From: an uncultured Granulosicoccaceae bacterium
Lineage (GTDB): Bacteria; Pseudomonadota; Gammaproteobacteria; CALCKW01
Assembly (NCBI GenBank): GCA_937925815.1
Contig: CALAMQ010000082.1
Span: forward strand, 1-56,050
Length of the DNA stretch: 56,050 bases
Direction of reading: 5' to 3'
A program made the position numbers and the translations under genes. The notes beneath the pieces are model-generated. The model did not search any database and was not told the DNA's origin. It was given only the letters and a program-made list of their open reading frames with translations. Of this stretch, positions 1 through 56,050 are shown piece by piece. Every line of letters begins with the position of its first letter. Position 1 is the stretch's first letter.

Positions 1-129
1 ATCCTTCACACTGTTGGTGGGATACCTGAATCAATTGAGGTTTCAGCAGTTGGGGATGGGAACCCATATGAACTTCGAAACTTTGAAGTAAGGGAGATCA
101 ATGAAAGCCATATCAATGATCGAGGTTAA
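1..129 (+). CDS. C-terminal end of an unidentified protein, probable gene-cassette ORF
   Basis: An open frame runs from the first base of the window to a TAA at 127-129, giving the last 42 residues of a protein (ending E-S-H-I-N-D-R-G). It starts outside the window, so the gene is partial. I recognise no family in these residues. What gives it meaning is position: its stop codon lies only 3 bases before the left core of an attC-like site (133-243) read on the same strand, which is the arrangement of ORF and recombination site in an integron gene cassette. Base composition is lower in GC than the pyr genes beyond, which fits acquired DNA. The open frame is seen; the cassette reading is inference. 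Confidence 0.6.
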   Translation: MLHTVGGIPESIEVSAVGDGNPYELRNFEVREINESHINDRG

Positions 130-132
130 AAT

Positions 133-243
133 GCATAACAAGGTGCTCGTGCCGAGCCAAAACTCGGCGCTTGATTGCGTATGGCTTCGCCATTGTACGC
201 GCATCAAACACCAAATTTTGGCCGGTACAGCACGGCGTTAGGT
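133..243 (+). other. attC-like integron cassette recombination site
   Basis: This 111-bp segment has the architecture of an attC site. The right core R' at 237-243 is GTTAGGT, a match to the GTTRRRY consensus, and the left core R'' at 133-139 is GCATAAC, which shares TAAC with its complement. Inside these, the left arm (GTGCT-C-GTGCCG) and the right arm (reverse complement GTGCT-GTACCG) pair with one unpaired extra base, like the extrahelical base in the L'' box of known sites. Pairing resumes at CCAAAA/TTTTGG and at TTGATTGCG/CGCATCAA, and closes on a TTCG tetraloop near 187. Recombination would occur between G237 and T238. No integrase gene is in the window, so this would be one end of a cassette array or an isolated cassette. 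A simple chromosomal hairpin repeat is the main alternative. Confidence 0.6.
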
Positions 244-269
244 GTATTGACCTAGCTAAAACATCACAG

Positions 270-393
270 TCATGCCGCTTGTTGGAACACCTCAACTGGT
301 GTTTTCATTCCCAGTAATTGGTGTGGTCGTCTTTCGTTGTAAAACTCGACCCATTGTCCTATCACTCTGTTGGGTCCATCGATTGAGTCAAAT
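270..393 (-). pseudogene. IS3-family transposase (OrfB) C-terminal remnant
   Basis: On the minus strand, a frame ending at a TGA at 272-270 encodes an IS3-family OrfB (rve integrase core) tail: a VIGQWVEFYNERRPHQLLG stretch followed by MKTPVEVFQQAA. The YNxxRPHxxLGxxTP pattern is the hallmark of the end of these DDE transposases. Only about 40 residues remain. Further upstream the frame runs into a G-rich, non-homologous hairpin at 394-413, so the element is truncated and inactive. The stretch 243-269, between the attC-like site and the stop codon, begins TGTATTGACC and may be the terminal inverted repeat. If so, the insertion abuts the R' core of the attC-like site. Confidence 0.65.
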
Positions 394-419
394 CGGTGGG
401 TAATCCCCCCACCGTTTTT
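394..419 (+). terminator. Rho-independent terminator-like hairpin
   Basis: A 7-bp stem CGGTGGG (394-400) / CCCACCG (408-414) with a 7-base loop is followed directly by TTTTT (415-419). On the plus strand this is a short but well-formed intrinsic terminator that would stop transcripts coming from the cassette side before they run into the converging pyrE gene. Confidence 0.45.
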
Positions 420-462
420 CGACGTGATAAGCAGAGCCGCGCGGCGTCGCCCCGTGACTGAT

Positions 463-1152
463 CTACTTGGGAATCACACCGCCACGCTCAGCTGACCACG
501 CCAGTGGGTCGTCGATAAACTGCTGCACTTGTTCGAGTGTGGCGTCGTCGAATTTGCCGCTTTTTCTCGCTTCCGCCAGCACGTCTCGCCAGGTGGCGAG
601 GTAGTGGAGTTCTAATCCTGCGTCCTGCAGTGTGGGTCGGGCGTGTTCGAAGATGTCGTAGAAAAAGACGACCAGTGTGTGACCGACGGTGGCGCCGGTG
701 TTGCGGATGGCTTCGGCGAATTTGAGTTTGCTGCCGCCGTCGGTGGTGAGGTCTTCAACCAGCAGGATACGTTGGCCATCAAAGATGTCGCCTTCAATCT
801 GGGCGTCGCGGCCGAAGCCCTTTGGCTTTTTGCGCACGTACTGCATCGGCAGGCCCATGCGCTCGGCAATCCACGCGGCGAAGGGGATGCCGGCGGTCTC
901 GCCGCCTGCGACGGCGTCGAATTGCTCAAAGCCCGCGCCGCGATAGAGGTTGGCGACGGCGAAGTCCATGAGGTTACTGCGGATGCGCGGGTAGCTGATG
1001 AGCTTGCGGCAGTCGATGTACACCGGGCTTTTTAAGCCGGAGGTCAGGGTGTAGGGCTCTTCGGGGCGGAAGTGCACCGCTTCGATTTCGAGCAGCGCCT
1101 GCGCGGTCAGTGAGGCGATTTCTTCTTTGCTGCAAAACGAGGCGCTGGTCAT
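463..1152 (-). CDS. pyrE: Orotate phosphoribosyltransferase
   Basis: PyrE transfers phosphoribose from PRPP to orotate, giving OMP, the fifth step of de novo pyrimidine synthesis in the cytoplasm. The protein of 229 residues carries the type-I phosphoribosyltransferase PRPP loop [14 protein letters not shown] near residue 130, the lysine-rich [10 protein letters not shown] segment (about residue 107) and an early FTLTSG-like substrate motif, [12 protein letters not shown]. Length is near the family norm (about 213). I start at the ATG at 1152, not at the GTG two codons upstream, because an AGGA sits 7 bases before the ATG and almost touches the GTG. pyrC lies 40 bp upstream on the same strand, so the two are probably co-transcribed as pyrC-pyrE. 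Confidence 0.95.
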
Positions 1153-1192
1153 GGGCACATCCTATTGAGTCGTGGTTAACCGGAGCATTTTA

Positions 1193-2233
1193 TCAGACCA
1201 CATGCCAGTGCAGATCGAAGCCTGGATCAAACAGTGTGATTGGGCCGTCTTCGGTGTCGATGTGCGCCGGGTACTCGCAGGGCGTGGCGCGTTTTTCAAG
1301 CGTCAGCGAGTCTGCGTTGGTGGGCAGGCGGTAGAAGGCGGGGCCGTTGAGTGAGGCAAAGCCTTCAAGCTTATCTAGCGCGCTCTCTTGTTCAAACACC
1401 GCAGCCAGGCAGGAGACGGTGTTGCTGGCCGAGAAGACCCCCGCGCAGCCACAGGCGCTGAGCTTGAGCGGGTCGAGGTGCGGCGCGCTGTCGGTGCCGA
1501 GAAAAAAGCGGCTGTCGCCTGAGGTGGCGGCGTCGCGCAGCGCAAGGCGGTGCTTTTCGCGCTTGGCGACGGGCAGGCAGTAGTAGTGTGGGCGGATGCC
1601 GCCGACCAGCAGGTTGTTGCGGTTGATGATCAAGTGGTGGGTTGTGATGGTGGCGGCGAGGTTCTCGCCGCCTGAGCGCGCGTACTTGACGCCCTCTTCA
1701 GTTGTGATGTGCTCCATCACCACACGAAGCGTCGGCAGGCGTTGGCGCAAGGGGTCGAGCACGGTCTCAATGAACACCGCTTCGCGGTCGAAGATATCCA
1801 CGTCCGGCGTTGTGACTTCACCGTGCACGCAGAGCGGCAAGCCAATCTCCGCCATGGTCTCAAGCACCGGCATCACCGCGTCGATGTTGCGCACACCGGA
1901 CTGGGAGTTGGTGGTGGCGCCGGCGGGGTAGAGCTTGACCGCGCTCACAAGGCCCGTTGCCGCAGCGTAGGCGACGTCGGCTGGGTCAGTGGTCTCAGTC
2001 AGGTAGAGCGTCATCAGCGGTGTGAAATCGCTGTCCGATGGCACCGCGTCCATGATGCGCTCGCGGTAGGCGGCGGCCTCAACCGCCGAGACCACCGGGG
2101 GCACGAGGTTTGGCATCACAATCGCGCGCCCGAAGTGCCGCGCGGTCTCGGGTGTCACCGCGCGCAACACGGCGCCGTCGCGCAGGTGCAGGTGCCAGTC
2201 GTCTGGGCGCGTAATGGTCAGGCGTTGGGTCAT
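1193..2233 (-). CDS. pyrC: Dihydroorotase, class II (PyrC type)
   Basis: PyrC cyclises N-carbamoyl-aspartate to dihydroorotate, the third step of pyrimidine synthesis, using two zinc ions. The sequence follows the E. coli-type enzyme throughout: the [12 protein letters not shown] metal motif at the N-terminus, the carboxylated lysine in [11 protein letters not shown], metal histidines in VHGEVT and EHITT, and the catalytic Asp in FLGTDSAPH. It has 346 residues, as expected. I use the ATG at 2233, which gives [13 protein letters not shown]; a longer reading frame adds 14 residues (to 2275) not found in relatives. It is followed by pyrE on the same strand, so the two pyrimidine genes form a short operon. 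Confidence 0.95.
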
Positions 2234-2315
2234 GTCGGGGCTCGCCAAATAGCGGCATGTTATCAGCCTGGGCATGGTGGTAGGGTGTCGGCAACTTAGC
2301 TGAGTGTGAACCCCG

Positions 2316-2927
2316 ATGTTTTACCGACCCGGCCTCGATGACCACGGCCTGCCGCACAACCCGTTCAAAGCCATTGTCTCGCCCAGGCCCATTGGCTGGA
2401 TCGGATCGCTTGACGAATCTGGCGCCGCCAATCTCGCGCCCTACAGTTTTTTCAACGCGCTCGCTGACACGCCACCGATGGTGATGTATTCGAGCACCGG
2501 CACCAAGCCCGAGGGCGAGGGCAAAGACAGCCTCGCAAACGTTCAGGCACGTGGCGAGTTCACGGTGTCAATTGTCTCGCGCGCGTTGATGCAACCCATG
2601 AACACCAGTGCCGGTTTTTACAAGGCCGGTGAAGATGAGTTCGAGTTGGCGGGTCTTGAGAAGGGAGAATCCAACGTCATCTCAGCGCCCTTTGTCGCTG
2701 CCAGCCCTGCGGCTTTTGAGTGCAAACTCTGGAAGGTGATTCCCTTGCCTGGCGACAACAACACGCTTGTGATTGGTGAAGTGGTTGGGGTGCACATTGA
2801 CGACGCAGTGATTGACGACAACGGCATTTTCGACATTCTGCGTTATGAGCCAGCTGCGCGCCTGGGTTACCGGGACTACGCGTGCGTCACCGAGACCTTC
2901 TCGCTCAACCGTCCGGGCGAGTCTTAG
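2316..2927 (+). CDS. Flavin-reductase-like FMN-binding protein
   Basis: This 203-residue protein belongs to the flavin reductase-like / DIM6-NTAB flavoprotein family, small split-barrel proteins that bind FMN and commonly supply reduced flavin to monooxygenases. Visible family features are the N-terminal [15 protein letters not shown] segment, [19 protein letters not shown], and the central EFTVSIVS strand. The exact substrate cannot be told from the sequence. It is divergent from pyrC, with 82 bp between the starts, and its last 23 bases overlap the end of the convergent transporter gene at 2905. No obvious partner monooxygenase is adjacent, although a phytanoyl-dioxygenase-like gene lies 1 kb away on the other strand. 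Confidence 0.85.
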
Positions 2928-3852
2928 CCGCGCGGCCTTTGAGCAGCAGCGGTGTCAGAAACATGGGTACTTGATACAGCGCCACAAACAACCCGACCAC
3001 TGGGTCCGGTGGCATCGAGGCGTAATAGAGTGCGATGTTGCGGTTACCGCTGAGGATGCCGTAGGCGCCGGCTCGCGCGTGATGGGTCCAGCGCGCGGCA
3101 AGTGCGCGCACTGCGAGGTTGGTGCCGAGGCTGATCACAAACACCAGTGCCATAAGCTCCGCCGCCAGTGCGAGGTTTTCAAGTAATACAGGTTTGACGC
3201 TTGCGAACAGTGGCAGCAGAAAACACAGCATGGCAAGCGCGGCGATGCCGTCGAGCGCGCGGGGGTGATGCCCAATCCAGCGCTTGCCAACCGCGCGCCT
3301 AAACCCAAGGCCGGACACCACGGCGCCTGCAATGATCGCAGTGAGCGACAGTGTCAATGCAAGGGGCGCAACGGGCAGTTCGATGCCGGCAATCCAAATC
3401 AGGCACAGCGGCCCAATCAGCGGGGTCAGCAGCGTGATGGCGACGGTGAGCTGCAGCGCCACGGCGGCGTCCAGGCCGAGCATAAAGCACAGCGCCGCGC
3501 TTGACCCGATGGGCGGTGCGGCGGCGAAGATGGCAAGGCAGAGCGCGAGAGTGGGGTCGAGATCCAGCAGGACGCTGGCCGCTGTGACAGCACCAATGCT
3601 CAGCGGCAACAAGCCCGCGACACACACCGCCGACACCCGGCGCGCGGCGGCGTCTCGCCACGACGCGGTGACGGATGCGATGTCCAGCCGCGCAAAGGCG
3701 ACTGCGAGCAAGCTTGCCGAGGTGATTGGCAATGCCACCGCCAGCACGGACTCAGGCACCGACGGCAGCAGCAGTGAAGCCAGCATGCCCACGGCGAGGC
3801 TCCACCCGGCGCGCTCGCCAAGCCAGCTCAAGGCGGCTGTGATCGGGTGCAT
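2905..3852 (-). CDS. BASS/SBF-type membrane transporter
   Basis: A 315-residue hydrophobic protein with about nine to ten membrane segments. It resembles the bile acid:sodium symporter (BASS/SBF) superfamily: paired internal halves, a proline-rich crossing helix region (IFAAAPPIGSSAALCFMLG, about residue 111) and the C-terminal GILSGNRNIALYYA, which corresponds to the SGNRN motif common in this family. Substrates range from organic acids to arsenite, and the sequence does not decide among them. The gene overlaps the convergent flavoprotein gene by 23 bp at its 3' end. The next gene upstream on the same strand ends 47 bp away, so co-transcription is possible. Confidence 0.7.
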   Translation of the reverse strand: MHPITAALSWLGERAGWSLAVGMLASLLLPSVPESVLAVALPITSASLLAVAFARLDIASVTASWRDAAARRVSAVCVAGLLPLSIGAVTAASVLLDLDPTLALCLAIFAAAPPIGSSAALCFMLGLDAAVALQLTVAITLLTPLIGPLCLIWIAGIELPVAPLALTLSLTAIIAGAVVSGLGFRRAVGKRWIGHHPRALDGIAALAMLCFLLPLFASVKPVLLENLALAAELMALVFVISLGTNLAVRALAARWTHHARAGAYGILSGNRNIALYYASMPPDPVVGLFVALYQVPMFLTPLLLKGRAAKTRPDG

Positions 3853-3899
3853 GCTGAGGGCCTGTTGAAGAGGGCGGTGGCCGCCTTGCGGTTAAGAGG

Positions 3900-4706
3900 T
3901 CAGTCGGCGAGCCAGTGTGCCGGGTTGGGTAGTGCCGGTCGAAAGTAACACACGGCGCGGCGCAGTTCGGGGTTGCCGCCGGCGCGCCAGGGTGCGATGC
4001 CGTGCACCGCGAGCCGGTGCACAAGGTAGGCACCGCCCCGGTCTGTTGACACTTCCACCCGGCGGCACTCGGCAAAGACGGTTTTGCGGGCGCGGTGGTA
4101 GGGCTCGGTCAGGTCCACGTCATGCCAGCGCGCGGGCGGCACGCCGGCGAGGGTCGTTTGCAGCGCCGCTTTGATGATGTGGTGCGAACCCTCCCACACC
4201 GCGAGCGGCGAGCCGCCATCTGGCGCGTTGGCCCAGGGCAGGCCAAGCACAAAGGCGTGGTATTCGTTGGCGTGACGCCGCCGCTCCGGGCCTACGGGGT
4301 GCAGCCCGTCAACGTGGGCCGCGTCGCGCTGGAGGCGGTAACGGTAACTTGCCTCTGACTCGCCAGGGTCTGGGCGCGGGTAACCTGGGTAGACAACTGA
4401 AAGCTGTCCCGCGTCCCAGTGGTCCGTGTGGTGTCCGGTGTGGTCGCTGACCCATTGCAAAATTGAAGTTGGCAGCGGTGGGCCGCCTGGGCAAGCGCCG
4501 CTGGGGTCGTTGTTTAGGAGGTTTACGCCTGCATACCAAGTGCCACCCGCGCGCAGCCATTTGGCGTTGGCGGGGTCGCGCAACGCGCGTTCGGCGTGGT
4601 GGTCTAGGGCGTCAAGCCAAGAGTGGAGCCCGTCAATGTTGTCTGACGTGACCCACCCGCGCGCGGTGAAGTTGGCGCGGGGTGAGGGCTCAGTCTGCGC
4701 TCGCAA
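3900..4706 (-). CDS. Phytanoyl-CoA dioxygenase (PhyH)-like protein
   Basis: The protein looks like a member of the PhyH branch of Fe(II)/2-oxoglutarate oxygenases. The facial triad is visible as HVDG (HxD) in the middle and a late histidine in VHRLAVHGIAPW, with an arginine-bearing stretch, NPELRRAVCYFRP, that would hold the co-substrate. Members hydroxylate varied small molecules, and the substrate here is unknown. The start is uncertain. The frame stays open to a TTG at 4763, inside the preceding M23 gene. I prefer the TTG at 4706, which overlaps that gene's stop by 17 bp and leaves the usual short lead before FTARGWV. Neither start has a good ribosome binding site. Confidence 0.65.
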   Translation of the reverse strand: MRAQTEPSPRANFTARGWVTSDNIDGLHSWLDALDHHAERALRDPANAKWLRAGGTWYAGVNLLNNDPSGACPGGPPLPTSILQWVSDHTGHHTDHWDAGQLSVVYPGYPRPDPGESEASYRYRLQRDAAHVDGLHPVGPERRRHANEYHAFVLGLPWANAPDGGSPLAVWEGSHHIIKAALQTTLAGVPPARWHDVDLTEPYHRARKTVFAECRRVEVSTDRGGAYLVHRLAVHGIAPWRAGGNPELRRAVCYFRPALPNPAHWLAD

Positions 4707-5802
4707 CCTGGTTGCCGGAGGTGATGCTCGGCGCAAAGGCGAGGCTGACTTGAAGCGGATCAACCGGGATGCCGTGCTGAATCACTTCAAAATGCAGGTT
4801 TGGCCCAGTTGCAAGGCCGCTTTGGCCCACTGCACCGATTTGCGCGCCGATGCTCACAGACTGCCCTTCTTCAAGGCCGTCTTCAAATTCGGCGAGGTGC
4901 GCATAGCGGGTCTTGAGGCCGCCATCGTGCCGGATCTCAATCAGCCGACCGTAGCCGCGCATGTTGCCGATGAAACTGATCTGGCCCGGTGCGCTTGCGT
5001 AGACGGGTGTGCCGGTGGGCGCGCCGTAGTCAACGCCGTTGTGTTGCCGCCAGGTCTTGGAAATGGGGTGCAGCCGGGGGCCGAAGGCTGAGGTGATGTG
5101 CGCGACGTCAACCGGGCGGCGAAATGAACCCGCCATCGGGTCTTCTTCGTCGATAACCCAGTTGCCGTCGTCGTCGCGCGCCACGGTCAAGATCACGTTG
5201 GCCAGCGCCAAGCGCGCGAATTCGAGCAAGGTCTTGGTGGGTTTGCCTGAGCCCGCCACGCGCTCTTTATAGGTGATGCGCACTGGCTCGCCACCGTGGA
5301 TGGCGCGCTCAAAATCAAGGTGCGGTGAGAGTGCTTCAGTCAGTTGTGCGATGACGGCCTTGGGCACGCCGTTGTCCTGCGCCGATTTGGCCAGACTGTG
5401 CTCAATGGTGAAACGCTCGGTGCGCTCGATGTCGTTGTTGTCCGCATCAATAAGGAGGGTTTCAAAGCCTGACTCGTTGCGCTCAACGACCGCGCGTTGC
5501 CCGCGTCCGAGGTGCACCACGAGGGCCTCTACGGTCTCTGCGTCTTCGGCAAAGCGCACAGCAAACCACTGTCCGGGCCGCAGCCGCCGCGGGTCTCTGA
5601 CTTCAGACAGCGCGCTTGCGAGTGCCCAACGCTGATTGCGCAGTAAACCCATATCCGCGAGCAGTACATCTAGTGAGGAGCCTGGCGTGATCTCGGCCAG
5701 CGCAATGCGATGCTGGTGGTCGGCGCTGGCGATCGCGCGAAGTGGAATCAGGCAGGTCGCAAGGCAGAGAAAAATCAGTACGGGCAGATGGCGCGGCAAC
5801 AT
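4690..5802 (-). CDS. M23-family (LytM-type) murein peptidase, active-site variant
   Basis: A 370-residue exported protein with an N-terminal signal peptide (hydrophobic core VLIFLCLATCLIPL, likely cut after AIASA), a LysM/OapA-like region with LRPGQWF near residue 75, and a C-terminal M23 domain from about residue 235. Zinc ligands His and Asp are present in HNGVDYGAP, a further histidine in YAHL, and the last ligand in LHFEV. The catalytic His of the usual HxH is replaced: the motif reads GPNLHFEV where GPHLHFEV is normal. The family cleaves peptidoglycan cross-links in the periplasm. With this change the protein may be weakly active or act as a regulator in the manner of EnvC/NlpD. The gene overlaps the PhyH-like gene downstream. 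Confidence 0.85.
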   Translation of the reverse strand: MLPRHLPVLIFLCLATCLIPLRAIASADHQHRIALAEITPGSSLDVLLADMGLLRNQRWALASALSEVRDPRRLRPGQWFAVRFAEDAETVEALVVHLGRGQRAVVERNESGFETLLIDADNNDIERTERFTIEHSLAKSAQDNGVPKAVIAQLTEALSPHLDFERAIHGGEPVRITYKERVAGSGKPTKTLLEFARLALANVILTVARDDDGNWVIDEEDPMAGSFRRPVDVAHITSAFGPRLHPISKTWRQHNGVDYGAPTGTPVYASAPGQISFIGNMRGYGRLIEIRHDGGLKTRYAHLAEFEDGLEEGQSVSIGAQIGAVGQSGLATGPNLHFEVIQHGIPVDPLQVSLAFAPSITSGNQVASAD

Positions 5803-6468
5803 GGTGCAGTCAATTCTTCAGTCAGCGGTTTACGGCAGCCACTCACTCGCTAACGCGGTGGGCGGCCAATCAGGATACCGAAAAAAAAGCACACGTTTCA
5901 CTGCGTAGCAGCGCGTGAATCCTCTGCTGAAACAAAGCTCTCACTGAAATATAACGGCAGCGTTTGCGTTATCCGTAGGCCAAAAGTTGAAGTGCGTGTC
6001 AAAGCAGACAGTGATGCCAAATTGTCATTTCTATACGCAACAAACAGTTGGCGGATAAAGTAAAAGCAATAGCTTCATTAGTGGGTTGCCCTCAGATTTA
6101 CGATTGCGGTAGGGCGGTGGCGGCTTCACTGCAGCGCCGCTGCAATCAGCGCGGCTGCAAAAAAAGCTGAAAAAATTTTCAAAACAGCGCAATCGATGGC
6201 CTGTCGTGCGCCCAAATTGAAGCCTTGCGACAACTTATTGGCTCATGAGAGCGCCCGAGGGCCTGTGACACAGGCGCGCGCCGCACCCGTCCTGCGTTGC
6301 ACGCGCCCGGTTGGCCTGTGTGCGCGGGATTGATGCACAACTGGCCGGAAGTTGCCATCTTGCGTTAATGCGGTGAGCGGCTTAGGGTGTTGGACCTTGG
6401 CGAGCCGGTGCCTGCGATTCAGTCGTGGCGCCTACACCGCACGTGAACCAACCGAGGAGATTGGGGCT
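5803..6468. other. Long intergenic region between divergent genes
   Basis: About 670 bp lie between the divergent M23 peptidase and ABC-transporter genes. No convincing ORF is seen. The section 5870-6240 is clearly lower in GC than the neighbouring genes and contains A-tracts (around 6160-6180) and an imperfect GC-rich hairpin at about 6131-6156. A GAGGAG at 6454-6459 serves the ABC permease. The remainder may hold promoters or regulatory sequence for both directions. I cannot name a specific site, and no substrate-binding-protein gene for the transporter is hidden here. Confidence 0.5.
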
Positions 6469-7449
6469 TTGCATCCCGTGTTGCTGACGATATTCCAGCG
6501 TCTTGGACTTGGACTGTTGACGCTCTTTTTAGTGTCAGTGGTGATCTTCAGTGCGCTGGAATTTTTGCCCGGTGATTTTGGCGAGGCAGTGCTCGGGCAG
6601 GCGGCCACCGAGGAGACCGTGGCGGCGTTCAGGCGGGAACTCGGCCTCGATCAGCCGGCTGTGGTGCGGTATGTCCAGTGGATTGCATCGGTGCTGCAGG
6701 GCGACTTTGGAACCTCTTTTTCCGGGCGCGCAGCGTCGGGCGTGGACCGCTCGCGGTCGGTGGTTGAGATGATCGGACCGCGGCTGTCCAACACGCTCTT
6801 TCTCGCCAGCATGGCCGCAATCATTGCCGTGCCGCTCGCGCTCTTTCTCGGCATCACCGCAGCCCTCAAACGCAACACCTTCTACGACAAAGCGGTCAGC
6901 GCCTCCACGCTCACCACCATCAGCTTCCCTGAATTTTTTGTCGCCTATCTCCTTATCTTGTTGTTCTCTTCCTGGTTGCAGTGGTTCCCGTCGCTCGCCA
7001 ACGTCAACGACGACATGCCGCTGCTTGAACGCGCCTACCGTGCCGCCCTGCCGGCGCTGACACTGACCTTGGTGATTGTGGCGCACATGATGCGCATGAC
7101 CCGCGCGGCAATCATCAACTTGCTGGCAAGCCCGTATATAGAGATGGCGCGGCTCAAAGGGGCGTCTCCGTCAGATGTGATCCTCAAACACGCGCTGCCC
7201 AATGCCTGGGCACCGATCGTCAACGTCATCGCGTTCAACCTCGCCTATCTCGTGGTTGGGGTGGTGGTGGTTGAGGTGGTGTTTGTCTACCCAGGCATCG
7301 GGCAATTGATGGTCGATGCGGTCAAATCGCGTGATATTCCCGTGGTGCAGGCCTGCGCGCTGATCTTCGCCGCCACTTACATCCTGCTGAATCTGTTTGC
7401 TGACGTGGTGTCCATTGCCACCAACCCGAGGCTGTTGCACCCGAAATGA
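6469..7449 (+). CDS. Peptide-type ABC transporter permease (DppB/OppB-like)
   Basis: First inner-membrane permease of a dipeptide/oligopeptide-type ABC importer. It has the DppB plan: an N-terminal membrane helix, a periplasmic loop with FLPGDF and LGLDQPAVVRYVQW, then five more helices, with the ATPase-docking EAA loop in IEMARLKGASPSDVILKHALPN. The longest frame begins at 6352, but that leader is arginine-rich and unlike the family. I place the start at TTG 6469, nine bases after GAGGAG, giving MHPVLLTIFQRLG. The gene overlaps the second permease by four bases (ATGA). No solute-binding protein is adjacent, so the substrate is undetermined. Confidence 0.88.
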   Translation: MHPVLLTIFQRLGLGLLTLFLVSVVIFSALEFLPGDFGEAVLGQAATEETVAAFRRELGLDQPAVVRYVQWIASVLQGDFGTSFSGRAASGVDRSRSVVEMIGPRLSNTLFLASMAAIIAVPLALFLGITAALKRNTFYDKAVSASTLTTISFPEFFVAYLLILLFSSWLQWFPSLANVNDDMPLLERAYRAALPALTLTLVIVAHMMRMTRAAIINLLASPYIEMARLKGASPSDVILKHALPNAWAPIVNVIAFNLAYLVVGVVVVEVVFVYPGIGQLMVDAVKSRDIPVVQACALIFAATYILLNLFADVVSIATNPRLLHPK

Positions 7450-8366
7450 GTGAGTCGGATCAAGGCTATTCAGCCGTTGCTGAAGCGGGCTCGGTGCTCG
7501 AGCGGCGCTCACTGTGGCTGCGCGCGTGGTTGGAGCTTCGTAAAGCACCGGTGTCGGCGTGGATTGGTCTCGTGATCATCGTCAGTTACGTGATCGTCGC
7601 GGTGTTTGCGCCGTGGATCGCGCCCTACGGTGAGGCCGAGGTGCACCCGCAGCCCTATGCGCCGTGGGGCGGTGATTTCATCTTTGGCACTGATCAAATT
7701 GGACGTGACGTTTTCACGCGGCTGATTTACGGCGCGCGCAACACCGTCGGCATTGCCTTTGTCACCACCATCATTGCGTTCTTGATGGGCGGCGGGCTCG
7801 CGCTTGCAGCTGCTGTGCGCGGTGGCTGGATTGATCAAGTGTTGAGCCGTTTTGTGGACGTGCTCATGGCGATACCCAACTTGATATTCGCCTTGATGCT
7901 GTTGTCGATGTTTGGGTCGAGCTTGATCAACATCATCATGATCATCGCAATCCTCGACTCCACGCGGGTGTTTCGCCTGACGCGGGCAGTCGCGATGAAC
8001 GTGGTTGTGATGGATTATGTCGAAGCCGCGCGTTTGCGCGGTGAGTCAATTGGCTGGGTCATGCGCCGAGAAATTTTGCCCAACATCCTGCCGCCGCTTG
8101 TTGCTGAATTCGGCCTGCGCTTTTGTTTTGTGTTTTTGACCATCGCGGCGCTGTCGTTTCTCGGGGTTGGCATTCAACCGCCGACCGCTGACTGGGGGTC
8201 GATGGTGCGGGAAAATGCAGGTCTGATTCAATTTGCCCAATACGACATCAAGGCTGCTATCACGCCGCTGTTGCCAGCCGGCGCCATTGCGCTGCTGACG
8301 GTCGGCGTCAACTTTGTTGTTGACTGGTTCTTGCACAAAACAAGTGGTTTGCGCGATGAGCACTGA
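7446..8366 (+). CDS. Peptide-type ABC transporter permease (DppC/OppC-like)
   Basis: Second permease of the same importer, 306 residues. It has the DppC pattern: a cytoplasmic N-terminal stretch, a first helix (IGLVIIVSYVIVAVFAPW), the loop FGTDQIGRDVFTRLIYGAR that is diagnostic of this subfamily, and the EAA motif VEAARLRGESIGWVMRREILPN. It pairs with the preceding permease to form the channel. Its ATG overlaps the previous stop (ATGA), and its own stop lies inside the next gene, so the three genes are translationally coupled. Confidence 0.92.
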   Translation: MSESDQGYSAVAEAGSVLERRSLWLRAWLELRKAPVSAWIGLVIIVSYVIVAVFAPWIAPYGEAEVHPQPYAPWGGDFIFGTDQIGRDVFTRLIYGARNTVGIAFVTTIIAFLMGGGLALAAAVRGGWIDQVLSRFVDVLMAIPNLIFALMLLSMFGSSLINIIMIIAILDSTRVFRLTRAVAMNVVVMDYVEAARLRGESIGWVMRREILPNILPPLVAEFGLRFCFVFLTIAALSFLGVGIQPPTADWGSMVRENAGLIQFAQYDIKAAITPLLPAGAIALLTVGVNFVVDWFLHKTSGLRDEH

Positions 8367-9993
8367 CACCGACGACTCCGTGTTGCTGGAAATCCGCGAT
8401 CTGCGTATAGACGGGTTCAGCGATGAGCGCTGGCACGAGATCATCAAAGGCGTGGATCTCACGTTGCGACGCGGGCAGGTGATGGGCTTGATCGGCGAGT
8501 CCGGTGCTGGCAAGTCCACACTCGGTCTTGCAGCGATGGGTTTCGCGCGGCCGGGTTGTCGTTTGACCAGTGGCTCGATTCGCTTCGATGGCGTTGAGTT
8601 GATGGATGCGCCCGAGTCCGAGAAGCGCAAGCTCTGGGGCTCGCGCATTTGTTATGTCGCGCAATCAGCCGCGGCGTCGTTTAATCCGGCGCACCGGTTG
8701 ATTGAGCAGACCACCGAGGCGGCGCTCAGTCACGGCTTGCAAAGTGGGGCAGAGGCACAGGCGGCCGCACGCGAACTCTACCGCGCCATGCAACTGCCCA
8801 ACCCCGACACCATCGGTGATCGCTACCCACACCAAGTTTCAGGTGGCCAGTTGCAGCGCGCCATGACCGCCATGGCGATGGCCTCAAAGCCAGACCTGAT
8901 CATTTTTGACGAGCCAACCACGGCGCTAGATGTGACCACCCAAGTGGGTGTGCTCGCCGCGATGCGCAGTGTGGTGGAGCAGTTCAATACCGCCGCCATC
9001 TACATCACACATGACCTTGCGGTTGTGGCGCAAATGGCCGATGTGATCAAAGTCTTGCGCTTTGGCGAGACCATGGAAGACGCGCCCACACGCGAGATGC
9101 TGAGCGCGCCTAAGCACCCCTACACCAAATCGCTTTGGTCGGTGCGCGCCTTGCAAAAAGAGGCTGAAAAATCGGACGACATCGTGCTCGATGTGCGCAG
9201 TGTTGACGCGGCTTACGGCAGTTCGAAAGTGTTGCATGACGTCAGCGTTCGCGTGCCTCGCGGCAAGACCGTTGCGGTGGTCGGTGAGTCTGGGTCCGGC
9301 AAGTCAACCACGGCGCGGGTGATCACAGGCCTTTTGCCGCCTTCTGCTGGCAAGGTGTTTTTTAACGGCCAAGCGTTGCCAGCGGCGCTGCGCGACCGAA
9401 GCGTCGAGCAGTTGCGCCAGATTCAGATGATTTACCAGTCGGCTGACACCGCGATGAACCCGCGGCACACGGTGGGTGACATCATTGGCCGGCCGCTCGA
9501 GTTCTATCACGGCCTGCGCGGCGCGGCGAAGCAAAAGCGCGTGCTTGAGTTGCTGCAATTGATTGAGCTCGACGGCAATTTCATCGACCGCCTGCCAGGC
9601 GAGCTCTCCGGCGGGCAAAAGCAACGCATTTGCATTGCGCGCGCGCTCGCGGCGGAGCCCGATGTGATCATTTGCGATGAGGTGACGTCTGCGCTTGATC
9701 AGATCGTGCAAGAAGGCATCCTCAAACTCCTGCTGCGCCTGCAAAAAGAACTGGGTGTCACTTACGTTTTTATCACCCACGACATCGCTGTGGTCAAAGC
9801 GATCTCGGATGAAATCGTGGTGATGTTAGAGGGGCGTGTGGTGCAGCAAGACATCAAAGACCACGTGCTCAGCCCGCCCCAACCGGAATACACGCGGCGC
9901 CTTTTGGCCTCTGTGCCGGAGATGGACCCGGATTGGTTGACCCGGTTGCTCGAAGAGCAGGCGGACGTGGTCGCGCGCGCCGACGGCGACTGA
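8356..9993 (+). CDS. Fused double ATPase of peptide-type ABC transporter (DppD-DppF fusion)
   Basis: One 545-residue chain holds both ATPase domains of the importer. The first has Walker [10 protein letters not shown] (about residue 45), signature VSGGQLQRA and Walker B LIIFDEPT. The second has Walker [10 protein letters not shown] (about residue 313), signature LSGGQKQRI and Walker B VIICDEVT. Such fused ATPases are known in this transporter class, for example in YejF and GsiA. I start at ATG 8356, which gives [16 protein letters not shown] and overlaps the permease stop by 11 bp; the frame is open further upstream. The signature of the first domain reads VSGG in place of LSGG, as is common. 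It ends one base before the convergent kinase gene. Confidence 0.93.
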
Positions 9994-10857
9994 CTATTGC
10001 TTTGCGAGATGACGCGTGGCGGCGGCGAGCGCTGCGCGCAGCCGCGCGTGGTCCGACAAATTCTCCGCTGAGAGCACGCCGGCTGCGAAGTTGTCACCCG
10101 CTCCTGTGGTGCTGCGCACCCGAACGGGCTCGGGCTCTTCGCGGAACAGCCCGTTGGCGTTGACCAAGCTAGCCTCACGCGCGCCGTCGGTCACAATCGC
10201 CTCGCGCGCACCGAGCTGATACAGCGCGTCGGCGGCGGGCGCGGCAGCGGTGTGTTTGGCGTCGAGTACTGCGTTTGCCTCTTGAAGATTGACGATCACG
10301 CGCGGGCCGTGGGTGCTGATGAGGCTGGCGAGCTGCGCTGCTTTGTCTAAAGAAGCTGGCACTAACGTGACGCCGCCGCTCGCTGCGAGCAAGACGGCAT
10401 CTTGTGCTGAGGTGGGCAAGTTGCTGTCTACGACAACCTGTCCGCGCCAGTTGCGCACTTGGTGGATTATCGATTCGCCGTGCGAGGCGGCGAGCACACC
10501 GATCTGTTGGCAGGCGGCCACGGCGGCAAAGCGTTCGCCGTCTGGGTTCTCCAAGGTCACAACCTGATCGCTTGCGCCGGGCAGGCGAAACACGCGTGAG
10601 CAGTCAACGCCGCGCGCTTGCAGCGCGTTGATGAGTTGCTGCGCCACCGCATCCTCTCCAACCGCACTCAGCAGCGCCGACGGGGTGCCATTTGCAGCCA
10701 ATGACAGCGCGATGTTGGCTGCGACGCCACCTGGACGGGTGGCGGCCCGGCCGGGTAAGTCGTCACCCACTTTAAGCGGTCGGCAGCTGATGGCTAGCGT
10801 GTCGTGTACCAGCGCGCCGATGCACAGCACAGGTTCAGTGGATGGCTCGCAAGTCAT
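9994..10857 (-). CDS. PfkB-family carbohydrate/nucleoside kinase
   Basis: A ribokinase-fold sugar or nucleoside kinase of 287 residues. The PfkB signature 1 region reads RPGGVAANIALSLAANG near residue 43. The C-terminal signature with the catalytic Asp reads STTGAGDNFAAGVL, with ST replacing the usual DT. Substrate cannot be assigned: ribokinase, pseudouridine kinase and fructokinase relatives all share these motifs, and no partner gene such as a glycosidase lies beside it. The start is set at ATG 10857 (MTCEPSTEPVLCIGA). An upstream extension to 10920 adds a basic 21-residue leader not expected in the family. It converges with the ABC ATPase gene. Confidence 0.85.
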   Translation of the reverse strand: MTCEPSTEPVLCIGALVHDTLAISCRPLKVGDDLPGRAATRPGGVAANIALSLAANGTPSALLSAVGEDAVAQQLINALQARGVDCSRVFRLPGASDQVVTLENPDGERFAAVAACQQIGVLAASHGESIIHQVRNWRGQVVVDSNLPTSAQDAVLLAASGGVTLVPASLDKAAQLASLISTHGPRVIVNLQEANAVLDAKHTAAAPAADALYQLGAREAIVTDGAREASLVNANGLFREEPEPVRVRSTTGAGDNFAAGVLSAENLSDHARLRAALAAATRHLAKQ

Positions 10858-11031
10858 AGAAAAATCAGGTGGTTTGCGCACGATTGTGCTGCGTTTGTGG
10901 GCCTGACGTTGGCTCAACACTTCGGTGGCGGTGCCGCTACGTACCTTACCAGAGGCTCATTCAAGCCGGCGTGTCGTGCCGGTTCTGTCGCGCAGTAAGT
11001 GGCAGGTGGGCAGCGACAGTGAGTAACGTAG

Positions 11032-12972
11032 ATGCAGGACCCACCCCGCAAAGTGCTCTATACCCGCGTTGCGCTCGCCGTCGCTGGTGTCTCGGTGGCC
11101 ATTGCGACGACACTGTTGTTGCGTGCCCCCGGCCACTGTGCTGACTCCGTCAACGGTTGCACTGTGCCCGTCGCTGCGGTGGCGCCCACAAACCGGGATT
11201 CAGTCCGCGACGCCGAACCTGGCGTGCAAGCTCTGCGTGTGGCGACGCCAGCGTCAGCTGAATTGGATGCGGTGGCCGCGTCGTTGGTCGAGGCGATTGA
11301 CCCTGACGGTGAGGCTGTTGAGGTGGTTTCTGCGGACGAACTCAACGCGATCGAAGACAGCCTGTTGGACGGGGACAGCGTCGGGGATGACGACGATGGC
11401 GATGGTGGCGACGCGGCCGAAGCGGATGCCGGGGACGAGGTTGCGTCCGACGGCGCTGAGACAGATACGGATGCGGATCAGGCGCTGGCCAGTGACACTG
11501 ACGGAGATCAGGAAACTGTCGATTCACTAGACGACGACTTAGATCAACTGGCATCTGATGGTGTCGAGCTTGCAATAACTGGCTCTGTGGCCGAGCCGAG
11601 TGTCGAGCTCGAGCAAGGGTCTGGGTCGTACACTGTCGTGCTGCCTGGGCAGGTGACTGCCAGTGCGTCGCTCGAGAACTGGTACTGGCCCTGGCCTGGG
11701 ACAGAGCAACACGGCGAATCAGTAGCGCGCGCCAGTTGCGATGCGCACGACGCGGTGCGCATCAATCAGGCGTCGCAGTTGTATTTACTTGGTGATCCAT
11801 CGATCCGTGTTTTTTGCCTAGCACCGGGCAACTACAGTGGCGCGGTGATCAGCACTGTCAATGCGGTCAGTGGCAGCGCCAACTTGCCACGCGTGGTTCA
11901 ACTCGACAGCGATATCCTCGACACAGCGCTCGGTGTGGCTGAAGCGGCAGACACCGCGCTTGCGACTTTGCCGCCGCTCACGCTCATCGACAGCGACCAC
12001 TGGCACTTTGTCGGCGTGCGGTGGCAAGCCGGCAATTCTGCGCCATTGAGCCTGCTGCGCAGTGACGGGGTGTTGTTGGATCGAGTGCGCATCGCCCTCG
12101 ACGGCGCCGGCGTGTCTGTGTCTGACAGTGACAACTGGCGCCTGCAACGCAGTTTGGTGACGGCCGCTGACGGCAGTGCCACACGTTGTGTTGAGGTCAC
12201 CCTGCACGCGGATGACGTGTTGGCGGTGACCAACGCCGAGTTTCGCGGCTGCGAGCGCGGCCTCCACGTGAGCGTCGCGAATGGTGCCGAGGGGTCTGAG
12301 GTGTTGGTTGCTGGCAATGAATTTCACCGCTCCGAAAATCTCATTGCGGGGTGTGACGTGGCAGGTTTGTGGGTCGATGGCGGCGGCGCGCTGACCATTG
12401 ATGACAACCAGTTTTCCGGGTGGGTTGCGCCGAGCGACTGCGCCGATCCAGTGGGTGCAGCGGTGGTGTTGGGCGAGAATCTTGCGCTGGCCACGCTTGA
12501 TCGCAATGTGATCTGGCAGTCGAGCACCGGAGTTGTGATCCGTGACAATGCCGGCTCGGTGACTGTTCAGGACACAGTGATTGCTGGTGATGGAACTGGC
12601 GTTGGCGTGCATGTGGGCCTGGGGAATGGTGACATTGAGCTGTCTAACAACCATTTCGTGCGCACCGCGAGCTGGCTCGACAGTCAGCGCTCCACGGTGA
12701 CAGTTTCCTGCAATGCCATTGCCTCGAGCGGCTATCCCTCGGTGCCGGCTGGCGGTCCTGTCGAGGTGACGCTCAACAGTTATTTTGACGCCTTGCCCGG
12801 CGCGCTCGCCGGGCCGCTGGGTCTGGACCAAGTCGCGGTGCTCGGGCCTGACGACTTTGAGCCGCTGTGTTTGGCCTCTTCGGCATTGAGTTCGCCCCAG
12901 ACTTTTTGCGTTAGCGGTGCCGCGCGCAACCCCGCGACGGTCGACTGCGGGTCCGATTTTTGGGTCAACTGA
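11032..12972 (+). CDS. Large exported beta-helix protein with an Asp-rich linker
   Basis: A 646-residue protein I cannot match to a named family. It opens with a short basic stretch and a hydrophobic segment (VALAVAGVSVAIATTLLL), a signal peptide or N-terminal anchor. Residues about 105-180 are very rich in Asp, Glu, Ala and Ser with no aromatic residues, a probable flexible or ion-binding linker. From about residue 220 to 620 the sequence shows repeated short strands such as ...GVLLDRVRI..., ...LAVTNAEFRGCERG..., ...VLVAGNEFH..., ...LTIDDNQFSG..., ...ATLDRNVIWQ..., ...IELSNNHFVR..., the pattern of a right-handed parallel beta-helix as in pectate-lyase-like proteins. Several cysteines suggest disulfides. 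It probably acts outside the cytoplasm on or as a polysaccharide-binding surface protein; this is inference. Confidence 0.7.
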   Translation: MQDPPRKVLYTRVALAVAGVSVAIATTLLLRAPGHCADSVNGCTVPVAAVAPTNRDSVRDAEPGVQALRVATPASAELDAVAASLVEAIDPDGEAVEVVSADELNAIEDSLLDGDSVGDDDDGDGGDAAEADAGDEVASDGAETDTDADQALASDTDGDQETVDSLDDDLDQLASDGVELAITGSVAEPSVELEQGSGSYTVVLPGQVTASASLENWYWPWPGTEQHGESVARASCDAHDAVRINQASQLYLLGDPSIRVFCLAPGNYSGAVISTVNAVSGSANLPRVVQLDSDILDTALGVAEAADTALATLPPLTLIDSDHWHFVGVRWQAGNSAPLSLLRSDGVLLDRVRIALDGAGVSVSDSDNWRLQRSLVTAADGSATRCVEVTLHADDVLAVTNAEFRGCERGLHVSVANGAEGSEVLVAGNEFHRSENLIAGCDVAGLWVDGGGALTIDDNQFSGWVAPSDCADPVGAAVVLGENLALATLDRNVIWQSSTGVVIRDNAGSVTVQDTVIAGDGTGVGVHVGLGNGDIELSNNHFVRTASWLDSQRSTVTVSCNAIASSGYPSVPAGGPVEVTLNSYFDALPGALAGPLGLDQVAVLGPDDFEPLCLASSALSSPQTFCVSGAARNPATVDCGSDFWVN

Positions 12973-13053
12973 ACCGCCCAGCGCGCGGGTAGCACTCGAC
13001 GCGCGCGGTGTGTCAGTGGCAGACTCAGGCCCAGTTCACCGCGGTTTCATGCC

Positions 13054-13737
13054 ATGCGTGCCTTGCCAGCCCCTCTGCGCTTTGACACCCCCGTTGTCTT
13101 GTTGGGCGGTGGCTGGGTGGACTTGAAACTGCTCGCTGAACTGGTCGATGTCGGTGTGCCGCTGGTGGCGGCCGATGGCGGTGCCAACTGTCTCGCAGAC
13201 AGCGATGTGCGACCCGACGCAATCATCGGCGACCTCGACTCGCTTGCAGACGCGGCGCGCTGGCGCACCCGCACGCGGCTGATTCCGCTTGCCGAACAAG
13301 ACACAACCGACCTTGAAAAGTGCCTCTACAGTGTGGAAGCGCCGGCGTTTGTGGGCATTGGTTTCACCGGTGGGCGGCTCGACCACACGCTCGGTGCGCT
13401 GCACGTGTTGCTGCGCTACGCCGCCGACAAGCCTGTTGTGCTCGCGGCGGAACGAGACTGGGTATTTGTGCCGCGGCGCGATGTCGATTTGGTGTTGCCG
13501 CTGGGCAGCCGGCTGTCGGTCTATCCGCTCGCCCCGACCCGGATCGTGCGCTCTGAAGGGTTGCGCTACCCGCTGACGGGCCTGCAATTATCGGCGGGTG
13601 AGCTTGTTGGCACCTCAAACGAAGTCAGTGATTCGGCGGTGCGGATCGAGTTTGGGCCGGACGCCACGCCGGCCTGTGCGGTGATTTTGCCGCGCACCAG
13701 CTGTGACGTGCCTGACGTGTTACTCAACGCGCTTTAG
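13054..13737 (+). CDS. Thiamine pyrophosphokinase
   Basis: A 227-residue thiamine pyrophosphokinase, which transfers pyrophosphate from ATP to thiamine to make the cofactor ThDP. Family motifs are in order: AADGGANCL near residue 40, PDAIIGDLDS near residue 52, EQDTTDLEKCLY near residue 80, and GFTGGRLDHTLG near residue 104, where the acidic residues bind magnesium and the nucleotide. It is followed by sarcosine oxidase genes on the same strand but separated by about 115 bp. The product would serve the thiamine-dependent 2-oxoglutarate dehydrogenase encoded elsewhere in the window. Confidence 0.9.
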   Translation: MRALPAPLRFDTPVVLLGGGWVDLKLLAELVDVGVPLVAADGGANCLADSDVRPDAIIGDLDSLADAARWRTRTRLIPLAEQDTTDLEKCLYSVEAPAFVGIGFTGGRLDHTLGALHVLLRYAADKPVVLAAERDWVFVPRRDVDLVLPLGSRLSVYPLAPTRIVRSEGLRYPLTGLQLSAGELVGTSNEVSDSAVRIEFGPDATPACAVILPRTSCDVPDVLLNAL

Positions 13738-13852
13738 CAGGCGGCAAGCTCGCTCCCCCAGTGGCGCCACCGCAGTGGCGTGCATGGGCCATAAATGGGC
13801 GAGATCGGGTGCCTGATCTGACGGATCCGGTGCTAGGGTGCGAGGCACTAAT

Positions 13853-15145
13853 ATGTCCTCTTTCGAGTGCACCGACATGACCCGCTACTCCGCGTGGAGC
13901 GTGTTCAAGAATGGCCTGACCGGACAGCGGAACTGGGGCCGGGCTTGGCGCGACCCCGAGCCCAAACCGCAATATGACATCGTGATCGTCGGCGGCGGAT
14001 TGCACGGCCTGGCGACTGCCTACTACCTGGCCAAAAACCACGGCCAGAAGCGAATCGCCGTGCTGGAGAAAGGGTGGTTGGGCGGCGGCAATGCCGGTCG
14101 CAACACCACCATCGTGCGCTCAAACTATTTCATGCCCGGCAACCGCGCGTTTTACGAGCACTCGTTGACACTGTGGGAAGAGCTCTCACACGAGCTCAAT
14201 TACAACGTTATGTTCAGCCAGCGTGCGCACATATCCTTGTTGCACAGCCCGGCGGCCCGCGATGCTGCGGCACGCCGCTACAACACCATGCGCCTGTCGG
14301 GCTCCGACGGTGAGCTCTGGGACTTGCCAACGCTCAAGGCGGCCGTGCCGCACCTCAATTACGCCGAGGACGCGCGCTTTCCTATTATCGGCGCCGCGGT
14401 GCAGCGCCGCGCCGGTACCGCTCGACACGACGCGGTCGCTTGGGGGTATGCCCGCGCGGCAGATCAACTGGGTGTGGACATCATTCAAAACTGCGAAGTC
14501 ACCGGTGTCCAGCGGGACGGTGACAACGTGAGCCGGCTCCAGACCAGTCGCGGTGATATTGCTGCGGGCAAAGTGGGCTTTGCCGTGGCCGGTCACACTT
14601 CGCGGTTGTGGCAAATGGCAGGGCTTGGCAATTTGCCGATTGAATCGCACAAGTTGCAAGCCTTTGTCTCGGAACCGCTCAAACCGTTGCTCGATCAGGT
14701 AGTCGTCTTCGGTGTGGGTGGCGCGCACTTTTACATCTCGCAATCCGACAAGGGCGGCATGGTCTTCGGCGGTGACCTCGACTGGTACAAGTCCTATGCA
14801 CAGCGTGGCAATTTGCCCATCGTGCAGGATGTCGCGGAGGCGGCAACGTCGATTTTGCCGTGCCTCGGCCGGGTGCGACTGCTGCGCCATTGGTCGGGTG
14901 TGATGGACATGTCGATGGACGGCTCGGCGTTTATCTGCAAGACCCCTCTGTCGAACCTCTACCTCAACGCCGGCTGGAACTATGGCGGCTTTAAGGCGAG
15001 TCCGGCCTCGGGTTGGTATTTTGCCGACCTCATTGCGAACGACCGCCCTGATCCGGTTATCGCGCACTTTGACCTCAAGCGCTTTGAACGCGGCGTCGTC
15101 ATCGACGAGCGTGGCGCCGGTCCCGATCCAAAATTGCACGGGTGA
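13853..15145 (+). CDS. soxB: Sarcosine oxidase beta subunit
   Basis: Catalytic flavin subunit of heterotetrameric sarcosine oxidase, which demethylates sarcosine to glycine with formation of 5,10-methylenetetrahydrofolate or formaldehyde and hydrogen peroxide. It has the FAD-binding VIVGGGLHGLATAYYLAK (GxGxxG) followed by VLEKGWLGGGNAGRNTTIVRSNY, which contains the region around the covalent FMN site, and the C-terminal LNAGWNYGGFKASPASG. The ATG at 13853 has a GAGG seven bases upstream. Homologues start at the in-frame ATG at 13877 (MTRYSAWSVFKNG), so the first eight residues are uncertain. It heads the operon soxB-soxD-soxA-soxG. Confidence 0.94.
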   Translation: MSSFECTDMTRYSAWSVFKNGLTGQRNWGRAWRDPEPKPQYDIVIVGGGLHGLATAYYLAKNHGQKRIAVLEKGWLGGGNAGRNTTIVRSNYFMPGNRAFYEHSLTLWEELSHELNYNVMFSQRAHISLLHSPAARDAAARRYNTMRLSGSDGELWDLPTLKAAVPHLNYAEDARFPIIGAAVQRRAGTARHDAVAWGYARAADQLGVDIIQNCEVTGVQRDGDNVSRLQTSRGDIAAGKVGFAVAGHTSRLWQMAGLGNLPIESHKLQAFVSEPLKPLLDQVVVFGVGGAHFYISQSDKGGMVFGGDLDWYKSYAQRGNLPIVQDVAEAATSILPCLGRVRLLRHWSGVMDMSMDGSAFICKTPLSNLYLNAGWNYGGFKASPASGWYFADLIANDRPDPVIAHFDLKRFERGVVIDERGAGPDPKLHG

Positions 15146-15151
15146 GCCCGC

Positions 15152-15436
15152 ATGATTCGCATCCATTGTCCCTTTTGCGGTGAACGCGACCACAGCGAGT
15201 TCGCTTACGGTGGTGACGGCAGCGTCGTGTACCCGGCCCTCGATGCATCGGCTGAGGCCTGGCACGATGCGGTTTTTCTTCGGGAAAACATACGCGGCTT
15301 GCAAGTTGAAACCTGGCAGCACGTCAACGGTTGCCGCCAGTGGTTGCGTGTCGAGCGCAGCACCGTGACCCACGAAATCACATCAGTGCAGGCCTGTCAC
15401 CCAGGCGTGGCGACGGTGCTGGAGTCTGAGCAATGA
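15152..15436 (+). CDS. soxD: Sarcosine oxidase delta subunit
   Basis: The small zinc-binding subunit of heterotetrameric sarcosine oxidase, 94 residues. It begins MIRIHCPFCGERDHSEF with the CxxC pair, and later has the VNGCRQWLRVERSTVTHEI stretch that is characteristic of SoxD. It lies 6 bp after soxB and its stop overlaps the soxA start (ATGA), so the subunits are made in coupled amounts. Confidence 0.95.
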   Translation: MIRIHCPFCGERDHSEFAYGGDGSVVYPALDASAEAWHDAVFLRENIRGLQVETWQHVNGCRQWLRVERSTVTHEITSVQACHPGVATVLESEQ

Positions 15437-18420
15437 GCGCGACGCGGTTGTCACAGGGCGGGCGAATAGACCGCAGTTGTGAACTCGCTTTTCAGTGGGA
15501 CGGCAAGGGCCTGAGCGGATACGACGGCGACACACTGGCCTCGGCGCTGCTCGCAAACAACGAGTGGGTGGTTGCGCGCAGCTTCAAATACCACCGACCA
15601 CGCGGCGTGATGTCAGCCGGTGTCGAGGAGGGTGGTGCGCTTGTCACGTTGGGCAGCGGTGCCCACCGCGACGCCAACGTGCGCGCAACAACCCAGCCAC
15701 TGTTCAGCGGCTTAGAGGCTTTTGGCCAGAACGCCTGGCCCAATGTGCGCACTGATCTCGGTGAAGTTAACAGTCTATTCGGGCGGTTTTTCGCGGCGGG
15801 CTTTTACTACAAAACCTTTATGGGCGTGCCACCGCTTGAGTGGGGCCGTGGCACCTGGCTGTGGATGCAGTACGAGAAGGTGATTCGGCGTGCCGCCGGC
15901 ATGGGGCGCGCCTCGCGCGAACCCGACCCCGATCACTACGAACACGCCAACGCCTTTTGTGATGTGTTGGTTGTCGGCGGTGGTCCGGCCGGTCTTGCAG
16001 CTGCGCAGGTGGCGGCGGAAGCGGGCTTGGACGTGATGCTGGTCGAACAAGACAGCAAGCTTGGGGGTGACACCCTCAATCACCCAGCAGCAGCGGACGC
16101 TGACCGACTGGCCGCCATCTCCGCGCTCGAGACACTGGGGTGCCGGGTGCTGACGCACACCACGGCGTTTGGGCTATACGACGGCGGTGTCGCCGGCTTG
16201 CTTGAACGCGTGACCGATCACCAATCAATCCCGTCTGTGCACCAGCCGCGTCAACGTTTTTGGACGGTGCGAGCCAAGCACACTGTGCTCGCGAGCGGTG
16301 CGCTTGAGCGCGGCATGGCCTTTGGCAACAACGACCGTCCCGGTGTGATGACGGTCAATGCGGCGCGCGCCTACATGCAGCGCTATGGCGTTCGCGTTGG
16401 CGACAAGCTTGTCTTATCGACCAACAATGACAGCGTTTACGCCGCTGCATCTGAATTTGCGAAGAGCGGCGCTGAGGTGTGTGTGCTCGACGCACGCGCG
16501 CGGGTCGAGCCCGCTGTGACGGAGTTCGCTGAAGCTTCTGGCGTGCGCGTTGAATTCAACACCGCGCCGTACACGGCGCATGGTCGCTCGCCGGTGTCCG
16601 GGCTCACCACGGCTCGGGCCGACCGCGACGGTTGGGCGCTTGGTGATCGGATGGAATGTGATGCCTTGCTGGTCTCTGGCGGTTGGTCGCCGGTGGTCAA
16701 TCTGCTGTCACACCGCCAAGTGAAATCAGTGTGGGATGCCTCACTAGCGTGTTTTTTACCGGCCGACACCGACGAGCCCTTGAGCCTTGCTGGCAGCGCA
16801 GCTGGCGTCTGGAACACCGAAGACTGCGTGCGCTCCGGCGAAGCCGCAGGCGCGCGTGCGGCACAGGCACTCGGTCGCAGTGCGCCGACGGTCTCTGCGC
16901 CGGCGCCCGGCGGTTGGGCGACGCCGATCAAAGCGGTCTACGAAGTGCGGGTGCCGGGCAAGTCCGAGAAGTGTTTTGTCGACCCGCAGCACGATGTCAG
17001 CACCGAGGACGTGCGCCTCGCGCACCGCGAGGGTTACGTTTCGGTTGAGCACATGAAGCGCTACACCACGCTCGGCATGGCAACTGATCAAGGCAAAGTC
17101 GGCAATATCATTGGTCTTGCGCTCATGGCTGAGGCGCTTGGGCGAGAGATTCCCGAGGTTGGCACCACCACCTTTAGGCCGCCTTACACACCGGTGGCGC
17201 TCGGTGCATTGCGCGGTCGTCACGTGGGTGCGCATTTTCGGCCGCTGCGCGTGACACCCTTGCATCAATGGAATCTCGATCACGGCGCGACCATGACCAT
17301 GGCTGGGCTGTGGCATCGCCCTTGGTACTTTGCGCGCGCGGGTGAGGGCATCTCCGAGGCTTACGTCCGCGAAGCGACTACCGTGCGCGAGAGCGTCGGC
17401 TTGGTCGATGTGACGTCTCTTGGCAAGATCGCGATTCAAGGCCCGGACGCGACCGAGTTACTCAACCGCGTGTACACCAACCCGTTTGCGAAGTTGGCCA
17501 TTGGCAAAGCCCGTTACGGCATCATGCTGCGCGACGATGGCCTGGTGATGGACGACGGCACCACCTGGCGTCTCGGTGAACACGATTACTTCATGACCAC
17601 CACCACGGCGCACGCAGCCAAAGTGATGGTCTTCCTCGAAGAGCTGCTGCAAACGCGTTGGACGGATCTCAAAGTGCATCTGACGTCAGTGTCAGAGCAA
17701 TGGGCGGGCGTCGCGGTGGCGGGCCCGTGCTCGCGCGAAGTGCTCGAGGAGGCGTTGGCAGACCCGTCGGTTGTCAGCAATGAAGCGTTGCCGTTCATGG
17801 GTGTGGTTGAAACGCGGTTTAAGGGCGATATTCCCGTGCGCATCGCGCGGATCAGTTTTTCCGGTGAGCGCGCGTTTGAAGCCTATGTGCCTTCGGACTA
17901 CGCGCCTTCGATGATGGACTTGCTGTGGCCGGCAGCTGAGGCGCGTGGCGGTTGCCTCTACGGTCTCGAAGCGCTGGGCGCGCTGCGCATTGAAAAAGGG
18001 CATGTCACGGGCGCTGAACTCGACGGTCGAGTTACCATTGATGATGCCGGGCTTGGCAAAATGGCCTCCAAGAATAAGCACTTTATCGGCAGTGCTCTGG
18101 CCAAGCGGCCGGAGCTCGAACGCGAGGGGCGGGCTCAGCTCGTTGGCATTTTCCCGGTGGACAAGAGCAAGCGCTTCAATGCCGGCAGCCTGTTGACCGA
18201 CGGCACAGTGGGTGACGGACACGGTGAGGGTTGGATCACGGGTGTCACGCATTCACCCGCTCTCGGGCACTGGATAGGCCTGGGCTTTATCAAAGGTGGT
18301 GCATCGGCGTGGCACGGCAAGCGGGCTGTGGCAACGGACCCAGTACGTGCTGAGGACGTCGACGTCGAGATCGTCTCGCCGCACATGTACGACCCGAACG
18401 GAGAACGCATGCATGGCTGA
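15433..18420 (+). CDS. soxA: Sarcosine oxidase alpha subunit
   Basis: The 995-residue large subunit of sarcosine oxidase. It starts with a ferredoxin-like domain that lacks the iron-sulfur cysteines (about residues 1-90), then an NAD-binding Rossmann domain with VLVVGGGPAGLAAAQVAAEAG near residue 180, and ends with an aminomethyltransferase-like (GcvT) folate-binding domain from about residue 600, including LHQWNLDHGA and VLEEALADPSV. The last domain hands the sarcosine methyl group to tetrahydrofolate. Length matches the family (about 965-1005). The ATG overlaps the soxD stop by four bases. soxG begins inside its last codons. Confidence 0.95.
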   Translation: MSATRLSQGGRIDRSCELAFQWDGKGLSGYDGDTLASALLANNEWVVARSFKYHRPRGVMSAGVEEGGALVTLGSGAHRDANVRATTQPLFSGLEAFGQNAWPNVRTDLGEVNSLFGRFFAAGFYYKTFMGVPPLEWGRGTWLWMQYEKVIRRAAGMGRASREPDPDHYEHANAFCDVLVVGGGPAGLAAAQVAAEAGLDVMLVEQDSKLGGDTLNHPAAADADRLAAISALETLGCRVLTHTTAFGLYDGGVAGLLERVTDHQSIPSVHQPRQRFWTVRAKHTVLASGALERGMAFGNNDRPGVMTVNAARAYMQRYGVRVGDKLVLSTNNDSVYAAASEFAKSGAEVCVLDARARVEPAVTEFAEASGVRVEFNTAPYTAHGRSPVSGLTTARADRDGWALGDRMECDALLVSGGWSPVVNLLSHRQVKSVWDASLACFLPADTDEPLSLAGSAAGVWNTEDCVRSGEAAGARAAQALGRSAPTVSAPAPGGWATPIKAVYEVRVPGKSEKCFVDPQHDVSTEDVRLAHREGYVSVEHMKRYTTLGMATDQGKVGNIIGLALMAEALGREIPEVGTTTFRPPYTPVALGALRGRHVGAHFRPLRVTPLHQWNLDHGATMTMAGLWHRPWYFARAGEGISEAYVREATTVRESVGLVDVTSLGKIAIQGPDATELLNRVYTNPFAKLAIGKARYGIMLRDDGLVMDDGTTWRLGEHDYFMTTTTAHAAKVMVFLEELLQTRWTDLKVHLTSVSEQWAGVAVAGPCSREVLEEALADPSVVSNEALPFMGVVETRFKGDIPVRIARISFSGERAFEAYVPSDYAPSMMDLLWPAAEARGGCLYGLEALGALRIEKGHVTGAELDGRVTIDDAGLGKMASKNKHFIGSALAKRPELEREGRAQLVGIFPVDKSKRFNAGSLLTDGTVGDGHGEGWITGVTHSPALGHWIGLGFIKGGASAWHGKRAVATDPVRAEDVDVEIVSPHMYDPNGERMHG

Positions 18421-18985
18421 GCTTGCAACGCGGCGGTCCGCACTCGATGGCCACGTGCCGGCCGATCACATCGGCGAACCCGGCGCGGTCGGTGTCAACC
18501 TGGCGGTGACACGCGAGGTGCAATTGTGGCAAGTGGCGGCCTGGCCTGACACCGTTGACGCTGTCGCGAAGGCTGTGGGTTCGGTCACCGGTGCACAGGC
18601 GCCCGGTCCGCGTCTGGCCATATCGGGACCTAACGCTGTGGCGCTGCGTGTCGAGCCGCTCAAGTGGTGGATCCTCAACGCTGAACCGCCAACGGTTGCC
18701 AGTGAGCAGGGTGCGGTGGTTGATCTTTCGCACGCTCGCACGCAGGTCACACTCAGTGGCCCGGCGGCTGCTGACTGCCTGATGCGGCACCTGCCGTTGG
18801 ACCTGCGGGAGGAGTCGTTCCCTGTGGGGTCGGTTGCGAGCACCGCGTTCCATCATGTCGGTGTCACGCTCTGGCGCAACGACGCTGGCATTGCGGTGTT
18901 TTTGCCACGTGGTTTTGCGTTGTCACTGTGGCAATTGTTGCTCGAGACGGCGGCACAGTTTGGCGCACGGGCGCAGATAGACTGA
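18413..18985 (+). CDS. soxG: Sarcosine oxidase gamma subunit
   Basis: Gamma subunit of sarcosine oxidase, 190 residues, also related to the GcvT fold. Recognisable parts are the middle ISGPNAVALRVEPLKWWIL and the GAVVDLSHARTQVTLSGPAA segment, typical of SoxG. The start ATG at 18413 is preceded by GGAGA eight bases upstream and overlaps the end of soxA by eight bases. A longer frame to 18296 lies within soxA and is not used. It closes the sox operon. Confidence 0.9.
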   Translation: MAELATRRSALDGHVPADHIGEPGAVGVNLAVTREVQLWQVAAWPDTVDAVAKAVGSVTGAQAPGPRLAISGPNAVALRVEPLKWWILNAEPPTVASEQGAVVDLSHARTQVTLSGPAAADCLMRHLPLDLREESFPVGSVASTAFHHVGVTLWRNDAGIAVFLPRGFALSLWQLLLETAAQFGARAQID

Positions 18986-19024
18986 GCACGCGTTCCATGC
19001 CGGTGCAGGCTACACTCGTCAGCC

Positions 19025-19558
19025 ATGCACACTCTGCTACTCAACCGCGACATCTATACCCAAGTGCTGCTGGAAAAGCTGCCAGCAGCACGGCGATTTG
19101 TGTGGATCGTCACCGCGGATATTAAAGACCTGCACCTTGATGTTGGGCACGGATTTGAGCCATTGCTCGGCGTGTTGGCGCGACTGGTTGAGCGCGGCGT
19201 GGGCGTGCGTTTGATTCACGCCAAGGAAGCGGGCCCACGGTTTCGCGCGCATTTTGATGACTACCCTGAGCTTTTCCGCTCAGACCATTTTGAGCGGATT
19301 ATGTGCCCGCGTGTACACACCAAAGCCATTGTGATTGATGGCGTTGGTGCCTTTGTTGGCTCGGCCAATCTGACCGGGGCGGGCCTTGGCGCAAAGGGCG
19401 AAAACAGTCGAAATTTCGAGGCTGGGTTCTGGTTTGATGATAAAGCGCAACTGGCGCAGTTGATGCGCTGGGTCGACAGCCTCTACCTCGGCGAGTGGTG
19501 TGCCAAGTGCAAGCGCCGCGATTATTGCCCAGACCCCATAGATGAGTTGCACTTGTGA
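19025..19558 (+). CDS. Single-HKD phospholipase D-like protein with a C-terminal Cys cluster
   Basis: A 177-residue PLD-superfamily protein with one HKD motif: HTKAIVIDGVGAFVGSANLTG (His, Lys, Asp) near residue 98. Single-motif members usually act as dimers on phosphodiester bonds of lipids or nucleic acids; the substrate is unknown. No signal peptide is present, so it is cytoplasmic. The C-terminal CAKCKRRDYC (C-x2-C-x5-C) could bind a metal. The stop codon overlaps the start of the DUF423 gene, so the two are translated together. Confidence 0.75.
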   Translation: MHTLLLNRDIYTQVLLEKLPAARRFVWIVTADIKDLHLDVGHGFEPLLGVLARLVERGVGVRLIHAKEAGPRFRAHFDDYPELFRSDHFERIMCPRVHTKAIVIDGVGAFVGSANLTGAGLGAKGENSRNFEAGFWFDDKAQLAQLMRWVDSLYLGEWCAKCKRRDYCPDPIDELHL

Positions 19559-19995
19559 TGGTGGGGCATCGGCTCGTCGATGTGGACTGGCTCATCTTTG
19601 CCGCTGCCGTGCTTGGTTTTGCCAGCGTGGCACTTGGCGCGTTTGGCGCGCACGCACTCGATGGCCGGTTGTCGCTAGAACAATTGGGTTGGTACCAAAC
19701 CGCGTCCCATTATCTGATGGTGCATTCAGTGGCCGCGCTCGCCTGTGGCGCACTGGCGTCGCGCCTTGGACGTCTGTGTTGGCTTGCGGGGATTTTGCTT
19801 TGTGCCGGGGTTGTCGTGTTCAGTGGCACCTTGTACGCGATGTCATTTGGCGCACCGCGCGGACTCGGCGCGGTGACACCGCTTGGCGGCGCCGCGATGC
19901 TCGGCGGCTGGTCGCTACTCGGTTGGTCGGCGGTGTGCCGCCCTTTGGCACGCCGTCCGACGGTTCGCCGCCCGACGGACCGCCGCCCTGACTGA
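19558..19995 (+). CDS. DUF423 small membrane protein
   Basis: A small inner-membrane protein of the DUF423 (YgdD-like) family, function unknown. About four membrane helices are visible, with the family patterns VALGAFGAHAL near residue 27 and YQTASHYLMVHSVA near residue 45. I start at ATG 19558 within the TGATG overlap with the PLD gene; a GTG one codon upstream is also possible. The C-terminus is odd: after the last helix comes a basic tail of RRPxxRRPxxRRP repeats encoded by a short tandem DNA repeat. Confidence 0.85.
   Translation: MVGHRLVDVDWLIFAAAVLGFASVALGAFGAHALDGRLSLEQLGWYQTASHYLMVHSVAALACGALASRLGRLCWLAGILLCAGVVVFSGTLYAMSFGAPRGLGAVTPLGGAAMLGGWSLLGWSAVCRPLARRPTVRRPTDRRPD
19951..19990 (+). 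repeat. Short tandem repeat in the DUF423 3' end
   Basis: About three copies of a 14-15-base unit (CGCCGYCCGACGGWY) lie end to end and encode the proline/arginine tail of the DUF423 protein. Units two and three are slightly diverged. Slippage at such a site could change tail length between strains. Confidence 0.6.
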
Positions 19996-20027
19996 GCGCC
20001 ACCGTGTGTGATGGCGCTCTCGCTTAT

Positions 20028-20852
20028 TTACTTGATGTAGGCGCGTGGCGAATCGCCGTGCACCCGCTTGAACGCCTTGTAAAAAGCCGACTCTGACGCA
20101 TAGCCCAAGTCGTGGGCGATAGCGGCAATGGTCTCTTCTTTGCGCTGTAGGCGCTCTGTTGCAAGCGTCATACGCCATTCCATCAAGTACTGCAGCGGTG
20201 GAATGCCCACTGTGCTTTTGAACTGGATGGCAAAGGCTGTCCGAGACAAGCCGGCGATGTCGGCAAGCTTGTCCAAGCCCCAGCCTTCAGAAGGCGCGTT
20301 GTGCATGGCTTCGATAGCCGGTGACAATTTGCGGTCTGCCAGAGCGGCCAAGTAGCGCTGTTGCAGTGATTTTTCAGCCATGATTTGGTTGAAAGCGTCG
20401 AGCAGAAAAATGTCCAACATACGGCCAGTGATTGCCGTTTTGCCAGCACTGTTGTCGTCCATTTCACTGAGCAGTCGCTGCAACATCGCATTGCGCATAA
20501 CCTGAGTCACAGGTGATTCATTACGCAATTTGATCAAATCGGGCATAGCTTGCATCAAGCGGTTACCCGGCTGTGAATGGCAACCTAGCGCGCCGTGAAG
20601 TATGCGTGCAGGCCGTCCGTCGTCTGTTGCGTTGCTCAGCGAGACAGTCGCCTGGCGCCGGGTGAAGCACACATCGCCACGGCCAAGTGCCGCTGTCTGA
20701 CCGGTGTCAGTGGTGATGTGTGCGATGCCGTGAATAACGCCAATCAATTGACATCCCGACTGGGATTTCTCAATAGAGAGGGTGTTTTCGGCTGTGTGTG
20801 TCAATCGTCCGTGAAGTCTTGAGACCTCGAAGATCTTGCTAATAACGTCCAT
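20028..20852 (-). CDS. AraC-family transcriptional regulator (cupin_6 + HTH)
   Basis: A 274-residue regulator. The N-terminal half is a cupin-like sensing domain (residues about 1-130, with GIAHITTDTG and ALGRGDVCFT). The C-terminal half is the two-helix-turn-helix DNA-binding domain of the AraC family, with LDKLADIAGLSRTAFAIQFK and IAAIAHDLGYASESAFYKAFKR followed by GDSPRAY. This cupin_6 group usually controls nearby redox or transport genes. Here the nearest divergent gene is mscL, 155 bp away, which is not an evident target. Confidence 0.88.
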   Translation of the reverse strand: MDVISKIFEVSRLHGRLTHTAENTLSIEKSQSGCQLIGVIHGIAHITTDTGQTAALGRGDVCFTRRQATVSLSNATDDGRPARILHGALGCHSQPGNRLMQAMPDLIKLRNESPVTQVMRNAMLQRLLSEMDDNSAGKTAITGRMLDIFLLDAFNQIMAEKSLQQRYLAALADRKLSPAIEAMHNAPSEGWGLDKLADIAGLSRTAFAIQFKSTVGIPPLQYLMEWRMTLATERLQRKEETIAAIAHDLGYASESAFYKAFKRVHGDSPRAYIK

Positions 20853-21007
20853 GCTATTGCAGTCTGGTAAGGTTGAGAGACAGGTACCGCAAATTCTAGG
20901 CCGTTGTTGCAGTATCCTGTCGCAGTCACGGTAGGTAGTCCGCGATTTTTTTGTTCTTTGGTTTTTAGGCCAGAGTGTTATTTCACGTTTGATTGAGGTT
21001 GTACTTC

Positions 21008-21424
21008 ATGTCCATGGTTCAAGAGTTCAAAGATTTCGCGATGCGCGGCAACGTTGTCGAGCTGGCAGTTGGTATTGTCATTGGTGCCGCATTTGGCAAA
21101 ATTGTCACAGCGTTTGTGGATCACATTATTATGCCGCTGGTGGGTTTGATGGCAGGTGGTGTGGACTTCACGAATCTGTTTTTCTCGCTCGATGGCTCAG
21201 AACACGCAAGTCTGGCTGCGGCACAAGAAGCCGGCGCCGCCGTGCTTGGTTACGGCGCCTTTATTCAAAGCATGGTTGATTTCCTCATCGTCGCTTTTGC
21301 CATTTTCATGGCTGTTAAAGCGATTAACTCGATGAAGAAAGACGACGAAGTCGAAGAAGAAGCGCCAGCAGAAGATCCGCAGCTCGTCTTGTTGCGTGAG
21401 ATCCGCGATAACTTGCAAAAGTAA
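21008..21424 (+). CDS. mscL: Large-conductance mechanosensitive channel
   Basis: MscL opens under membrane tension and releases solutes during osmotic downshock. The protein (138 residues) shows the N-terminal amphipathic helix and pore helix FKDFAMRGNVVELAVGIVIGAAFGKIV, a periplasmic loop, the second helix (VDFLIVAFAIFMAVKAIN) and the C-terminal bundle ending LLREIRDNLQK. The ATG at 21008 sits nine bases after GAGG; the frame is open to 20993 but the family begins at MSMVQEFKDF. The gene is followed by its own strong terminator. Confidence 0.96.
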   Translation: MSMVQEFKDFAMRGNVVELAVGIVIGAAFGKIVTAFVDHIIMPLVGLMAGGVDFTNLFFSLDGSEHASLAAAQEAGAAVLGYGAFIQSMVDFLIVAFAIFMAVKAINSMKKDDEVEEEAPAEDPQLVLLREIRDNLQK

Positions 21425-21431
21425 TCGGGCG

Positions 21432-22250
21432 TCAGTTGAGAGCGCTCTCGCCAGGCGGTGAGGGCGCTTTTTTTATGTCAAACAAAAATTTGTTTGTGTG
21501 TTCCGACCAGTCACGACCTTGGTCACAGGCGCTCCAAAAAGCGCTGGCGTTGGAGACATGGCGGCCGGCGAGGTGTGTGACACCGAGTGGTTCCAGGCAA
21601 CGCGGTGCGAGGGGCACGCTTGGGCCGAGGAGGACAAAGCGGGTGCATTGCTGAGCGGCATCTCGCATGACCGCGAGCGAGTCGTTGAGTAAAACGGTCG
21701 CCGTGCACAGGACGGTATCGCAATGGTGCAAGGTGCTGTGGTCTGGTCCGACAAGCACGTCCTGACTCGATTGCCAGTATTGACGGTCTCGCTCGACGCA
21801 GTGCACAGAGTGGCCCGCTCGCACGAGTATCGGCACAAGCGGCGCGAAATACCCCACCATGCCGATACGCTGTGGCGTGTCGAAATGCACCACAGTCTCT
21901 GGCGCACTTTCAAAATGGGGTAAATATGCACCGAGTTGTCGGTTGTACAGCGCATTGATCACGGCGAGTGTGTGCGGTACGTCGGCGTCGGTCGCTGCGC
22001 CGATGGCCTGCAGCAAGGCGTGCAACGTGGCTGTATTGGGTGCTGGTGATGCCGCTGCGAGGGTCTGTTGCTTTGCGTGTGCCAAGCCAGGCACACCGCC
22101 TTCTAGCCGTGCGATCACAAACTGTTGATGAAAAGCACGTTCGCCAGTTGGTGTGTCCGGCTGGTAAAAGCGTTGAAGTGTCGCGGGTAGGTCTTGCAGG
22201 GTTGATAGCGCGTGTTCGACCAGAGTGTCGAACACGCTTCTGAAGGCCAA
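21432..22250 (-). CDS. DUF364-like Rossmann-fold protein
   Basis: A 272-residue protein resembling the DUF364 family (putative heavy-metal or cofactor chelation proteins, function not settled). Seen in the sequence: an N-terminal alpha/beta region, then PQRIGMVGYFAPLVPILVRAG near residue 126, CDTVLCTATVLLNDSL near residue 177 and FVLLGPSVPLAPRCLEPLGVTHLAG near residue 208, which are the conserved blocks of this family. Its last 18 codons run through the mscL terminator hairpin, so the tail SPPGESALN is encoded by terminator DNA. lpd ends 8 bp upstream on the same strand, so this gene may be the last of the suc operon. Confidence 0.7.
   Translation of the reverse strand: MAFRSVFDTLVEHALSTLQDLPATLQRFYQPDTPTGERAFHQQFVIARLEGGVPGLAHAKQQTLAAASPAPNTATLHALLQAIGAATDADVPHTLAVINALYNRQLGAYLPHFESAPETVVHFDTPQRIGMVGYFAPLVPILVRAGHSVHCVERDRQYWQSSQDVLVGPDHSTLHHCDTVLCTATVLLNDSLAVMRDAAQQCTRFVLLGPSVPLAPRCLEPLGVTHLAGRHVSNASAFWSACDQGRDWSEHTNKFLFDIKKAPSPPGESALN
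21441..21474 (+). terminator. mscL rho-independent terminator
   Basis: A 12-bp stem (AGCGCTCTCGCC at 21441-21452 with GGTGAGGGCGCT at 21457-21468, two G-T wobbles), a four-base loop AGGC, then a run of seven T. It begins 16 bases after the mscL stop. It lies inside the 3' end of the converging DUF364 gene. Confidence 0.9.
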
Positions 22251-22258
22251 CGCCCTGC

Positions 22259-23701
<1,443 letters not shown>

Positions 23702-23752
23702 TCATGGGGTTCGCCGCGCGTCGTGCGCGGCGGTGATCTGAACTGCGTGATC

Positions 23753-24976
23753 TTAGATGTCGAGCAGAATCTTCGCGGGTTCCTCGACCATCTCGCAAAT
23801 GCTCTTGAGAAAGGTCACGGCGCCCTGTCCGTCGATGATGCGGTGGTCGTATGACAGCGCGAGGTACATCATTGGACGGATGACGACTTCGCCGTTGATC
23901 GCAACAGGGCGAGGCTTGGTTGCGTGCATCCCGAGGATGGCGCTCTGCGGCGGATTGAGGATCGGTGTCGAGAGCAGTGAACCGAACACGCCACCGTTTG
24001 AGATGGTAAAGGTGCCACCGGTCATCTCTTCAATGCTGAGCTTGCCGTCACGTGCGCGGCCGGCGTAGTCGCCGATGTTGGCTTCAATTTCCGCGAGGGA
24101 CATTTGTTCGGCGTTACGCAGCACTGGCACCACCAGGCCTCGGTTCGAGGAGACCGCAACGCCGACGTCACAGAAGTTGTGGTAGACAATGTCGTTGCCG
24201 TCGATGGAGGCGTTGACGTCGGGGTAGCGTTTGAGCGCTTCTGTCGCCGCTTTGACAAAGATCGACATGAAGCCAAGCTTCACGCCGTGTGACTTCTCGA
24301 ACTGATCTTTGTGCGCGCCGCGAAGGGTCATGAACGGTTGCATGTCCACTTCGTTAAAAGTGGTGAGCATCGCCGTGCTTTGTTTGGCGTACATCAGGCG
24401 CTCGGCAATGCGCGCACGCAGGCGGGTCATTGGCACGCGTTTCTGGGCACGTTCTTCGTCTGGAACCGCAATGGCACCGGCGGTCGGTACCGCTGGGGCT
24501 TCGACAGCGGGTGTCGGTGCCGCAGCTGCAGGTGCCTTGCTTGCAGGTTTTGAATTGACGTGAGCTGTGACGTCTTCAGGCAGGATGCGACCGTTCTTGC
24601 CGCTGCCAGTGATGTCGCCGGCACTCAATCCGTGTTGGCTCATCAGCTGTCGAGCCTCGGGGCCGGCTTGGGCGTCGTCACTGTTGGTGTCAGCGCTCGC
24701 CGCTGGGGCTGCCGCCGGTGCGGAAGCTGCCGCTGCGGCGCCTGCTTCGACCGTGCCGAGAAGCTGGCCTGCGGTGACTACAGCGCCTTCGTCTTCAGAA
24801 ATGCTGGCCAGTACGCCGTCGACCGGCGACGGGACTTCGAGCACCACTTTGTCGGTTTCGATATCGACTAGCACCTCATCCCGGGTGACGGCGTCACCGG
24901 CTTTCTTGTGCCAGTTGATGACGGTGGCGTCAGCGACCGACTCGGGGAGCGTTGGGACGTTGATTTCGGTACTCAT
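23753..24976 (-). CDS. sucB: Dihydrolipoyllysine succinyltransferase (E2)
   Basis: E2 core of the 2-oxoglutarate dehydrogenase complex. An N-terminal lipoyl domain holds the modified lysine in [12 protein letters not shown] (about residue 43). An Ala-rich linker follows, then the E1/E3-binding domain ([23 protein letters not shown], broken here after about 23 residues by the linker), a second Ala/Pro linker, and the catalytic domain ending with the active-site pattern [13 protein letters not shown]. The protein is 407 residues. It lies between sucA and lpd with 48- and 60-bp gaps, so all three are one transcription unit. Confidence 0.96.
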
Positions 24977-25024
24977 GGTCTGCTTACCTGCTGTTCTGAG
25001 TTCGGTTGGTAATTCAGTGCGGGA

Positions 25025-27868
25025 TTAACCTGCACTGCAATCGCCGATGAGCGCTTGCTCGACCAGCTCGCGTTGTTGAATTGCGTGGACGCTGGCATAG
25101 CCAACGGCCGGGGACGGTGAGGGTGCTCGACCGGCGTAGCCCAGTTGCTGGCCGGGTTTGAGTACGCGCTCGATGCGGTGACGCGTGGCGCGCCATGCGC
25201 CTTGGTTACGCGGCTCCTCTTGGCACCACACCACGTTTTTAGCGTTTGGATACTGCGTGATGGCGGCGTCAACTTCTTTGTAGGGGAAGGGGTAGAGCTG
25301 CTCGACGCGCACGATGGCGACGTTCTCAAGCGATTGTTCCCGCCGCGCTTCGAGCAGGTCGTAGAAGACCTTGCCGGCGCAGAGCAGTACGCGGTCCACT
25401 TTGTCTGTGGACGGCGTGTCCGGGTCATTGATGACCGGCTGGAATTGGCCATCACTGAGTTCGTCGAGTGTGGAGACAGCCAGGCGGTGTCGCAGCAGAC
25501 TCTTGGGCGTGAAAACAATCAGCGGACGACGCAGCGGCCGCACCATCTGCTGACGTAGCATGTGGAAGCACTGTGCTGGGGTCGACGGCATCATGATTTG
25601 CATGTTGTCTTCGGCGCAGAGTTGTAAAAAGCGCTCGACTCTGGCCGAGCTGTGCTCTGGGCCCTGTCCTTCGTAACCGTGTGGCAGCAGCAGAGTCAGG
25701 CCGCACAGGCGTCCCCACTTGGCTTCGCCAGAGGAGATGAATTGGTCAATCACCATCTGCGCGCCATTGGCGAAGTCGCCAAATTGCGCTTCCCAGATCA
25801 CGAGCGTTTGCGGGTCGTGGGTTGCGTAGCCGTACTCGAAGGCCATGACAGCCTCTTCCGAGAGCACCGAGTCGATGACCAGGAAGCGGGGCTCGTTGTG
25901 GCCGAGGTTGCGCAGCGGCACGTAGGTGCTGCCGTCAACCTGACTGTGCAGCACGGCGTGGCGGTGAAAAAAGGTGCCCCGACCGCAATCTTGTCCTGTT
26001 ATACGCACGCGGTAGTCGTCGTTGGCGAGCGTGGCGTAGGCGAGATTTTCGGCGTAGCCCCAGTCCATCGGGATTGCGCCCGCTGTCATTTTGCGTCGGT
26101 CGTCGTAAATCTTGGCGACACGTGGGTGCAATTTGTGGCCGTCGGGCACCGTCGTCATGGCTTCGCCAAGACGCTTGAGGGTGTTGGAATCAACTGAGGT
26201 ATCAGCGGGCGTGCGCCAGTCGGTGATGCCGACATAGGGTGACCAGTCGACGGTGAGGCCGGATTTTTTCGACATCGAATTGTCTTCGATCCACGGCGCG
26301 ACTGTGTCGCCACGGTCCATCGCGTCGCGGAAAGCGGTAACCCGTGCGTCGCCTTCGCCCGCGTTGATCGCGCCGTCTTGCTCGAGTTGCTCAGCGTAGA
26401 GCTTGCGCGTGGTCGGCAAGCTGCGAATGACTTTGTACATCTCGGGTTGGGTCGCGGAGGGCTCGTCCGCCTCGTTGTGTCCGTGGCGGCGATAGCAGAC
26501 GAGGTCAATGACCACGTCTTTCTTGAATTGCATGCGGAAGTCCAGCGCCAACTGAGTGATGAACAACACCGCTTCCGGGTCGTCGCCGTTGACGTGAAAA
26601 ATCGGCGCGTTGATCATTTTCGCAACGTCGGTGCAGTACTCAGTTGAGCGTGCATCTTCGAGGTTGGAGGTGGTGAATCCGATCTGGTTGTTGACCACAA
26701 TGTGGACGGTGCCTTTGGTCGAGTAGCCACGCGACTCGGCCATGTTGAACGTTTCCATGACCACGCCCTGGCCCGCAAAGGCGGCGTCGCCGTGGACGAC
26801 CACCGGCACCACGTGATCACCCTGGGTGTCGCCGTGGTTGTCTTGGCGCGAGCGTGTGCTGCCCTCGACCACCGGAGACACAATTTCCAAGTGCGACGGG
26901 TTGAACGCGAGTGTCAGGTGCATGCCCTGATCGTTGTCCATGCGCAAATCGGACGAGAATCCCATGTGGTATTTGACGTCACCGGCGCTCAGGGACTCGT
27001 TCTTTTTACCTTCGAATTCTGAAAAGAGGTCCGCTGGGTTCTTGCCCAGAATGTTGACCAGTACGTTCAAGCGACCGCGATGCGACATCCCGACCACAAG
27101 CTCTTTCACGCCGTCGTCGCCAGCGCGGCGCACCAGCTCGGTCAGGATCACGATCAGGCTCTCGCCGCCTTCGAGCGAAAACCGCTTTTGCCCGACGTAC
27201 TTTGAATGCAGGTACTTCTCAAGTCCCTCGGCGGCGGTCAGGCGGTCGAGCAGCCAAGATTTCTGCTCGGCGCTGAAGGCCGGTTTTCCGCTGACGGGTT
27301 CTACGCGTTGCAACAACCACTCTTTTTGGGTGGTGTGGTCGACGTACATGAATTCGTAACCGACGCTGCTGCAGTAGGTGTTTTCAAGGTGATCGATGAT
27401 TTGCGACAGCGTGGCCTCTTCGAGTCCGTACAGCGCTGGCGTGGAGAACGTGGTGTCGTAGTCGGCCGCTGACAGGCCGTACTCGTGCAGTTCCATCTCG
27501 CGCACGTTGTCGTGCTTTTTGCGGTTGCGGCTCAGCGGGTCGATGGCCGCGAGTTGGTGGCCGCGCACGCGGTAGGCGTTGATTAGCTGTGTCACGCCAA
27601 TTTGTTTGTGCGCGTGATTCAGCCCTTCTGATGAGATGGAGCTGGCCGGACGGCGACCGCTGTGGCGCGCGAGGTTGGTGAAATGCGCGCGGACATCGGA
27701 GTGCGGCACATCGCGTCCGCTGCCCTCGACGATGGGGAGCTTGTCAAAGTACTCGCGCCAGCTCGGCTCAACCGAGTTGGGGTCACGCAGGTAATTTTCG
27801 TACTGCTGCTCTAGCCATGCGGCATTGCCGCCTGCTAGCAGTGACGTACTCTGCAGTGCCTTGAGCAT
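25025..27868 (-). CDS. sucA: 2-oxoglutarate dehydrogenase E1
   Basis: Thiamine-diphosphate-dependent E1 component, which decarboxylates 2-oxoglutarate and loads succinyl on E2 in the TCA cycle. It starts with the typical peripheral segment (AAWLEQQYENYLRDPNSVEPSWREYF is spread over residues 18-43). Later come GMSHRGRLNVLVN near residue 265, the cofactor-binding VHGDAAFAGQG near residue 360, and the C-terminal transketolase-like part with FEYGYA and VWCQEEPRNQGAW. It has 947 residues, close to E. coli SucA (933). It is the first gene of sucA-sucB-lpd. No succinate dehydrogenase or sucCD genes are in the window. Confidence 0.96.
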   Translation of the reverse strand: MLKALQSTSLLAGGNAAWLEQQYENYLRDPNSVEPSWREYFDKLPIVEGSGRDVPHSDVRAHFTNLARHSGRRPASSISSEGLNHAHKQIGVTQLINAYRVRGHQLAAIDPLSRNRKKHDNVREMELHEYGLSAADYDTTFSTPALYGLEEATLSQIIDHLENTYCSSVGYEFMYVDHTTQKEWLLQRVEPVSGKPAFSAEQKSWLLDRLTAAEGLEKYLHSKYVGQKRFSLEGGESLIVILTELVRRAGDDGVKELVVGMSHRGRLNVLVNILGKNPADLFSEFEGKKNESLSAGDVKYHMGFSSDLRMDNDQGMHLTLAFNPSHLEIVSPVVEGSTRSRQDNHGDTQGDHVVPVVVHGDAAFAGQGVVMETFNMAESRGYSTKGTVHIVVNNQIGFTTSNLEDARSTEYCTDVAKMINAPIFHVNGDDPEAVLFITQLALDFRMQFKKDVVIDLVCYRRHGHNEADEPSATQPEMYKVIRSLPTTRKLYAEQLEQDGAINAGEGDARVTAFRDAMDRGDTVAPWIEDNSMSKKSGLTVDWSPYVGITDWRTPADTSVDSNTLKRLGEAMTTVPDGHKLHPRVAKIYDDRRKMTAGAIPMDWGYAENLAYATLANDDYRVRITGQDCGRGTFFHRHAVLHSQVDGSTYVPLRNLGHNEPRFLVIDSVLSEEAVMAFEYGYATHDPQTLVIWEAQFGDFANGAQMVIDQFISSGEAKWGRLCGLTLLLPHGYEGQGPEHSSARVERFLQLCAEDNMQIMMPSTPAQCFHMLRQQMVRPLRRPLIVFTPKSLLRHRLAVSTLDELSDGQFQPVINDPDTPSTDKVDRVLLCAGKVFYDLLEARREQSLENVAIVRVEQLYPFPYKEVDAAITQYPNAKNVVWCQEEPRNQGAWRATRHRIERVLKPGQQLGYAGRAPSPSPAVGYASVHAIQQRELVEQALIGDCSAG

Positions 27869-28264
27869 TCTCTTTTCCTCGTCAGGCTATTTGGTTGTGG
27901 CGATGCCAGCATGCAGTGTGCGTGCGGCAAGGGGTGTATTAGAGGTGTGCGTGCCTGCGGCGGCAAAACGGGTCTGTCGGTTGTGGCCGAGCCCGCGAAG
28001 CACGCCAGATGGGTATCTGACGTGGTCGTGCCTCAAGTCTCGTACAATCTTCGTGCCTAAAGGCGGACAGGAGTCGCCGCAGCGGCAGCACGGCGCAGCC
28101 AGTGCTCGGCGTGTGACGGCGTCATCGAGGCAAAAACACGTTGTGCGCAGAGACACCGCAGGACGCTGCAGTGTCGTTGAAGGGGCCCAGGCATGTGCCA
28201 GGGTTGTAAGCACGTTCTTGTCCTCGATTCGCGCAACACAGTGGTTTGGGCAGCGCGGGTGTCA
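27869..28264. other. Intergenic region upstream of sucA
   Basis: About 400 bp between sucA and the end of the gene at 28265, both on the minus strand. I see no supported gene here. It should hold the suc promoter. I found no confident -35/-10 pair, terminator or operator in it by eye. Confidence 0.4.
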
Positions 28265-28756
28265 TCACCAGCGTTCCCGGTCCCACCTTTCGGGGTGCGC
28301 CCAGTCATTGGCGTTGAGCCAATCCGGCGCTTGCTTGTAGTCAATGATACTGTACTTGTACCAAAATCGTGCCGCTGTTTTGCCCTTTTCTGACGCCGCT
28401 GGTTTCAAGCCCAGCGCCAAACTGTCGGCGCGGTTGAACTCGACAACGCCGCCGGGAGTCGCGCCGATCAATACATACCGACACAGTTGATCTCTGAGAG
28501 TTGCAAGCTGCTGTTCAAGTATGCGTTTTTCGCCCCACGCTTGTAAATCAGACATAATACCTAGGTCAAAGCGTCCGGCTAGGCTGAGCGTTGCGATGTC
28601 CGTGGTGGCTTCGAGGCAGGTGATCTGCACCGTTGGGTTGTGCGCTGTGAGGGCATCTGCGTGCTGGTGGGCTGCCTCACCGAGCAGCAGCACGCGTTTG
28701 AGTGGGCCCGCGTTTAAGCTCGCTTCTAGCAGTGCGGGCGGCAGGTCTTTGTTCAC
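28265..28756 (-). CDS. Small Rossmann-like conserved protein (DUF6231-like)
   Basis: A 163-residue protein that resembles the gammaproteobacterial DUF6231 family; function unknown. Its plan is a short alpha/beta domain, with strand LKRVLLLGEAAHQHADAL near residue 20, FDLGIMSDLQAW in the middle, LCRYVLIGATPGGVVEFN, and a C-terminal part rich in Trp and Tyr (WYKYSIIDYKQAPDWLNANDW). It looks like a degenerate methyltransferase-type fold, but this is only an impression. I start at GTG 28756, which overlaps the stop of the DUF1461 gene (GTGA); the frame is open to a TTG at 28792. It is the last of three coupled genes. Confidence 0.65.
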   Translation of the reverse strand: MNKDLPPALLEASLNAGPLKRVLLLGEAAHQHADALTAHNPTVQITCLEATTDIATLSLAGRFDLGIMSDLQAWGEKRILEQQLATLRDQLCRYVLIGATPGGVVEFNRADSLALGLKPAASEKGKTAARFWYKYSIIDYKQAPDWLNANDWAHPERWDRERW

Positions 28757-29334
28757 CGGCGTCGGCTGCCAATCCACCACAGTGCGGCGCAACCGACTGC
28801 CGACAACGTTAGCAACAACGCCACGGTGTTACGAAAAAACACGCGCGGAGTTAAAGACCATAGAATTTCCCCGCGCCGTGTGCGCCAGAGATCGTTGTCA
28901 AACAATAACGGGTGGAAGACCTTTTCCCAGAAGGTACCGAAAACGGGCATGACCAAGCTGCACAGCAGCAACAGCACCAACGCGCCGCGTGCAAACGGGC
29001 TGAGGTTGGCAGGTCTGCGCCAGAGCAACGCCGCGAGCACCCCAGCGGCTGCGACTGCGGCCACAGCGAGCTGGCTGTAGAGCGTGCGGACATCGGCGAG
29101 GTGCGCTGCGCCGCGTGTGTCCCACCCGACAAGTTCTGAGCGGTAGAGGAAAAACTGCCCCATGGTGTGCGCATAGGCTTGAACACCGACAGGGTCGAGG
29201 TTGCTGCAGCGGTCGTGAAAGTGGCAATTGAACTGATACCAGCTGGTCGAAAAAATCAGCGGCAGCAGTGCGAGTGACATCACGGTCAGCAACACGCACA
29301 CACTGCCAAGGCTCGTGCGCAGGGCTGAACTCAT
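28753..29334 (-). CDS. DUF1461-like integral membrane protein
   Basis: A 193-residue inner-membrane protein of the DUF1461 type, function unknown. Four membrane segments can be seen: LGSVCVLLTVMSLALLPLIF, AVAAVAAAGVLAALLW, ALVLLLLCSLVMPVFG and NTVALLLTLSAVGCAALWWI. Between helices 1 and 2 is a periplasmic loop with two cysteines (FNCHFHDRC). The pattern FWEKVFHPLLFDNDLW before the last helix is typical of the family. I use ATG 29334, which overlaps the DUF1244 stop (ATGA). The frame extends to 29673, but that leader is low-complexity and arginine-rich. Confidence 0.75.
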   Translation of the reverse strand: MSSALRTSLGSVCVLLTVMSLALLPLIFSTSWYQFNCHFHDRCSNLDPVGVQAYAHTMGQFFLYRSELVGWDTRGAAHLADVRTLYSQLAVAAVAAAGVLAALLWRRPANLSPFARGALVLLLLCSLVMPVFGTFWEKVFHPLLFDNDLWRTRRGEILWSLTPRVFFRNTVALLLTLSAVGCAALWWIGSRRR

Positions 29335-29630
29335 GGTGCGGTGCCGTTTTTCCTGTCGTACTCGGCCTTTTGCTCGGGTGTGGCTTCGCGCTGGTGGGCG
29401 GCTTTCCAGTCTGCGTAGGGCATGCCGTAAACCTGTTCCCGTGCGTCGTCGATTGAGACGGTCAGTTCGCGTGAGGCGGCCTCGGCGACATACCACTTGG
29501 ACAAGCAGTTCCGGCAGAAGCCGGACAGGTTCATGAGATCGATGTTTTGCACGTCGGTACGCGATTGCAAGTGAGCGACCAAGCGGCGAAAGGTGGCGGC
29601 TTCGAGTTCGAGTTGGGTTTGATCGTCCAT
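29331..29630 (-). CDS. DUF1244 small protein
   Basis: A 99-residue protein of the DUF1244 family; function unknown, structure reported for relatives as a small helical fold. The family core is complete: HLQSRTDVQNIDLMNLSGFC then RNCLSKWYVAEA, with the C-x2-C pair, and MPYADWKAAHQ near the end. The start at ATG 29630 (MDDQTQLELEAATF) fits the family; a longer frame to 29708 is not supported. It opens the minus-strand trio with DUF1461 and the DUF6231-like gene, all overlapping by four bases. Confidence 0.85.
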   Translation of the reverse strand: MDDQTQLELEAATFRRLVAHLQSRTDVQNIDLMNLSGFCRNCLSKWYVAEAASRELTVSIDDAREQVYGMPYADWKAAHQREATPEQKAEYDRKNGTAP

Positions 29631-29802
29631 CGGTGGGCATCCATGGGTTTTGGGGTGGCGTGGCGAGGCGCATCTGCCCTGTGGCGTGCTGCCAAATTGC
29701 GCTGCCACTTGGGGTGCGGCAACGACAAGACGACCTGTTCGCCTTTCAACGCCGGTGCCTGGTCAGTATAAAGTATGCAGTCTGATTATCGGAGTCTCGT
29801 AG

Positions 29803-30132
29803 GTGACGTCTCAATTGCTTGTATTGGCGGTCGGCTTGGCGGTGGTCTTGTGGTGGTGGGAGAGCAATCGGGCGCGCGAACGGGCGTTGCTTTGGGCGCG
29901 TTCGGCTTGTCAGCGCGCGGGCGTGCAATTGCTCGATCAAACGGTAGTGCTGCAGCGTGCGCGCTTGCGCCGGGCAGAGGGTGGGCGCTTGGCGGTGTGG
30001 CGTTTCTATGATTTTGAATTCACCGACACTGGCGAGCGGCGTTGTGCGGGGCGAGCGGTGTTGCTCGGCCCCAAACTGCTCGATTTACACCTGGATCTGA
30101 CTGAATCTGGTGGGCCGCCGCCGTACCATTGA
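29803..30132 (+). CDS. DUF3301 membrane-anchored small protein
   Basis: A 109-residue protein of the DUF3301 type, function unknown. It has one N-terminal membrane helix (LLVLAVGLAVVLWWW) and a small cytoplasmic domain with ALLWARSACQRAGVQLLDQTV and RFYDFEFTDTGERR, which is the conserved signature. It starts with GTG at 29803, with GGAG eight bases upstream. It is divergent from the DUF1244 group, with 172 bp between, and reads toward ychJ and fadD. Confidence 0.8.
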   Translation: MTSQLLVLAVGLAVVLWWWESNRARERALLWARSACQRAGVQLLDQTVVLQRARLRRAEGGRLAVWRFYDFEFTDTGERRCAGRAVLLGPKLLDLHLDLTESGGPPPYH

Positions 30133-30278
30133 CGCGCGCGCATTACGTGCAACGGACAAGCTGATCCCCTGGCAATCTCACTGCACCCGTAGACTGTCGT
30201 ACCATGGGGCGGTACAAGCCCGGTCGTACAAGGCCGAAAGCAACTGAAAAGCCGAGAACAATAGTTAGGAGAGGGAGA

Positions 30279-30776
30279 ATGAGTGTCTGTGCGTGCGGGT
30301 CTGAATTGGACTTCGCGGACTGTTGTGAACCCCGAATCAACGGCAGTGCGCCAGCCGAGACCGCCGAGGCGTTGCTGCGCGCGCGTTACACCGCGCACTC
30401 GGTCGGGGCGGTGGACTTCATCATCAGTTCAACGCACCCGGATTCACGTGGGGACGTTGATCGTGAGGCGACTGCGCGGTGGGCTGAGCGCTCTGAGTGG
30501 CTCGCATTGGAAGTGCGGTCAACTCAGAAAGGCGCGGCCAATGACGACGCAGGTCACATCGAGTTTGTGGCCAATTACCGTGACGCCCAAGGACGGCGCC
30601 AGGCGCATCATGAACTCGCTGAGTTTGTCAGAGTCGAGGGTTCGTGGTTTTTTAAAGATGCTGTAGCACCCGCGACTGATCCGGTGCGGCGTGCGGCTCC
30701 CAAGGTGGGCCGAAACGAACCGTGCACCTGTGGCAGTGGCAAAAAATATAAAAAGTGTTGTGGTGCTGCGGCATGA
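30279..30776 (+). CDS. YchJ-like (UPF0225) protein with two SEC-C motifs
   Basis: A 165-residue protein of the YchJ family. It has an N-terminal SEC-C zinc motif, [13 protein letters not shown], a central NTF2-like domain ([17 protein letters not shown]) and a C-terminal SEC-C motif, [15 protein letters not shown], identical in layout to the SecA C-terminal zinc site. Function is not established; the SEC-C motif suggests contact with ribosomes or secretory components. Start ATG 30279 has a strong AGGAG upstream. A frame to 30204 exists but lacks family support. fadD follows 46 bp on. Confidence 0.85.
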
Positions 30777-30822
30777 ATGCTGTCGCCTTGAGGCGGCGGA
30801 TAACATCTGAGGAGAAGTGAGC

Positions 30823-32511
30823 GTGGACAAAATCTGGTTGCAGTCATACCCGTCCGGTGTGCCCGAGAGCATTGATATTAGCGCTGTGCCAAATGTGCCG
30901 GCGGCGTTGTCCGGTGCCTTTGGCGAGACCCGAGATCGCGTTGCGTTGATGCACATGGGGCTCGAGATGAGCTTCGCCGATTGGGATCGCCATGCCAACG
31001 CCTTCGCTGCGTATTTGACGACTGGTCTCGGGCTTGGCAAAGGCGATCGCGTGGCGATCATGATGCCGAATTGTTCACAATATCCGATCGCCGTGCTCGG
31101 TGCGCTGCGAGCTGGACTGGTAGTGGTCAACACCAACCCGCTCTACACCGCACGCGAACTCAAACACCAGCTCGTTGATGCTGATGTCAGCGCAATCTTG
31201 TTGGTGGAGAATTTCGGCCACACGCTGCAGGAAGTGATCGCTGAAACGCCTGTAAAACAAGTGATATTGACCGCGCTTGGCGATATGCACGGTTTTCCCA
31301 AGCGGCAGCTGATTAACAGTGTTGTGCGCTATGTGAAGAAAATGGTGCCAGCCTTTGATTTGCCGGGTGCCGTTTCATTTCGCGACGCACTGGCTCAACA
31401 CGACGGTGCGGCTGCGCCAACGGTATCCGTCGGCCACGATGACATAGCTTTTTTGCAGTACACCGGCGGCACCACGGGGGTGGCCAAAGGTGCGATGCTT
31501 AGCCACGGCAACATGGTTGCAAACATTTTGCAGTCCGAAGCGTGGTTGCGCGGCGGAGGTTGGGAAGACCGTGATGATTGCGTGGTCACGGCGTTGCCGC
31601 TCTACCATATCTTCGCGCTCACGGCGAACCTCATGACTTTCACCCGTTTGGGTGCGCGGCAGTTGCTGATCAGCAACCCGCGTGACATGCCCGGCTTTAT
31701 TAAGGAGCTTAAAAAACACCGCTTCACAGCTCTGACCGGCGTCAACACGCTCTTCAACGGCTTGCTCAACACGCCGGGATTTGAGGAGGTGGATTTCAGC
31801 GACTTCCGTTGCGCCCTTGGCGGTGGCATGGCAGTGCAACGCGCGGTCGCCGAGAAATGGGCGGCGGTCACTGGCGTGCCCTTAATCGAGGCTTACGGCC
31901 TGACTGAAACGTCGCCGGCCGCAACCATCAACCCAATCACGCAAACGGAATTTAACGGCTCTATCGGTCTGCCCATCCCTTCGACAGAGGCGTGTGTGCG
32001 CGATGAAAACGGCGTGGTGGTGCCGGTTGGTGAAGTGGGCGAGTTGTGCATTCGCGGCCCGCAAGTGATGGCCGGTTACTGGCGCCGACCGGAAGAGACG
32101 GCAAAGGTAATCGACGCTGACGGGTGGTTCAGTACCGGTGATATTGCAAGGATGGATGAGCGGGGTTACTGCTACATCGTCGACCGACTCAAAGACATGA
32201 TCCTGGTCTCTGGCTTCAACGTGTACCCGAACGAAGTTGAGGAAATTGCGGTCAGTCACCCCGATGTGCTGGAAGTTGGAGTCATCGGCGTACCTGATGA
32301 GCGCTCGGGTGAGGCGGTTAAGTTGATTGCGGTGCGCCAGAGTGATGACTTGACAGTCGACGCCCTTAAAGCGTTTTGCCGTGAGCAGCTCACAGGTTAC
32401 AAGACCCCCGACTACATTCAGTTCGTCGATGAGTTGCCAAAAACCAACGTTGGCAAAATTTTGCGTCGCGAGTTACGCGACGCTTTCGGCGAGCCCCGAG
32501 ACAGCGAGTGA
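30823..32511 (+). CDS. fadD: Long-chain fatty acid--CoA ligase
   Basis: An acyl-CoA synthetase that activates fatty acids with ATP and CoA for beta-oxidation or lipid synthesis. It has the AMP-binding signature YTGGTTGVAKGAMLSH near residue 215, the YGLTETSPA motif near residue 360, the hinge DRLKDMILVSGFNVYPNEVE near residue 450 and the catalytic lysine in KTNVGKILRRELR at the end. The N-terminus MDKIWLQSYPSGVP is typical of FadD, and I therefore use GTG 30823, eight bases after GGAG, rather than GTG 30817. It overlaps the following sulfurtransferase gene by four bases. Confidence 0.93.
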   Translation: MDKIWLQSYPSGVPESIDISAVPNVPAALSGAFGETRDRVALMHMGLEMSFADWDRHANAFAAYLTTGLGLGKGDRVAIMMPNCSQYPIAVLGALRAGLVVVNTNPLYTARELKHQLVDADVSAILLVENFGHTLQEVIAETPVKQVILTALGDMHGFPKRQLINSVVRYVKKMVPAFDLPGAVSFRDALAQHDGAAAPTVSVGHDDIAFLQYTGGTTGVAKGAMLSHGNMVANILQSEAWLRGGGWEDRDDCVVTALPLYHIFALTANLMTFTRLGARQLLISNPRDMPGFIKELKKHRFTALTGVNTLFNGLLNTPGFEEVDFSDFRCALGGGMAVQRAVAEKWAAVTGVPLIEAYGLTETSPAATINPITQTEFNGSIGLPIPSTEACVRDENGVVVPVGEVGELCIRGPQVMAGYWRRPEETAKVIDADGWFSTGDIARMDERGYCYIVDRLKDMILVSGFNVYPNEVEEIAVSHPDVLEVGVIGVPDERSGEAVKLIAVRQSDDLTVDALKAFCREQLTGYKTPDYIQFVDELPKTNVGKILRRELRDAFGEPRDSE

Positions 32512-33362
32512 GTGGGCCGTTTTACGGCACATTGATTGACGTCGCGGCCGCGCGGCGTTTAATCGAAGGTCGCGACTGTTGCGTTTTTGATTGCCGATTC
32601 AACCTCAATGATCCTGAAGGCGGTGAACGAGCCTACGCGGGTGAGCATCTGCCCGGCGCGCACTATGCACACCTAGACCGAGATCTCTCGTCAGCCTCGG
32701 GTTCTGGCGGCCGACACCCGCTGCCCGAGGCCGAAGAATTTGCAGCGTGGGCGCGCCGGCATGGGGTGGGTTCTGGTACTCAAGTTGTGGTCTACGACGA
32801 CGGCGTGGGTGCGTTTGCAGCCAGGCTCTGGTGGCTGTTTCGGTGGATTGGGCACGCATCGGTTGCGGTGCTGGATGGCGGATTGTCTGCGTGGCGTGAT
32901 GCCGGTCAGGCCTTGGATACAGGCCTAGTCTGCTTGCCCCAACCCGGTGATCTTGTGTGTGGCGCGAGTGGGTTTGACACGCGGACGCTGCAAGAAGCTG
33001 AGTCGATTTCGGCCAAAGGTGGTGCTTGTCTGATCGATGCGCGCGACGGTGCGCGTTACCGTGGTGAAGTGGAGCCTTTTGCGCCAGTGGCGGGTCACAT
33101 TCCGTCGGCGGTATCCCGGCCCTTTGCGGACAACTGCGAGCCCTCTGGTTGCTTTAAATCCGCAGCGATATTGCGCGAAGAGTTATCCGAGCTGGGGCAA
33201 TCACCGCGTGTGTGTTATTGCGGATCGGGCGTGACTGCCTGCCACAACATCTTGGCAGCGGTGCACGCGGGTTTACCGCCACCGGCTTTATTTGTGGGGT
33301 CTTGGAGTCAGTGGGTGTTAGACCCCGCGAGGCCGGTCGCCACGGGTGTAGGCGGTTCCTGA
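32508..33362 (+). CDS. Sulfurtransferase, mercaptopyruvate type (two rhodanese domains)
   Basis: A 284-residue protein with tandem rhodanese domains. The first (residues 1-135) is inactive and structural, with GERAYAGEHLPGAHYAHLD. The second carries the catalytic cysteine in YCGSGVTACHN; the CGSGVT loop is the form seen in 3-mercaptopyruvate sulfurtransferases (SseA) rather than thiosulfate sulfurtransferases (CRKGVT). It moves sulfur from mercaptopyruvate to thiol acceptors or cyanide. The GTG start overlaps the fadD stop (GTGA), so the two are coupled even though no shared pathway is known. Its 3' end overlaps the remnant gene on the other strand. Confidence 0.88.
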   Translation: MSGPFYGTLIDVAAARRLIEGRDCCVFDCRFNLNDPEGGERAYAGEHLPGAHYAHLDRDLSSASGSGGRHPLPEAEEFAAWARRHGVGSGTQVVVYDDGVGAFAARLWWLFRWIGHASVAVLDGGLSAWRDAGQALDTGLVCLPQPGDLVCGASGFDTRTLQEAESISAKGGACLIDARDGARYRGEVEPFAPVAGHIPSAVSRPFADNCEPSGCFKSAAILREELSELGQSPRVCYCGSGVTACHNILAAVHAGLPPPALFVGSWSQWVLDPARPVATGVGGS

Positions 33363-33724
33363 GCCTGGGCATTGGCCTTAGATGGGCCGCTGACCGTCTG
33401 GCAATTTGAAACGGCGATAACGCCTTTGCCTTCTTGTGTCTCACACAACCAGTGTCCGTCGCTGTCAGGCGACGGTGGGGCGCCGCGATTGGCTGTACTG
33501 GCGTTCACACGGCGACCGGCGTGGCTGTATCCATTCCCTGGTGGTGTTGCCAATACGGATCTGGAGTCATTGCGGCGACCGTCGGCGCTAATCAACGAGA
33601 TTGGCAGGGCCGCATCGTGATTGTGGCATTCGCGGGCCACGGTGTAGCCCGCCAATCCTGTTCCAATGATGACCACACCCGCCTTCTTCCCTTGCGCTGG
33701 GATGACAACTCGAACGAGCGCCAC
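33308..33724 (-). pseudogene. Truncated FAD-dependent reductase (rubredoxin-reductase-like) remnant
   Basis: The minus-strand frame begins like the N-terminus of a rubredoxin--NAD reductase or related FAD oxidoreductase: VVIIGTGLAGYTVAREC (GxGxxG dinucleotide fold) followed by LPISLISADGRRNDSRSVL, which resembles the TLITADDGRxYSKPxL block of those enzymes. After about 55 residues the similarity stops and the rest is low-complexity, so perhaps 300 residues are missing. A true enzyme would be about 380 residues. It therefore looks like a decayed gene, or less likely a short novel protein. The tail overlaps the sulfurtransferase gene. No rubredoxin gene is adjacent. Confidence 0.5.
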
Positions 33725-33814
33725 CGAAAACCCACTACATAAATGTAACGACTGGCGGTGGTTTCGAACAGAAATGTCTGGTCGACAAACAAGCGGTTTG
33801 CCGAAATGTCCTAT

Positions 33815-33834
33815 TTTGGTAAGATAGTACCAAA
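33815..33834. promoter_or_regulatory. Perfect dyad TTTGGTA-N6-TACCAAA
   Basis: Two 7-base arms separated by six bases form a perfect inverted repeat between the reductase remnant and the cold-shock gene. Neither side has a T-run, so a terminator is unlikely. An operator for a dimeric regulator, perhaps of the now broken reductase, is a reasonable guess. Confidence 0.4.
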
Positions 33835-33861
33835 GAAGACGAAGGCGTAGCTAGATGGGTG

Positions 33862-34071
33862 CTACAGAGGTGTCACCTCCTCAGCTTGAAAGCCTTTTTC
33901 ACCTGACTGCAAGGTGTATTCGACTTGCTGACCTTCTTTCAGGGAGCGGTAACCTTCCCCTGAAATCGCTCGATAGTGCACGAATACATCCTCTCCGCTC
34001 TCGCGCATGATGAATCCATACCCTTTGGCGTTGTCAAACCATTTGACACTGCCAGTCTCGCGTTCCGACAT
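33862..34071 (-). CDS. Cold-shock domain protein (CspA family)
   Basis: A 69-residue single cold-shock-domain protein that binds single-stranded RNA and DNA. RNP1 (KGYGFI) and RNP2 (VFVHY) are present in GSVKWFDNAKGYGFI and EDVFVHYRAI. I start at ATG 34071; an extension of 17 residues upstream does not match the family. The 5' region (34072-34245) is strongly AT-rich, as often found in the long leaders of cold-shock genes, though I cannot place the promoter. It could be induced by cold or simply be constitutive. Confidence 0.92.
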   Translation of the reverse strand: MSERETGSVKWFDNAKGYGFIMRESGEDVFVHYRAISGEGYRSLKEGQQVEYTLQSGEKGFQAEEVTPL

Positions 34072-34176
34072 GATAATACCCAGTAAAAAATACGTGTTTC
34101 GGCCGAAATGGTACACACGCACTTGGCATTATGTTTGTCAGATTAATGATAAAATTAACGTATTCTTAAAAAGCAA

Positions 34177-34201
34177 TGATAGCAAACTAAAGTTTGTATC
34201 A
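34177..34201 (-). terminator. Hairpin downstream of murU, T-rich tail
   Basis: Arms TGATA-(G)-CAAACT (34177-34188) and AGTTTGTATCA (34191-34201) pair over 11 bp with one bulged G and a two-base loop. Read on the minus strand it starts 45 bases after the murU stop and is followed by TTGCTTTTT, so it can end the amgK-murU transcript. It could also act as an operator or leader element for the cold-shock gene downstream. Confidence 0.45.
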
Positions 34202-34218
34202 TACATTTACTTACCTTT

Positions 34219-34235
34219 CCCCGTCCGGAACGGGG
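34219..34235. repeat. Short GC-rich hairpin CCCCGT/ACGGGG
   Basis: A six-base stem (34219-34224 with 34230-34235) and a five-base loop lie 11 bases past the murU stop. There is no T-run, so alone it is not a classical terminator. It may protect the 3' end of the mRNA. Confidence 0.35.
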
Positions 34236-34245
34236 TTGAAAGCGA

Positions 34246-34908
34246 CTAAGCGTTCCGGCGTGCTTCCAGAGAGTCTGGTGACCCAACGTCATACCACCTG
34301 CCTTCGTGGTGCTGGGCACTGGCTCTTTGGCTTGGAATCAAACTGCGGATCACGTCGGCGAGTCCTTGTGTGCCGGCCAGCCGCGTGCGGGCACCAGGGT
34401 GTATGCGTGAAATACCGGCAAATGTGAGGGTGTTTGCAGTGCGCGCTGGGGGCGTCACGATGCCGTTTTGGCTAAGACAAAAGTCGCCTTTGGGATTGTG
34501 CGCCGGGTTTTTGACCAAGACCAGATGGATACCGTTGTCTGGCGGGGTGGACAGGGATGACAGCGGGAAATCCGTCCAGATGTCACCGTTGATCACGGTC
34601 ACGGGTTGGTCGTTGTGGCGCGGCCAGGCCTTTAGAACGCCTGCGGCCGTCTCGATTGGGCTCTTACCCTCGTGGCTAAATTGAACCCGCAGTCGTTTGA
34701 ATTGCCACCGTCCCGCGATCAGCCTGAGCGTCTCTGAATGGTAACTACATGTGACCATTGCACTGTCATAACCTAACATTTCGAGCTGGAAAAGATGGCG
34801 CTCGAGCAGGCTTGAAGGACCGATGCGCAGCATGGGTTTTGGCAATCTTTCGCTGTACGGTCTCATCCGGGTGCCTAAGCCTGCGCACAGCACAATAGCG
34901 TGAGTCAC
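34246..34908 (-). CDS. murU: N-acetylmuramate alpha-1-phosphate uridylyltransferase
   Basis: A nucleotidyltransferase of 220 residues that makes UDP-MurNAc from MurNAc-1-phosphate and UTP in the peptidoglycan recycling route bypassing MurA. Motifs: AIVLCAGLGTRMRPYSERLPKPM (signature GxGTRxxPxTxxxPKPM, residues 4-26 as a whole), INGDIW near residue 105 for the metal-binding Asp, and WYDVGSPDSLE near the end. Start at GTG 34908, which overlaps the amgK stop (GTGA); the frame is open to 35070 but that part lies inside amgK. The kinase-uridylyltransferase pairing supports the assignment. Confidence 0.9.
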   Translation of the reverse strand: MTHAIVLCAGLGTRMRPYSERLPKPMLRIGPSSLLERHLFQLEMLGYDSAMVTCSYHSETLRLIAGRWQFKRLRVQFSHEGKSPIETAAGVLKAWPRHNDQPVTVINGDIWTDFPLSSLSTPPDNGIHLVLVKNPAHNPKGDFCLSQNGIVTPPARTANTLTFAGISRIHPGARTRLAGTQGLADVIRSLIPSQRASAQHHEGRWYDVGSPDSLEARRNA

Positions 34909-35885
34909 AAAAAACGCTCGACGGGGCAGCGCGATAGAAGTGCGCTGACGATCTCGGCTTCGGGGTAGGCCGCGGCAACGCGAGCGGCGTACTGCGCCGT
35001 TCGTGGCAGCGCGCTCAGGTAGTGATGTTGATGCGACTCGTGTGCGAGCCTGACGAACAGCCCCAGACACTTGAGATGTCGCTGTAGGCCGAGCAGGTCG
35101 ATCGAGCGATTGAGAGAATCTTCAGTTAATGTTGAATTGGTACGTGCGTACCGCGAAACGGCCCGCCGCTTTGTGGGCTCCGGCAGATCGACATAACAGT
35201 CGTAAAGCAGCGAGGCGAGGTCGTAGCCCGCTGGTGCTGCCAGCGCACCCTGGAAGTCGATCACGCCAAGCTCGCCGGAGCCAAGCACCATGATGTTTCG
35301 GCAGTGAAAGTCACGGTGTGTCCAAGTTGGAGCTGAGGCGTCGAATTCGCTGGCTATCCAGTCCGTGAACATCAGCCAGGCAGCGCGTTCATCATCTTGA
35401 AGTGGCGTGCCGCCGCCGCTGAGATAGTGCTGTGTGAAGAGATCAAGCTCTCGCTTGATCAGCGCGTGGTCATAGCGTTGGCGGTGCGCGCACGGCAAGC
35501 GGTGAATGGCTGCGAGTAAGTCGATCGCTTGAAAGTAAAGCGCTTCGTTGTCGCCCCGGGCAAGTGCGAATTCAAGCGTGGTGTCGCCAAAATCTTCCAT
35601 CACCAGAAATCCGGCTTTGAGATCTGCATGGTATTGGTGTGGCACGCGGACGCCGGCAGATTGGAGTTCATCGGCGATCCGCAAGAATGCGCCATTGTCC
35701 TCGGAGCTCGGTGGTGAATCGACCGCGATGCGTGAGCCTGTGGTGGTCTCGAACCGGTAATAGCGGCGGCGGCTCGCCTCTGCACGAAGCGGTTGCAGGC
35801 TGGAGGGTTCCTCGCCAAGTGAGCGCAGCCACGTGACCAGGTCTGGCAGGCGGTCGCGGCTGTGCGCTGTGTCAGTCAAGCTCAT
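34905..35885 (-). CDS. amgK: Anomeric MurNAc/GlcNAc kinase
   Basis: A sugar kinase with the aminoglycoside-phosphotransferase fold, 326 residues. It phosphorylates the anomeric carbon of MurNAc (and GlcNAc) released from the cell wall, and murU then uses the product. Visible: the N-terminal lobe with ASRRRYYRFE and FLVMEDFGD, the catalytic loop THRDFHCRNIM and the metal-binding IDFQGA. In Pseudomonas this pathway provides intrinsic tolerance to fosfomycin because it bypasses MurA; the same may hold here (inference). The usual neighbour lptD is absent; a YfaZ-type gene is divergent instead. Confidence 0.9.
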   Translation of the reverse strand: MSLTDTAHSRDRLPDLVTWLRSLGEEPSSLQPLRAEASRRRYYRFETTTGSRIAVDSPPSSEDNGAFLRIADELQSAGVRVPHQYHADLKAGFLVMEDFGDTTLEFALARGDNEALYFQAIDLLAAIHRLPCAHRQRYDHALIKRELDLFTQHYLSGGGTPLQDDERAAWLMFTDWIASEFDASAPTWTHRDFHCRNIMVLGSGELGVIDFQGALAAPAGYDLASLLYDCYVDLPEPTKRRAVSRYARTNSTLTEDSLNRSIDLLGLQRHLKCLGLFVRLAHESHQHHYLSALPRTAQYAARVAAAYPEAEIVSALLSRCPVERFL

Positions 35886-36069
35886 CGTCGCTTCTGTGTC
35901 TGGCGTCTAAACTATGCTCCACATTGTGTGCGATGTCTTGGGTTGCCAGCGTCGTACACGCGACCGTGACTGCCGCGACCGTTTTAGGATCGCGCCGGCC
36001 GCTCGATTCGGCTATGACCTGAGCGGTCTCATTCCCGCGTTTGACGCGATGCTAATTTGGAGCTCACCT

Positions 36070-36660
36070 ATGAGATACGCCCTGTTGTTGTTGGTCAGCT
36101 TGTTGGCTTTTCCGTCTGCGCGTGCCGCTGGGCTCGCGATGAATTTGAGTTCTGAGACAGGTGAGTTCACCTATTTGCTCGGTTCGCGAGGCTTCTTGGA
36201 AGGCGGTGTCGATGTGGGATTCTCATTCCTCTACAACCGACGCGAGGACGCGATGGTGTCGGCCGAGGTGTTGTCCCTGGGACAACAAGCCGAGCTTGGC
36301 CAGCCGTGGCAGCTCGGGGTAGGTGCAAAGATTTTTGGCGCGCGCCTGGCCGATAACCGAGAGCTAACAGCTGTGGCGCTCGGGGCGAGGCTTGGGTACA
36401 TCATCCCTTCACGCGTCGCACCGATGGCTTTTGTCACAGAGGCGTTTTTTGCGCCAAGTGTGACCTCCTTTGCTGACAGTCAGCGGATGTTTGAACTCGA
36501 TTCTCGATTGGAGATTGAGATCACACCCACGGCGCTTGGCTACGTCGGATACCGTTTGGTCACCGCGCGCATGGTGGACAACGACGATGACGTCGAGCTC
36601 GACGACAACGTGCACATCGGCATCCGGTTCAACCTCGTGCCACCACGCTCGCGGCGATGA
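36070..36660 (+). CDS. YfaZ-type outer-membrane protein
   Basis: A 196-residue exported protein with signal peptide MRYALLLLVSLLAFPSARAA. The mature part is made of alternating strands, with GVDVGFSFLYNRREDAMVSAEV and the conserved LGVGAKIFGA and LGARLGYIIPSRVAPM blocks that recall YfaZ, and it ends with a strand IGIRFNLVPP typical of outer-membrane beta-barrels. Function is unknown. The start is ATG 36070; an upstream frame to 35914 has no support. It is divergent from amgK, 184 bp apart, and its stop is 8 bp from the end of the yjgR-like gene. Confidence 0.75.
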   Translation: MRYALLLLVSLLAFPSARAAGLAMNLSSETGEFTYLLGSRGFLEGGVDVGFSFLYNRREDAMVSAEVLSLGQQAELGQPWQLGVGAKIFGARLADNRELTAVALGARLGYIIPSRVAPMAFVTEAFFAPSVTSFADSQRMFELDSRLEIEITPTALGYVGYRLVTARMVDNDDDVELDDNVHIGIRFNLVPPRSRR

Positions 36661-36667
36661 ACGCGGG

Positions 36668-38164
36668 CTAACGCCGCGTCACGCCCCCGAGTAAGCCGCG
36701 CAAGATTTGCCGGCCGATACTGCGGCCTACCGAGCTGCTCATCGAGCGCACCAGGCTTTTGACCATGGCCTCGCCAACGCCCTGTCGGTTGCCTCGGCTG
36801 CGCCGCGTTTCGCGTTCAGCGTCTTTGCGCGCTTTTTCTTCGGCCTCGAGCGCGGCTCTTTCTTCCGCTTCTTTCAAGCGTTCCTCGGCACGTTTGGCAA
36901 GCACTTCGAACGCTGACTCTCGATCCAGCGTGTTGTCGTAGCGGCCGCTGAGCGGGCTTTGTCTGATCAGATTGGCGCAGTCTGCGTCCGATGCTGGGCC
37001 GAACTGACAGTGCGGTGGACGGATCAGTGTTTTTTCGGTCACGCTCGGCACGCCGTCGTCCTCAAGCGTGGACACCAACGCGACCCCGACGCCCATCTGC
37101 GTAATGGCCTCCACGGTGTCGAAGGTTGGGTTGGCCCGCATAGTCTGTGCAACCGATCGCACCGCTTTTTGGTCTCGCGGGGTGAATGCGCGCAGCGCGT
37201 GTTGGACGCGGTTGCCGAGTTGGCCCAGGACGCTGTCTGGGATGTCGAGTGGGTTTTGCGTGCAAAAATAGATACCGACGCCTTTGGAGCGAATCAGCCT
37301 GACGACTGTTTCGATTTTCTCGAGCAAGGCCTTGGGCGCATCGTTAAACAGCAGGTGCGCCTCGTCGAAGAAGAACACGAAACGCGGCTTGTCGAGATCG
37401 CCAACTTCCGGCAGATTTTCAAACAACTCGCTGAGCAACCAAAGCAGGAAGGTCGCGTAGAGCCGCTGGTTGGTCATGAGAGTGTTGGCGACAAGCAGGT
37501 TGATGTGGCCCCGGCCGGTGTGATCAGTGCGCATGAAATCCCACAAGTCCAGCGCGGGTTCTCCAAAGAAGGATTCAGCGCCCTCTTGCTCTAGCACCAA
37601 CAGGCGGCGTTGAATTGCGCCGACAGACGCTGAACTGACATTGCCGTACTCGCTTTTAAACGACTTGGCGTTCTCGCCGACGTATTTCAGCGTCTCGCGC
37701 AGGTCTTTGAAATCAAGCAGTAGCAGGCCTTCATCGTCGGCATACTCGAACGCGATGGCGAGCACGCCCTCTTGGGTCTCATTGAGATCCATCAAGCGCG
37801 CGAGCAGGGCGGGCCCCATGTCTGAGACGGTTGCCCTGATCGGGTGACCCGCTTTGCCAAAGAGATCCCAAAGGATTGTTGGGCTGCCACCGAATTCAAA
37901 ATTGTCGATGCCGATGGTTGTGAGTCGTTCAGTCACTTTGGGGTGTTCTGAACCTGGGAGCGCGATACCGGTCATATCGCCTTTGACATCGGTGAGAAAC
38001 ACCGGCACTCCCAGTCGGGAAAATTGCTCTGCAAGCACTTGCACTGTCACGGTCTTGCCAGTGCCTGTTGCGCCGGCTATCAGTCCGTGCCGATTCGCAA
38101 ATCGCGGGTCGAGAAAGACCTGCTTATCACCCTTGCCGAGTAAAATGCCTGATTGCTGGGTCAT
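36668..38164 (-). CDS. HerA/YjgR-type ATPase (DUF853)
   Basis: A 498-residue P-loop ATPase of the DUF853/YjgR group in the HerA-FtsK superfamily. Walker A is GATGTGKT near residue 35, Walker [13 protein letters not shown] near residue 265, with a sensor-like arginine region in [20 protein letters not shown]. The C-terminus is a charged Glu/Lys/Ala helix ([22 protein letters not shown]) followed by a Ser/Gly/Arg-rich tail. Relatives are inferred to move DNA or proteins, but the role is not known. It is monocistronic, convergent with the YfaZ-type gene and divergent from a TetR regulator. Confidence 0.88.
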
Positions 38165-38260
38165 GCTTTGATCCTTCGCTATGCTCTACAAGCTGTATGA
38201 TCTCGTTTTTTCAGCCGGTTCGCTGAATAAAATGCCGCATTCAGCGATCTTTCTAATCCT

Positions 38261-38278
38261 GTATACACGAAGGTATAC
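38261..38278. promoter_or_regulatory. Candidate TetR operator GTATAC-N6-GTATAC
   Basis: The 18-bp stretch GTATACACGAAGGTATAC forms a dyad of two GTATAC half sites, 60 bp before the TetR start and about 97 bp before the divergent yjgR-like start. TetR-family proteins often bind such sites in the gap between their gene and a divergent one, so this is the best operator candidate here. Confidence 0.45.
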
Positions 38279-38337
38279 TTAGGGGTTCTTTTGCACTACT
38301 TTGGTGCGATTCGACAAGCCTTTACCGACGAGTCCGC

Positions 38338-38946
38338 ATGGCAACCCGACGACGCAACGCCAAGAGTGCCGGTCGCCCCATTCAATACGATCGCGCGACC
38401 GCCATCGAGGCGGCCACACGGCTGTTCTTTGAGAAGGGGTTCCGAGACACCTCAGTTCAAGACGTAGTGGCTGCCACTGGTATGCAAACCGGCAGTGTGT
38501 ACGCGGCATTTGGCTCCAAGCTCGAGCTCTTTTTAGAGTGTCTCGATGTTGATCTGTCAGAGCTTAGGCAGCAAGTCGACGAGTTAGAGGCGGCCGAAGG
38601 GCCAGCGTTGGATGCGTTGTTAGCGTTTTGGCAAATAGACGGTGGGGAACCGGCGAGCCCCTCGTTTGCCGCGAGGGCGCTGGTTGATTTCACCGACAGG
38701 GAGAGCGAAGTCTGGCAGCGCATTCAAGCGGCGTGGTCAACGCGAGATGACACCATTCATCGCGTCATTCGGTTGGCACAGGCCTCTGGAGGCATTCGCT
38801 CCGATCTTGATGCTGTCACGATCGAGCGCCATATCAATTCGCTGATTTTGGGTTCGCGGTTCATGAGTCATTACATTTGTGATGCCCAGTGCCCGCTCAG
38901 TCGACAGGCTGTAATCGAATTTCTCGCACCTCGCGCGATAATGTGA
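38338..38946 (+). CDS. TetR-family transcriptional regulator
   Basis: A 202-residue regulator. The N-terminal TetR helix-turn-helix is clear: AIEAATRLFFEKGFRDTSVQDVVAATG with MQTGSVYAAFGSKLELF. The C-terminal ligand domain is variable, with conserved-looking QAVIEFLAP at the end. The ligand and targets are unknown. It stands next to the HerA-type ATPase gene and upstream of the three-gene GTPase cluster, but a gap of 168 bp separates it from the latter. Confidence 0.9.
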   Translation: MATRRRNAKSAGRPIQYDRATAIEAATRLFFEKGFRDTSVQDVVAATGMQTGSVYAAFGSKLELFLECLDVDLSELRQQVDELEAAEGPALDALLAFWQIDGGEPASPSFAARALVDFTDRESEVWQRIQAAWSTRDDTIHRVIRLAQASGGIRSDLDAVTIERHINSLILGSRFMSHYICDAQCPLSRQAVIEFLAPRAIM

Positions 38947-39114
38947 CCGAGGCCGATCCTGCTGCAGTTCACGAAATCGGTTGTTTCTCAGCCGTGCCAG
39001 GGAAACGGTCTATTACAATAATGAACGATTTAGCGCTTAACGGGCTTGCCGCCGGGCGCGTTAACCGAATTGTTCCCATTACACGCGGTGCACACAAGAG
39101 GCGTAAAGCCAGCG

Positions 39115-40860
39115 ATGAATGAGTCGGACTCTGCCAGCAACCCAGAAATGGAGCTGTTGCGCAATTTGCTGATCGGAGAGGAACGGCGCGAACTCGATGA
39201 CCTCAAGCGATCCCTAGAGGATGCAATGAGTGCGGCGGAAGCCAATCGCTCACAGCTTGCCGAACTTTCCACACAAACCGAACTACTTCAATCTCAAGCA
39301 GCCGATCAATCTGCGTTTCTGGCCGCGTCGGCTGACGCACTGCCGGAGGCTCTGCGGCTTGCGGGGCGCTCTGATCCGCAAGGTGTGTCGCGCGCGCTCT
39401 CGCCGTTTGTGGTGACCAGTATCCGCAAAGAGATCGTCAATTCGCGGGATGAGATGGTCGATGCGCTCTACCCAATAACCGGTCGACTGGTCGCGGCATC
39501 GGTGCGCAATTCGATCGCCAAGCTCAGCGAGGACATCAATGAGCGCATGAATGCGCTGACGTCGATGGCGATGTGGCGCGCACGTGTACAAGCATGGCGA
39601 ACCGGTGAGCCGGTCTCAACATTTATGTTGACCTCTGGCGGAAATTTTCACGTGTTGCGCGCCATGTTGCTCGACCGAAGCTCCGGGGTGCCGCTGAGCG
39701 TGGCCGAAGCCGAAGACGTCGAGGAGCGCTCTGACACCAACCTGATAAGCGGTCTGCTGACAGCCTTGTCAAACCTGACAGAGGAGGTTTATACCTCGGC
39801 GGCCGACGAGCTGCGGCGGGTGGACTTGAACGGGCGCCAGATTGCATTTCGCCGGTCGGCCTCACAACTGCTAGTTATCGAATTTGTAGGGCAGCCTGCC
39901 GCAGATATTTTGGCTGACGTGGATCAGCGCTTTGGTGACATTGTCGCTTTGGGCGAGCGCGAAAACCGTGCCGAGCTCGACTCAGCAGTGGGAGCGCTGT
40001 TGCATTTAGAGGCAGTGCAAGCCGACACCGACGCTCCGGAAAAGCCCCGATATGCGTTGTGGGCGCTGGCCGGTGTTGCAGTGGTTTTACTGGGTTGGGC
40101 ACTGGGTGCAGCCTTCGGTCGATGGCAACTGGACAGTGCTGTTGATCGAATGCAGCAGGTGATTGAGGCGGAACCCGCGTTGGCTGCGTATCCCATTTCA
40201 ATCTCCGCGGATTATGATGACAGCGCCATTGATGTCAGTGGCTTGCTACCGCATTCAGCTTCTGCGTCTTCGCTCTTGCAGGCACTTGAAACGGCATCGG
40301 GTTCTTTCTCTGTCAGAGGCCGCTTTGAAGGTGTCGCGGACAGCGAGGCGTTGTCGCATGCAGAGGGTCTTGTTGCCGCATTGCAGGCGGAAAATGGCAA
40401 ATTACGTGACTCGCTCAATGCCGTGGAGCAACAGCTCGGCGGTGCAAGAATTGAAGATGTGAGGATCAGTCTTCAGCGACTGACAGATCGACTTAAGAAA
40501 GTCACGACGGTATTTGAAGGTGCGGTAGAGCAGCTTCAGGGTGCTGCGAACGGCACCAAGGTGGCTTTTGAAAATGAGCTTGAGTTGCGTGACGCCAGTG
40601 CGGCGGACGCCGATCTCAAACGCCTTGCTGCATTGCTTTTGAAAACGCCTGAAGATCTGTTGATCATTCCCAAGCGAGACACCGATGGCGGGGAGAGTGA
40701 TCGCTGGCCAAAAGCGCGGGCGCAATATGTGCGCACGCAATTGTTGCGTTTGGGTGTGCCGGTGTCGCAGTTGTCTATCTCGGAGCCATTGGCTATCAAG
40801 TCAGCAGAGGAGTTTGGCTCGGTCGCTTTTGCTTTGGGTGGCGAGGCAGCACTGCAATGA
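39115..40860 (+). CDS. Membrane protein: coiled coil, longin/roadblock-like domain, TM, BON/OmpA-like C-terminus
   Basis: A 581-residue protein of unknown function. Residues about 5-60 form a coiled coil. About 80-170 resembles a segment found in OmpA-family proteins of uncharacterised clusters, with LYPITGRLVAASVRNSI and MWRARVQAWRTGEPV. About 175-290 reads like a longin/roadblock-type domain: FHVLRAMLLDRSSGVPLS, then SDTNLISGLLTALSNLTEEV, then strands IAFRRSASQLLVIEFVG. A single TM helix follows at about 312-334 (ALWALAGVAVVLLGWALGAAF). The periplasmic part has a BON-like repeat (VDRMQQVIEA ... YPISISADY) and a short OmpA-like end (KARAQYVRTQLLRLGVPVSQL). Its stop overlaps the GTPase gene (ATGA). 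ATG 39115 is the likely start; the frame is open to 39046. Domain calls beyond the TM helix are inference from pattern. Confidence 0.65.
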   Translation: MNESDSASNPEMELLRNLLIGEERRELDDLKRSLEDAMSAAEANRSQLAELSTQTELLQSQAADQSAFLAASADALPEALRLAGRSDPQGVSRALSPFVVTSIRKEIVNSRDEMVDALYPITGRLVAASVRNSIAKLSEDINERMNALTSMAMWRARVQAWRTGEPVSTFMLTSGGNFHVLRAMLLDRSSGVPLSVAEAEDVEERSDTNLISGLLTALSNLTEEVYTSAADELRRVDLNGRQIAFRRSASQLLVIEFVGQPAADILADVDQRFGDIVALGERENRAELDSAVGALLHLEAVQADTDAPEKPRYALWALAGVAVVLLGWALGAAFGRWQLDSAVDRMQQVIEAEPALAAYPISISADYDDSAIDVSGLLPHSASASSLLQALETASGSFSVRGRFEGVADSEALSHAEGLVAALQAENGKLRDSLNAVEQQLGGARIEDVRISLQRLTDRLKKVTTVFEGAVEQLQGAANGTKVAFENELELRDASAADADLKRLAALLLKTPEDLLIIPKRDTDGGESDRWPKARAQYVRTQLLRLGVPVSQLSISEPLAIKSAEEFGSVAFALGGEAALQ

Positions 40861-41360
40861 CGCTGCGACCGAAAAAAATCCTGATGGTTGGCGCGCAGGC
40901 GGTGGGCAAGACCTCTGTTACCCGTCGGTTAAAATTCAACACCTTTGAAGCTGACTACAAATCCACCATTGGTGTGCAATTGCACGAAATACCGGTTTCC
41001 ACATCGCAAGGAGAGTTGTCGATGTTGGTGTGGGATACTGATGGCAATTTCGGTGAGCAGGTATTTGACACGGTGTATGCCAAAGGTGCGACCGGCGCGA
41101 TCGTCGTTGGAGATGTGTCTCGACCAGACACCATCGAACACATGGTTCGATTGGCCAACGATTTTTCAGATAACTTTCCGGCGCGTCCGAGTTTGTGTCT
41201 GTTGAATAAAACGGATTTGTTCATGCCATCAGAACAAAGTGTGGCGGCGTTGCGAGAGCGTGTGGAGTCAGTGGAGCTTTGCAGTGCCTTAGAAGGATCG
41301 GGCCTTGGTTCTGCCTTTTCGTGCTTTGCTGAGACGGTGCTTGAAAGAGACCAGCTGTGA
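40857..41360 (+). CDS. Ras/Rab-like small GTPase
   Basis: A 167-residue protein with all five G motifs of a Ras-superfamily GTPase: G1 GAQAVGKTS near residue 12, G2 threonine in YKSTIGVQL (switch I), G3 WDTDGNF, G4 NKTD near residue 121, and G5 SALEG near residue 143. The G3 motif departs from the usual WDTAGQE: Ala is Asp and the catalytic Gln (Ras Q61) is Asn, so intrinsic GTP hydrolysis may be slow or need a partner. Bacterial members such as MglA work as switches with roadblock-domain partners. It overlaps both neighbours by four bases (ATGA and GTGA), so it is made with the longin-like protein and the histidine kinase. Confidence 0.88.
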   Translation: MTLRPKKILMVGAQAVGKTSVTRRLKFNTFEADYKSTIGVQLHEIPVSTSQGELSMLVWDTDGNFGEQVFDTVYAKGATGAIVVGDVSRPDTIEHMVRLANDFSDNFPARPSLCLLNKTDLFMPSEQSVAALRERVESVELCSALEGSGLGSAFSCFAETVLERDQL

Positions 41361-42847
41361 ACACTGAGGCGGGATTGTCGCTCGATGTCCTGGCTGACGA
41401 TCTCAATATCATAGGTGTCGCGTGGGTCGATCGTGACGGGGTGGTGGAGTCAACCCGTGGTCAATTGGCAGCTTGGCTTGCAGTCGGCGACCGACTGTCC
41501 GAAGGCGTTACAGTGCTCAATGGCCTCGAAGAAGAGTTCGACGCTCTGGTCGGGGATCCATCCGGTGACTTGACCCTGCAAGACATCACCTTTGGTGAAG
41601 ATCTGCAAAAACGCTTTCATACCATTATTGTCCGGTGGCACCCGGCGATTGAGCGTTTTGCTGTGACCACCATGGCCATTGAGGCCTCGGAAAATTCTCT
41701 TGCCAGCGTGACCCAGCTCGCGCGATCTCGCCAGTACTATGAGCAAGTGCTCGAATCGGAACGGGCTCACTTTCGTGGCATTTACGAGAACAGTCCAGTG
41801 TTTGCGTTCTCGTGCCGCGAAAACGGACAAGTGGTTGCGGCCACTGAAGACATGCGAGCCTTCTTTCTCGACAGTGACGAGTCAACGCCACTGGTTCAAC
41901 TTAATCTGCACGACAGCACGTTTCTACAGGCATTCTCCAAAACCACTGTGTGGTCAGATGTCTGGGCTGGAGAGCGCGTGGCGCGTAGAAATTGGCGCAC
42001 GGACACCAGGCAGGGCGTCACACTCGATCTGGAAGTCTCCGGTCAAGTTATGCGGCATCCAACCTTGGATTGTCTTGAAGGATATTTCACACTATTTGAT
42101 GTGACAGACTTGCATGCATCGCAAGCGCGCCTGCTGCGTTCAAACAAGAGGTTTGAAAGCACTGCCAGGCAGGTAGCGCACGATTTGCTTACGCCGCTTC
42201 GCCGCATCAGCAGGCTCTCTGAATTGATCTCAAGTGAATTTGCCGGCACCGGGTCTGAGGCCATTAAGTCAACCTTGGATGAGCTGGTCAAGTCAGCATC
42301 GCAGGGTCGAAATTTGGTCACAGACATTGTTGAAGTCGCGAGGACCACTGCGATGCGCTCCAATGCGGAGAATATCGATCCTGTCGCGATCATGCGGAAT
42401 GTGGAAGACGAGTACGCCTTTGATCTCGAAGACATTGGCGCGACTGTCATTTACGACGCACCGCCCGTTGAAGTGTTGGGGGACGAGACCTTGCTAATGC
42501 AGATCTACCGCAACTTTCTCTCGAATGCGATCAAGTATCGCCACAATGACCGGCAATTGGTCGTGCGCTTTGTGGTTTCTGAAGACGAGCAACACGGTCT
42601 TGAGATCGCGTTTTCTGACAATGGTCGAGGTTTTGACAGCGATTCCGCGCCCGATGTGTTCGATGCCTTTGTTCGCCTTGTCGGCAAAGACGATGTGCAC
42701 GGCACAGGTATCGGTCTCGATATTGTCAAAGAGGCTGTGGATTTACTGGGCTGGGACGTGAGTGCGCAAGCACGTGAAGGCGAGGGTGCAACCTTTCTGC
42801 TGTCCATTGGGCAGAGTAAGTGGCAGTGGTTGCCGGTGCCGAGATAG
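41357..42847 (+). CDS. PAS-type sensor histidine kinase (orphan)
   Basis: A 496-residue histidine kinase without membrane helices, so it senses inside the cell. An N-terminal PAS-like domain (about residues 10-120) and a second PAS-like region (about 135-250, with FRGIYENSPVFAFSCRENGQVV) precede the dimerisation domain with the phospho-accepting His in ARQVAHDLLTPLRRI near residue 275. The ATPase domain has N box NFLSNAIKY, G1 DNGRGF and G2 GTGIGLDIVK. No response regulator is adjacent. It starts with GTG overlapping the GTPase stop. The placement suggests it reads or sets the state of the GTPase module. Confidence 0.9.
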   Translation: MNTEAGLSLDVLADDLNIIGVAWVDRDGVVESTRGQLAAWLAVGDRLSEGVTVLNGLEEEFDALVGDPSGDLTLQDITFGEDLQKRFHTIIVRWHPAIERFAVTTMAIEASENSLASVTQLARSRQYYEQVLESERAHFRGIYENSPVFAFSCRENGQVVAATEDMRAFFLDSDESTPLVQLNLHDSTFLQAFSKTTVWSDVWAGERVARRNWRTDTRQGVTLDLEVSGQVMRHPTLDCLEGYFTLFDVTDLHASQARLLRSNKRFESTARQVAHDLLTPLRRISRLSELISSEFAGTGSEAIKSTLDELVKSASQGRNLVTDIVEVARTTAMRSNAENIDPVAIMRNVEDEYAFDLEDIGATVIYDAPPVEVLGDETLLMQIYRNFLSNAIKYRHNDRQLVVRFVVSEDEQHGLEIAFSDNGRGFDSDSAPDVFDAFVRLVGKDDVHGTGIGLDIVKEAVDLLGWDVSAQAREGEGATFLLSIGQSKWQWLPVPR

Positions 42848-42890
42848 GGGAGTCGCGAGCGGGCGACGAGTCACGCTAAAGTAAGCGATT

Positions 42891-44129
42891 GTGCCCGAGA
42901 TCTCTGTTATGGCTGAACAGTCTGTCGTGGATTGTGATCCGCGAAACCCCACATTCTACGAAGATCCCTTTGCCACCTATTCCCGGTGGCACGCTGAGAA
43001 TCCCGTCTTCTATTGGCAGCAATACGGGATGGTTTGCTTCGCCGGGTATTCTGACGTCAACACACTTCTCAGAGACAATAGATTTGGTCGGCAAATCACC
43101 CACAAGGTTAGCCGCGAGGCATTGGGTTGGGCGCCCCGTCCTGCCGCTTTGGCAGATTTTGACCGTGTAGAACTGCACAGCTTGCTCAATCTGGAGCCGC
43201 CTCGACACACGACGATGCGCGCGCTTGTTAACAAGGCCTTTATCGGTCGCGAAATTGAAGCGCTCAGGCCAACTGTCGAATCGTTGGTCCATCGCACGAT
43301 AGACAGTTTTATCAATGACCGCGAGGTTGAGTTGTTGAGCCGTTTTGCAATGCCGGTTCCAGCTCAGGTCATAGCAAGCATGATTGGTATGCCTGGTGAG
43401 GCAGTGCCAGACTTGCTTGCCTGGTCTCATGCGCTGGTGAAGGTGTATACGCGCCAGCAAACTCCTGAAGAGGATGTTCAGGCCAATCGAGCAGCTGCCG
43501 AGTTTTCAAGTTTTCTGCACGATGTGATTCGAGACAAGCGCTTGTCGCCCAAGAACGATTTGCTCAGTCGCCTGATTTCAGTACAACAGGATGGACAGTC
43601 ACTTAGTGATGACGAGATTGTGTCGACTGTCGTGTTGTTGTTGAATGCAGGCCACGAGGCAAGTGTTCACTTGATGGGAAATGCCGTGGCAACCTTGCTG
43701 GCGCACCCCGATCAGATTGAGCGCATTCGCGCCGACGCCACCAGCATCGCAGGCATTGCACAAGAAGTGATGCGCTTTTGTACCCCGCTTCACCTCTTCA
43801 CACGCTATGCATTGGAAGACGTAGAGTTGGAGGCAGGTCTGAAAATTAAACGGGGAGACGAAGTAGGTTTGCTGCTCGGCGCGGCAAATCGTGACCCTGT
43901 GCGCTTTATTGATCCAAACCAATTTAATCCCGATCGTCCCGTGCAGGGCCACCTGTCACTTGGTGCTGGAATTCACTACTGTGTCGGTGCGGTGCTCGCG
44001 CGCATGGAGTTGGAGATCGCGCTGGTCGCGCTGTTTACGCGGCTTCCATCAGTGTCGCTCAACGGCCCGCTTCAGATCAGAGACAGCTTCCACTTCCACG
44101 GATTGGATGCATTGAATCTGCGTTGGTGA
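42891..44129 (+). CDS. Cytochrome P450
   Basis: A 412-residue soluble bacterial P450. Recognised parts are the I helix VLLLNAGHEASVHL near residue 250, the ExxR motif in QEVMRF near residue 290 and the heme loop LSLGAGIHYCVGAVLAR with the cysteine ligand. Two departures: the acid-alcohol pair normally E/D-T reads E-A (AGHEAS), and the Phe that normally opens the heme loop is Leu. The enzyme would hydroxylate a small hydrophobic substrate with a ferredoxin partner not encoded nearby. The start may be GTG 42891 or, better matching the family, ATG 42909. It is 43 bp after the histidine kinase and may be co-transcribed. Confidence 0.9.
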   Translation: MPEISVMAEQSVVDCDPRNPTFYEDPFATYSRWHAENPVFYWQQYGMVCFAGYSDVNTLLRDNRFGRQITHKVSREALGWAPRPAALADFDRVELHSLLNLEPPRHTTMRALVNKAFIGREIEALRPTVESLVHRTIDSFINDREVELLSRFAMPVPAQVIASMIGMPGEAVPDLLAWSHALVKVYTRQQTPEEDVQANRAAAEFSSFLHDVIRDKRLSPKNDLLSRLISVQQDGQSLSDDEIVSTVVLLLNAGHEASVHLMGNAVATLLAHPDQIERIRADATSIAGIAQEVMRFCTPLHLFTRYALEDVELEAGLKIKRGDEVGLLLGAANRDPVRFIDPNQFNPDRPVQGHLSLGAGIHYCVGAVLARMELEIALVALFTRLPSVSLNGPLQIRDSFHFHGLDALNLRW

Positions 44130-44135
44130 CGAGAC

Positions 44136-45032
44136 TCAGACCAGGGCGACGGTATCGCTGATGCAGTACTCCAGCATGAAATTGCGGAATGCATCGACTT
44201 TAGGTGTCCCGATTCGGCCGTCGGTTCGCACAAACCAAACGGGTACTCTGGGGCTCGGCACGACATCTGTGAGCACTGTCACGAGCGCCCCGGATTCCAA
44301 ATCTTTTTGAACTTGGCTGGAAAAAAGTGGGGCCACACCGAGGTTGCTCAGCGCCATGAGACGTGCTTCACAAGATGTGCTCACCTTGTGCTGTGATTGC
44401 CACAGTGCGCGTTGTCCGATTTGCTGTCCTGAATCGAGCAATTCACAACAATTGCCGTGGTTGATCAGCACGTGTTCTATCAGGTCGCTCAGTGAGCGGG
44501 GCGTGCCCTTGGCGCTGAGATACGCTGGTGACGCACAGAGCACGATATTGTCGTTATAGAGCAACCGCGCTTTGAGGCTGCTGTCACCGAGCTCACCGAC
44601 GCGAATGCCGATGTCCCGGCCCTCGCTAACCAGGCTAATCGGCTCGTCGGTGGTGAGGACGTCAAGTTGCAAGTCAGGATAGGTTTCAAGGAACGCGCCG
44701 AGATGAGGCTGCAGCAGGGTTATCATTAGCCAAGACGGCAGCGCTATTCGTAGCTTGCCGCTTGGGATATTGCCCTGTCCAAGCAGGTTGGATTCTGCGT
44801 CGCGTAAGAGCGCAATGGCCTCGGCCACATTTGTGTAAAAATCTTGGCCTTCAGCTGTCACCGAAAAGCTTCGGGTGTTGCGCAAGAAAAGCGGCACACC
44901 GAGGTGATTTTCCAGTTTGGTCAGACGTCTGCTGACTGTGGCGGGATTGAGCTGGAGGTGGTTGGCTGCTGATGTGACACTGCCTGTTTCTATCAGTGCC
45001 GCAAAAGCGTACAAATCATCAACCGAGTACAT
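44136..45032 (-). CDS. LysR-family transcriptional regulator
   Basis: A 298-residue LysR-type regulator. The N-terminal helix-turn-helix reads FAALIETGSVTSAANHLQLNPATVSRRLTKLENHLGVPLF (residues 10-49 as a block), and the effector domain starts around residue 90 with LRIALPSWLM. It converges with the P450 gene, six bases between stops, and its effector and targets are not known. The divergent direction is a 330-bp AT-rich gap before the rhomboid gene. Confidence 0.9.
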   Translation of the reverse strand: MYSVDDLYAFAALIETGSVTSAANHLQLNPATVSRRLTKLENHLGVPLFLRNTRSFSVTAEGQDFYTNVAEAIALLRDAESNLLGQGNIPSGKLRIALPSWLMITLLQPHLGAFLETYPDLQLDVLTTDEPISLVSEGRDIGIRVGELGDSSLKARLLYNDNIVLCASPAYLSAKGTPRSLSDLIEHVLINHGNCCELLDSGQQIGQRALWQSQHKVSTSCEARLMALSNLGVAPLFSSQVQKDLESGALVTVLTDVVPSPRVPVWFVRTDGRIGTPKVDAFRNFMLEYCISDTVALV

Positions 45033-45363
45033 GTAGCGGGCGGGCCCTTTGAACTACCGACGCCAACACCGTGTCGTGGTCAGGAAAATTGGAGCGTGTT
45101 AGCCAGCCTTAGCGGACGCGTTTTGTGTTGGAAAAACTGCTGTATTGGTCAGCCGGCTTTTTCAAAAAGTTAGAAGAATATATTAGCAGTTTGGTAACTT
45201 GAACAATGAAAGCAAAAGTCTTTTTCTGTAATTTGTGGCCAATTCCATCTTCTGTTTGCTGCTTGCTGACAGCAGTTTGAGGTGGTTTTTGGTCAAAATA
45301 TGCTTTCTCGACGTGCAGGAAGCCGGGCGAAATGTTAGCGATGGTCATATTACATAACCGGTT
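45033..45363. other. AT-rich intergenic region
   Basis: About 330 bp between the LysR gene and the rhomboid gene, clearly lower in GC than both. It should contain divergent promoters. A short hairpin CTGCT...AGCAG lies near 45260-45276. A minus-strand frame of 79 codons (45109-45348) exists, but its sequence looks like a chance product of AT-rich DNA and it has no clear ribosome binding site. Confidence 0.4.
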
Positions 45364-45975
45364 TTGGGTGCAAACTGGCCATTTGTGTTTGGGGGGCTAT
45401 TGAGCACTCAAAAAGGGGTTTGGACAGCCGAGTTGGGCGGTGTGTTGACCTTTCTCATCGTGATATGGGTGGTTTTTGCACTAGACCAGTTATTGCCCTT
45501 GGAGCAATTTGGCCTTGTGCCACGGCAGTTACGCGGCTTGCTCGGTATTGTTGCGATGCCGTTACTGCACGGTGATGTAAACCACTTGCTGGCCAACACC
45601 ACGCCACTCGTTTTTTTGCTGTTGTTGCTGGTCGGTTCGCGTACGCGAATTCTCGAGGTGGTGTTGTCGCTGTGGTTGTTAAGCGGCGTGTTGCTTTGGG
45701 TTTTCGGTCGTGAAGCGCTCCATATTGGTGCGAGTACGCTGGTTTTTGCGCTCGGCAGTTTTCTCATTGTCACCGGTATTATTGAGCGACGTCTGCTGTC
45801 GTTCGCAATCGCGGTCTTGGTCACCATCGTTTACGGCACGTCGTTCTTCGCAGGCATAGCACCCTGGCAGGCGGGGGTTTCATGGGACGGACACTTGGCT
45901 GGACTGATCGGTGGGGCGATGGTGGCACCAATGGCACTGCGACGAAGTTCGCAATCGCATCGCAATGGTGCGTAA
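45364..45975 (+). CDS. Rhomboid-family intramembrane serine protease
   Basis: A membrane protease of about 190-200 residues with roughly six helices. Family features: LLHGDVNHLLANTTPL (the HxxxNHLxxN helix), the catalytic serine in HIGASTLVFALG (GxS) and the catalytic histidine in SWDGHLAGLIGG. These three give the Ser-His dyad and its supporting helix. It cuts other membrane proteins within the bilayer; its substrate is unknown. The start is unclear: TTG 45364, GTG 45385 or TTG 45400 (after GGGGGG) are all in frame. Confidence 0.85.
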   Translation: MGANWPFVFGGLLSTQKGVWTAELGGVLTFLIVIWVVFALDQLLPLEQFGLVPRQLRGLLGIVAMPLLHGDVNHLLANTTPLVFLLLLLVGSRTRILEVVLSLWLLSGVLLWVFGREALHIGASTLVFALGSFLIVTGIIERRLLSFAIAVLVTIVYGTSFFAGIAPWQAGVSWDGHLAGLIGGAMVAPMALRRSSQSHRNGA

Positions 45976-46030
45976 CCGCGTGGTGTTTCACGCGCTTGTT
46001 GAACGCGACTTCAGACAGGGATAAATCACT

Positions 46031-46681
46031 ATGTACAGTACAGTCTTATTCGATCTTGATGGCACGCTCAGCGATCCGCTGGACGGTATTGCACGGTCGA
46101 TTAACTACGCATTGGTTGAATACGGCTTTGAGGCGCAACCGCAGTCTGAACTTGCAAGCTGTGTCGGGCCGCCGCTTGATCAAAGCTTTGCGGCGTTGAT
46201 TGGTCGCGATGACCCAGATCTCATTTTGTCCCTTGTAACAAAATACCGCGAGCGCTATCTCGACGTTGGCTATGCTGAAAACACACTGTATCCAAGCGTT
46301 CTGGATACGTTATGTGCGCTTGAAGCGGCGAATGTGCGCATGGCGTTGTGCACATCCAAGCCTGAGCCTGGCACGAGATTGATACTCAAGCGTTTCGAGC
46401 TCAATGGATTTTTTCGCTTCATTAGCTGCGGTGACTTGGGCGTTGAGAAGTGGCAACAGCTTGCTGAGCTTCGCCAAAACAACACAGTAGATGAGCACGC
46501 AATCATGATTGGGGACCGGGCTGTGGACATTGAGGCCGGGCAGCGCAACGGGCTCTCGAGCGGTGCTGTCACCTGGGGTTTTGGCAGTGAACTGGAACTT
46601 AAGTCTGCTAAGCCGACACGTTGGTTTCATCAGCCGAGCGATTGGCTGATGCTGTTAAATTCGGACAGCACGGCCTCATGA
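46031..46681 (+). CDS. HAD-superfamily phosphatase (phosphoglycolate-phosphatase-like)
   Basis: A 216-residue HAD hydrolase. Motif I with the nucleophile is FDLDGTL at residue 7, motif II CTSKP near residue 108, motif III a lysine in LGVEKWQQL, and motif IV IMIGDRAVDIEAG near residue 157. It looks like a phosphoglycolate phosphatase or 5'-nucleotidase of the Gph type; the substrate is not fixed by the sequence. It overlaps the next HAD gene by four bases (ATGA), so two related phosphatases are translated together. Confidence 0.85.
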   Translation: MYSTVLFDLDGTLSDPLDGIARSINYALVEYGFEAQPQSELASCVGPPLDQSFAALIGRDDPDLILSLVTKYRERYLDVGYAENTLYPSVLDTLCALEAANVRMALCTSKPEPGTRLILKRFELNGFFRFISCGDLGVEKWQQLAELRQNNTVDEHAIMIGDRAVDIEAGQRNGLSSGAVTWGFGSELELKSAKPTRWFHQPSDWLMLLNSDSTAS

Positions 46682-47397
46682 CAGTGAAGATTGATGCGGT
46701 ACTGTTTGATAAAGACGGCACCTTGTTTGAGTTTGAAGCGACTTGGGGTGAGTGGGTTCGTGCTGTTCTGGCCGATCTGTCTGCTGGTGATGATCGCTTG
46801 GCAAGTCGTCTTGCGCAGGCAGTCGGTTTTGATCTGTCTTCCAAGGTGTTTGCACGTGATTCCTTGGTGATTGCGGGAACAGGCGATGAAGTGATCACGG
46901 CTTGGCACAATGTTCTCGGTACCGTTTCAGTCGTCGAAATCCAGGGTGTTTGTCAACGCCACGAATCGGCGCTGCCGTTGGTGCCTTGTTGCGATTTGGC
47001 TGCAATGACAATGCAGCTGCGTTCAGCTGAATTTGCGCTGGGCGTCGCGACGAATGATTATCAACGCATCGCGATGTCGCATTTGTCAGAAGCGGGGCTT
47101 GATGGTGTATTCGATTCGGTTATCGGTTGTGACAGTGGCTTTGGTGCGAAACCCGACCCGGGTATGTTGTTGGGGTTTTGCGCTCAGGTTGGGGTCGAGC
47201 CGGCTGCGGCTGTGATGGTCGGTGACAGCACACGGGATTTGCAAGCCGCGCGCAACGCGGGCTTTGGTGCGTCAATTGGCGTGTTGACCGGGCCTGCGTG
47301 CGCCGGTGAGTTGTCACCGCTTGCAGACGCGGTGTTAGAGAGTGTTGAGCAGGTGCCGGCTTGGCTTGCTGAACAGGCTATTCGATCTGGTCAATAG
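46678..47397 (+). CDS. HAD-superfamily phosphatase (second, coupled)
   Basis: A second HAD hydrolase, 239 residues. The nucleophile motif is FDKDGTLFEF near residue 9, motif II VATNDYQ near residue 124, and motif IV VMVGDSTRDLQAARNAG near residue 179. The FDKDGT form (Lys replacing the usual Leu) is common in one group of phosphatases. The start at ATG 46678 overlaps the stop of the preceding HAD gene; a longer frame to 46621 is discounted. Its 3' end overlaps the convergent enolase-superfamily gene by 20 bp. Confidence 0.85.
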   Translation: MTVKIDAVLFDKDGTLFEFEATWGEWVRAVLADLSAGDDRLASRLAQAVGFDLSSKVFARDSLVIAGTGDEVITAWHNVLGTVSVVEIQGVCQRHESALPLVPCCDLAAMTMQLRSAEFALGVATNDYQRIAMSHLSEAGLDGVFDSVIGCDSGFGAKPDPGMLLGFCAQVGVEPAAAVMVGDSTRDLQAARNAGFGASIGVLTGPACAGELSPLADAVLESVEQVPAWLAEQAIRSGQ

Positions 47398-48613
47398 TGC
47401 GTTGGTTGGCTGAGTCCAATGGGGTTTGACACATCTCGAGGTGCAGCCGTCCCCCGGGCGTGTAGGGTTGAGACTCGACCACCATCTCGTCGAGTTCAAT
47501 GCCAAGGCCAGGCGCAGTGGGTGGCAGAAAATACCCGCCTTCAAATGGCAAGGGCGCCTGCAGGATGGCGTCGTGGAATGCCGTTTGAATGGTTTCGAGA
47601 ATCAAGAACGCCGGGCTGCTGAAAGCCACGTGCAGTGCCGCGGCATGTGCCACCGGACCGCAGTAAATGTGCGGTGCGATTTGCGCGTTGTAGAGTTCGC
47701 ACAGCATCGCGATTTTTTTGGTCTCCCAAATACCGCCAGAGCGCCCGATGTCGGGTTGTACGATGCGCACGCCCGCGTCGAGCGCATCGCGAAATTCCAT
47801 TTTAGTGGTCAGCCGCTCGCCCGCTGCGACGGGTATGGAGGTGGCACGGGCGACCTCGGCGTGGGCCGCCATTTGATCGGGCGGGCAAGGCTCTTCAAAC
47901 CAGAGAGGATCATAAGGTTCGAGTCGCTTTGCGAGGCGAATCGCCGAGCCTGTGGTCATTTGGCCGTGGGTGCCGACGAGCAGATCAGCGTTGTCACCGA
48001 CCGCTTCACGCAGACGCTTGATGTTGTATTCGCTGCGCGAGAGCTCGTGCAGGGATAACTCCCGCCCACCCTGAAAACTGTAGGGACCTGCCGGGTCTTG
48101 TTTGAGCGCGGTGAAGCCCTGGGCGAGGTAATCCAGCGCGCGTTCGGCTGCGGCGTCGCCGTCGTGGTAGACGTCACCGCCGTGGGTGTTTTGGCCGCCG
48201 TGGCGGTCAGCGCCGACGGGGTAGATGTAGGTGTAGGCGCGCAAGCGGTCGTGGAAGCGACCGCCGAGCAGTTGGTAGACCGGTTGCTCGTGCATCTTGC
48301 CGAGGATGTCCCACACCGCCATCTCGAGCCCGCTGAACACCCCCATCATGCTGACGTCGGGCCGTTGCGTGAATCCCGCTGAATACACGCGTCGAAACAA
48401 GGTCTCGACGCGGTGTGGGTCTTCACCTGCAAAAAAGCGCTCGAAAGTGTCCTCGACCATTTGGCAGGCGATATTGCCTGACACCGGAATGCCGTAACAC
48501 TCGCCGATGCCTTCAACGCCGTCGGCGGTGGTAACTTTGACCAGCACCCAAAAACTGCCACCAATGCCCTTGGGAGGCACGGTGACCCAGGTCTGTACCG
48601 ATTGCAGCGTCAT
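47378..48613 (-). CDS. Enolase-superfamily enzyme (sugar-acid dehydratase/cycloisomerase type)
   Basis: A 411-residue protein of the mandelate racemase/muconate lactonising enzyme group. It has the N-terminal capping domain (TTADGVEGIGECYG), then the barrel with FSGLEMAVWDILGK, the metal ligands LWFEEPCPPD (Glu) and PVAAGERLTT (Glu), and late catalytic HIYCGPVAHAAAL. The first metal-ligand position reads VGTHGQ rather than the usual D-x-N or D-x-H. Related enzymes act on sugar acids and lactones such as galactarate lactone or anhydrogalactonate. With a uronate dehydrogenase-like gene at 55120, a role in uronate or algal-sugar breakdown is plausible but unproven. Confidence 0.8.
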   Translation of the reverse strand: MTLQSVQTWVTVPPKGIGGSFWVLVKVTTADGVEGIGECYGIPVSGNIACQMVEDTFERFFAGEDPHRVETLFRRVYSAGFTQRPDVSMMGVFSGLEMAVWDILGKMHEQPVYQLLGGRFHDRLRAYTYIYPVGADRHGGQNTHGGDVYHDGDAAAERALDYLAQGFTALKQDPAGPYSFQGGRELSLHELSRSEYNIKRLREAVGDNADLLVGTHGQMTTGSAIRLAKRLEPYDPLWFEEPCPPDQMAAHAEVARATSIPVAAGERLTTKMEFRDALDAGVRIVQPDIGRSGGIWETKKIAMLCELYNAQIAPHIYCGPVAHAAALHVAFSSPAFLILETIQTAFHDAILQAPLPFEGGYFLPPTAPGLGIELDEMVVESQPYTPGGRLHLEMCQTPLDSANQRTIDQIE

Positions 48614-48714
48614 GTTGTAGCGACCAGTGTGTAGTGGTGAGAGGAAGCTAGCACGTCATGCCAAGACCGTGTGATGGCAGCCCGCTTGGCTTGCAACAGT
48701 GGTGTGGCGGCCTG

Positions 48715-50127
48715 TCAGTGACCGCGCGTCTGAATGCCGGGGGCAACTGGACGGTGAAACTCGCAGGGTGTGCGGTGCAACCAGTCGGACAGCGTTGCGC
48801 GGTGGCCGTCGGATTCGATTTTGATCAAGCGTTTGGCCACGGTGAAACTGATCACGCCCGCAAGCGATGCTGCCAGCGCTTGCCCAGCCATCACACCGTG
48901 AGGGCCAAACCAAGCTGCGCCAGCGAAGACCAATGGCAGTGTGAGAAAGAGGTCGCGGCCGACGTTTGCGATAGTGGAGTAGCCCGGGTGACTCATGGCA
49001 CTGAAGGTCGGGTTTGAGATAAATTGCAAGCCTGACAGGCAGTAGCTGAAGGCTATCACAACGCAATAAAATCGCACCAAGCTCGCCGCGTCTGAGGTCA
49101 GCTCGAATGCCGAGATGATCACACCGTTAAGCAGTGCGAGAAGCAGGGCAACGGGCAGCGCGTAACTGAACACATAGCGGGCGGCGGTCAGCAAGGTGTC
49201 GCGCACGCGGTCGAGCGCACCCGCACCGACATTTTGCGATGCCACCGGCCCAACTGAGCCCGATAGACCGAACAAGCCCGCAAAGGCGACTGGCGTGATG
49301 CGGCCTGTGACACTGGCTGCCGCGACTGCCGCGTCACCAAACTGCGCCATTTGGCTGGTGACAAAGGCCGCGCCGGCTGGCGTTGCGAGGTTGGTGAGCA
49401 GCGCTGGGCCAGCCTGCGTTGCCAGAGGTCCGATGTGTTCTCGGCAGCGTGCGACGCTCGGCCGTGCGAGCAGTTGGTATTGCGAGTAGAGCGCGTAGAG
49501 CGTCAAGCCTGCAACGGAGAGTCTGGAGGCGACAGAGGCCAGCGCCGCGCCGTCGAGTCCCCAGTCGAAGCCAAAAATAAAAAGTGGGTCGAGTACCGCG
49601 TTGACCACACCACCGATCAGCGTGATATTCATCGAGCGCTTGGCGGCGCCCACCACGCGCAACAAGCTTGTCCCCACGATACTGAAAACCAGCACCGGCA
49701 AGCTGGCATTGAGAATGCGGAAATAGCGCACAGCGAGATCCAGTGTGTCGCCGGAGGCGCCCAGCATGGACATCAACGGGGTCGCCCACACCAGCGATAA
49801 CGCGGCGGTCGGCACGGTCAGCGCGATGCCGAGCAACAAGCCGGTGGTGGCGAGGTGGCGCGCTTTGTCTTCTTCGTCTGCGCCAAGCGCTTGGCCGACC
49901 AGCGTGCTCACCGCAATCGACAGCGCAATGCAAATCGAGGCCATGAAGAATAGGCCGGCCCCCGCATAGCCGACCGCAGCGGCGAGCGCAGGCTCGCCTA
50001 GCAGGGCAATGAAGAACAGGTCGACGAGATCGACCAGGAACAAGCTGCCGATGCCAACGGCGGAGGTTGCCGACAGGGTCAGCAGGTGGCGGCCGATTGG
50101 GCCTCGCGTGTACACCGCGTCGGACAT
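48715..50127 (-). CDS. MATE-family efflux transporter
   Basis: A 470-residue membrane protein with 12 predicted helices in two homologous halves, as in MATE exporters. Family features: LFLVDLVDLFFIALLGEPALAAAVG near the start, GAAKRSMNITLIGGVVNAVLDPLFIFG in the first half, and the mirrored ASQNVGAGALDRVRDTL in the second. It uses a sodium or proton gradient to export drugs or metabolites, and the substrate is unknown. I start at ATG 50127 (MSDAVYTRG); a frame to 50223 is discounted because it would run into the divergent nucleosidase promoter. Confidence 0.88.
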   Translation of the reverse strand: MSDAVYTRGPIGRHLLTLSATSAVGIGSLFLVDLVDLFFIALLGEPALAAAVGYAGAGLFFMASICIALSIAVSTLVGQALGADEEDKARHLATTGLLLGIALTVPTAALSLVWATPLMSMLGASGDTLDLAVRYFRILNASLPVLVFSIVGTSLLRVVGAAKRSMNITLIGGVVNAVLDPLFIFGFDWGLDGAALASVASRLSVAGLTLYALYSQYQLLARPSVARCREHIGPLATQAGPALLTNLATPAGAAFVTSQMAQFGDAAVAAASVTGRITPVAFAGLFGLSGSVGPVASQNVGAGALDRVRDTLLTAARYVFSYALPVALLLALLNGVIISAFELTSDAASLVRFYCVVIAFSYCLSGLQFISNPTFSAMSHPGYSTIANVGRDLFLTLPLVFAGAAWFGPHGVMAGQALAASLAGVISFTVAKRLIKIESDGHRATLSDWLHRTPCEFHRPVAPGIQTRGH

Positions 50128-50238
50128 GGGCTCTGTCAACCTCTCGCTGTCGTGTGGTGTCGTACCAGTGATGGCGTCGACGCAGACAGGTTGTGTGGCG
50201 GTTACCATGGCGTCAAGTGCCAAACCGGAATTCAGTCA

Positions 50239-50868
50239 GTGGACAGCCCCGAGATCAAGACAGTCGGCACGCAACGTGTGCTCTACGTGATGGCGGCCAA
50301 GCCCGAGTACGGCGTGAGTCTCAAAGCGCGTTTTGCGCCACTCTTTACCGGTATTGGTCCGGTGGAAGCCGCGCTGTCTATTGGCGCGACACTCGCGCGG
50401 CTGCAAGCGCGCGATCAGCTACCCGATTGGGTGGTGAGCCTTGGTTCAGCCGGTTCGAACACCTTGCCGATGGCGAGCGTGTGCCAGGTTGGCAGCGTCT
50501 CCTACCGCGATATGGACGCAAGCGCCCTCGGTTTTGCCAAAGGCCAGACGCCGCTGCTCAATGAGCCGCCGACCGCCACCCTGACAACCTTGCTCGATAC
50601 CCTGCCCACGGTGCACCTCGCCACCGGCGCCAGTGTGGTCTCAGGCGCGGCCTACGACACCATCCAAGCTGACATGGTGGACATGGAAACTTATGCGATT
50701 TACCGCGCCTGCCGTGTGTTCGGGTGTGAGCTTGCGGCGCTGCGCGGGGTGTCCGATGGCTCAGAGCCGCTGGCGGAATTATCAGATTGGACGCGCTACC
50801 TCGCGGTGATTGACGAGCGATTGGCCGCTGCCGTGGACCAACTTGAGGCGGTGCTGTGCGCGCGATAG
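50239..50868 (+). CDS. MTA/SAH nucleosidase-type phosphorylase-family protein
   Basis: A 209-residue protein of the nucleoside phosphorylase/MTAN fold. Recognisable are FTGIGPVEAALSIGATLARL near residue 28, VVSLGSAGSNTL near residue 65, the nucleoside-binding VDMETYAIYRACRVF and the catalytic Asp in RGVSDGSEPL. It probably hydrolyses methylthioadenosine or S-adenosylhomocysteine. Compared with E. coli MtnN (232 residues) it has a shortened N-terminus, and the proton-donating Glu expected there is not obvious. The start is GTG 50239; the frame continues to 50086 but that part does not match the family. Confidence 0.8.
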   Translation: MDSPEIKTVGTQRVLYVMAAKPEYGVSLKARFAPLFTGIGPVEAALSIGATLARLQARDQLPDWVVSLGSAGSNTLPMASVCQVGSVSYRDMDASALGFAKGQTPLLNEPPTATLTTLLDTLPTVHLATGASVVSGAAYDTIQADMVDMETYAIYRACRVFGCELAALRGVSDGSEPLAELSDWTRYLAVIDERLAAAVDQLEAVLCAR

Positions 50869-50998
50869 CCGGGGGTGCACGACTTGGCGCTGCAAGCAAA
50901 CGGCTGTCGCATGCGGCGTCGATATCTTTGAATGCTTGCGTTATGGTGATCCGTAGAAAGGTGTTTCCCGCTAAACACAGCGGATAACGTCAATCTGT

Positions 50999-51016
50999 TG
51001 TCACAATTTTGTGACA
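50999..51016. promoter_or_regulatory. Perfect palindrome TGTCACAATTTTGTGACA
   Basis: Eight-base arms TGTCACAA and TTGTGACA around a TT centre form a perfect 18-bp palindrome 118 bp before the start of the peptide-binding protein. No T-run and no coding sequence are present. It looks like the operator of a dimeric regulator controlling the binding-protein gene; the regulator is not identified. Confidence 0.5.
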
Positions 51017-51134
51017 CTTTGGGTCGAGTGGTACAGCGTGCTCAGAGCTGAGCCCTCAACTGATTTTCTGCAAAGTGCGCGGTACCGACACAAGTCGTTC
51101 ACCACGAGCGCGCGACACAAGGAGAGAGGATTCG

Positions 51135-52736
51135 ATGCGAGATAAGTACATAGAGGACCAAAAGTCCGGGTTGTTCACTGGCCGGCTCAACCGGCGTGAG
51201 TTCATCACGTCGATGGTTGCAGCGGGCGTTGCCTTGCCCACGGCATTGTCACTGTCCAACACCGTCATGGCGGCCACACCCCAGTCTGGCGGCCACTTCC
51301 GTCTCGGATACGGCCACGGTTCAACCACCGATTCGCTCGATCCAGCGACCACTGAAAACAGCATGATGACCGGGGTCAACTACGGCTACGCACAGTGCCT
51401 GACCGAGGTTGACAGCGACGGCAACTTGATCCCCGAACTGGCTGAAAGCTACGAATCTGCCGACGGCAAGACCTGGATCTTTGCAATTCGCCAGGGCGTG
51501 GAATTCCACAACGGCAAGACGCTCGGCCCTGAAGACGTGATTGCCTCCCTGCAACACCACATGGGCGAAGAGTCCAAATCCGCGGCCAAAGGCTTGCTCA
51601 CCTCGATCGTGAGCATGAAAGCGGACGGCAACAACGTTGTCATCGAACTCGACGCGCCGGACGCGGGCTTCCCCTTCATTGTCAGCGACTACCACCTGCT
51701 GATCTTCCCGTCCATGGACGGCAAGGTCGACGCCTTGGCTGGCATCGGCACCGGCCCCTACAAGCTCGAGAATTTTGAAGCGGGTGTCCGCGCCGAGTTC
51801 TCCCGCGCGGCCAACTACTGGAAAGCCGGTCGCCAACACTTCGACTCGCTTGAGTTCCTGGCACTGGTGGACACCACTGCTCGCCAGAACGCGGTGATGA
51901 ACGGTGACGTCGACGCCGCCACCCGCATGGACCCCAAGACCGTTGCACTGCTTGCGCGCGTGCCAACTTTGAACATCCTCGAGCAAGCGGGCACCTTGCA
52001 CTACACCTTCCCGATGCGCCTCGATGTCGCGCCGTTCGACAACCACGACCTGCGCATGGCAGTGAAGTACGCCATCAACCGCCAAGAGCTTGTTGATAAA
52101 ATCTTGCTTGGCCACGGTGTGGTCGGTAACGATCACCCGATCTCAACCGCCAACCAATACCACGCGGGCGACTTGCCACAACGCGAGTTCGATCCAGACA
52201 AAGTCCGTCACTACGTCAAGAAGGCCGGCATGGAAGGCGCGACCATCCAGCTTTCAGCTTCAGACGCCGCTTTTGCAGGCGCTGTCGATGCTGCACAGCT
52301 GATCAAAGCGTCAGCCGCCCAGGGCGGTCTCAACATCGATGTGGTGCGTGAGCCAAGCGACGGTTACTGGTCAAACGTCTGGAACAAGAAGGGCTGGTGT
52401 GCCTGCTACTTGGGTGGTCGCCCGACCGAGGACTGGATGTTCAAATCCGCCTACGTCGCCGACACTGAGTGGAACGACACAGCGTGGCGCGAAACAGACG
52501 GCGCGAAGAAATTCAACGAGCTCGTGCTGCAAGGCCGTGCCGAGTTGGACGACGCCAAACGCCGCGGCATCTACGCCGAGTGCCAGCAACTCATCTCGGA
52601 TGACGGCGGTGCGGTTGTGCCGATGTTTGCCAACCACATCCACGCGGTCTCCAAGAAAGTCGCCACGCCTGATCAAGTGGCGGGCAACTGGGAAGCCGAT
52701 GGCCACAAAGCGTGCGAGCGCTGGTGGTTTGCCTGA
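51135..52736 (+). CDS. Peptide ABC transporter substrate-binding protein, Tat-exported
   Basis: A 533-residue periplasmic solute-binding protein of family 5 (DppA/OppA type). It has a twin-arginine signal: NRREFITSMVAAGVALPTAL (RRxFI) with a likely cut after VMA. The mature protein shows the family pattern DPATTENSMMTGVNYGYA, LAESYESADGKTWIFAIRQGVEFHNGK and PEDVIASLQ. ATG 51135 is preceded by a strong AAGGAG and is the right start; an extension to 51075 is not needed. No permease or ATPase gene follows; a strong terminator does. It could serve the transporter at 6469-9993, which lacks a binding protein, but the two are 41 kb apart. Confidence 0.92.
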   Translation: MRDKYIEDQKSGLFTGRLNRREFITSMVAAGVALPTALSLSNTVMAATPQSGGHFRLGYGHGSTTDSLDPATTENSMMTGVNYGYAQCLTEVDSDGNLIPELAESYESADGKTWIFAIRQGVEFHNGKTLGPEDVIASLQHHMGEESKSAAKGLLTSIVSMKADGNNVVIELDAPDAGFPFIVSDYHLLIFPSMDGKVDALAGIGTGPYKLENFEAGVRAEFSRAANYWKAGRQHFDSLEFLALVDTTARQNAVMNGDVDAATRMDPKTVALLARVPTLNILEQAGTLHYTFPMRLDVAPFDNHDLRMAVKYAINRQELVDKILLGHGVVGNDHPISTANQYHAGDLPQREFDPDKVRHYVKKAGMEGATIQLSASDAAFAGAVDAAQLIKASAAQGGLNIDVVREPSDGYWSNVWNKKGWCACYLGGRPTEDWMFKSAYVADTEWNDTAWRETDGAKKFNELVLQGRAELDDAKRRGIYAECQQLISDDGGAVVPMFANHIHAVSKKVATPDQVAGNWEADGHKACERWWFA

Positions 52737-52760
52737 TCAACGCTTGAGTTGATTGGACTG

Positions 52761-52792
52761 AAACACCCCGGCTTGCCGGGGTGTTTTTTTTG
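52761..52792 (+). terminator. Rho-independent terminator of the binding-protein gene
   Basis: A perfect 12-bp stem (AAACACCCCGGC with GCCGGGGTGTTT), a two-base TT loop and a run of at least eight T, starting 24 bp after the stop codon. It is a textbook terminator and shows that the binding-protein gene is a single-gene unit. Confidence 0.95.
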
Positions 52793-52925
52793 TGACAGCT
52801 AAACGCCGTCGCATTGACCGCAATCACGATGTTCGAGACACTTGTCCCATGGGGCCGCGAGCGCCTCGTGAGGCGTCAGCCACCGCATCGCATCCTGTAA
52901 ACCGTTCAATACCGGAGGATGCGCC

Positions 52926-53731
52926 ATGGCGTCACCATTTGAAATCCCCCAAAACAACTCGCCCGACTGATCGGCACACCGTCAGCGCCCGTGCTGCTCG
53001 ACGTGCGCCTCGACGAAGACGTCGCGGCCGATCCCGACCTGATTCCCGGCGGCCGCCAGCTCGCACACACGGACATCGAATCCGCTCTGCCGGCATTGGC
53101 TGGGCAATCCGTGGTGGTCTACTGCCAACGCGGGTTGAAGCTGAGCCAGGGCGTGGCTGCGCTGATGCGCGCGCGTGGGGTCAAAGCTGAAGTGCTGGTC
53201 GGTGGTCATTTCGCGTGGCGAGATGACGGCCATGATCGGATACCCTTGGCCGCGTTGCCGCCGCGAGACAGCCATGGGCGAACGCGTTGGGTGACCCGTC
53301 AGCGGCCGAAAATTGACCGCATCGCGTGCCCGTGGTTGATCAAGCGATTCATTGACCCTGATGCAGACATCCTGTTTGTGCCGGCGTCAGACGTCGCGGC
53401 GGTGGCCGATCGCTTCGCCGCTGAGCCTTTTGATATTGACGGTGTTCGCCTTGGTCACGCACCCGGACGGTGCAGCTTCGACGCGCTCTGCGATGCCTTT
53501 GGTTTGAAAAATACAGCCCTGGAAGCGCTTGCACACATCGTGCGTGCCGCCGACCTCGGCGACCTTGAGTCGGTGCCACAAGCGGCGGGGTTGTTGGCAG
53601 TGTCGCTTGGCTTGTCACGCCTGCACCGCGACGACAACCGCCAGCTGGACGCGGGCATGGTGGTGTATGACGCCTTGTACCGTTGGGCGCGGGATGCGCG
53701 TGACGAAGTACACCGTGAGGGGCAAGCGTGA
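52926..53731 (+). CDS. Rhodanese-ChrB chromate-resistance protein, frameshifted near the start
   Basis: The intact part (GTG 52991 to TGA 53731) encodes a rhodanese-like domain (VVVYCQRGLKLSQGV, with the cysteine) followed by a ChrB-type domain (WVTRQRPKIDRIACPWLIKRF). The gene seems to begin at ATG 52926, which has GGAGG seven bases upstream, giving MASPFEI. The frame then stops at TGA 52968. The family sequence resumes in the -1 frame as LARLIGTPSAPVLLDVR. The two frames meet at the run CCCCC (52946-52950) plus AAAA, so one lost C would explain it. This may be a sequencing error, a real inactivating change or slippage. ChrB proteins regulate or assist chromate export, and chrA overlaps its stop. 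Confidence 0.75.
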
Positions 53732-55005
53732 ACCGCGTATCAGAGCCGGTGGCGTTCTCCGTTTTCCTCAAGACCTTCTTCAAAATCGGCGTGCTTTCCT
53801 TCGGGGGGCCTGCGTCCCAGGTGGCGGTCATGCAACGCGTTGTGATCGACGAGCGTGGTTGGCTTGAGGAGCGTGAATTTCTCTCGGCACTGAGCTTCTG
53901 CATGCTGCTGCCTGGACCCGAAGCCATGCAGCTTGCGACCTGGTTGGGGTGGCGGCTGCGCGGCACGGTTGGCGGGGTGATCGCTGGGGTGTTGTTTGTG
54001 TTGCCTGGAGCGCTCGTGATGGGGCTGTTGGCCGCGCTCTATGTGCGCTTTGGCACCCTGCCACTGGTGGGTGTGTTGTTCGTCGGGGTCAAGGCCGCTG
54101 TGATTGCGGTGGTCATTGGTGCGCTGATCAAGCTCTCAAAGCGTGCCCTTCAAGATGGTTTGTCTCGGGGGCTTGCGGCGACCGCCTTTGTTGCGATGTT
54201 TGTCTTCTCAGCGCCGTTTCCCGTTGTGATTCTCGCGGCAGGATTGTTGGGATTGCTTTGGGTTGGGGACGATGCCGAGCCATCACTTGGCAACCATGGC
54301 ACCGCGTCGGTGTCGAGATCACTTAAGACCGCCGCGGTGTGGGTGGCGGTGTGGTGGACGCCGTTGTTGTTGCTGGCAGCGTTTGACCCGGGCGGATTGC
54401 TCTGGCAGCTGGGGCGGTTTTTCTCAACGCTCGCGGTGTTGAGCTTCGGTGGCGCTTACGCGGTTCTCGCATGGTTGGCACAGGATGCGGTGGTGCAATA
54501 CCAGTGGTTAACCACGGCGCAAATGATTGACGGCCTTGGGTTGGCTGAAACCACGCCCGGTCCCTTGATACTGGTGACTGAGTTCGTGGGTTACGTGGCC
54601 GGCAGTGGACAGGGTGGTGTGGGCCTCGCTATTGCGGCGGCGTTGGTGACGCTGTGGGCGACGTTTATCCCGTGTTTTCTCTGGATATTCACCGGCGCGC
54701 CGTGGCTCGATTGGGTGTGCCGCCAGCCGCGCTTGACCAGTGCCCTACGCGCGATCACGGCAGCCGTGGTGGGCGTGATGCTCAACCTCTCGGTGTGGTT
54801 TGCCGCGCACGTGTTGTTCTCAGAGGTTGTTCAAACAACGCGTTTTGGTACCGCGATGCCGTACCCGAATTGGGCGACGATTGATGCGGCGGTGGTGCTG
54901 GTGTTTGTGGTGAGTGCCGTGGCGCTGTTTCGCTTCAGGCTCGGTGTGGTTAGCGTGCTTGGTCTTGCGTGCGCAGTGTCTGTCGCACTGCACCACATGG
55001 TTTAG
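53728..55005 (+). CDS. chrA: Chromate transporter
   Basis: A 425-residue membrane protein of the CHR family, which exports chromate (and is sometimes linked to sulfate). Two homologous halves are visible, each with the family signature: SFGGPASQVAVM near residue 22 and SFGGAYAVLAWL near residue 230, plus ETTPGPLILVTEFVGY near residue 273. About 12 helices. It starts with GTG overlapping the stop of the rhodanese-ChrB gene (GTGA), which ties the two into a chromate-response operon. The long double-domain form is the common version in proteobacteria. Confidence 0.92.
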   Translation: MNRVSEPVAFSVFLKTFFKIGVLSFGGPASQVAVMQRVVIDERGWLEEREFLSALSFCMLLPGPEAMQLATWLGWRLRGTVGGVIAGVLFVLPGALVMGLLAALYVRFGTLPLVGVLFVGVKAAVIAVVIGALIKLSKRALQDGLSRGLAATAFVAMFVFSAPFPVVILAAGLLGLLWVGDDAEPSLGNHGTASVSRSLKTAAVWVAVWWTPLLLLAAFDPGGLLWQLGRFFSTLAVLSFGGAYAVLAWLAQDAVVQYQWLTTAQMIDGLGLAETTPGPLILVTEFVGYVAGSGQGGVGLAIAAALVTLWATFIPCFLWIFTGAPWLDWVCRQPRLTSALRAITAAVVGVMLNLSVWFAAHVLFSEVVQTTRFGTAMPYPNWATIDAAVVLVFVVSAVALFRFRLGVVSVLGLACAVSVALHHMV

Positions 55006-55072
55006 CGTGCTTCGGCAGCCTGGGTTCCCCAGCCGTGCCAATGCGTCTTTCCACCCTTGCAAAATTAAGTTG

Positions 55073-55101
55073 AAAAGAAGGCAGGCTTTAAGCGCCTGCC
55101 T
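55073..55101 (-). terminator. Terminator downstream of the uronate dehydrogenase gene
   Basis: An eight-base stem AGGCAGGC/GCCTGCCT (55079-55086 with 55094-55101) with a seven-base loop. Read on the minus strand it comes 18 bases after the stop at 55120 and is followed by TCTTTTC. It may also weakly serve chrA from the other side. Confidence 0.7.
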
Positions 55102-55119
55102 CTGAAATGCCTTAAAGCG

Positions 55120-55956
55120 TCAGGTCTGTTTACTGTCGTCGACGATGTTCATCGTTGCAAGGCCACTGTTGCCAAGCTCAACTGAGGCGAACGGGCCGCC
55201 GTGGCACAGTTGCGCGAGGTCATTGATGTCGGCGGGCGGTGCCTCGGCGAGTATGGTTTTGGCAAACTGCTCGGCGTTGTCTTGTGGCCGGTAGCCAAGG
55301 TGGCGTGCGCCGCTGTTGTCGACCGGCGCGCGGTCGTTGTTCGAGACACCGTACACGATTGAGAAGCCGGTGACGGGGGTGTCAATGGCGCGGGTCACCA
55401 GCTGGATCAGGTCGTCGTAGCTGAGCCAGGTGCCGAGTGCACGCGCGTTGGTGACTTGCGCGCAGGAGCAGATGCGCAGGCACACGGATTCGATGCCGCG
55501 TTTGTCCCAGTACATTCGACCGAGGTCTTCGGCGAAGCACTTGGCGAGTCCGTAGAAGGTGTCGGGGCGGTGTGCGGCGTCGATGCCGATGGTATCCGTT
55601 TTGGGGTGCATGCCGACAGCGTGGATCGAGCTTGCGTACACCACGCGGGGGACATGGTTGCGGTGTGCCGCTTCCCAGACGTTGTAGGCGCCGATGAAGT
55701 TCGGGCCGAGCAAGGTTTCAAACGGGGCCTCGTCGCCGATCGCGCCGAAATGCACCACGCAGTCCGCGCCCTCGAGCAGGTCGACCATGGCGTCGAGTTC
55801 TGTGAGGTCCGCGCGCACGTAGCGTTCGCCTGGGTAACAGCTGCCGATGTCGTCAGCGATGTCGGACGACACCAGTTCGTCACACAGTGTTGTCAGCGGT
55901 TCGCGCAGCCAGGAGCCGAGGCGTCCGGCCGCGCCGGTCAGTACGATTTTGGTCAT
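55120..55956 (-). CDS. NAD-dependent uronate dehydrogenase-like protein
   Basis: A 278-residue short-chain dehydrogenase/epimerase-fold protein. It has the NAD-binding GAAGRLG at residue 8, DCVVHFGAIGDEAPFETLLGPNF spread over residues 64-86, and the catalytic Tyr and Lys in FYGLAKCFAEDLG, all in the pattern of uronate dehydrogenases that oxidise galacturonate or glucuronate to the aldaric lactone. The assignment is by family resemblance; an NAD epimerase with another substrate cannot be excluded. An aminotransferase gene ends 9 bp upstream on the same strand, so the two may be co-transcribed. Confidence 0.75.
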   Translation of the reverse strand: MTKIVLTGAAGRLGSWLREPLTTLCDELVSSDIADDIGSCYPGERYVRADLTELDAMVDLLEGADCVVHFGAIGDEAPFETLLGPNFIGAYNVWEAAHRNHVPRVVYASSIHAVGMHPKTDTIGIDAAHRPDTFYGLAKCFAEDLGRMYWDKRGIESVCLRICSCAQVTNARALGTWLSYDDLIQLVTRAIDTPVTGFSIVYGVSNNDRAPVDNSGARHLGYRPQDNAEQFAKTILAEAPPADINDLAQLCHGGPFASVELGNSGLATMNIVDDSKQT

Positions 55957-55965
55957 GGTGGTGTC

Positions 55966-56050
55966 TCAGAGTGATCGAACGGCGTTGCCGATTCGGTGCA
56001 TGGCGGTTGCGAGGACGGTGTCGTCACAGGCGGTGGAAATGCGAAAGTGG
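55966..56050 (-). CDS. C-terminal end of a PLP-dependent aminotransferase
   Basis: The last 28 residues before a TGA at 55968-55966 read HFRISTACDDTVL and AMHRIGNAVRSL, the end pattern of class-I/II aminotransferases (xFRISxA... then a closing RI helix). The rest of the gene lies beyond the window. The substrate cannot be told. It is 9 bp from the uronate dehydrogenase-like gene on the same strand. Confidence 0.7.
   Translation of the reverse strand, partial: HFRISTACDDTVLATAMHRIGNAVRSL

What the first reader, a model, noticed from the sequence alone, without database searches (positions are those of the whole stretch)
39115..42847. Three-gene module: longin-like membrane protein, Ras-like GTPase and histidine kinase
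Three genes are joined by four-base stop/start overlaps (ATGA and GTGA). They encode a membrane protein with a cytoplasmic longin/roadblock-like region and a periplasmic BON/OmpA-like end, a Ras/Rab-like GTPase, and a soluble PAS histidine kinase with no adjacent response regulator. In known systems (MglA/MglB, Rag/Ragulator) roadblock or longin domains regulate small GTPases, so the pairing predicts a membrane-bound GTPase switch. The kinase and the OmpA-like periplasmic part would link it to phosphosignalling and the envelope. I know of no described pathway with this exact trio.
Basis: partly seen in the sequence, partly recalled or inferred. Interest (0 to 1): 0.85.

Follow-up and report, generated by a model that had tools for sequence, protein, structure and literature searches.

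The report
Divergent longin-OmpA, Rup-GTPase, kinase operon
Three overlapping bacterial genes encode an offshoot of a known but untested signalling system (the 'Group 1 Rup' GTPase systems), and the membrane protein's unnamed domain is predicted to have the longin fold that holds small GTPases in our own cells, which suggests how the bacterial switch could be held at the cell envelope.

Summary
In detail: three genes, two four-base overlaps. The membrane protein is predicted to be coiled coil, longin domain (177-302), TM helix and BON/OmpA-like periplasmic part. The longin fold is seen only by structure: AF2 plus Foldseek/VIA, Z up to 11.5 to TRAPP/SNARE longins. The GTPase is Rab-like without the G3 Gln. 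The kinase is intact; no receiver lies on the contig. Linkage is strong: 72 of 80 loci have the GTPase directly downstream, in eight phyla; in 276 genomes of the class all 22 with the GTPase also have the membrane protein. The fourth-position gene is an interchangeable output (kinase, HD-GYP, cyclase, sigma-54 activator), implying GTPase controls output. New: the 'domain of unknown function' looks like a longin, so these systems would carry their GTPase platform fused to an envelope anchor; outputs are wider than described; this genus lacks the coiled-coil neighbour and fused receiver and has a duplicated GTPase-kinase pair. GEF/GAP activity and signal direction are inferred, not shown.

The parts
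39115..40860 (+). LONG: membrane protein, 581 aa: N-terminal helices, longin domain, TM helix, BON-like and OmpA-like periplasmic part
39142..39318 (+). N-terminal coiled coil (residues 10-68) beginning with the family motif LRNLLIGEERR (LRxLLLG in relatives)
39562..39642 (+). pre-longin helices (residues 150-176), the most conserved stretch of the family
39643..40020 (+). longin/roadblock-fold domain (residues 177-302), predicted cytoplasmic GTPase-binding platform
   Evidence: binding itself is inferred
40054..40116 (+). predicted transmembrane helix (about residues 314-334)
40195..40326 (+). BON-like periplasmic segment (residues 361-404, beta-beta-alpha-beta)
   Evidence: one relative hits Pfam BON; Rv0899 match of the family profile
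40570..40842 (+). divergent OmpA/Pal-like domain (residues 486-576)
   Evidence: key residues not conserved in the genus
40857..41360 (+). Rup-type Ras-like GTPase, 167 aa; G1 GAQAVGKTS, G2 STIG, G3 DTDGN, G4 NKTD, G5 CSA
41034..41048 (+). G3 motif DTDGN: Asn at the position of Ras Gln61
   Evidence: Gln in only 1 of 92 aligned sequences
41357..42847 (+). soluble histidine kinase, 496 aa, no receiver domain
41357..41806 (+). kinase N-terminal region (residues 1-150), remote match to the N-terminal domain shared by Rup output proteins
   Evidence: score 28.0 against a shuffled maximum of 20.3, 0 of 100
41714..41716 (+). Gln120, candidate for the invariant Gln of Rup output modules (TQLAR)
   Evidence: 4 of 5 kinases of the genus; assignment by eye, uncertain
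42167..42346 (+). HisKA dimerisation domain with phospho-acceptor His275
42479..42808 (+). HATPase_c domain
   Evidence: E 1.6e-19

Best explanation
This is a divergent, reduced Group 1 Rup signalling module. LONG sits in the inner membrane with its BON/OmpA-like part in the periplasm, where it monitors or grips the envelope. Its cytoplasmic helices and longin domain form the platform, probably dimeric, that holds the Rup GTPase at the membrane and sets its nucleotide state. The GTP-bound GTPase then acts on the N-terminal region of the soluble kinase and changes its autophosphorylation; the signal leaves through a response regulator encoded elsewhere. Shown: gene order, domain content, wide linkage, co-occurrence and exchangeable outputs. 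Predicted: the longin and OmpA folds. Inferred: binding, GEF or GAP activity, direction of the signal, the periplasmic stimulus.
For: LONG-GTPase adjacency in 72 of 80 loci from eight phyla, mostly overlapping or within 40 bp. Co-occurrence in the class: all 22 genomes with the GTPase (E<1e-50) are among the 23 with LONG (E<1e-90) out of 276, Fisher p 1e-31 with phylogeny ignored; in G267 the two genes lie on different contigs. Longin fold at 177-302, with MglB, the MglA-MglB complex, Ragulator and TRAPP-Rab complexes among the matches; the cytoplasmic part is better conserved than the OmpA part. Outputs swap (32 HATPase, 20 HD-GYP, 11 cyclase, 4 sigma-54 of 71) behind N-terminal regions with a near-invariant Gln (66 of 71), which argues that the GTPase acts on the output. 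In this genus a GTPase-kinase pair is duplicated and kept together without LONG. No MglB-type roadblock protein in the own genome.
Against: No interaction data or complex model. The longin domain is invisible to sequence profiles, and Foldseek E-values are only about 1e-3. The kinase N-terminus matches the Rup output domain only weakly, and its AF2 model failed. The genus lies on a very long branch and lacks the coiled-coil gene; OmpA peptidoglycan-contact residues are not kept across the genus. Seven loci have LONG without an adjacent GTPase.
Confidence: 0.6

Rival explanations
1. Signal runs the other way: the kinase is the input and phosphorylates or regulates the GTPase, which is the output, as Wuichet & Sogaard-Andersen proposed for actinobacterial conservons.
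For: No receiver domain on the contig; the conservon precedent has a kinase, a GTPase and a roadblock protein but no response regulator (PMC4316618; PMC13343842).
Against: Among relatives the kinase is replaced by HD-GYP, cyclases or sigma-54 activators, and 17 of 71 outputs carry a receiver domain, which fits an output. The kinase here has no TM sensor.
Confidence: 0.18
2. LONG is the effector: GTPase and kinase control when LONG holds peptidoglycan or another envelope partner, so the output is envelope architecture or localisation.
For: OmpA/Pal-like fold, OmpA Pfam match in 47 of 52 relatives; GTPase systems such as MglA control localisation.
Against: The peptidoglycan-contact residues are not conserved in this genus, and some relatives lack most of the OmpA end (L016, L049, L058, L060) yet keep the other genes.
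Confidence: 0.12
3. In this genus the system is decaying: the divergent sequence, missing coiled-coil partner and degenerate paralogue mark a remnant with little function.
For: Long branch; no coiled-coil gene; the paralogous GTPase in the own genome has lost Switch I.
Against: All three frames are open in the two other species of the genus whose locus is complete, with 80% and 52% GTPase identity and 69% and 48% kinase identity to the window, and with intact G1-G5 motifs and kinase boxes.
Confidence: 0.08

Closest known systems
Group 1 Rup small-GTPase systems (Wuichet & Sogaard-Andersen 2014, PMC4316618)
   Same: Membrane protein with unknown domain + TM + OmpA end, Rup GTPase without the G3 Gln, signalling output module as a neighbour; kinase is one of the two typical outputs
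   Different: Coiled-coil gene absent beside the operon and not found in the genome; kinase lacks a receiver; proteins on a long branch; the 'unknown domain' is here predicted to be a longin. Relatives add cyclase and sigma-54 outputs to the described c-di-GMP and kinase ones
MglA/MglB (Myxococcus, Thermus)
   Same: Small GTPase paired with a roadblock/longin-fold protein
   Different: Here the domain is fused to a TM helix and an OmpA-like end and has no detectable sequence similarity to Robl_LC7; the GTPase is Rab-like
Actinobacterial conservons / G protein systems (CvnA-D)
   Same: Kinase, small GTPase and roadblock-fold protein in one operon, no response regulator
   Different: Conservon GTPase is of the MglA family, with a separate MglB-type roadblock protein and a membrane-spanning kinase (PMC4316618, PMC13343842); no CvnC here
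Ragulator-Rag, TRAPP-Rab, Asgard longin/roadblock proteins
   Same: Longin/roadblock platform for a Rab/Rag-like GTPase; best structural matches
   Different: Membrane anchoring by a TM helix with a periplasmic domain; no endomembranes; likeness rests on fold only
ArfA/Rv0899 (BON-OmpA) and Pal/OmpA anchors
   Same: BON-like then OmpA-like periplasmic domains
   Different: Cytoplasmic longin and coiled coil; degenerate peptidoglycan-contact residues

Membership tests
Group 1 Rup system | Ras-superfamily GTPase of the Rup family lacking the catalytic Gln in G3 | tested here: met
   DTDGN here; Gln in 1 of 92 aligned sequences; PF00071 E 1.4e-17. Placement within the original 71-sequence tree was not done
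Group 1 Rup system | Adjacent membrane protein with conserved domain, TM helix and C-terminal OmpA | tested here: met
   Full-length relatives with OmpA in 47 of 52; TM; OmpA fold. Pfam OmpA is below cut-off in the window protein itself
Group 1 Rup system | Adjacent cytoplasmic coiled-coil protein | tested here: not met
   TetR gene upstream instead; none in the own genome (best E 0.03 with the family profile). 71 of 80 other loci have it; a congeneric genome has it unlinked (L152). Hence a reduced variant, not a standard member
Group 1 Rup system | Adjacent signalling output module (c-di-GMP enzyme or histidine kinase) | tested here: met
   HisKA + HATPase_c
Group 1 Rup system | Invariant Gln in the N-terminal region of the output module | tested here: inconclusive
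   Present in 66 of 71 outputs; in the window the N-terminal region matches remotely, Gln120 is a candidate by eye
Longin domain | beta2-alpha-beta3-alpha2 fold at structural similarity well above background | tested here: met
   AF2 elements E179-187, E193-198, H208-226, E234-238, E241-247, E251-258, H263-281, H285-296; Z 11.5 over 115 residues to synbindin, 10.6 to Sec22b and VAMP7. Prediction only
Longin domain | Sequence profile match (Pfam Robl_LC7 or longin) | tested here: not met
   No match for 52 full proteins or 15 isolated domains; no PDB longin by profile. So: longin-like fold, not a sequence-proven member
MglA/MglB system | MglB-type Robl_LC7 partner | tested here: not met
   PF03259 has no match in the own genome
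Actinobacterial conservon | CvnA-B-C-D gene set with MglB-type CvnB | tested here: not met
   No Robl_LC7 protein; gene set differs
Peptidoglycan-binding OmpA domain | Conserved Asp and Arg that hold the peptide of peptidoglycan | tested here: inconclusive
   D and R align in the window protein but are lost in part in L010 and wholly in L012; binding not testable here
Two-component histidine kinase | HisKA with His, HATPase_c | tested here: met
   (HisKA E 2.8e-5 lies just under Pfam's cut-off; His275 aligned in relatives)
PAS domain in the kinase | Pfam PAS match or PAS fold | tested here: inconclusive
   No Pfam PAS at E<=1; AF2 pLDDT about 35 over residues 1-206
GTPase-longin complex (GEF/GAP/scaffold) | Physical binding and effect on nucleotide state | not testable with these tools
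   No complex prediction available

The most novel reading that the evidence does not exclude
Group 1 Rup systems, found here in eight bacterial phyla, are bacterial counterparts of Ragulator-Rag/TRAPP-Rab: a longin platform fused through a TM helix to a BON-OmpA envelope anchor loads a Rab-like GTPase, which drives interchangeable outputs (kinase, c-di-GMP hydrolase, nucleotide cyclase, sigma-54 activator). The missing MglB equivalent of the Rup GTPases would be this fused longin domain.
Probability: 0.5. Interest if true: 0.82.

Novelty: new variant of a known kind. Interest (0 to 1): 0.6.

Why it matters
Rup GTPases are the prokaryotic family proposed as ancestral to eukaryotic Ras-superfamily GTPases (PMC4316618), yet no member had been characterised by that paper's date and they were said not to work with MglB. 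A longin domain built into their membrane partner would supply the missing regulator, place the longin-GTPase pairing in many bacterial phyla, and give a directly testable route from the envelope to phosphosignalling, c-di-GMP or cyclic nucleotides.

Tried and rejected
Single-protein scan of genome contigs with P0001 found nothing; the first alignment A1 had no conserved stretch for that scan. Full-length profile A1 over 276 genomes gave 257 'hits', nearly all generic OmpA ends; only E<1e-90 matches were kept as family members. Sequence-profile searches for roadblock/longin in Pfam, NCBIfam and PDB were negative. AF2 of the kinase failed at the N-terminus, so its domain was not searched by fold. 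Comparison of the kinase N-terminus with a tandem-domain profile was not above chance (5 of 100 shuffles as high), with the type-1 output domain it was. Chance gene order: rejected. Plasmid origin: no match in plasmids. Literature search for a bacterial longin-OmpA protein or later work on Rup systems found none in the open-access library.
Full report
What is there. The window is the whole of contig C82 of its genome. Upstream is a TetR-type gene (38338-38946) and downstream a P450-like gene (42891-44129); these neighbours recur at the locus in the nearest congeneric genomes (L010, L011) but not in G003 (L012) or beyond the genus.

Protein 1 (LONG). Pfam and NCBIfam find nothing over cut-off. 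In 52 members Pfam finds OmpA in 47 and nothing consistent for the cytoplasmic part. An AF2 model made with 51 relatives (mean pLDDT 73) has long N-terminal helices, then strands and helices in the order beta2-alpha-beta3-alpha-alpha at 179-296, a TM helix, a small BON-like unit and an OmpA-like end. Foldseek's best hits are Ragulator subunits, MglB (alone and in its MglA complex), MglC and Ykt6, with E about 1e-3 to 1e-2 and probability near 1. VIA-align gives Z 11.5 (synbindin/TRAPPC4, 115 residues), 10.9 (TRAPP), 10.6 (Sec22b, VAMP7), 10.0 (TRAPPII-Ypt32) and 9.4 (a Lokiarchaeal longin) for residues 177-302, and about 10 for OmpA/Pal at 434-576. Two helices after the sheet favour longin over roadblock topology. 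Sequence profiles of the isolated domain find no longin or roadblock in Pfam or PDB, so this is a fold prediction only. The pre-longin helices and longin domain are the best conserved parts (0.73 and 0.63 against 0.41 for the OmpA part), as expected for a partner-binding region.

Protein 2. A Ras/Rab-like GTPase (best solved relatives Rab11/Ypt31) with intact P-loop, Switch I Thr, G4 and G5, but DTDGN in G3. Among 92 aligned sequences the residue at Ras Gln61 is Glu 65 times and Gln once.

Protein 3. A soluble histidine kinase with HisKA and HATPase_c, no TM-like segment, no receiver domain, and no receiver on the contig. Its N-terminal 150 residues match the N-terminal domain of output proteins of related loci (hhalign score 28.0 against 12.3 +/- 2.1 for 100 column shuffles, maximum 20.3), but over only about 40 columns. 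The PAS label is not confirmed.

Linkage. In 276 genomes of the class, 23 hold LONG at E<1e-90 and 22 hold this GTPase type at E<1e-50; all 22 are among the 23 (Fisher p 1e-31 without correction for phylogeny). In G267 the two genes are on different contigs and both are kept. In 80 loci taken from 548 or more relatives in the genome collection the GTPase starts just after LONG in 72, in Pseudomonadota, Myxococcota, Thermodesulfobacteriota, Acidobacteriota, Gemmatimonadota, Verrucomicrobiota, Nitrospirota and Cyanobacteriota; a coiled-coil gene precedes LONG in 71.

Outputs. The gene after the GTPase encodes a kinase (HATPase in 32 of 71), an HD-GYP protein (20), a nucleotide cyclase (11) or a sigma-54 activator (4), with a near-invariant Gln in the N-terminal region (66 of 71). 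A constant front part with exchangeable catalytic ends argues that the GTPase controls the output.

What is known. Wuichet & Sogaard-Andersen (PMC4316618) described this as the Group 1 Rup system: coiled-coil protein, membrane protein with unknown domain and OmpA, GTPase without the G3 Gln, and an output module (c-di-GMP enzyme or kinase) with an invariant Gln. They speculated that a Gln is supplied in trans by an unknown GAP. No member was characterised then. Searches of the open library found no later study of one and no report of a bacterial longin-OmpA protein; papers outside that library were not seen.

The variant in this genus. All four congeneric genomes lack the coiled-coil gene beside LONG (and loci L010-L012). 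Profile and protein searches find none in the own genome, while G003 carries one unlinked (L152). The kinases lack a receiver. The GTPases form one clade (100/100) on a very long branch. The own genome and G003 each have a second GTPase-kinase pair beside recQ without LONG (L154, L153); the own copy has lost Switch I. GTPase and kinase thus stay together even without LONG, which supports their direct partnership. OmpA peptidoglycan-contact residues are not kept across the genus.

Mechanism. Most likely the periplasmic part of LONG reports on or grips the envelope, its longin domain holds and regulates the GTPase at the membrane, and GTP-bound GTPase changes the kinase through its N-terminal region. 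The first two steps rest on fold and topology, the third on linkage, output swapping and the duplicated pair. GEF versus GAP versus plain scaffold cannot be decided here. In conservons an accessory protein stimulates its kinase (PMC13343842), a useful precedent for control of a sensorless kinase by a partner.

Limits. Fold evidence comes from one AF2 model of a divergent protein. No complex was modelled. The co-occurrence test ignores shared ancestry, and its GTPase profile was built partly from LONG-linked loci. The tree lacks the original Rup reference set, and the 80 loci are the best-scoring ones, not a random sample.

Noticed in passing
L154 (G000:C146) 3013-5081: Second, paralogous GTPase-kinase pair in the window's own genome, next to recQ and without LONG; its GTPase has lost Switch I (TENGLPWYDL). 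The same place in G003 (L153) has an intact GTPase.
   Followed up: partly
L154 5566-6858 and L153 9447-10667: A receiver-kinase hybrid on the opposite strand lies next to both paralogous GTPase-kinase pairs; a candidate phospho-partner of these receiverless kinases.
   Followed up: no
L152 6310-6936 (G003:C18): Coiled-coil protein of the Rup type (QELLFGSQAREID) unlinked to any GTPase gene, in the congeneric genome that is furthest from the window.
   Followed up: partly
alignments A5 and A1; window 39142-39200: The coiled-coil partner and LONG share an N-terminal helical motif ([IL]RxxL[FL]G followed by a coiled coil), which may be a common docking or assembly element.
   Followed up: no
L051, L056, L017: Some relatives have LONG of 880-975 aa with duplicated N-terminal and BON-like units; in L051 and L056 the GTPase is not adjacent.
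   Followed up: partly
L072, L093, L098, L083: Desulfobacterial loci keep the coiled-coil gene and LONG without a recognised GTPase or output nearby.
   Followed up: no
L139: Contig titled Klebsiella pneumoniae MAG carries a Rup locus that falls among distant phyla in the GTPase tree; the label is probably a binning error.
   Followed up: no
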